Shown here: in pieces, positions 1 to 34,011 of the stretch
Numbering within the stretch: the stretch's first letter is position 1
Layout: each line of letters starts with the position of its first letter
Assembly: GCA_030064755.1 (NCBI GenBank)
Contig: JASJEH010000041.1
Location: 1 to 34,011 of the forward strand
DNA from: Methyloceanibacter sp.
Lineage (GTDB): Bacteria > Pseudomonadota > Alphaproteobacteria > Rhizobiales > Methyloligellaceae
Direction: 5' to 3'
Length of the DNA: 34,011 bases
Notes under the pieces: model-generated
Seen by the model: the letters and a program-made list of their open reading frames with translations, nothing else
The model's database searches: none
Told to the model about the DNA's origin: nothing
Program-made: the position numbers and the translations under genes

Positions 1-203
1 GTAGATAACGGGTGCTGGATTCCGCGCAATTTGTTGAGCGTCTCGGCCTCTTTTTTCACTACCCTGGGAAGGGTGGTCTGTTGCCTAGCGGTTGGGCAGA
101 GGTGTTACCCCCAAGACAGGCCACACAACTACTAGCAAAGGTGGCCCATGATGGCGTCACATCAACTATGCCGCGAGGAGCTGCGTTTGCTGGAGACGAG
201 ACT

Positions 204-1007
204 GTGAAAAAAGTGCTTAGCGGGCCCGTCCGGCAGCGCATATCCAGGCTGCTTGCCGAACGTCGTAGCCTTGGGCGTGCGGTGCATTTCGGGATGGCGC
301 TCATGCGCCAGTTCACGTCCGCACCCAATGGGATATACGTCTTGTGCTACCATCATATGCAGCACAGTCACCAAGAGTCACTTGATCGCCAGTTTTCCTA
401 CCTTGCTCGGCATGCGCGATTCGTTGATGCCGACGAAGCGGTTGATCTCGTTGCCTCGGGCATCGAGATGGACGAACGCCGCGTCCTGGTCACCGTCGAT
501 GACGGTTATCGCGACGCGGCCCTCTCGATGCTGCCGGTGTTGCGCGCCCACCATGTGCGAGCGATCAATTTCGTTATCGCGGGTCGGCTCGCCGGCGGAT
601 ACTTGTCCGATGTGATGGAGACGCCTGAGGGAGACGGGTCCGAGTACATGTCCATCGAGGATATTGAAACATGGCTCGATGCGGGAATGCAGGTTGGTTC
701 ACATTCTCAGAACCACAGGCATCTCATTGACCTCTCCCGTGGCGAGATCGCAACCGAGTTGGAGCAGTCTAGGGCCGCGCTGATGGCGGCCACTGGCACA
801 GCCGTAGATCACTTTGCTTGCCCTTGGGGTGTGCCTGGTTTCGACTTCCCAACATACGCGCAAGAGGTCGCGATCAAGGCAGGATACAGTTCCTTCTTTA
901 CCACGCAGCGCGCTGTGGCGACGTCCCGGACGGACCCCTTTTGCTTTCCGCGTTTCGTGTTGGAACCGGACTGGGATCTCTTTGAGTTAGATGCCATTCT
1001 GGCTTAG
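204..1007 (+). CDS. NodB-type polysaccharide deacetylase family protein
   Basis: Predicted carbohydrate esterase 4 (NodB fold) enzyme that removes acetyl (or similar) groups from a polysaccharide or peptidoglycan. The metal-binding motifs are visible: VDDG (Asp99-Asp100 from the chosen start), HSQNH (His167 and His171) and a FACPWG motif that corresponds to the family's PYG segment. The frame is open from a stop at 6-8, so a GTG at 12 is possible. I prefer GTG 204 because GGAGACGAG (192-200) precedes it and homology to the family begins only after it; this gives 267 residues. No clear signal peptide is seen. Genes of this type often sit in exopolysaccharide clusters, which could lie to the left of the window, but nothing here confirms that. 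The family call is firm; substrate is unknown. Confidence 0.85.
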   Translation: MKKVLSGPVRQRISRLLAERRSLGRAVHFGMALMRQFTSAPNGIYVLCYHHMQHSHQESLDRQFSYLARHARFVDADEAVDLVASGIEMDERRVLVTVDDGYRDAALSMLPVLRAHHVRAINFVIAGRLAGGYLSDVMETPEGDGSEYMSIEDIETWLDAGMQVGSHSQNHRHLIDLSRGEIATELEQSRAALMAATGTAVDHFACPWGVPGFDFPTYAQEVAIKAGYSSFFTTQRAVATSRTDPFCFPRFVLEPDWDLFELDAILA

Positions 1008-1361
1008 CCCGGTCGAAGTCGCCTCAAGGCCCAAGGCCGCCCAGTATTTTTTCAGTACCTGGGGCCTCTTAGAGGCCAATCGAGCCGGTGCGACAACGTC
1101 ACCCAAGGTGATCGCACCGAAGAGTTTGATTCTTGGTAGTGTCCCTTCCAGTCGTCCAGCCGTGTGCGATAGGCCTAAGGCGTTCCCCAGCGGTCCGCAT
1201 GGGCGTATAGTTCGCGTAGGACGGTCGGCTATTGGCCCAGCGGCTCTTTTTTCGGCCGAACCGCAATACAGAACTCGACAAAGAGAATAAGACCCGTAAT
1301 CGGGACAGGACGGTGGCTCCCTCGGCATCGCAGAGGTATGCCCCGCAGGGAGGACTTGGCG
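1008..1361. other. Intergenic region, no supported gene
   Basis: About 350 bases between the deacetylase stop and the next start. Short overlapping frames exist on both strands (for example 991-1290 on + and 987-1328 on -), but none has a good ribosome site or a recognisable domain. A perfect 15-base palindrome, GGCCTCT-T-AGAGGCC, lies at 1063-1077. It has no T-run, so it is not a clear terminator. The segment could hold the remnant of a lost gene. Confidence 0.5.
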
Positions 1362-2060
1362 GTGGTTGACGAAGTCGAAAAGATTATCTCACGCCTGAAT
1401 GGTATAGACCCCGAGCGGCCCTATTTCGATCCGCTTGTCGTCGAGGAAGCCGTCGGCCGGCACGCACGCCTGATTGGGTTTCGGGACGTGCGTTTCACGT
1501 GGGCGATGGGCCCGCAACAGGCGAACGAGGCGCTCGCTGGAATCGATTTCTCAAGCTCCGAATCGTGCCTTTGGGCCGACACGACAAAGTCCATGCGGGC
1601 CGAGGCCCTTGCCGAAGTCAATGCAGATCCTGCGATTGCGGAAGCCTACCAGAAGGCGCAAGCGACGGCAGCGGACCGGATCGCCGAAGCTCTGCACCTC
1701 GAAATCTTCGCTCTGACACTGAGGAACCTGATATCGGGCGATGCGGGGACCCGGGGCTACAATGTGGCCTCGCTCGTAACGTCGGTCATGCGCGATGTTG
1801 TGGCGAATTCAAGCATCGAGAGCGAGCGGCTGGAGGATCTGAATGAGGCTTACCTGCCGTTCGCGGATGCGTTGATGGCGGGCCTGGGCTCATTCTGGAT
1901 CGTTGGGGAGCGCTTTGTTTGCCTGCCTCTTCCCCGCCTTAGGCTCAAGAGCGGCGCGCTCATCTCGGACGGGGAGCCTGCGGCGGTTTGGCCGAACGGC
2001 GAGGCTTACGCTTTCCGCGAAGATGGCTTCTTTCCGGCTTTGCAATCCGTCGAGTGGTAA
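1362..2060 (+). CDS. Uncharacterised protein with weak DUF6745-like C-terminus
   Basis: About 232 residues, soluble, no signal peptide or membrane segment. The last 40 residues (LPLPRLRLKSG, then PAAVWPNGEAYAF) resemble the repeated 'L..dGPA..wpdG..y..' pattern of DUF6745 proteins, which are of unknown function; this is a weak match made by eye. The N-terminal two thirds are mainly helical with many Ala and Glu. Start choice: an ATG at 1338 has AGAGG only one base upstream, which is too close, whereas GTG 1362 has an excellent AGGGAGGA at 1347-1354 with a 7-base spacer. The next gene starts 46 bases after the stop, so the two may be cotranscribed. I do not know its role. Confidence 0.7.
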   Translation: MVDEVEKIISRLNGIDPERPYFDPLVVEEAVGRHARLIGFRDVRFTWAMGPQQANEALAGIDFSSSESCLWADTTKSMRAEALAEVNADPAIAEAYQKAQATAADRIAEALHLEIFALTLRNLISGDAGTRGYNVASLVTSVMRDVVANSSIESERLEDLNEAYLPFADALMAGLGSFWIVGERFVCLPLPRLRLKSGALISDGEPAAVWPNGEAYAFREDGFFPALQSVEW

Positions 2061-2106
2061 GCGGCGTAGACTCTGTCGCAGACTTTCTTTTACTGCGGAG
2101 GCGTCA

Positions 2107-2457
2107 ATGCAAAACCCACATGCGAAAGCGGCAGAACCGGTATGTGTAGCGCGTAAGTGGGCAGCCGTGGTCGCGATCAGCGCCATGTTCGGTGCATTTG
2201 TGGTCGCCAGCCCAATCACTGCCGCGGCGAAGATTCGCTGCCAGGGTATCTTCCAAGTCAACAAGACCGGTTTGGTTTCTACTCAGATTTGCCGGGATCG
2301 GCAGATTGCGCGCGTGGCCCGCAGCTACGGCTGGCGCGTAACCGACGCTGAGGTGAGAAACAAGCCACTTAAGAAGGTCCAGATTTGCCGGGCCCTTGGC
2401 GGCGATACTAGATTGCAAGGCGCTTGCGGCGCCTATAACCGACAGAACTTCTTCTAG
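2107..2457 (+). CDS. Small secreted four-cysteine protein, unknown function
   Basis: 116 residues. After a basic N-terminus it has a hydrophobic segment (WAAVVAISAMFGAFVVAS) ending near AAA, consistent with a Sec signal peptide. The mature part is about 75 residues, basic, and contains exactly four cysteines (in IRCQG, QICRD, QICRA and GACGA), which could form two disulfides in the periplasm. The frame is open further upstream (from 1903), but that part overlaps the preceding gene. ATG 2107 is chosen because GGAGG (2097-2101) lies five bases before it. The stop lies 27 bases from the convergent gpmA stop. No family is recognised. Confidence 0.75.
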   Translation: MQNPHAKAAEPVCVARKWAAVVAISAMFGAFVVASPITAAAKIRCQGIFQVNKTGLVSTQICRDRQIARVARSYGWRVTDAEVRNKPLKKVQICRALGGDTRLQGACGAYNRQNFF

Positions 2458-2484
2458 GCTGCGTCTGGAAGTCTAAACATCCAT

Positions 2485-3228
2485 CTAGGCAGTGGAGGGT
2501 GCCGCTTTGGCTTTCGGCAGGGCGTGCGCCTCTTGGCCATCCTCAAGATAGAAGCTACGGACCGTCCGCAGATCATCGTCGAGATCGTAAACCAGAGGCT
2601 TGCCAGTCGGCACTTCGAGGCTCGGGATGTCTTCGTCCGAGATGCCGTCGAGGTACTTGATGAGTCCGCGAAGGCTGTTCCCATGGGCCGCGATCAGCGG
2701 CGTACAGCCCTTCATCATCAGGGGTTCCACACGTTCCTGCCAGAACGGCAGGACCCGCGCGACAGTGTCTTTCAGGCTTTCGGTTAAGGGCAGGTGCCGG
2801 CCGGGGACGTCCGCATACTTCGATTGATTACCTGGAAACCTGGGATCGTCTTTCGTCAGCGGCGGCGGCTGGACGGCATAGCTTCGGCGCCAGACATGCA
2901 ATTGGTCGGCGCCAACCTCTTCCTTGACCACGTCGCGATTGCGCCCTTGGAGCGCACCGTAGTGGCGCTCATTGAGCCGCCAGTTGCGTTCGACGGGCAG
3001 CCAGCTCTTGTCCAGTTCCTCAAGAACGATCCAGAGCGTGTGAATCGCGCGGTGCAGATAGGACGTAAAGCACCGATCGAACTGGATATCGTGATTTCTT
3101 AGGAGTTGCGCTGCGTGCTTCGCCTCATCAATCCCATTGTCGCAGAGGTCGACATCGGTCCAGCCCGTAAACACCGCATCGCGGTTCCAAACGCTTTGGC
3201 CGTGTCTAAGCAAGATCAAGCGCGGCAT
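2485..3228 (-). CDS. gpmA: 2,3-bisphosphoglycerate-dependent phosphoglycerate mutase
   Basis: Interconverts 3-phosphoglycerate and 2-phosphoglycerate in glycolysis and gluconeogenesis in the cytoplasm, using a phosphohistidine intermediate. The 247-residue protein opens with MPRLILLRHGQSVWN; His9 of the RHG motif is the phosphorylated residue. RLNERHYGALQG and AHGNSLRG (second catalytic His) also match dPGM. Length agrees with the roughly 250-residue E. coli type rather than the shorter forms seen in many rhizobia. ATG 3228 is preceded by AGGAGG (3235-3240), which settles the start against an upstream in-frame ATG at 3282. The gene is monocistronic and divergent from the AsmA-like gene. The 212-base gap between them (3229-3440) is AT-richer than its surroundings and should hold both promoters, but I could not place one with confidence. 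Confidence 0.95.
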   Translation of the reverse strand: MPRLILLRHGQSVWNRDAVFTGWTDVDLCDNGIDEAKHAAQLLRNHDIQFDRCFTSYLHRAIHTLWIVLEELDKSWLPVERNWRLNERHYGALQGRNRDVVKEEVGADQLHVWRRSYAVQPPPLTKDDPRFPGNQSKYADVPGRHLPLTESLKDTVARVLPFWQERVEPLMMKGCTPLIAAHGNSLRGLIKYLDGISDEDIPSLEVPTGKPLVYDLDDDLRTVRSFYLEDGQEAHALPKAKAAPSTA

Positions 3229-3440
3229 TGAAATCCTCCTGGCAACGGGTCCGCAGTGACGGTTTATGTGGCCAAAAGCCAAAGGGCAAGCTGGACATTA
3301 TTGTAACCTCTGTTGTGTTTGGCCGTTATTTGCACGTATTTGAAAGCCAGTTTTCCTGTTGAACGCGGTGTTTTGCCAAGGTTTCTCGGCTTTCCAGACC
3401 TGGCAGGAATCATTGTAGACTGAGACGAACCTCACCTGAC

Positions 3441-5927
3441 GTGTGGAGGGGCGCTTTGCGGCTTATCTTTTCAATCCTGACGGCTGTCGTGGTCCTGATC
3501 GCGGGCCTGATCTTCGTCGCCCCGATGTTCATCTCCGCTGACGATGTGCGCAGCGAACTGTTCGCACGGGTGGAGCAGATGACAGGTTATAGGCTTCGGG
3601 TGAGCGGCCCCCTCGACATCACGGTGTTTCCCTCGCTCGCCCTCGTGGCGGAGGACGTTGGGATTGCCGAACCCACGGCAAGTGGCGGCAACGAATTCGC
3701 CACCGCCAAGAAAGTGCGATTCGATTTGCTGTGGACCGGGCTTCTGCAAGGCAATGTACGCGTGCGTGAGGTGACGTTGGTCAATCCAATTGTGGCCGTT
3801 CCGCAGAGTAGGGGCGCGGCTGCCCCGCCGCCCAATGCGCAACTGGCGCCACCCGCCGACCAGCCCCTTGGCGACCCGGCTGGCGCTCCCGCTGCTGCCC
3901 CCGCCTCGCAAGGAAGCGGGTCTGGCATGGCTGAGTTTGCCGAGCAGTTGAAGTCCATCTCACTCGACAAGCTCATCATCACGAACGGTACCGTCACCTT
4001 GCCGTCATCGGACGGCAAGCCGGGCACGAAAGTCGAGAAGCTTAATCTTACGGCCTCCCTGCCCGGATACGACGAACCCTTGGATCTCGACACGGATGTC
4101 GTGGTGGACGGCAGAGCTGTCAGGTTAGGCGCCGCTATCGGCAGTTTCGGGCCATTCCTCGGTGGCGCCACGGTTCCCGTGCGGATCAAAGCCAGCATGC
4201 CAGGAACACTTGACGACCCTGTGAGTCTCAGCGGGAGCGCGTCGTACAAGAACGACACGCTCACTTTGCCGCAGTTCAGCGCTAAGTCGGGCGACAAGAC
4301 GCTGTCTGGCTCAGCCCTCTATAAGGATGGCGCGGCGACGCTGAGTCAGCTTACGGGGACGGTCGGGCGCGATACATTCGCGGGCACGGTGCAGTACAAG
4401 GACAACATCGTCACCGTGAATCCCTTGCGGGCTAATGTCCGCGGTACCGTTCTCGCCGGTCAGGTGCAGGCTAGTCTTGCGAACAAGGTGCCATATGTCG
4501 TGGCCGCATTCGGCGCAAAGACCATCGACATCAACGCGATGACGGGAATCAAGAAGTCATCGCCGAAGAAGTCCGCGAGCGCGAAGCCCAGTGGACAAAA
4601 CAAGAAGCAGGGCGGAGGCAACCGTACTCGTGGCGCCAACAGAGGCAGCGGCTGGAGCAACGACAGAATAGACTTTTCGGTGCTGAGGTCGGTCAACGGA
4701 AAAGTTAATCTGCGTGCGGAGCAACTTGTTTACGACCAAGTCAAGATTGCCCCCGTCTCGCTTCAAGTGACGCTTGAAGGTGGGAAGCTCAACGCGCAAC
4801 TGGCTCAGTTCGGACTCTATGGCGGCGCGGGCAATGCGACAGTCGCCGTCGATGCGAGTGGCAAGGTGCCAACCCAGCGTGTGAACGCGTCCTTGCAGAA
4901 CTTCGACGGTCGCAGTTTCCTTCGGGACGCGGCGGGGCTCGATTCCATCGAGGGCAAGGGAACCGTGTCTCTCAATGTTGGCGCGGCAGGCCAGAGTCAG
5001 CGGGCGATGGTTGGGTCGCTCGGTGGCCAAGCGAATATCGAATTCAAGAACGGCGCGATCCGTGGCGTGAACATCGCGAAGATGATCCGTAACCTCGGTC
5101 AGGGGGCCGTCAGTGGATGGCAGGGTGGCGCGGCCGAGAAGACCGATTTCGCGTCGCTGGGCGCGAACTTCCAGATCAATAAGGGCGTGGCTCAGACAAA
5201 CGATTTGCACCTGCTCGGTCCACTTGTGACCGTAAACGGCGGTGGTACGGTCAATCTTCCGCAGCAATCGCTGAATCTGCGTGTCGATCCGCAACTCGTC
5301 GCCTCGTTGGAGGGCCAAGGGCGTGCGCAGGAATTGGCCGGACTCGGCGTGCCTGTGATGATCGTCGGTCCGTGGGGCAGTCCCAAGATCTATCCCGATA
5401 TCAAGGGTATTCTCGAAAACCCTGCGGAGGCCATTGCGCGCTACAAGCAATTCGGGAAGGACTTGAAGAATCTGCCAGGCGGCTTGGGCGGTGCAGCTGG
5501 CGCGTTGGATGGCGTCGTCAAGGATGGGAAGATCGATCAGGAGAAGCTCATACAGGGTATTGGTGGGCTTCTGAGCGGCAACAATGCCGCGCAACAGCCT
5601 GACACGGCTGCGGCGCCCGGCCAGGCTCCCGCAGCACCGGCACCCGAACAGGAGCCCCTCGCAAATGTCATCAAGGACGGGAAGGTGGATCAGGACGCGT
5701 TGATCCGCGGTATTGGCGGGCTCCTTGGTGGGAACAACGCCGCGCAACAGCCTAGCGCGGCAGCACCCGCGGCACCGGCCGCGCCGGCCAAGCCGGCCGA
5801 GTCTCAGGCGCAAAGCACGCCGCAAAATCAGGTACCGGCGAACGACAACACGCAGCCGAAGCAAAAGAAGCTTAGGGCAGAAGACGTCGGAAGGCAGCTT
5901 CTGAACAACTGGCTCTCGCGCCAGTAG
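3441..5927 (+). CDS. AsmA family envelope protein
   Basis: An 828-residue AsmA-like protein, a family anchored in the inner membrane with a large periplasmic beta-rich body and linked to outer-membrane assembly and lipid transport. One N-terminal membrane segment (residues about 7-30) is followed by the typical AsmA start (RLRVSGPLDITVFPSLAL). A Pro/Ala linker lies at about 120-155, and the conserved AsmA C-terminal domain at about 500-640 (GSLGGQANIEFKNGAIRGVNI). The last 150 residues are a low-complexity Pro/Ala/Gln tail with a duplicated 29-residue unit. The GTG start has no strong ribosome site. The downstream gene begins two bases after this stop, so they are probably cotranscribed. Which AsmA-like subfamily it belongs to (AsmA, TamB-like or YhjG) is not settled from sequence alone. 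Confidence 0.9.
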   Translation: MWRGALRLIFSILTAVVVLIAGLIFVAPMFISADDVRSELFARVEQMTGYRLRVSGPLDITVFPSLALVAEDVGIAEPTASGGNEFATAKKVRFDLLWTGLLQGNVRVREVTLVNPIVAVPQSRGAAAPPPNAQLAPPADQPLGDPAGAPAAAPASQGSGSGMAEFAEQLKSISLDKLIITNGTVTLPSSDGKPGTKVEKLNLTASLPGYDEPLDLDTDVVVDGRAVRLGAAIGSFGPFLGGATVPVRIKASMPGTLDDPVSLSGSASYKNDTLTLPQFSAKSGDKTLSGSALYKDGAATLSQLTGTVGRDTFAGTVQYKDNIVTVNPLRANVRGTVLAGQVQASLANKVPYVVAAFGAKTIDINAMTGIKKSSPKKSASAKPSGQNKKQGGGNRTRGANRGSGWSNDRIDFSVLRSVNGKVNLRAEQLVYDQVKIAPVSLQVTLEGGKLNAQLAQFGLYGGAGNATVAVDASGKVPTQRVNASLQNFDGRSFLRDAAGLDSIEGKGTVSLNVGAAGQSQRAMVGSLGGQANIEFKNGAIRGVNIAKMIRNLGQGAVSGWQGGAAEKTDFASLGANFQINKGVAQTNDLHLLGPLVTVNGGGTVNLPQQSLNLRVDPQLVASLEGQGRAQELAGLGVPVMIVGPWGSPKIYPDIKGILENPAEAIARYKQFGKDLKNLPGGLGGAAGALDGVVKDGKIDQEKLIQGIGGLLSGNNAAQQPDTAAAPGQAPAAPAPEQEPLANVIKDGKVDQDALIRGIGGLLGGNNAAQQPSAAAPAAPAAPAKPAESQAQSTPQNQVPANDNTQPKQKKLRAEDVGRQLLNNWLSRQ
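5514..5753 (+). repeat. In-frame duplicated 87-bp unit in the AsmA C-terminal tail
   Basis: Copy 1 (5514-5600) and copy 2 (5667-5753) each encode 29 residues of the form V(V/I)KDGK(I/V)DQ...LI.GIGGLL.GNNAAQQP. They are separated by 66 bp of Ala/Pro codons. The copies differ mostly at third codon positions, so the duplication is not very recent and the protein sequence appears to be kept. Confidence 0.9.
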
Positions 5928-5929
5928 GC

Positions 5930-6478
5930 GTGAGACAGATTGCCTCTGGCGGGCCGTTTGACAAACATCTGTTGCGCGATAGGCTCGCTCTCATGCGCGC
6001 ATTTCTAGAAGTGTGTGAGGGTGCCCCACTCGCCAAATTTTCGGCGGGAAAGGTTCTGCTCGCGGAAGGCACAACGTCTGGGCACCTGTATGTATTGAGC
6101 GCCGGGGAAGTCGAGGTGCTTCGAGGAAAGACGCAAGTTGCGATCGTGGACGAGCCGGGCGCTCTGTTTGGAGAGATGTCTGTGCTTTTGCAGCAGCCCC
6201 ACACCGCGACCGTACGGACGACAACCCCGTGCAGTCTCTATGTCTTCGATGATGCTGCGAGCTTCCTCCGGTCAAAGCCCGAAATTGCCTTTCAAGTGGC
6301 CCGGCTCATTGCTAGCAGGCTGAATGCCGCGACGTGTTATCTTGGCGATATCAAGCAGCAGTTCCAAGACCGCTCGGACCATCTCGGCATGGTCGGCGAA
6401 GTCCTCGATACCCTGATGCACAATCAGGAAGAGGAGTTCAGCCCTGGTCCGGAGCGGGCGACGGATCCCCGTCTCTAA
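5930..6478 (+). CDS. Single-domain cyclic-nucleotide-binding-fold protein
   Basis: 182 residues. A cNMP-binding domain (Crp/Fnr N-terminal beta-roll) occupies about residues 35-125 (GHLYVLSAGEVEVL, then FGEMSVLLQQPHTATV). No DNA-binding helix-turn-helix follows, only a helix and an acidic tail, so it is not a Crp-type transcription factor. The phosphate-binding cassette normally reads GE...R-S/T-A; here it is GEM...H-T-A, so the arginine that holds the cyclic phosphate is His91. True cAMP or cGMP binding is therefore doubtful. The GTG start at 5930 is two bases after the AsmA-like stop; ATG 5993 is an alternative. Its 3' end overlaps the opposing metallophosphoesterase gene by 41 bp. Fold is confident; role is unknown. 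Confidence 0.85.
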   Translation: MRQIASGGPFDKHLLRDRLALMRAFLEVCEGAPLAKFSAGKVLLAEGTTSGHLYVLSAGEVEVLRGKTQVAIVDEPGALFGEMSVLLQQPHTATVRTTTPCSLYVFDDAASFLRSKPEIAFQVARLIASRLNAATCYLGDIKQQFQDRSDHLGMVGEVLDTLMHNQEEEFSPGPERATDPRL

Positions 6479-7244
6479 GCCACTCCGGCAGTGCGTGCAG
6501 GTTCGGGACCGGGCGCGTCAGCGCCTCTGTCAGACGGACGCTCTGCGCTCCCGCTGCTGAGAACCACACAGCTTCTTGAGCATGGGTGTCTAGAATGACA
6601 TGTGCCGGCGGTACTCCCATGTAGTGGCCCGTATTGAACACCCACGTCGCGCCGATGCGATCGACCCATGACCCGTCACCCACAAAGGGAGCCTCGTGGA
6701 CGTGGCCGCACATCACGATGTCCGGCTGGTACTCATCGATCCACCGTTCCAAAGCATCGTCCCCGAAGTAACGCTGACCGCTCCAGGCGATCGGAGATTT
6801 CGCTGGTGGTGCATGATAGATCCAAATCCAGCGGCTTGGCCGGTCCTTCGCGGCACTCTCCAATTGCCGGCCGATCTCGCCCTGCGAGGTGGGGCCGTCC
6901 CACCACGGGCAGGCCGTAAACAAGATGTCGTCGACAAGGGTCGATTCGCCGTCCGTTAGCATTCCGTCATTCGGCCGGCCGACAAGCCATCGAGCGGTCC
7001 ATTCGCCCGCCTCATTCTTCGAATCCAAGTCATGATTGCCGGAACAGACAAAGAGCTTCGTCTTAGTCCGGATGCGGTCAAAGTACTTTCTGACGACGGT
7101 GACCTGTGCTCGCCCATCAACAGTCGAGCTGATGTCCAAATGGTCACCGGCCATGACAACGATGTCGAACTCGCTCGCAACCTCTACGACCCAGTCGAAT
7201 TGCGGCAGTGAGTAGTGCAGGTCCGAGACCAAGAGAAGGCGCAT
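6438..7244 (-). CDS. Calcineurin-like metallophosphoesterase
   Basis: A 268-residue cytosolic phosphoesterase. All five metal motifs of the family are present in order: DLH (in VSDLHYS), GDHLD, GNHDLD, a lone His in YHAPP, and GHVHE. These bind a di-metal centre that hydrolyses phosphomono- or diesters. It resembles the class III or predicted phosphodiesterase subgroup; the substrate cannot be read from the sequence. I chose ATG 7244 because the family domain begins exactly there (MRLLLVSDLH). The open frame upstream to 7394 lacks similarity, although no strong ribosome site precedes 7244. The gene converges on and overlaps the cNMP-fold gene. Confidence 0.88.
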   Translation of the reverse strand: MRLLLVSDLHYSLPQFDWVVEVASEFDIVVMAGDHLDISSTVDGRAQVTVVRKYFDRIRTKTKLFVCSGNHDLDSKNEAGEWTARWLVGRPNDGMLTDGESTLVDDILFTACPWWDGPTSQGEIGRQLESAAKDRPSRWIWIYHAPPAKSPIAWSGQRYFGDDALERWIDEYQPDIVMCGHVHEAPFVGDGSWVDRIGATWVFNTGHYMGVPPAHVILDTHAQEAVWFSAAGAQSVRLTEALTRPVPNLHALPEWLRDGDPSPAPDQG

Positions 7245-7400
7245 GTCGTTTCTAACGTCAACAGTTTGCTCACCTTGTTCGCAGGTTCCCCGTGCAATTC
7301 GGCGAATCAGCGTCGTCGTGAACGGTTCGTTTGGGTGCCTCATGTAGACCGGAGACATCGCCGACAGGCAACCGACGACACCAACGATCAGCATACGACG

Positions 7401-7658
7401 ATGCTCAACTTGATGACACCTTTCTACGGGCGCAAGCGCTTCCTAATGCGGCAGCGCCCTATTTGCCTCCGCACTCTGGCGCGGCGCTACCAGATCATGG
7501 AGCTGGTCGGGTTGACAGCGGCCATCGCGTTGATCTGGATTGGCGTACAGTTGGACAACCAGCTGTCGACCGCGCCGGTGCAAGATGCGGCCAGCGTCGA
7601 GTCTGCTAGCGCGGATCTCATCAAAGGCGTCCCAGTCGGAAAGCATCGGTCGCTGTAG
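7401..7658 (+). CDS. Small predicted membrane protein
   Basis: 85 residues with a basic N-terminal 30 residues and one membrane segment (MELVGLTAAIALIWIGVQL), followed by a short Ser/Ala-rich tail, so it is probably anchored with its N-terminus inside. No family is recognised. It is divergent from the metallophosphoesterase, 156 bases away. No good ribosome site precedes ATG 7401 or ATG 7413. A hairpin-forming repeat, GTGCGC/GCGCAC (7658-7663 and 7672-7677), starts at the stop codon but lacks a T-run. The hydrophobic profile favours a real gene, but evidence is modest. Confidence 0.45.
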   Translation: MLNLMTPFYGRKRFLMRQRPICLRTLARRYQIMELVGLTAAIALIWIGVQLDNQLSTAPVQDAASVESASADLIKGVPVGKHRSL

Positions 7659-7759
7659 TGCGCAACGCCGGGCGCACCTACTCCCCCGATTGCTCTCGGC
7701 TCCTGATCATGACAACTGATGAATTCGGTTGGCCCTAAAGCCGCATCCGATGGTGGACT

Positions 7760-8353
7760 CTAGTTGCCGAACAGCCCTCTGAAGGGGCCATTGCCGCTGA
7801 ATATCCCGCCCGAGCGGCGCTTGGGTTGTTCTCTGGTTGGGGAGGACGTGACCCTCGACGTTTGCCGAGGTGGACTGGACGTTGTTGTTGTCCGTCTTGA
7901 CGTGCTCGGCGAAGCAGCGCGGGAAGGCTCATCCGCGCGTCTTTGCGCGGGAGCAGGCGCAAGTGCGGCCTGTTCAATCCAACCTCCGGCGCCGCTGTTC
8001 ACATCGTGGATGCGGAGGTAGTTGCCTTCCTTAGCGACGGCCCGAAATGGCCGCCCCACGGGAAGACTATAGAGTGCCGAGGCCGTGGGGTTCGGGGACG
8101 AGAGCACCTGCACCGGCCGTTGCGAAACCAGCACTTTGCCAGCCAGTGGCGAACCCGGCGGCAGTGGCGTTCCCATGGTTGGGCGGCTGTCACTGGCCGC
8201 CACGCCCGCGGTTTCAGCTGGAGGCGTTACGTCGACTGTCGTGCCTAGCGTATCTCTTGTCGTCGTGTCTTCGGTATCGATCAGAAAGAAGACGCCCGCG
8301 ACGAGGCAGAGACCGATCGCCAGAAGAATTCCGAGGAGCTTATGCTCGGCCAT
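7760..8353 (-). CDS. Membrane-anchored bacterial SH3 domain protein
   Basis: 197 residues. A single N-terminal membrane anchor (residues about 6-25, LLGILLAIGLCLVAGVFFLI) is followed by a Pro/Thr linker. A bacterial SH3 (SH3b) domain then spans about residues 75-130 (VQVLSSPNPTASALYSLPVG, then YLRIHDVNSGAGGWIEQAAL), and a Ser/Thr/Arg/Pro-rich disordered tail ends in GIFSGNGPFRGLFGN. SH3b domains commonly bind peptidoglycan or protein partners in the periplasm, so a wall-associated role is likely but inferred. The ATG at 8353 has AGGGAGT upstream at a suitable distance. The gene appears to stand alone. Confidence 0.8.
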   Translation of the reverse strand: MAEHKLLGILLAIGLCLVAGVFFLIDTEDTTTRDTLGTTVDVTPPAETAGVAASDSRPTMGTPLPPGSPLAGKVLVSQRPVQVLSSPNPTASALYSLPVGRPFRAVAKEGNYLRIHDVNSGAGGWIEQAALAPAPAQRRADEPSRAASPSTSRRTTTTSSPPRQTSRVTSSPTREQPKRRSGGIFSGNGPFRGLFGN

Positions 8354-8661
8354 ATACGGTACTCCCTACACTTGCACGCAGTATGCCACAGCCACGAAGG
8401 CCGATCCAGGCTGCGCCACGCCTCGGACGACGGCTCCGGCCAACTTGCCCTCAAGCGGTTTAGGAATGGCGGGCATTGCGCGCATTCGGCGCGTCATCGA
8501 GGCCGCCTGCGGTTAGTCCCTTGCCGGACAGGCCTTTTCGATCGTCACTGCCTCGCCAGATTCGTTCCGACGACGAATCGAATCGGCGCCCGCGATGCTC
8601 TGGCGGGTCACGGCGCCCAGGCGCCGAAGGCCGGTCCGGCCGCGGACATGCTCTGCCGCAC
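8354..8661. other. Intergenic region with two adjacent GC-rich inverted repeats
   Basis: No supported gene lies here. Downstream of the CoA-transferase stop (at 8662, - strand) are CGGCGCC-CA-GGCGCCG (8611-8626) and GGCCGG-T-CCGGCC (8629-8641). They could stall or end transcription of the - strand gene, but there is no T-run. The SH3b gene promoter on - should lie in the lower part, near 8354-8450; no clear -35/-10 pair was found. Confidence 0.5.
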
Positions 8662-10653
8662 CTACTTACCCATCTGCGCTTCCGCGGGCTGTGCTCGGCT
8701 CTTGGGTTTGCCAATCTGGTCTTCCTCAAGGCCAATTGCTTTGTGGGCTTCGGATGCCTTTTCGAAGACGTGCGGTGCGAGGCCACGTTTGCTGAGGGCC
8801 TCCTGCATCTTGAGGCGCATAAACGCGCTTGTCGTATAGCGCGTTGTCGATGCGTAGTGATGCTCCATCATGTACTCGATCATCGCGGCATAGTCGTCAT
8901 ACAGATCCTCGGCGATCCGGCAGCCATCGTGATTGACGACAGCATTGACCCGCTTGCCAGCCTTCTCGCAGGCGTCGCTCAAGACCTTTTGAAGATCCTC
9001 GATGTCACTCTTCTTGCGGACGCTCCAGCCTTCCAGATTTAGGAACAGGATGTTTCGGTCTTGGTCGTAGCTCACGCGCTCCCACAGCTTGAGATTCATG
9101 AGATCGGAAAGCAGCTCCATTGGTTCGTCGATGAAGAGCCGCCGGTCCATGGGCATCGGCTTCTGCACGAGGGGGGTGAAATCCATCTGCGCCAGGATGT
9201 CTCGATCGATATCGATGCCGGGGGCAACTTCGATCAGCTCAAGACCTTCCGGCGTCAGCTGGAAAACGCAGCGCTCGGTGACATAGATGACCGGCTGCGA
9301 CCGTTGTTGCGCGAAGGTTCCGCTAAACGTGATCTGCTCGACCTGCTTGACGAACTTCTTGGCGCGGCCTTCCTGGACGATGTTGAGTTTGCCGTCATCG
9401 ATCTCGACCTTTAGCCCACCCGCGGTGAATGTGCCCGCAAAGACCACGGCACGCGAATTCTGCGAGATATTGATGAAGCCACCGCAGCCGTTGAGCCGTC
9501 CGCCAAATCGGCTGGTGTTGACATTGCCTTGCTCGTCGCATTCCGCCATGCCGAGACAGGTAAGGTCGAGTCCGCCGCCATCGTAGAAGTCGAACATTGT
9601 GTTCTGGTCGATGATCGCGTGGGCGTTCGCCGATGAGCCGAAGCTGGAACCGCCCGCAAGCACTCCGCCCACGGCGCCGGCCTCCGTCGTCAGCGTGATG
9701 TATGGCGTTACCTTCTCTTCATTCGCGATCGAGGCGACGCCGTCCGGCGCGCCCACGCCCAAGTTGACCGCGCCATTCGGGGGCAGCTCGAATGCGGCGC
9801 GGCGTGCGATGATCTTGCGTGCGTCGAGCGGCATCTTCGGCATGGCGTCCACAGGGACGCGAATCTCGCCCGACAAGGCCGGATCGTACATCACGCCGTA
9901 ATTCATGCGGTGCATCTCTGGCGGATCGGCGACCACCACGCAATCGACGAGAATGCCGGGCACCTTCACCTCTTTTGGTTTGAGGGAGCCCTGTTCGACG
10001 ATGCGTTCAACCTGCGCGATGACAAGACCGCCATTATTGTAGGCGGCCATCGCCTGAGCCAGGCTGTCGAGGGTCAGCGCTTCCTTCTCCATGCTCAGGT
10101 TGCCCGACGGGTCGGCGCTCGTGGCGCGAATGAACGCAACGTCGATCTTGGTGGCCTTGTAGAAAAGCCACTCCTCGCCATCGACTTCGACAAGCTTGAC
10201 AATGTCTTCTTGCGTCACGTCGTTGACCTTGCCGCCATCGAGACGCGGATCAACATAGGTGTGCAGTCCGACCTTGGAGAACAGGCCAGGCTGACCGGCG
10301 GCGCAAGCTCGGTAAAGCTGTGAGATGACACCTTGCGGCAGGTTGTAGCCGCAGATCTTGCTCTGCTGAGCGGCCTCGGCCACCTTCGGCATGCGCCCGA
10401 AATTGGCGGCGATCACGCGCTTGAGTAGACCCTCGTGATGCAGGCGCCCCGTACCCAGTCCCTTACTGTCGCCGGCGCCGGCACACATGATCAGGGTGAG
10501 GTCGCGGGGCGCTCCCGTCTCGACATACCGCTTCTCAAGCGCGGCATGGAGCGCTTCGGGGATGCAGCTCTGAACAAAACCTGTGGTCGTGACGACGTCG
10601 TTGTCATGGATCAGCGCGATGGCTTCATCAGCCTTGATGACCTTGTCTTTCAT
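8662..10653 (-). CDS. Acetate/propionate-type CoA-transferase (YdiF/Pct family), extended
   Basis: A family I CoA-transferase with the alpha and beta parts fused in one chain. It moves CoA between acyl-CoA and a free acid such as acetate, propionate or acetoacetate, through a glutamyl-CoA intermediate. The N-terminal half begins KVIKADEAIALIHDNDVV. The C-terminal half carries the catalytic glutamate Glu324 in TTEAGAVGG, followed by GGSSFGSSANAHAI. Classical YdiF/Pct proteins have about 520-530 residues; this one has 663, with about 155 extra residues after the family end (PGIDIDRDILAQMDF, near residue 490). ATG 10653 is preceded by AGAGGAAA. A TTCGCA-CT-TGCGAA palindrome sits 31 bases upstream of the start codon. 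The exact acids used are unknown. Confidence 0.9.
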   Translation of the reverse strand: MKDKVIKADEAIALIHDNDVVTTTGFVQSCIPEALHAALEKRYVETGAPRDLTLIMCAGAGDSKGLGTGRLHHEGLLKRVIAANFGRMPKVAEAAQQSKICGYNLPQGVISQLYRACAAGQPGLFSKVGLHTYVDPRLDGGKVNDVTQEDIVKLVEVDGEEWLFYKATKIDVAFIRATSADPSGNLSMEKEALTLDSLAQAMAAYNNGGLVIAQVERIVEQGSLKPKEVKVPGILVDCVVVADPPEMHRMNYGVMYDPALSGEIRVPVDAMPKMPLDARKIIARRAAFELPPNGAVNLGVGAPDGVASIANEEKVTPYITLTTEAGAVGGVLAGGSSFGSSANAHAIIDQNTMFDFYDGGGLDLTCLGMAECDEQGNVNTSRFGGRLNGCGGFINISQNSRAVVFAGTFTAGGLKVEIDDGKLNIVQEGRAKKFVKQVEQITFSGTFAQQRSQPVIYVTERCVFQLTPEGLELIEVAPGIDIDRDILAQMDFTPLVQKPMPMDRRLFIDEPMELLSDLMNLKLWERVSYDQDRNILFLNLEGWSVRKKSDIEDLQKVLSDACEKAGKRVNAVVNHDGCRIAEDLYDDYAAMIEYMMEHHYASTTRYTTSAFMRLKMQEALSKRGLAPHVFEKASEAHKAIGLEEDQIGKPKSRAQPAEAQMGK

Positions 10654-10683
10654 TTTGGTCCGTTTCCTCTGGAGTCTTCTCTC

Positions 10684-10697
10684 TTCGCACTTGCGAA
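10684..10697. promoter_or_regulatory. Perfect palindrome TTCGCA-CT-TGCGAA upstream of CoA-transferase
   Basis: A 14-base perfect inverted repeat lying 31-44 bases upstream of the CoA-transferase ATG on -, where an operator would be expected. It loosely recalls the TTTGC/GCAAA-type sites of short-chain fatty-acid regulators (ScfR/PccR) in alphaproteobacteria. That link is inference; the symmetry itself is seen directly. Confidence 0.45.
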
Positions 10698-10841
10698 AAG
10701 GGCACAGCTTGTTGGAGGCCCTTGAGCAGGCCTCTTTCCTCCAGAATTAGACTAAAGGCTTGTTGACTTCTAGAGCGAGTCTGAAGTGCTGACGCTGCGA
10801 CTCCGGCGAGCCGTCGGCGTCACATGTGGTCTGCGCCGCCC

Positions 10842-11690
10842 TCAAGCGTTTGTGAGCCGCGAGAGATAGTCGGTCGTGGCGTCGGCCAGGACGTCGCGGT
10901 GAAGCCGGTCACGCTCACCGAAGATCGCATGCGAGGCCTTTGCATCGAGCATCGTGGTGCCAAGACGATCCAAGGCCTCGCCGATGTCTTTCCCATCGAA
11001 GTAAACAACGCGGCGGTCGCCTTGCGCGGGCGTGTTCAACAGCCGAGAGAAATACTGCAGGAACAGCTGCCCCTGCCGTGCCATATAGGGACCAAGCACG
11101 AGTACGCGGAGGTTATCCCACTCTTCGTCCGTGAGTCTGGTTAGCCGAATCTCGCGAATAAGCGCGTCGCACGCATCGAGCTGGACCCGAGCGGCGGCCG
11201 TCAAGAGTGGCGGAATGTCGGGTCCGACGGTTTGTGCGAAATCGGCAAGTTCTTCGCCAGATGCGCGGCCATTGGCGATCACCGTATCGAGAAATGGGAT
11301 TAGGATGCTGAGAACGGGGCTTGGAGCCGGTAGAACCCCTGTCCGCGCTTCCTCGGTCGTATCGAGATCGGCCGTGGCGGCATTGATTGCGTTGCGATAG
11401 TCAGTTACCTGAGTAAGGCGCGACTCTTCGAGCGGCCGGTCCGTATGATCGTAGAGCAGGCAGTAGACGCCGAGCGAGATATGACCCAGCGTTTTCATCT
11501 TCTCGTAGAGCGGCGGCATCAATCCGAAGAAGCGCTCCATAGCCCGCCCATACCGGTAGAGCATGAGCTGGTCGTCCTGAATGACGATCAAGGCAACGTT
11601 TTTCTGACGCTCGACTTCTTGCGCGCGTGTGGCCTCATAAATGTCGACGAATTGCTGGTCTAGCTGGGCGAGCCGTTCGCTGCCTTGCAT
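10842..11690 (-). CDS. Uncharacterised helical protein, paired with lactonase-like gene
   Basis: 282 residues, soluble, mostly helical by its heptad-like Leu/Ala/Glu patterns; no signal peptide, no cysteine-rich or nucleotide-binding motif. I do not recognise a family. The central part (SILIPFLDTVIANG) is hydrophobic but not a convincing membrane segment. ATG 11690 has AGGAGC seven bases upstream. It lies 18 bases downstream of the metallo-beta-lactamase-fold gene, so the two form an operon. The next gene on this strand is the CoA-transferase after about 190 bases; cotranscription with it is possible but not shown. Confidence 0.75.
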   Translation of the reverse strand: MQGSERLAQLDQQFVDIYEATRAQEVERQKNVALIVIQDDQLMLYRYGRAMERFFGLMPPLYEKMKTLGHISLGVYCLLYDHTDRPLEESRLTQVTDYRNAINAATADLDTTEEARTGVLPAPSPVLSILIPFLDTVIANGRASGEELADFAQTVGPDIPPLLTAAARVQLDACDALIREIRLTRLTDEEWDNLRVLVLGPYMARQGQLFLQYFSRLLNTPAQGDRRVVYFDGKDIGEALDRLGTTMLDAKASHAIFGERDRLHRDVLADATTDYLSRLTNA

Positions 11691-11708
11691 GTTCGTGCTC
11701 CTGTTGGG

Positions 11709-12494
11709 TCAGTCATAGTAATCGGGGGCAAGTCTCTGCGACTGGATGAGATCGGGGTCGTGGCACACAAACATCATCGCCCCTTCATCGTGGCGAATCC
11801 GGTTTATGCGACGAATGCTTGCAAGCGCCGCCGTGTCGTCTGACGCTTCGCCGGGCAAAATCTCCTGATCGAAATTCGCCATCCAGTCGCCGACGTCTCC
11901 GACAAGAAGGGCGGGGCCCGTATTCGGCAGTGTGATGCGCGCCGACTGATGTCCCGGTGTGTGCCCCGGTGTCGACAACAATGAGAGCCCCGGCATGATA
12001 TCGTAGTCGCCGTCGATCAGACGCCAGTCTATTGCTGGATCATCCAAATCGGCCCGGACCACGCCCGGATGGGGCGCCTCCTTGAAGGCGTAATGATGCT
12101 CGGCCTGCTGCAGCCATACTTTGACGTGCGGGAGGTCTTTCAAGCCGCCGGTATGATCGAAATGCGCATGACTGAGGATGACGTGGCTGACGTCGTCGGG
12201 CGCGATACCGATCGTCTTCAGTTGCGGTAACAACTCGTGCTGTGGCCAGACAACTGGGGCCTCCCAGCCATGGTCAGCAAAGTGCCGTTGACGCAGGACA
12301 GGGTCGCGCACCAATACCGGGTCCAACCCTGTGTCGAATAAGACGTAGCCTTGATGCGTCTCCAATAGATAGGCCGAGATCGGGACGCTCATAACGAAGC
12401 GGTCGCCGCCGCCGCGGATGGACACACTTCGCGGCAGCACCTCATAGCCGCAGAGGAGGACATATAGTTTCGTTACGGCGCTCATCGGTTCCAT
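11709..12494 (-). CDS. Metallo-beta-lactamase-fold hydrolase, N-acyl-homoserine-lactonase-like
   Basis: 261 residues (258 if ATG 12485 is used). Zinc ligands of the AiiA/AttM lactonase family are all visible: SHAHFDH (His109, His111, Asp113, His114), PGH (His178), GD (Asp200) and CHD (His245). Such enzymes open lactone rings of quorum-sensing signals or gamma-butyrolactone. The tyrosine that in AiiA follows the bridging Asp (D-A-S-Y, Tyr194) is replaced by Asp203 here (GDVGD), so activity on acyl-homoserine lactones should not be assumed. It is the first gene of a two-gene unit with the uncharacterised 282-residue protein. Fold is confident; substrate is open. Confidence 0.85.
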   Translation of the reverse strand: MEPMSAVTKLYVLLCGYEVLPRSVSIRGGGDRFVMSVPISAYLLETHQGYVLFDTGLDPVLVRDPVLRQRHFADHGWEAPVVWPQHELLPQLKTIGIAPDDVSHVILSHAHFDHTGGLKDLPHVKVWLQQAEHHYAFKEAPHPGVVRADLDDPAIDWRLIDGDYDIMPGLSLLSTPGHTPGHQSARITLPNTGPALLVGDVGDWMANFDQEILPGEASDDTAALASIRRINRIRHDEGAMMFVCHDPDLIQSQRLAPDYYD

Positions 12495-12556
12495 GAGGTC
12501 GCACTATAGGGCCGTCGTTTCGTCGGACCTATGGCGTATGCAGGGCGCAGCGTCCA

Positions 12557-14449
12557 TTAATTGACAGGCCGTGCCGCCGCCGCGATCTCCTCTTGCAGCA
12601 GTTCGAGCCGCAGCCACTCCTCTTCCACCTCGGCGAGGTCAGCTTGTGCTTTGCTCAAGGCCTCCGCAGCGGTGGTGAACGCCTCACGGTCTTTTGCGTA
12701 AAGTGTCGGGTCGGCGAGGACGCCTTCAAGCCGCGAAATCTCCTCCGTGAGCTGGTCCATCCGTGATGGCGCCGTCTTCAACAAATGCTGTTCCTTGGGG
12801 CTCAAGCGTTTCTTGGGGCTGAGGCACTTCTTGGGGCTGAGGCACTTCTTGGGGCTGAGGCGCTTCTCAGTAGCAGGAGCGGTCCCCGCAGGCGTAGAGG
12901 AGCGCTCATGTTTTTTGGGCGCGGGCTTGCCTTGTCTCGGCATACCTACACCGCCGCCACGCTGCCTCACCATGTCGGAATAACCGCCAGCGTATTCGAT
13001 CCACGTCCCGTTGCCCTCCGATGCGACGATGGAGGTGACTGTGCGATCGAGGAAGTCGCGGTCGTGGCTGACGAGCAATACGGTACCTGGATAGTCCGCT
13101 AGCAGCTCCTGCAACACATCCAAGGTCTCAAGATCGAGATCGTTAGTGGGCTCGTCGAGTACGAGAACGTTGGACGGGTAGGCGAGCGCCAGCGCCAGCA
13201 TCAGCCGGCCTCGCTCGCCCCCTGACAGCACCTTGATGGGCGTACGCGCCTGCTCCGGCTGAAACAGAAAGTCCTTCATGTAGCTGATAATGTGGCGCTC
13301 TTCTCCGTTGATGATAACAGTGTCGCCGCTGCCGCCGGTCAACGTCGCGGCTACGCTTCTCTCCGGGTCGAGTTGATCGCGCTTTTGATCCAGGGTCGCT
13401 ACTTCAAGATTGGTCCCAAACTTTACGCGTCCTGCGTCCGGCTCAAGCGCGCCGGTGAGCATGTTGATGAGCGTCGTCTTGCCGGCGCCGTTGGGGCCAA
13501 CGAGACCCACCCGGTCGCCGCGCGCGATCTTGATGGAGAAACCGCGCACCAACTCCCGGCCGCCATAGCGTTTGGCGATGCCGCGCGCCTCGATAACCTT
13601 GCGTCCTGACTCCTCCGCTTCATGGACCGACATCTTCACACCAGCTTGTGCGCGATTGCGCTTGGCCACCACGCGCTCTCCCCGCAGCGAGAGAAGGTTC
13701 TCAAGGCGGCGCTGATTTCGCTTACGCCGGGCGCTGACACCGTAGCGCAGCCAATGTTCCTCGCGGACGATCTTGCGATCGAGCTTGTGGCGCGCCGTCT
13801 CTTCTTCTTCGAGAATGCCATCGCGCCAGGCCTCAAAGGCACCGAAGCCCTTCTCAAGCCGCCGCGTGATGCCGCGGTCGAGCCAGACAGTCGCCCGCGA
13901 GAGGTTCTCCAGGAAGCGCCGGTCGTGGCTGATCAGGACCAGAGCCGACCGGGACGCCTCAAGCACATTCTCCAATCCTTCGATCGCCGCCACGTCTAGG
14001 TGATTGGTGGGCTCATCGAGCAAGAGAATGTCCGGGTCCGGCGCCAAGGCCTGTGCTAGGGCCGCACGCCTCGTTTCTCCGCCCGAGAGCGTTGCCGGCT
14101 CCTCGTCACCGGTCAGTCCGAGGCTCTCCAGCAAGTAACGCGCGCGATGGGGATCGTCGCCTGGCGCGAGGCCCGCCTCGACAAAGGCCGCGGTTGTCCC
14201 ATAGGCGGCCAAATCCGGTTCTTGCGCGAGATAGCGGATCGTGGCGCCAGGCTGGACAAACCGGCTGCCGTCTTCGGGCTCGATCAGTCCCGCCGCGATC
14301 TTCAACAGCGTCGATTTGCCGGAGCCATTGCGGCCCACCAGGCACAAGCGCTCTCCTTGTCCGATCGACAGCACAGCGCCGGACAGCAGCGGTGTGCTGC
14401 CATAAGACAATGCGATGTCTTTGAGCAGAAGTAGAGGGGGCGGGGCCAT
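12557..14449 (-). CDS. uup: ABC-F family ATPase, Uup type
   Basis: 630 residues with two ABC ATPase domains and no membrane domain. Walker A motifs GRNGSGKST and GPNGAGKTT, signatures LSGGETRRA and LSGGERGRL, and Walker B motifs LLLDEPTNHLD and LVLDEPTNDLD are all present. A C-terminal coiled coil (MDQLTEEISRLEGVLADP onward) follows, as in Uup (635 residues in E. coli). Uup acts on ribosomes and has been linked to DNA branched-structure handling and transposon excision. The linker before the coiled coil contains a four-fold LSPKK(C/R) repeat. The frame is open upstream to 14731, but the family homology starts at ATG 14449 (MAPPPLLLLKDIAL), which is chosen. The propeller gene ends 46 bases upstream on the same strand. 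Confidence 0.92.
   Translation of the reverse strand: MAPPPLLLLKDIALSYGSTPLLSGAVLSIGQGERLCLVGRNGSGKSTLLKIAAGLIEPEDGSRFVQPGATIRYLAQEPDLAAYGTTAAFVEAGLAPGDDPHRARYLLESLGLTGDEEPATLSGGETRRAALAQALAPDPDILLLDEPTNHLDVAAIEGLENVLEASRSALVLISHDRRFLENLSRATVWLDRGITRRLEKGFGAFEAWRDGILEEEETARHKLDRKIVREEHWLRYGVSARRKRNQRRLENLLSLRGERVVAKRNRAQAGVKMSVHEAEESGRKVIEARGIAKRYGGRELVRGFSIKIARGDRVGLVGPNGAGKTTLINMLTGALEPDAGRVKFGTNLEVATLDQKRDQLDPERSVAATLTGGSGDTVIINGEERHIISYMKDFLFQPEQARTPIKVLSGGERGRLMLALALAYPSNVLVLDEPTNDLDLETLDVLQELLADYPGTVLLVSHDRDFLDRTVTSIVASEGNGTWIEYAGGYSDMVRQRGGGVGMPRQGKPAPKKHERSSTPAGTAPATEKRLSPKKCLSPKKCLSPKKRLSPKEQHLLKTAPSRMDQLTEEISRLEGVLADPTLYAKDREAFTTAAEALSKAQADLAEVEEEWLRLELLQEEIAAAARPVN
12791..12862 (-). 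repeat. Four tandem 18-bp repeats inside the ABC-F gene
   Basis: Units at 12791-12808, 12809-12826, 12827-12844 and 12845-12862 on the sense strand encode (R/C)LSPK(K/E). The two middle copies differ at one base only, so the array looks young and could change length by slippage without breaking the frame. Confidence 0.9.
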
Positions 14450-14495
14450 AGCCCGTGCTAGCCCGTCTTTGCCGCGATGCCTAGATGAAAGTGCC

Positions 14496-15485
14496 TTAGG
14501 CAGCCGCGTCGGGGATATGCAACATGAACTCCGGCCGGTCGGGAAGTTCTTCGATGAAGACCCCCTTGTCGGCGCCCTCGCGTGAGAAGCGCCGAACACA
14601 GCGTTTGCGCCGTTCGGCAACGTAGAGATCTCCGTCGGGACCAATTGCGAGTCCAGATGGTGCATGTAGGGCCCCATCGATGACGACCCGCCCGCTGAGC
14701 AAGCCGTGGGGCTCACGCTGGGTGATGTCATAGGCGACGATGCTGCCCGAGCCTGCGGCGCCTATGTACAGCGTTTCGTCGCGCAATAGCAGATGCACGG
14801 GCTTTCGTACTTCCTTGCCTCGAATGGACGCCCGAAGCCTGCCTGACGACAGTTCAAATATCTTCACCGCATCCGCCGCTTGGTCGGCCACATAGAGGTA
14901 GCCACGATAGGCGACGATTCCGCGGACCGAGTGACGCGGTCGCCCATGTTCGTTCAGCACGACCTCGAGACCGAGTGGCGATGGAACGTCGATTGGCGCG
15001 CGGCCTTCCACCTCGGGAAGGCGCCCCTGACTCGAGGCCACACGCGTGCCAGGCAGGAAGTTTCCTTGCGGGAACGCGTGGCGGAGGTGCGCCGCCACCG
15101 GCGCCGGCTCTTGCCGTTCGGGCACGATGGCAATGACGGTGTTGGTATCTTGGCAGGAGACATAGAGGTGACCGTCGTCGCCGAGCTCCAAGTCGAAGGG
15201 GTGAACCATCGCCTCGACGTGCTCGGTCGACACGACAATGTCCGCAAACCGGTAGAGATTGCCCTCACGGCGATACCGGGCGACATAGCTATCCTTCCGC
15301 CAAGCATTGGCGATGTACAAATCATCGCCCGCGAGCGCAAATCCTCGCGCGATGTGAAGAGGTCGTGCGTTGGCCGATGGATCGAGAAGGAGAGGATGTT
15401 TGGCGCGCGGCGCGCCGCTATCCTCGAAGACACCGATGTTGTCTACGCCTCTCCGCCCCTCACCCCGGTACGTGATCCACCACAT
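14496..15485 (-). CDS. NHL/YncE-like beta-propeller protein
   Basis: 329 residues of repeated blades with the pattern 'G.A..gddLYIAN' (RGFALAGDDLYIAN, DLELGDDGHLYVS, GIVAYRGYLYVADQ, GLAIGPDGDLYVAE), typical of six-bladed NHL or SMP-30-like propellers. No signal peptide is seen, so it appears cytosolic unless the start is misjudged. ATG 15485 has AAGGAA about seven bases upstream. Its first 26 bases overlap the end of the membrane-protein gene, so the two are translationally coupled. No catalytic motif can be named; it may be a binding scaffold or a lyase/lactonase-like enzyme. Confidence 0.8.
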   Translation of the reverse strand: MWWITYRGEGRRGVDNIGVFEDSGAPRAKHPLLLDPSANARPLHIARGFALAGDDLYIANAWRKDSYVARYRREGNLYRFADIVVSTEHVEAMVHPFDLELGDDGHLYVSCQDTNTVIAIVPERQEPAPVAAHLRHAFPQGNFLPGTRVASSQGRLPEVEGRAPIDVPSPLGLEVVLNEHGRPRHSVRGIVAYRGYLYVADQAADAVKIFELSSGRLRASIRGKEVRKPVHLLLRDETLYIGAAGSGSIVAYDITQREPHGLLSGRVVIDGALHAPSGLAIGPDGDLYVAERRKRCVRRFSREGADKGVFIEELPDRPEFMLHIPDAAA

Positions 15486-16203
15486 GGCTGCTTTCCTTGG
15501 CCGTCGGCGGCGGGCATCGCCGGGTATAGTCCGCCTGCATCTGCCTCAGCTTGAGAACACCGTAGACGACTGTACAGCACATCATAACGACCAGGACGCT
15601 CGCAAAGGCCGTTTCGGTGCCGAAGTCACGGTTCTGGTAAGAGGCATACACGCCGATGATGAGTCCGAGGATCGAAAGATTGATGATCCAGTTGACATAT
15701 CGGGGCACGACAAAGTGCAGCGTTCCGTAGCCTGCAAGCTGGTAGACCATGAAGGGTACGATTGCAGCCGCCGGCAGCAGCTGGAAACCTCCGAGCGAGC
15801 GGCCAAGGGTGACGGGTTCGCCGCTATGGAGCAGCGGACTGTTCGCCAGCTCGTGAAACAAGGGCGGGATTGCGCAAAGGAATGGAACCGCCGCGAGCAG
15901 CTCAAGGACCAGCGCTCCAGACCATGTCCCGGTTCTTGATGAATCGTCCGCGCCCGTACCGTCGGACTGGGACGCCACGAACAGCCCACCCACAAGCGCC
16001 GTGGCGCTGGAGAGCATAAGCAACTCGACGGTGATCCCGAAACTGGCAGGCTCGCCGGCCTTGATGAGGAGAATTGCAAGGAATCCGGGAGTGTAGAACA
16101 TGACCCGGATCAAACGGGCCCAGACGCGGGCGTCGCGCTGGGGCGGCAGCACGGGCAGTGGCTGTCCGTCTGTTCCGATCGTCTCCCTGACCTTATGCGA
16201 CAT
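15460..16203 (-). CDS. Multi-pass membrane protein, unknown function
   Basis: 247 residues with about six predicted membrane segments, including MFYTPGFLAILLIKAG, ELLMLSSATALVGGLF, ALVLELLAAVPFLCAIPPLF, LLPAAAIVPFMVYQLAGYG, WIINLSILGLIIGVYASY and FASVLVVMMCCTVVYGVL. N- and C-termini are hydrophilic, the C-terminal 25 residues being Lys/Arg/His-rich. A GAGGGA site lies upstream of ATG 16203. The reading frame overlaps the start of the propeller gene, suggesting that the two proteins work together at the inner membrane. No family is recognised. Confidence 0.8.
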   Translation of the reverse strand: MSHKVRETIGTDGQPLPVLPPQRDARVWARLIRVMFYTPGFLAILLIKAGEPASFGITVELLMLSSATALVGGLFVASQSDGTGADDSSRTGTWSGALVLELLAAVPFLCAIPPLFHELANSPLLHSGEPVTLGRSLGGFQLLPAAAIVPFMVYQLAGYGTLHFVVPRYVNWIINLSILGLIIGVYASYQNRDFGTETAFASVLVVMMCCTVVYGVLKLRQMQADYTRRCPPPTAKESSHVVDHVPG

Positions 16204-16494
16204 GCGGCTTCCCGTCCCTCAATCTGGCCTTATCCAAGCCCGCCAGAATCCGAAGCTGCCAGACGCGCAATACTAGTAAATCGGCAATCTTCTCTGCAAT
16301 GGGTCGCAGAAGTCGCCCGAAAACTCCTGCGGCGCATGAAGCGCGCTGCCGCAGGTGCGCTTCGAGGCGAGGGACTCTGGCCTCCTACGCCTCGATACAA
16401 ACAACTTGTATCCGGTTTCAGGCGTGGCAGGGCTGAAGCCCACACCGCGAGCCGCGCTATTGCAATTGGCTGGGGTGATCGCTGTGACGGCCGC
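16204..16494. other. Intergenic region holding an operator-like palindrome
   Basis: No supported gene. It separates the SMP-30-like gene (stop at 16495, -) from the membrane-protein gene (start at 16203, -) and should carry the promoter of the latter. A + frame spans it (from 16195) but runs antisense into the SMP-30-like gene and has no recognisable domain. Confidence 0.5.
16394..16412. promoter_or_regulatory. Perfect palindrome GATACAA-N5-TTGTATC
   Basis: Seven-base arms (16394-16400 and 16406-16412) around a 5-base spacer, AT-rich in a GC-rich region, about 190 bases upstream of the membrane-protein start. The geometry fits a dimeric repressor site. No T-run follows on either strand, so a terminator is less likely. 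Regulator unknown. Confidence 0.5.
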
Positions 16495-17373
16495 CTACTG
16501 AAGCTCGTACGCGAGGACCTTGTTGTCGAGCATCATCGGGATGATTGCCACTGTGCCGCCATCGATCACCGCCAGGTCGGCGCTGCCCTTGCTTAAGTCC
16601 AGCAGCTTCGTAGCGCCGCCATCGGGCGCGATCCGAAACAGTCCGCCGTTGAACCAATCGGTCACGAGGTAGCTGCCTTTCCCATCCGGCTCAATGCCAT
16701 CCAGGTTACCGATCGGTTCGTCGCCAAGCTTCTCAATCTTCTTTGTCGCGATGTCGACTGTCCTCAAGGATCCTGGCACATCGGTGGAGAAATCCTCCTT
16801 CGGCACGCCCCAAGTGGCGACCACAAGACGGCCCTTTTCAGCCAAGAGGCCGTTTGGATGATCCAACGCGGTGCTGTCGAGCCAAAGAGTCAGCTTGCCG
16901 TCGTCGAGCACCCAAATCTGATTGTCGAGCATGTCTGAGATGAAAACGCGGCCGTCCTCGTGCACGGCCACGTCGTTCAGGAAGGTTGCTCCGGGCGCCT
17001 CATGGGTTTTGACAACCTTGCCGGTCTTAACGTCGATCTCTGCGACTTGGTTGATGTCGGCCGCATAGAGCGTACCGTCGTGCAGGCCGAGTCCTTTGGG
17101 TGCGTTGAGACCGCTCACCCACTCTTTTTCCAGAGTTTTTCCATCGCGGGACAGTTTGGAGATGTAGCCCTTGCCATTGGCTTCGGTGGGGTTGCCGTTG
17201 ACGTTGGAGAGGTAGAGTACGTCGGCGCCGTCATCCAGAACAACGGACTCGGGGCCAGCAAAGCCATCTGCTTCCCAAACTAGCTTCGGTTCCGCGCTCG
17301 CCGCGCCGGGGACTAGCACTGGTCCTAGCGAAAGGCAGACGGCAGCGATCCACGCCGAAAGAACTTTACTCAT
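16495..17373 (-). CDS. Secreted SMP-30/gluconolactonase-like beta-propeller
   Basis: 292 residues with a Sec signal peptide (residues 1-27, hydrophobic core IAAVCLSLGPVLVPGAASA). The body is a six-bladed SMP-30/LRE-type propeller. Residues at the positions of the SMP-30 metal ligands are present: Glu42 (GPESVV), Asn133 (FLNDVAV), Asn174 (HPNGLL) and Asp225 (NLDGIEPDG). Members hydrolyse lactones of sugar acids or organophosphates with a divalent metal; here the action would be periplasmic. GGAGAAC precedes ATG 17373. Two palindromes lie 59-93 bases upstream of the start. Substrate is not deducible; the family call is strong. Confidence 0.85.
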   Translation of the reverse strand: MSKVLSAWIAAVCLSLGPVLVPGAASAEPKLVWEADGFAGPESVVLDDGADVLYLSNVNGNPTEANGKGYISKLSRDGKTLEKEWVSGLNAPKGLGLHDGTLYAADINQVAEIDVKTGKVVKTHEAPGATFLNDVAVHEDGRVFISDMLDNQIWVLDDGKLTLWLDSTALDHPNGLLAEKGRLVVATWGVPKEDFSTDVPGSLRTVDIATKKIEKLGDEPIGNLDGIEPDGKGSYLVTDWFNGGLFRIAPDGGATKLLDLSKGSADLAVIDGGTVAIIPMMLDNKVLAYELQ

Positions 17374-17431
17374 GCTCGGTGTTCTCCACTCAAGAGGGTG
17401 ACTGGTGGCCTAAGCCAGATGGGGAATGTCA

Positions 17432-17466
17432 TACCGTGCTACGGTAACCGCCGTTTGTGACACAAA
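17432..17466. promoter_or_regulatory. Two stacked palindromes upstream of the SMP-30-like gene
   Basis: TACCGT-GCT-ACGGTA (17432-17446) and TTTGTG-A-CACAAA (17454-17466) sit seven bases apart, between the oxidoreductase stop (17511) and the SMP-30-like start (17373). Either could be an operator. The second, with a flanking imperfect GC extension (CCG/CGG), could also form a hairpin at the end of the oxidoreductase transcript, though no T-run follows. Confidence 0.4.
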
Positions 17467-17510
17467 GCGGCCCTGAAATCTCAAACGCTGGTGGGCACAA
17501 GCCATTGCCT

Positions 17511-18533
17511 TTACCACTCAATCGCGATTTTGCCGAAGTGCCCCCCACTTTCCTGGAAGCGAAACGCGTCCGCCAACTCTTCGAGCGGAAAGCTGCGATC
17601 AATGATCGGGCGTATACCGGTCTGCTCCAAGGCGACGACGTAGTCTTGTTGCTCGCGGCGGTTGCCCACGATCAGGCCCTGCAGTCGCGCCTGTTTTGCC
17701 ATGAGAATCATGGTGGGGACCTCGCCCTGGCGGCCCGTGAGGATGCCGATCAGCGCGATGTGTCCGCCGACGCGCACAGCCTTGATGGATTGCGCCAGCG
17801 TGCCGGGGCCGCCCACTTCAATGACGTGATCGACGCCTTGGCCACCGGTCAGGGTTAGGACCTCGCGTCCCCACTCCGGGCTCTCGCGGTAGTTGATGAC
17901 ATGATCTGCTCCGAGTTCGCGAAGACGCGCAAGCTTCTCGTTAGAGGACGAGGTTGCGATCACCGAAGCGCCCATCGCCTTGGCGATCTGCAATGCGGCT
18001 ATCGAGACGCCACCGGTGCCCAAGACCAGAACGCTGGCGCCGGCCTTGAGCCCTCCATCGGTAATGAGGGCGCGCCAGGCGGTTAGGCCGGCCGTCGTAA
18101 TTGTCGCCGCCTCCGCGTGGGTCCAGCCGCGCGGGGCCAGGGTGAAATCTGTTGCGGACCGAACAGCATGCGTTGTGGCATATCCGTCGATGCCATCGCC
18201 CGGTGTGCCGCGGAAGTCGCCCACTTTGTTGAAAGGTCGACCATCCAGCCACTGCGGAAAGAAGGTCGAGACAACGTTGTCGCCAACCTCGAACTCTGTC
18301 ACACCGTCGCCCACGGCCTCGACAGTGCCGGCTGCGTCCGCCATCAGAATACGGCCATCGTCTGCGGGGATCCCACCCTTGGCCACCAGCAGGTCATGGA
18401 AGTTGAGCGAGCTCGCATGCAGTGCAACGCGAATCTGCCCCTGTCCCGGCTGGCCCGGATCTGGGATATCCCGCATCTCGATCTTGTCGAGCCCGCCCGG
18501 GGCTCGAACGACGACGGCTTTTTGTGTTGTCAT
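17511..18533 (-). CDS. Zinc-type alcohol dehydrogenase/quinone oxidoreductase family (MDR)
   Basis: 340-residue NAD(P)H-dependent medium-chain dehydrogenase/reductase. The N-terminal GroES-like domain contains SSLNFHDLLVAKGGIP and the Rossmann domain contains VLVLGTGGVSIAALQIAK. Zinc-ligand cysteines of classical alcohol dehydrogenases are not evident, so it is closer to zinc-independent quinone oxidoreductase or enoyl reductase types. ATG 18533 (MTTQKAVVV) matches the family N-terminus. The frame stays open back to 18887 only because it reads through the tRNA-Ser gene. No clear ribosome site. Substrate unknown. Confidence 0.88.
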   Translation of the reverse strand: MTTQKAVVVRAPGGLDKIEMRDIPDPGQPGQGQIRVALHASSLNFHDLLVAKGGIPADDGRILMADAAGTVEAVGDGVTEFEVGDNVVSTFFPQWLDGRPFNKVGDFRGTPGDGIDGYATTHAVRSATDFTLAPRGWTHAEAATITTAGLTAWRALITDGGLKAGASVLVLGTGGVSIAALQIAKAMGASVIATSSSNEKLARLRELGADHVINYRESPEWGREVLTLTGGQGVDHVIEVGGPGTLAQSIKAVRVGGHIALIGILTGRQGEVPTMILMAKQARLQGLIVGNRREQQDYVVALEQTGIRPIIDRSFPLEELADAFRFQESGGHFGKIAIEW

Positions 18534-18642
18534 GGCGCGACCAATTTCATGGGAGGCTAATGTGCCGTCAAGCACCAAGTGCTCAAGGCCGTCATGGCCG
18601 TGACGGAGGTCGCCGGCTCTTGTTCGTAACCCCTGGGGCAGC

Positions 18643-18731
<89 letters not shown>

Positions 18732-18865
18732 AAGCGGGCTGATGTAGCTTCTCGCGCCGCGCACCGCAAGCGGTACGGACCCTAGGGACCTGCAGGATGC
18801 AGCCGTCGTGGGCCCGTCCGCCCCAAACTCACCTGAAAGGCATGGTTTTTGGCGCTTTCTGGGAA

Positions 18866-18893
18866 TTGACTTCTTGAGGCGGCCCACTATATT
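18866..18893 (+). promoter_or_regulatory. Sigma-70-type promoter of rplU-rpmA
   Basis: TTGACT (18866-18871) and TATATT (18888-18893) are separated by 16 bases, each matching five of six consensus positions. Transcription would start near 18900, leaving a leader of about 87 bases before the rplU ATG. Confidence 0.7.
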
Positions 18894-18986
18894 GCGCCGC
18901 TTATCGCTCCTTTTGTGGCGCGCTGGCAGTGGAAATGTGCTGGCAAATCAAGCCCAAAGAGTAGCTCCAAGAGACGGAATAGAATC

Positions 18987-19616
18987 ATGTTCGCGGTCAT
19001 TCGCACGGGTGGCAAGCAGTATCGCGTGTCGCCGAACGACATTATCGAGATCGAGAAGATCGCCGGGAATCCGGGTGACATCGTCGAGCTCTCCGAGGTT
19101 TTGCTGCTGGGCGGCGAGGGCGCCGCGACAACCGGCAGCCCGACGGTCTCGGGCGCTATGGTGGCTGCCGAGGTCGTCGAGCAGAAGCGCGGTGACAAGA
19201 TCATCGTCTTCAAGAAAAAGCGCCGCCAGGGCTATCGCCGAACAAAGGGTCATCGCCAGGAGCTGACGGCCCTGCGCATCACTGAGATCCTTACGGACGG
19301 GAAGAAACCCTCTAAGGCTGCCGCCAAGAAGGCGCCGACGAAGACTGAGGGCGAAACAAAGACCGCGCCGACAAAGCCTGCAGCAGAAAAGACTGCTGAA
19401 ACGGCCGAGGCTGCGCCGGCAAAGAAAGCGCCTGCGAAGAAGGCCCCGGCCAAGAAGGCGGCGCCAGCCAAGAAAGCCGCTGCGAAGAAGGCGCCGGCCA
19501 AGAAGGCTGCTGATGACGCGGCGCCAGCAAAGAAGGCCGCCGCTAAGAAGGCTCCGGCCAAGAAGACGGCAGCGAAGAAGGCCACGGCCAAAAAGGCCCC
19601 GGCCAAGAAGAGCTAA
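18987..19616 (+). CDS. rplU: 50S ribosomal protein L21 with long Lys/Ala/Pro tail
   Basis: Large-subunit protein that binds 23S rRNA near L20. Residues 1-105 are a normal L21 ([18 protein letters not shown], then [17 protein letters not shown] and a final [10 protein letters not shown]). Residues 106-209 are an added low-complexity tail built of PAKKA/AAKK repeats, like a histone H1 or Hc1-type DNA-binding tail. E. coli L21 has 103 residues, so this is twice the usual length; lysine/alanine extensions of L21 do occur in related alphaproteobacteria. ATG 18987 is fixed by homology. rpmA starts 12 bases downstream, and both genes share the near-consensus promoter at 18866. Confidence 0.97.
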
Positions 19617-19628
19617 AGGAACACCACC

Positions 19629-19892
19629 ATGGCACATAAGAAGGCAGGCGGCTCCTCACGCAACGGCCGCGATTCAGCTGGACGGCGGCTGGGCGTCAAG
19701 AAGTCGGGCGGCCAGAAGGTCATTGCCGGCAACATCATCCTGCGTCAGCGGGGCACGCGTTGGCACAATGGCGAAGGTGTCGGCATTGGCAAGGACCACA
19801 CGCTGTTTGCGCTCGTCGATGGTGTCGTCGAATTCGCGACCAAGGCCAAGGGCCGCACTTACGTCTCGGTGAAGCCAGACGCCGCCTCATAG
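19629..19892 (+). CDS. rpmA: 50S ribosomal protein L27
   Basis: 87 residues. L27 lies at the base of the central protuberance, and its N-terminal tail reaches the peptidyl-transferase centre. The sequence begins [16 protein letters not shown], the short form that needs no N-terminal cleavage (unlike Firmicutes). [18 protein letters not shown] and [20 protein letters not shown] are diagnostic. AAAGGA (19615-19620) overlaps the rplU stop and sits eight bases from the ATG. It is the second gene of the rplU-rpmA operon and is followed by a hairpin terminator. Confidence 0.98.
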
Positions 19893-19926
19893 GGCGCGAT
19901 CGCTTCCAGACTTTGTGAGTTTTGCG

Positions 19927-19953
19927 CGCGCCCGTCACTTTGCGGGCGCGTTT
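19927..19953 (+). terminator. Hairpin terminator after rpmA
   Basis: Perfect 8-bp stem CGCGCCCG/CGGGCGCG (19927-19934 and 19943-19950) with an 8-base loop, followed by TTT. The T-run is short, but the position 35 bases after the rpmA stop supports it. Confidence 0.7.
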
Positions 19954-19975
19954 GCATATGTACGCTAGCCAAACC

Positions 19976-20506
19976 ATGCAGATCAGAACGCAACGGCTGA
20001 GTTTGCGGCCGCTCGATCATGCCGACGTGCGTCCGATGAGCCTGCTTGCGGGCGACTTCGATGTCGCGCGCATGACCGGGATGATTCCGCACCCTTATAG
20101 CGAGGCGGCGGCCCGAGCGTGGGTGGACCGAGTCAGTCGAGGTGAGGAGGGCGTCGTTTTCGCCGTCACGCGTGACCGGACGCTGATTGGGTGTTCAGGC
20201 TATATGCCAATGGACGCGGAACATGCGGAACTTGGCTATTGGATTGGCAAGCCCTATTGGGGCGCGGGGTTCGCGACCGAGGCCGTGCGTGCCGTCGTCG
20301 CTCATGCCTTCGATGCCCATGGCTTTGCGTATGTCCGAGCCGGGCACTTCCAAGACAACCCCGGCTCGCGGCGCGTGCTCGGCAAGCTTGGCTTTGCGCC
20401 AGAGGGCGAGGAGATGCGCGACTGCGTGGCACGCGGTGAGCCAGTACACTGCCTGACCTATCGGCTCGACCGGCGTCGGGCGGCGGCCGCGCTGCGGCAT
20501 CCATAG
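19976..20506 (+). CDS. GNAT family N-acetyltransferase (RimJ-like)
   Basis: 176 residues. It transfers an acetyl group from acetyl-CoA to an amine. The acetyl-CoA-binding motif A is ELGYWIGKPYWGAGFATEA (residues about 83-101). The N-terminus (IRTQRLSLRPLDHADV) and the late NPGSRRVLGKLGFAPEGE segment match RimJ/RimL-type enzymes, which acetylate protein N-termini, but the target is not known. The frame is open from 19922 within the terminator; ATG 19976 is chosen because homology begins there (ATG 19958 is an alternative). No good ribosome site is seen. A GNAT gene between rpmA and obgE is common in this order. Confidence 0.85.
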   Translation: MQIRTQRLSLRPLDHADVRPMSLLAGDFDVARMTGMIPHPYSEAAARAWVDRVSRGEEGVVFAVTRDRTLIGCSGYMPMDAEHAELGYWIGKPYWGAGFATEAVRAVVAHAFDAHGFAYVRAGHFQDNPGSRRVLGKLGFAPEGEEMRDCVARGEPVHCLTYRLDRRRAAAALRHP

Positions 20507-20579
20507 GGCACAGTTCAATGGAAGAGCGCGCAAACCAAGTTGCCTGGCTTTGCGTGCAAGACGACGGCCCCGGTGCTAA

Positions 20580-22771
<2,192 letters not shown>

Positions 22772-22806
22772 GCCGCAACTCTCAAGAGGAAACGAAAGGA
22801 CGCAAC

Positions 22807-24093
22807 GTGTCTCTTCCTGCCCAGGACCCCGCCGTCAGTTTGGAGCCCATGATGCTCTATATGGGCCGCCTCGCCCGCGCGGCTGCGGCCGAGCTCGCCG
22901 TTGCGTCCACCGAGCAGAAGAACGCGGCGCTGGAGGCCATGGCGTCCGCGCTCGAGGCAGGAACCGACAAGATCCTTGAGGCGAACACCAAGGACCTGGC
23001 GGCAGCTGAGAAGAATGGCCGCGATGCCGCCTTCCTCGATCGCTTGAAGCTGGATGAAGACCGCGTTGCCGCGATGGCCCAAGGCGTGCGCGAGGTCGCT
23101 GCGCTGGCCGATCCCGTCGGTCAGACCATCACGTCATGGACGCGCCCCAATGGCCTTGAAATAGCCCGGGTACGCGTGCCACTCGGCGTAATCGGGATGA
23201 TCTACGAGAGTCGTCCCAATGTGACGGCGGATGCCTCCGCGCTCTGCCTCAAGTCCGGAAATGCGGTCATCTTGCGCTCCGGGTCCGACAGCTTTCTGAC
23301 CGCTCTCGTCATCGCAAACCACTTGACCGAGGCGATCAAGTCAGCGGGGCTTCCCGGCGAAGCGATCCAACTCGTACCGTCGGTGGATCGGCAGGCGGTG
23401 GGCTTTATTCTCGGTGGACTCGATGGTGCGATCGATGTGATTGTGCCGCGCGGCGGTAAGAGCCTTGTGGAGCGCGTTCAGAACGAAGCGCGCGTACCCG
23501 TGTTCGCCCACCTGGACGGCAATTGCCACGTCTATGTGGATGAGACCGCAGTGCTAGACATGGCGCGTGATATCGTCGTCAACGCCAAGATGCGCCGGAC
23601 AGGCATTTGTGGCGCTGCGGAGACGCTGCTTGTCTCACGTGCGGCAGTCGACACGCATCTCACCCCGATCGTCGATGCGCTGATCGAGGCAGGTTGCGAG
23701 GTGCGCGGAGATCCAGATACGCAGCATACGGATAGTCGTGTCAAGACGGCGACCGACGAAGACTGGGACACGGAATACCTGGCGCCGATTATTGCGGTGA
23801 GGGTCGTAGACGATCTCGACGCCGCCGTTGCCCATATCGCCGAGCACAGCTCGCACCACACCGACGCGATCGTAACCGGCGACGAGGCGGCCGCGACTGC
23901 GTTCTTGTCGCGTGTGGACAGCGCGATTGTCTTGCACAACGCCTCGACCCAATTCGCCGATGGTGGCGAATTCGGTATGGGCGCGGAGATTGGCATTGCG
24001 ACAGGACGGTTCCACGCGCGCGGTCCGGTTGGCGTCGAGCAACTCACGACATTCAAATATGTGGTGCGCGGCCAGGGCCAGACACGGCCTTGA
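22807..24093 (+). CDS. proA: Gamma-glutamyl phosphate reductase
   Basis: 428 residues of the aldehyde dehydrogenase superfamily. It reduces gamma-glutamyl phosphate to glutamate-5-semialdehyde with NADPH, the second step of proline synthesis. The catalytic cysteine is Cys268 in [30 protein letters not shown] and [21 protein letters not shown] are typical. GTG 22807 is chosen because AAAGGA lies a few bases upstream (about 22795-22800). The stop is 11 bases before the nadD start. Confidence 0.96.
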
Positions 24094-24104
24094 CCGAGGC
24101 GCAT

Positions 24105-24716
24105 ATGTTGAGCGAGACGCGCGCGCCCTTGGCAGCGCCTGGCATGCGGATCGGCCTTCTGGGTGGGTCGTTCAATCCGGCCCACGACGCGCACAGGGAC
24201 ATCAGTCTTGCCGCGCTGAAACGGCTTGGACTCGATCAAGTATGGTGGCTGGTGACGGCGGGCAATCCTTTGAAGAACAATGAGGGGCTGCCATCTGTCG
24301 CCGCACGTGTCCACGAGGCACGGGGAGTTGCGGATCATCCGCGTATTATTGTTACGGGTTTTGATGGCGGGACGGGCACGCCCTATACCGCCGATCTGCT
24401 CGCCTCGCTCGTGCAACGCTACCCCGGCGTAAACTTTGTCTGGCTCATGGGGGCCGACAATCTGGCGACGTTTCATCGCTGGAAGGCTTGGCCGGAGATC
24501 TTCCAGTTGGTGCCCCTCGCGGTCTTGGACCGGCCTGGCTGTCGCCTCAAAGCACGGGCGGGCAAGGCGGCCCATCGGTTTGCAGGTGCCTATATCGACG
24601 AGACAGACGCGTTAGGGCTGGCCACGTTGGAGCCGCCCGCCTGGACGATCCTCACCCATCGGCTTTCGGGGCTTTCCTCGACGGCCCTTCGCGAAAATGT
24701 CTTGGAATCAGACTAA
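24105..24716 (+). CDS. nadD: Nicotinate-nucleotide adenylyltransferase
   Basis: 203 residues. It joins ATP and nicotinate mononucleotide to form deamido-NAD in NAD synthesis. The nucleotidyltransferase motif GGSFNPAHDAH (usual form GxFxPxHxxH) and LSSTALRE (usual ISSTxIR) are present, as is WLMGADNLATFHRW. A TTG start at 24090 would overlap proA; ATG 24105 with GAGG (24097-24100) upstream is more likely. A gap of about 180 bases separates it from rsfS, which seems to have its own promoter. Confidence 0.94.
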   Translation: MLSETRAPLAAPGMRIGLLGGSFNPAHDAHRDISLAALKRLGLDQVWWLVTAGNPLKNNEGLPSVAARVHEARGVADHPRIIVTGFDGGTGTPYTADLLASLVQRYPGVNFVWLMGADNLATFHRWKAWPEIFQLVPLAVLDRPGCRLKARAGKAAHRFAGAYIDETDALGLATLEPPAWTILTHRLSGLSSTALRENVLESD

Positions 24717-24758
24717 ATTACTAGATCAAGAGTAAGAAGAACCGGCCCCTACTATCTA

Positions 24759-24786
24759 TTGAAACTTGGCTAGCCGGCAGTTTATT
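24759..24786 (+). promoter_or_regulatory. Possible promoter of rsfS
   Basis: TTGAAA (24759-24764) and TTTATT (24781-24786), 16 bases apart, lie in an AT-richer stretch after nadD. Downstream, GAAGTGGC (24797-24804) and GCCACTTC (24853-24860) form an inverted repeat that could fold in the leader. The -10 match is only four of six, so this is tentative. Confidence 0.4.
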
Positions 24787-24893
24787 GTGAGGGGGTGAAG
24801 TGGCGGTTGTTGAAGAAGCCCCGAGCGTCGTGCAGAGGGACCTAGTCTTGAAGCCACTTCCAGGAGCAATGGCAGAAGGAAACCCACGCAAAC

Positions 24894-25304
24894 ATGCGCT
24901 CACCTAGCGAGGGTACTGTAAATGGTACGCCTCCATCCGGTCTCGCGACATTCAGCGCGGAGCCGGGAAGACTGCTCAAGGTCGTGACTGATACGCTGGA
25001 CGGCGCCAAAGCCGAAGATGTCTCGGTCATCGATTTGGATGGAAAGACTTCGATTGGCGACTATATGGTTGTTGCCTCGGGTCGTTCGCAGCGGCATGTC
25101 GGCGCCGTAGCCGACCATCTCATCAAAGCGCTTAAAGACGAAGGCTATGGCCGTGCGCGCGTCGAAGGACTGCCCCAGGGCGACTGGGTGCTGATCGATG
25201 CGGGCGAGGTTATCGTCCATCTCTTTCGGCCTGAGGTTCGTGAGTTCTACAACCTCGAAAAGATGTGGTCCGCGGATCGGCCCGTGGAGAGATTGGTGGT
25301 CTGA
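24894..25304 (+). CDS. rsfS: Ribosome silencing factor RsfS (Iojap family)
   Basis: 136 residues. RsfS binds L14 on the 50S subunit and blocks subunit joining when nutrients are scarce. The family core begins near residue 27 (LLKVVTDTLDGAKAEDVSVIDL), with ASGRSQRHVGAVADHLIKAL and GDWVLIDAGEVIVHLFRPE (the Iojap signature) and a final YNLEKMWS. The first 25 residues are not conserved. ATG 24894 has AGAAGGAA upstream at a rather long distance, so the exact start is less sure. rlmH follows 39 bases after the stop, and this gene pair is conserved widely. Confidence 0.95.
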   Translation: MRSPSEGTVNGTPPSGLATFSAEPGRLLKVVTDTLDGAKAEDVSVIDLDGKTSIGDYMVVASGRSQRHVGAVADHLIKALKDEGYGRARVEGLPQGDWVLIDAGEVIVHLFRPEVREFYNLEKMWSADRPVERLVV

Positions 25305-25343
25305 TCGGCAGACTGCCGCCTGCGGCTGCAGCGGGGATTGGCT

Positions 25344-25829
25344 ATGCGGCTGCTGATCGCCGCGGTTGGCAAGCTCAAGCAGGGACCGGAGCGACAGCTC
25401 TGGACCCATTATCTCGGCCGGGCTGAAGCGCTCGGCCGCAATCTGGGTCTGTCGCCGCTCTCATCGGTTGAGCTACCCGAATCACGCGCCCAAGCGGAGT
25501 CCATACGCCGGTCTGCCGAGGCCGAGGCGCTGTTGACGAAACTTCCCAAGGACTTCGCCGTTGTGTGTCTGGACCCAAAGGGCAAGGCTTATTCCAGCGA
25601 GGCATTCTCGAAGGCTCTTGCGGTGTGGCGTGACGATGCGCGGGCGCCAGGCGTTGCCTTCGCGCTGGGCGGACCCGATGGGATTGGAGAAGCGGTTCTT
25701 GAACGCGCTGAGATATCGCTGTCGTTAGGGCCTATGACGCTGCCCCATGGGCTTGCGCGCATTGTGCTCGCCGAGCAACTCTACCGGGCAATGACCATCC
25801 TGGCGGGGCACCCCTATCACCGGGCCTGA
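25344..25829 (+). CDS. rlmH: 23S rRNA pseudouridine-1915 N3-methyltransferase
   Basis: 161 residues, SPOUT-class methyltransferase that methylates pseudouridine 1915 in helix 69 of 23S rRNA with S-adenosylmethionine. The knotted SAM site is FALGGPDGIGE, with LSLGPMTLPHGLARIVLAEQLYRA and the family end HPYHR. ATG 25344 has GGGGA (about 25333-25337) upstream. It is cotranscribed with rsfS in all likelihood. A CtrA-like box lies right after its stop, in front of envC. Confidence 0.96.
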   Translation: MRLLIAAVGKLKQGPERQLWTHYLGRAEALGRNLGLSPLSSVELPESRAQAESIRRSAEAEALLTKLPKDFAVVCLDPKGKAYSSEAFSKALAVWRDDARAPGVAFALGGPDGIGEAVLERAEISLSLGPMTLPHGLARIVLAEQLYRAMTILAGHPYHRA

Positions 25830-25839
25830 GGGGAGAAGG

Positions 25840-25853
25840 TTAAGGATTCTTAA
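25840..25853. promoter_or_regulatory. CtrA-like box with embedded GANTC site upstream of envC
   Basis: TTAA-GGATTC-TTAA, i.e. two TTAA half-sites six bases apart, with the CcrM methylation site GATTC (25845-25849) inside. The accepted CtrA consensus is TTAA-N7-TTAA, so the spacing is one base short. The second half continues TTAAGCCAT, close to the TTAACCAT half-site. It lies 60 bases before the envC ATG. Confidence 0.4.
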
Positions 25854-25912
25854 GCCATTTGCCTTGATTCTGCCTTTTCCCTCCGGTGCCATCGACTGAA
25901 CGGCCAGAACGC

Positions 25913-27277
25913 ATGGCGCACAACGAGCGATCGATCTTCACCACTCGCAACATTCGCGCCGCCCTGCTCATTGGGGCGCTGTTTGTGGTGCCGGCTAGCG
26001 GCGTCCACGGCCAAGACGATCTCTCGCGGGACGAAGCCAAAAAGCGTCTCGACGAGACCGAACAGGAGTTGGAATCCAGCAGGGTCAGGGCTGAGGGGCT
26101 CACCAAAGACCTAGCGGCACTGGCCGAAGAAAGGGCGAGGCTTAGAACCGAGCTCATCGAGGCCGGCAAACGGGTTCAGGAGAGCGAAGCGAAGCTTTCC
26201 GAAACCGAAAGTGAACTTGCGGAGCTGACCGCGCAAGTGAACGTCATGCAGACCTCGATCGATGAGCGGAAGGCCGCGATTGTGACCATGTTGAGCGCGA
26301 TGCAAAGGATTGGACGGACGCCGCCGCCGGCGATCGTCACAAGACGCGACGACGCGCTGAAGGTCGTGCGTGGCGCCATGCTGCTCGCAGAGGTCTATCC
26401 GGAGCTCAAGTATCAGGCCGATAGCCTGACCGACAGCTTGCAGGACCTCTCCGCGATTGAGGAGCGCGTCCGCACCGAGCGGGATGCACAGCGGCGGGAA
26501 GCGAATCAGCTATCCGCTGAACAGGCGCGCCTGGATGAGCTCATTGCGACGAAAAAGTCCCGGGAGGCACGGGACCAAAAGGAGCTCGCCGCGTTGACCC
26601 AATCGGCTCAGACGCTGGCCTCCGAGGTCGATAGCCTGAGCGACTTGGTCGAGAAGCTCGACAAGAAGATCGCCAAGGCTGAAGTCGCTCAATATGACGC
26701 CGAGGTCGAGGCCGAGAAGGCGCTTAGAGAACGTCTAAAGCAGGAAGTGATGGCCACGCCGGCCAATGAGCGGGTGGTTGAGCTCAAGCCGGCCCGGAAG
26801 AAGGTCGCTTTCGCGAACCCCGATCGGATGACGCCGGCCCTCCCATTCGATGACGTCAAGGGTAGCCTGCGGTTGCCAGCCCAAGGGCGTCAGACGCGCC
26901 AGTTTGGCGATAAGGATGCTGCGGGCAGCGCGCTCCAAGGGGTCTCTGTGCAGACCCGCCCGGAGGCTCGGGTCACGGCGCCGGCAGATGGCTGGGTGGT
27001 CTATTCAGGGCCCTTCCGGTCCTATGGCCAACTCTTGATCATCAATGCTGGCGGGGGCTATCATATTTTGCTCGCGGGGATGAGCCGCATTGACGTCAGC
27101 CTCGGCCAATTCGTTCTTGCTGGCGAGCCGATCGCTGTCATGGGCGACGCTACGGCGCCGAGTAATCGCGGCGGCCAAAACTCACGCCCCGTCCTCTATG
27201 TCGAGTTTAGGAAGGACGGAAGGCCAATAGACCCCGGTCCATGGTGGGCCGAGGCATCTGGGAAGGTGCAAGGATGA
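25913..27277 (+). CDS. envC: EnvC-like murein hydrolase activator (degenerate M23/LytM)
   Basis: 454 residues. A signal peptide (about residues 10-33, RAALLIGALFVVPASGVHG) leads to a periplasmic coiled coil (about 35-280, e.g. LSRDEAKKRLDETEQELESS) and a C-terminal LytM/M23 domain (about 330-450). The zinc ligands of active M23 peptidases (HxxxD and HxH) are absent; the last motif reads YVEFR. It therefore fits EnvC, which activates septal amidases rather than cutting peptidoglycan. A GTG at 25886 is possible, but ATG 25913 (MAHNERS) gives a normal signal peptide. The stop overlaps the ctpA ATG by four bases (ATGA), so the two are coupled. Confidence 0.92.
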   Translation: MAHNERSIFTTRNIRAALLIGALFVVPASGVHGQDDLSRDEAKKRLDETEQELESSRVRAEGLTKDLAALAEERARLRTELIEAGKRVQESEAKLSETESELAELTAQVNVMQTSIDERKAAIVTMLSAMQRIGRTPPPAIVTRRDDALKVVRGAMLLAEVYPELKYQADSLTDSLQDLSAIEERVRTERDAQRREANQLSAEQARLDELIATKKSREARDQKELAALTQSAQTLASEVDSLSDLVEKLDKKIAKAEVAQYDAEVEAEKALRERLKQEVMATPANERVVELKPARKKVAFANPDRMTPALPFDDVKGSLRLPAQGRQTRQFGDKDAAGSALQGVSVQTRPEARVTAPADGWVVYSGPFRSYGQLLIINAGGGYHILLAGMSRIDVSLGQFVLAGEPIAVMGDATAPSNRGGQNSRPVLYVEFRKDGRPIDPGPWWAEASGKVQG

Positions 27278-28647
27278 TGCGGAAGTCCGAATATGCCCTC
27301 TGGGCGCTCTTGGTGGTTGCGGTTATTGCCGCTAGCTCGACTGTGGTGAGCCTAGCGCGGAGCCCTTCGGCCGAGGCCGCGAATTCGGAGATTTATGATC
27401 AGCTCAATCTGTTTGGCGAGGTTCTGGAGCGGGTCCGCCAGGGCTACGTGGAAGAACCAGAGAACAAGGAGCTCATAAAGTCCGCTATCGACGGAATGCT
27501 TGCAGCTCTTGACCCGCACTCCGCGTATCTGACGCCTGACGGCCACGAGGATATGCGGGTCCAGACCAAGGGCAAATTCGGCGGTCTCGGGATCGAGGTC
27601 ACGATGGAAAAGGGCCTCGTGAAAGTTGTCGCGCCGATCGCGGATACGCCCGCCGACAAGGCCAAAATCCGGAGCGGCGATCTAATCACCCGTATCGATG
27701 ACGACGAAGTTCTGGGCATGACGCTTCAGAAGGCCGTCGAGAAGATGCGCGGCGAGGTCGGATCTCCCATCACCCTCATGATTATTCGCGAGGGTGAGGA
27801 CGAACCGATGAAGTTCACCTTCAACCGCGGGCTGATTGAGATAAACCCGGTGAAGTACAACGCCGAAGGCGACGATGTCGGCTACATTCGGATCACAACC
27901 TTCAACGAGCAGACGACTGAGAAGCTCGTCAAAGCCGTCAACGAACTGAAGACGGAATTGGGATCAAACCTGAAGGGCTACATTATCGACCTTCGCAACA
28001 ACCCCGGCGGTCTGCTTGATCAGGCGATTGCCGTGTCCGATGCCTTCCTCGATGAAGGTGCGATCGTCTCAACCCGCGGCCGCAACAAAGAAGACGTCCA
28101 GAAGGAGTTCGCGCGAAAGGGCGACATTACCGACGGCAAGGACCTTGTTGTGCTTATCAATGGCGGTTCCGCGTCGGCTTCGGAGATCGTTGCCGGTGCG
28201 CTTAAGGATCTCAAGCGTGCGACCGTTATCGGTACGCAGTCCTTTGGCAAGGGTTCGGTGCAGACAATTATCCCGCTCGGATCGACAAAGGGTGCTCTGC
28301 GTCTTACCACCGCGCGCTACTACACGCCGGAAGGGGTCTCCATTCAGGCCACCGGTATTACGCCCGACAAGGTGGTCGAGGAGGAGCTTCCCGAAGACGT
28401 GAAGAAGAGAGAGGAGCTGATTGGTACGCGTGGCGAGGCCAATCTGCGTGGGCACCTCAAGAACGAAGGCAACGAGGATGGCAAGAAGGAGAAATCCGGC
28501 AGTTCGTCCTGGATACCCGAAGACAAGACGAAAGACACCCAGCTCAATTATGCGCTTGAGCTGCTGCGTGGCACCAAGTCGGTCGATACGGAACTAAAGC
28601 AAAAGGCTGAGGCTGAGGCCGCAAACAAACCAGAGGCGGCAAACTAG
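27274..28647 (+). CDS. ctpA: Carboxy-terminal processing protease (S41)
   Basis: 457 residues, envelope serine protease. A membrane or signal segment (about 8-28) is followed by a helical region, a PDZ domain (about 100-185, KFGGLGIEV) and the S41 catalytic domain. The Ser-Lys dyad is Ser301 (GGSASASE) and Lys326 (SFGKGSVQ), 25 residues apart as in E. coli Prc/Tsp. The C-terminus is a charged Lys/Glu tail. In this group such proteases shape cell envelope proteins; the partner substrate is not known here. Start ATG 27274 overlaps envC; ATG 27277 is equally possible. A gap of about 145 bases precedes the next gene. Confidence 0.95.
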   Translation: MMRKSEYALWALLVVAVIAASSTVVSLARSPSAEAANSEIYDQLNLFGEVLERVRQGYVEEPENKELIKSAIDGMLAALDPHSAYLTPDGHEDMRVQTKGKFGGLGIEVTMEKGLVKVVAPIADTPADKAKIRSGDLITRIDDDEVLGMTLQKAVEKMRGEVGSPITLMIIREGEDEPMKFTFNRGLIEINPVKYNAEGDDVGYIRITTFNEQTTEKLVKAVNELKTELGSNLKGYIIDLRNNPGGLLDQAIAVSDAFLDEGAIVSTRGRNKEDVQKEFARKGDITDGKDLVVLINGGSASASEIVAGALKDLKRATVIGTQSFGKGSVQTIIPLGSTKGALRLTTARYYTPEGVSIQATGITPDKVVEEELPEDVKKREELIGTRGEANLRGHLKNEGNEDGKKEKSGSSSWIPEDKTKDTQLNYALELLRGTKSVDTELKQKAEAEAANKPEAAN

Positions 28648-28793
28648 ACGACAGGTCCGCAAGAGCGTAATCCGTGGGGGAAACGTTCGGCGGACTTGGC
28701 CGGCTAATGTCTGGTGTACTAGCCTTGATGACCTAAGCTTGGCACAAGGGCGGTGACCAGACAGTCGGGTCTGGAAGTGGGGAGGACGACAAC

Positions 28794-28811
28794 ATGAAGG
28801 CCACAGGATGA
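28794..28811 (+). other. Five-codon upstream frame overlapping the YibQ-like start
   Basis: ATG AAG GCC ACA GGA TGA, preceded by GGGAGGAC (28780-28787), ends in ATGA at the true gene start. The 9 bases ATGAAGGCC occur again at 28808, so this looks like a duplicated start site. It could couple translation through termination-reinitiation. Confidence 0.4.
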
Positions 28812-30061
28812 AGGCCCTAGCTGTCGCGTCGGGGATAGTATTCTGGACCTTGGTGATTGGCGTCACCACGCTGATCTTTCTGTCCGGGCCTGAGCCGGCG
28901 GAGGTCGTGCAGATCGACGCGGCGCCTGCCGCACCGCCTGCCGCCGCGGCTCCCGGCGGCATTGTGCCGCCGCCCGGTTTTTCGGTGACGGCGCCGCGCC
29001 TACCCGCAGCGCCACGGCCACCCGGGCCGCCCATGGCTCCGCCCGGACAAGGCGCAAATACCATGCCCATGGCTCCCGCAGCTCCGCCAGTGACGGTGCC
29101 GCCGGCACCGGCTTTTCCTGGACAGAGCGGCGCGCTTGAGGACGAGGAGTCCAGCGTCGCCGACGCGCCCACGAGCGACATGGCAACGAGCGAGGCGCGC
29201 GCTAGCGCGGCCTCTCTTGCGAGCTTGGTTCCGGGTATCGATCAGTCGACCGACGATCCGCTTGCCGAAGCACCGGTCGCGGCGGTTGTGGAAGAGTCTC
29301 CCTATGGACCCCTACCGAAGGTCGCTGCTGATGGAAGCCGTCCTGCGGAAGTCTATGCCCGGCCCTCGGACTATGGTGCTGTACAAGGCGGACCGCCAAG
29401 GGTGGCAGTCCTCTTGAACGGACTCGGCGTACCGGGAGCCTCGGATGGCGACATCATCAAAGGGCTGCCGCCTCCGGTGAGCATCGCTTTCGGCGCCTAC
29501 GGGCGCGGTCTCCAGGAGCGAGTGACAGAGGCTCGCACGGCTGGGCACGAGGTCTTTCTCGCGATCCCCCTGGAGCCCAACAACTACCCAACAAAAGACC
29601 CCGGCCCACACGCTCTGCTCACCACACTCCCCCCTAAAGACAACATCAAGCGCCTCCAATGGGCCATGTCGCGCTATTCTGGCTATATTGGCGTGACCAA
29701 CTACATGGGCGCCAAATTCCAAGCCGATCTCGGCTCTATTGCCCCCGTCTTCGAAGAGCTCAAGCGCCGCGGTCTTCTCTACCTCTCAGATGGCAGTACA
29801 GATGCTGCGGTGACCGACAGGGTGGCAACCGCGCTGCAGCTAGACTACGACGTTGCGGATGTTCAGCTCGATGATGGGCGCATGGATCGCCAACTCGCCA
29901 AGCTCGAAGCGGCAGCGAAGGAGAACGGGGCTGCCATTGGCGTGGCCAAGGCGGCGCCTGGTACCGTCAAGCGGATTGCCGATTGGGCTGGCTCGTTAGA
30001 GGGCAAAGGTCTTGTGCTCGTGCCGGTGAGTGCTGCTGTACGGAACCGCCAGCAAAGCTGA
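28808..30061 (+). CDS. Divergent polysaccharide deacetylase (YibQ-like) family protein
   Basis: 417 residues. An N-terminal membrane anchor (about 6-26) is followed by a Pro/Ala-rich stretch (about 35-135) and the YibQ/DUF610-type domain (about 195-410: RVAVLLNGLGV, HEVFLAIPLEPNNYPTKDPGPHALL, YMGAKFQADL). The strand that in E. coli YibQ carries Asp residues reads LLNGLG here, so metal-dependent deacetylase activity is uncertain. The gene follows ctpA, as in many relatives. A 5-codon minimal frame (28794-28811) with its own GGGAGGA ends on the ATGA that contains this start. Confidence 0.9.
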   Translation: MKALAVASGIVFWTLVIGVTTLIFLSGPEPAEVVQIDAAPAAPPAAAAPGGIVPPPGFSVTAPRLPAAPRPPGPPMAPPGQGANTMPMAPAAPPVTVPPAPAFPGQSGALEDEESSVADAPTSDMATSEARASAASLASLVPGIDQSTDDPLAEAPVAAVVEESPYGPLPKVAADGSRPAEVYARPSDYGAVQGGPPRVAVLLNGLGVPGASDGDIIKGLPPPVSIAFGAYGRGLQERVTEARTAGHEVFLAIPLEPNNYPTKDPGPHALLTTLPPKDNIKRLQWAMSRYSGYIGVTNYMGAKFQADLGSIAPVFEELKRRGLLYLSDGSTDAAVTDRVATALQLDYDVADVQLDDGRMDRQLAKLEAAAKENGAAIGVAKAAPGTVKRIADWAGSLEGKGLVLVPVSAAVRNRQQS

Positions 30062-30129
30062 CGACGGTTCTCCGTGTTACGTCCTCGCACCGCCCAATCT
30101 TTGGCGCTGACGCAACCTCGCAATCTCCA

Positions 30130-30651
30130 ATGGATCCAGCTAAAGCCATGACCAAGTCCAGTAAGCTGCCTTTCCGCCCGTGTGCGGGCGTGATGCTGCT
30201 GAACGCCGAAGGAAAGGTGTTTGTTGGGCGGCGATCGGAGCGCAAGGGCACATCGGAGGGCAAAGGGCAGTGGTGGCAGATGCCCCAAGGCGGGATCGAC
30301 AAGGGGGAGGAACCTGAGGATGCCGCGCGCCGGGAGCTGTGGGAAGAAACCGGTGTCCGCAGGGCCACGTTCCTGGCGCAAACCGAGGATTGGTTGACCT
30401 ACGACCTGCCGGATGAACTCGTTGGTGTGGCTTGGAAGGGGAAGTATCGCGGTCAGAAGCAAATGTGGTACGCCGCCCGCTTTGAGGGCTCCGAGAGCGA
30501 GATCGATCTCAAGCCACGCCCCAAACACAAGGCGGAATTCGATGCTTGGCAATGGGTCCCGATGGCGGCGTTGCCGACTCTCGTGGTGCCCTTCAAACGC
30601 GCCGTCTACGCGTCAGTCGTCGAAGCGTTTTCCCATCTTGCTGTGAAATAG
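30130..30651 (+). CDS. rppH: RNA pyrophosphohydrolase (Nudix)
   Basis: 173 residues. It removes pyrophosphate from the 5' end of mRNA to start decay, or hydrolyses dinucleoside polyphosphates. The Nudix box starts at Gly54 (GGIDKGEEPEDAARRELW followed by EETGV) and fits G-x5-E-x7-REUxEExGU exactly. The PFRPCAGVMLLNAEGKVFVGRR opening and EFDAWQWVPMAALP are typical of RppH/IalA. The frame is open from 29983 inside the previous gene; ATG 30130 or 30148 suits the family length. No clear ribosome site. It converges with the atp operon. Confidence 0.93.
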   Translation: MDPAKAMTKSSKLPFRPCAGVMLLNAEGKVFVGRRSERKGTSEGKGQWWQMPQGGIDKGEEPEDAARRELWEETGVRRATFLAQTEDWLTYDLPDELVGVAWKGKYRGQKQMWYAARFEGSESEIDLKPRPKHKAEFDAWQWVPMAALPTLVVPFKRAVYASVVEAFSHLAVK

Positions 30652-30705
30652 AAGGCGCCGCCAGGACGGAGCCAAAAGGTGACCAACAACAAGGCACCCA
30701 ACAAA

Positions 30706-30728
30706 AAGGGAGGCGCTAGGCCTCCCTT
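30706..30728 (-). terminator. Rho-independent terminator of the atp operon
   Basis: On - the stem AAGGGAGGC/GCCTCCCTT (9 bp, 5-base loop) runs into TTTTTG, a standard intrinsic terminator 24 bases after the atpC stop. On + the same hairpin lacks a T-run but may also help end rppH mRNA. Confidence 0.85.
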
Positions 30729-30751
30729 GGAACTCGGTGTCTCATCTTGCC

Positions 30752-31152
30752 TTAGGCATGAAGCGCCGACTGTACCTGCCGGAGATGTTCCAGCGTCATC
30801 TGAGCCCGGTCCTTGGCCTCGCCGGCGAGATCAGCGACGTCTTCCTCGGCGTTAGAGATCTCTTGCGAGAGCTGTTCGGGATCCAACTCATCGAGATCGA
30901 CCGCCCGTTCCGCCAAGACGGTGAGGCCTGCAGGGATCACTTCGGCGAACCCGCCCCGCGCAAAGAAGCGCTGGCGTTTGCCGTCTGCAAAATCGATCTC
31001 AAGCAATCCAGGCCGCAGCGTCGCAATGAGCGGTGCGTGCTTGGCCATGATCGTCAAGTCACCCTCGGCCCCCGGAACCAGCACCTGCTCGACCTCGCCT
31101 GAGAACAGCAACTTCTCCGGCGACACCAGCTCAAATTTGAACGCATCGGGCA

Positions 31153-31153
<1 letters not shown>
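30752..31153 (-). CDS. atpC: ATP synthase epsilon subunit
   Basis: 133 residues. Part of the F1 central stalk that couples rotation and can inhibit ATP hydrolysis. The N-terminal beta-sandwich (FKFELVSPEKLLFSGEVEQV, PGAEGDLTIMAKHAPLIATL) is followed by a two-helix domain (about 88-133). Its ATG shares one base with the atpD stop (TAATG), so translation is coupled. It is the last gene of the operon before the terminator. Confidence 0.96.
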
Positions 31154-33547
<2,394 letters not shown>

Positions 33548-33555
33548 GGATCAGC

Positions 33556-34011
33556 TCACGCAAAGGCTTTGGAGAACTTGTCGGCCGCGGCCTTGAGCTT
33601 GTCGCCGGACTCATCGGAGATCTTCTTCTCGTCGCGGATCGTGTCGAGAAGGTCCTGATGCTCGGTGTGCATATACCGCAGCCACTCTTCCTCGAAGCGG
33701 CTGATCTGGTCGACCGACAGGTCGTCCAGGTAGCCATTCACGCCCATATAGATGGACACGACCTGTTCCTCGACCGTCAACGGCGAGAACTGTGGTTGTT
33801 TCAGAAGCTCAGTCAGACGCGCGCCGCGGTTCAGCAGCTTCTGCGTCGTGGCGTCGAGGTCCGAACCGAACTGAGCGAAGGCCGCCATCTCGCGATACTG
33901 GGCCAGCTCACCCTTAATCTTGCCTGCGACCTGCTTCATGGCCTTGATCTGCGCCGAAGAGCCCACGCGGGACACCGACAGACCCACGTTCACGGCCGGA
34001 CGGATGCCCTG
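33556..34011 (-). CDS. atpA: ATP synthase alpha subunit, C-terminal part (cut by window end)
   Basis: Only the last 151 codons are in the window; the gene runs on past base 34011. The visible part reads [17 protein letters not shown], then [17 protein letters not shown] and the helical C-terminal domain ([20 protein letters not shown]). In alpha subunits this arginine-containing segment (SVSRVG) contributes Arg to the catalytic site on beta. It belongs to the usual alphaproteobacterial atpH-A-G-D-C operon. Confidence 0.97.

Follow-up and report, generated by a model that had tools for sequence, protein, structure and literature searches.

Ribosomal protein L21 of one bacterial family ends in a positively charged, predicted disordered tail whose composition is kept beyond simulated drift and which may bind RNA

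Why should ribosomal protein L21, a component of the 50S subunit, continue beyond its conserved core into a long tail built largely from lysine, alanine and proline? The question is raised by the rplU gene in a stretch of 34,011 nucleotides, hereafter the window, for which a reading of the sequence alone had described a 104-residue Lys/Ala/Pro tail after a complete L21 core, without a frameshift. That description proved correct, as core and tail lie in one open reading frame, the 312 nt of the tail adding 104 codons in the frame of the core, and the core matches the Pfam model Ribosomal_L21p over its full length (model positions 1-99 of 99) at 131.2 bits against a cut-off of 27. With this complete domain above its cut-off and rpmA adjoining, the window protein is a true bL21. 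The features of the locus are collected in Table 1.

Table 1. Features of the rplU region, in window positions
Feature	Position	Strand	Details
rplU ORF for L21	18987-19616	+	ATG 18987, stop TAA 19614-19616, 209 aa
rplU L21 core, residues 1-105	18987-19301	+	Pfam PF00829, residues 1-101, 131.2 bits
Lys/Ala/Pro tail of L21, residues 106-209	19302-19613	+	net charge +26, predicted disordered
Junction GKKPSK between L21 core and tail	19299-19316	+	sequence comparison, alignment
Degenerate tandem array, [10 protein letters not shown] units	19413-19610	+	TRF
Shine-Dalgarno-like AAAGGA over rplU stop	19615-19620	+	8 nt ahead of rpmA start
rpmA, ribosomal protein L27	19629-19892	+	PF01016, E 8.7e-38
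GNAT acetyltransferase gene between rpmA and obgE	19922-20506	+	PF13302

The tail stops 12 nt upstream of rpmA, and among 12 members of the genus that we examined the distance from the rplU stop to the rpmA start was 12 nt in nine and 11 nt in three. Together with the AAAGGA sequence that overlaps the rplU stop, translational coupling of the two genes appears likely. The GNAT acetyltransferase gene further downstream was considered as a tail-specific partner and rejected. At loci where the sequence runs on for 1100 bases or more past L21, such a gene was present in 18 of 37 with a long tail, 7 of 13 in which L21 bears a helix-hairpin-helix (HHH) domain, 1 of 6 with a short tail and 11 of 76 with a bare L21. 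As it also follows HHH-bearing L21 and that of tail-less members of the order (L002, L021 and L024), it is not specific to the tail.

The tail comprises 40 alanines, 33 lysines, 12 prolines, nine threonines, five glutamates, two serines, two aspartates and a single glycine, and contains a tandem array with a period of 15 nt and 67% matches by TRF. When the 12 [AP]AKK units were compared, synonymous codons differed from unit to unit, with third positions varying in three of the four codons, which indicates that the units are not recent copies of one another at the DNA level; the near-constant first and second codon positions are uninformative because the units were chosen by their amino acids. 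An AlphaFold model based on an alignment of 13 sequences assigns residues 1-110 mean pLDDT values of 68-95 in 10-residue blocks, while residues 113-204 fall below 50 and the tail blocks lie at 35-47; the tail is predicted to be intrinsically disordered.

The likeness to histones that had been attributed to this tail stands for its composition, which resembles that of H1, but does not extend to membership of the curated H1-like families. The window L21 matched HC2 at 26.9 bits, below the Pfam gathering cut-off of 40, and hist_H1_lk_Burk at 28.3 bits against a cut-off of 80. The same genome (G000) encodes two other products that do exceed the HC2 cut-off, namely a 444-residue HC2-like protein of ARKTAARK repeats on contig 16 (L247; 83.4 bits) and an 881-residue frame with PAKKPQAKK repeats on contig 146 (L219; 58.4 bits).

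We then compared L21 across relatives, taking the class as Alphaproteobacteria and the order as Hyphomicrobiales on the strength of named matches and the sequence-only reading. Of 30 family genomes, 27 had an L21 match, and leaving out three with a broken frame gave 24 intact L21 proteins. Every one of these, the window's included, carries a tail without HHH, 51-105 residues long when counted from one residue before the tail start given in the sequence-only reading. Their net charge ranges from +3 to +26 (mean +19), lysine, alanine and proline together average 80%, and lysine makes up a fraction of at least 0.30 in 23 of the 24. Tail length runs from 52 to 105 residues among species of the window's genus. 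The junction GKKPSK recurs in 20 of the 24 tailed proteins and in two that bear HHH (L006 and L017), and in an alignment of this region G105, K106, S109 and K110 are invariant in all eight rows. The exception in composition is a species of the same genus (L025, from genome G003, rated 100% complete), whose 52-residue tail is 15% lysine, has a net charge of +3 and contains none of the nucleic-acid-binding motifs discussed below; it offers a test, provided by nature, of the importance of the charge.

Outside the family, the arrangement changes. Our order sample comprised one genome from each of 31 other families, of which 29 gave an L21, all of them read: 20 end in a linker and HHH (one of these, L146, is cut at a contig start), six are tail-less, two have a long tail without HHH and one has a short tail. 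The HHH linkers span 31-63 residues with net charges of +1 to +10, and the family tails carry a higher charge; no HHH follows the core of the window L21. The near-neutral tail in one species of the same genus and the six tail-less members of the order together indicate that L21 can do without such a tail.

The class sample held 96 genomes, 93 with L21. Besides the window's own, 70 loci were read, comprising 30 bare proteins, 29 with a tail of at least 30 residues and no HHH, six with a short tail and five with HHH; 22 unread loci have open frames of at most 115 residues, and second, weaker matches in two genomes were left uncounted. Twenty of the 29 long tails contain at least 60% lysine, alanine and proline and have a net charge of +5 or more. 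In a phylum sample, stop-to-stop frames of at least 180 residues, a proxy for tailed proteins counted by eye, were found in 16 of 31 class genomes (the window's included) versus 2 of 87 matched genomes outside the class. Among the best 80 loci from named genomes, 17 have a long tail without HHH, two have HHH, five have a short tail and 56 are tail-less; Sneathiella litorea (L057) is one tailed example among the matches listed. The earlier statement that extensions of this kind are present in some relatives was thus right and understated, given that they occur in 24 of 24 intact family proteins and, at a length of at least 30 residues without HHH, in 29 of 92 other class genomes.

The three family genomes set aside above belong to the window's genus and are each one base short at a shared position of the L21 core (L031 in G004, L032 in G013 and L033 in G012), after which L21 continues in another frame. 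The hexamer at the break site occurs 61 and 64 times per 100 kb and 41 times per 80 kb in the broken genomes versus 60 times per 100 kb in G014, and as it is not clearly depleted, a general error at this hexamer is not shown. Measured against G014, in a comparison whose frames may include many that are not genuine genes and in which G012 is too small for a verdict, frame-split genes numbered 15 of 82 in G004 (5 of 87 in the reverse direction), 8 of 62 in G013 (9 of 55) and 3 of 24 in G012 (1 of 24). Since an excess is seen in G004 only, sequencing error is supported for that genome alone and G013 shows none; the obgE frame of G013 is among the split ones. No slippery sequence was seen by eye at the break, and a programmed frameshift in the L21 of these three genomes is a candidate.

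Where did the family tail come from? In a tree of the L21 core and L27 (123 rows, 189 columns, built by a quick method and rooted for drawing only), the 24 tailed family rows form one group (SH-aLRT 88), and the next branches outward are the HHH rows L006, L005 and L045 (SH-aLRT 84, 87 and 81), with a further three HHH rows and the bare rows L002 and L144 lying beyond them. Support is moderate, and the labels tailed, HHH and bare require 33 changes over all rows of the tree. As the tailed family is nested among HHH-bearing ones, HHH was probably lost within it, and we think it likely, from these sequence comparisons, that a single loss took place in the family's common ancestor and that the remaining linker lengthened and gained charge.

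The HHH module itself persists in these bacteria. A match was found elsewhere in all 30 family genomes (one of them partial), at one to four places and never beside L21; in the six genomes where the two share a contig they are 51-67 kb apart. Of two copies in the window's genome, one is carried by a protein that, on visual inspection, likely has a membrane segment. At L131, L133 and L245 the module forms the end of small proteins that likely have a membrane segment at the N terminus, and two of these have a Lys/Ala linker (both features judged by eye); it is common to unrelated proteins of the family.

We next asked whether the tail is conserved beyond drift, as an alignment had been proposed to reveal. 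Its composition is kept beyond simulated drift; its length, at 51-105 residues, is not. In nine family pairs, which overlap in members and were aligned by a protein-guided repeat alignment that favours low pN, tail pN/pS was 0.07-0.40 versus 0.02-0.18 for the core, the tail being the less constrained part in all nine. The pair L027/L028, which is ungapped and of equal length, has seven synonymous and three nonsynonymous tail differences, a ratio of 0.13 (Fisher p 0.0014). Neutral simulations of point mutation in the window tail (60 runs per model, with neither indels nor repeat turnover) yielded median ratios of 0.92 and 1.00 with minima of 0.67 for flat and 0.65 for GC-rich base composition; these runs reached a pS of about 0.3, and most real tail pairs are higher. 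Under such drift the lysine fraction fell from 0.32 to 0.07-0.20 (20 runs for each of two models).

Being kept under selection, floppy and strongly positive, the tail probably grips RNA or DNA. We searched for the PUN (unstructured nucleic-acid-binding) motif, which the available text of PMC11662656 defines by a regular expression and describes as binding RNA irrespective of sequence, with arrays of the motif annealing RNA and driving RNA-dependent condensation. The window L21 contains five such motifs in its tail and one in its core. Shuffled versions of the tail average 2.1, only 1 of 500 reaching five, and the tail satisfies the counting rule of at least five motifs with at least three within 150 residues. 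Three or more motifs were found in 14 of 24 family tails versus none of 20 HHH linkers and 6 of 29 long class tails. Counts rose above those of shuffled sequences in 4 of the 24 family tails (reached by at most 32 of 500 shuffles), so that in the others the motif pattern is explained mostly by composition.

Binding to rRNA or DNA is in keeping with the charge, the predicted disorder, the five PUN motifs and the selection on composition. RNA would be the likeliest partner because L21 is part of the 50S subunit, although we would put the chance that the tail binds RNA first at about even. With equal reserve, we propose that these L21 proteins carry, where their relatives have a linker and HHH, a selected, disordered, polycationic arm that aids assembly or folding by binding RNA. 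Once HHH had been lost in that ancestor, the linker would have grown and become positively charged; the resulting arm would sit outside the folded core of the 50S subunit and bind RNA phosphates without sequence preference, either on its own rRNA during assembly or on neighbouring RNA, and might thereby act as an RNA-annealing or assembly aid. Counted against this proposal are the near-neutral tail of L025, the lack of any tail in six members of the order and at 30 of the 70 class loci, the weaker constraint on the tail than on the core in all nine pairs, and PUN counts that in most family tails do not stand out from shuffles.

The tail might instead bind chromosomal DNA and so keep ribosomes, or L21 that is free of them, close to the nucleoid. 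It resembles the tail of AlgP in amino acids, charge and disorder, it has the weak HC2 similarity noted above, and the available text of PMC9239181 reports DNA binding by KPAA peptides in vitro and a presumed role of PhaF in tethering granules. That similarity is nevertheless below the HC2 cut-off in a genome with separate HC2-like proteins above it, and on a subunit made mostly of RNA a polycation would presumably meet RNA first. We regard such tethering, argued largely by analogy, as unlikely, and less likely than an RNA-binding arm.

Still less probable, in our estimation, is that the tail is a functionless leftover of the linker that was tolerated once HHH had gone and has been kept rich in lysine and alanine by repeat turnover and high GC. 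Its variable length, the one near-neutral tail, the tail-less relatives and a pN/pS above that of the core in all nine pairs are what such a remnant would lead one to see. It sits poorly with the synonymous differences between units, with the ratio of 0.13 in a pair where no gap had to be placed, with the loss of roughly 40-80% of lysine under simulated drift and with a tail charge exceeding that of the HHH linkers.

Binding of another polyanion such as polyphosphate, suggested by analogy with AlgP, whose tail is similar in composition and which associates with polyphosphate granules (PMC9239181, available text), seems to us very improbable, as ribosomes would offer RNA first. The least probable reading is that the tail is cleaved off after translation, its sole use being as a spacer by which ribosomes reach the start of rpmA, for although the rplU stop overlaps the Shine-Dalgarno-like site of rpmA, coupling requires only a nearby stop, not a charged tail, and the amino-acid composition is under selection.

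If the RNA-binding arm that we prefer is real, a core ribosomal protein has had a folded domain replaced by a selected, disordered, charged arm. More broadly, L21 of this class may carry an exchangeable nucleic-acid-binding appendage, present as HHH on a linker, as a selected polycationic PUN-like arm or not at all; we offer this as a tentative idea that we consider doubtful. Were it true, the exchange in this family would amount to a natural experiment, a disordered arm having assumed the role that a folded domain had on the ribosome, and tailed, HHH-bearing and bare L21 are available for comparison within one bacterial class. It would also make H1-like ribosomal tails, such as those of mosquitoes, testable for roles in ribosome assembly, RNA folding or tethering. 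Our literature search, which covered few subscription papers, found, among the papers listed, none on an L21 tail or on HHH on L21, from which we do not claim absence from print; the available text of one review (PMC11764897) contains no word beginning "L21".

Several known systems resemble the window L21 in part. One is the NCBIfam family PRK12278, L21 with a C-terminal extension, which shares the core and junction, NF008916 spanning residues 1-167. The window protein, however, scores below its cut-offs (156.7 versus 193 for NF008916 and 105.5 versus 281 for NF008915) and is without HHH, whereas most members of the order that we read have a linker and HHH, the module in which the PRK12278 model itself presumably ends. 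By sequence, the HHH of these L21 proteins is the same module as that in the 41 kd subunit of NADH:ubiquinone oxidoreductase (9wqv) and in the reaction-centre O chain (8yy9), where it lies near the end of both solved proteins; the window L21 is without it.

For the tail, similar extensions are described in the available texts on mosquito ribosomal proteins, where RpS6 has a lysine-rich, H1-like, low-complexity C-terminal tail thought to be convergent (PMC548281) and RpL23a also has an H1-like extension (PMC11764897). These are other ribosomal proteins, in a eukaryote, and no common descent is implied. AlgP and PhaF likewise carry a disordered Lys/Ala/Pro repeat tail on another domain, and the window tail has a composition of the AlgP/PhaF type. 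Their KPAA tails vary in repeat number and are thought to tether granules (PMC9239181, available text), but the window units are [10 protein letters not shown] with lysine doublets, the carrier is ribosomal and DNA binding would be by analogy only. Yeast Loc1p and the window L21 both reach the PUN count, yet Loc1p is an assembly factor whereas L21 is an integral ribosomal protein, and while the PUN arrays of Loc1p bind and anneal RNA (PMC11662656, available text), the window tail is PUN-like by its motif count.
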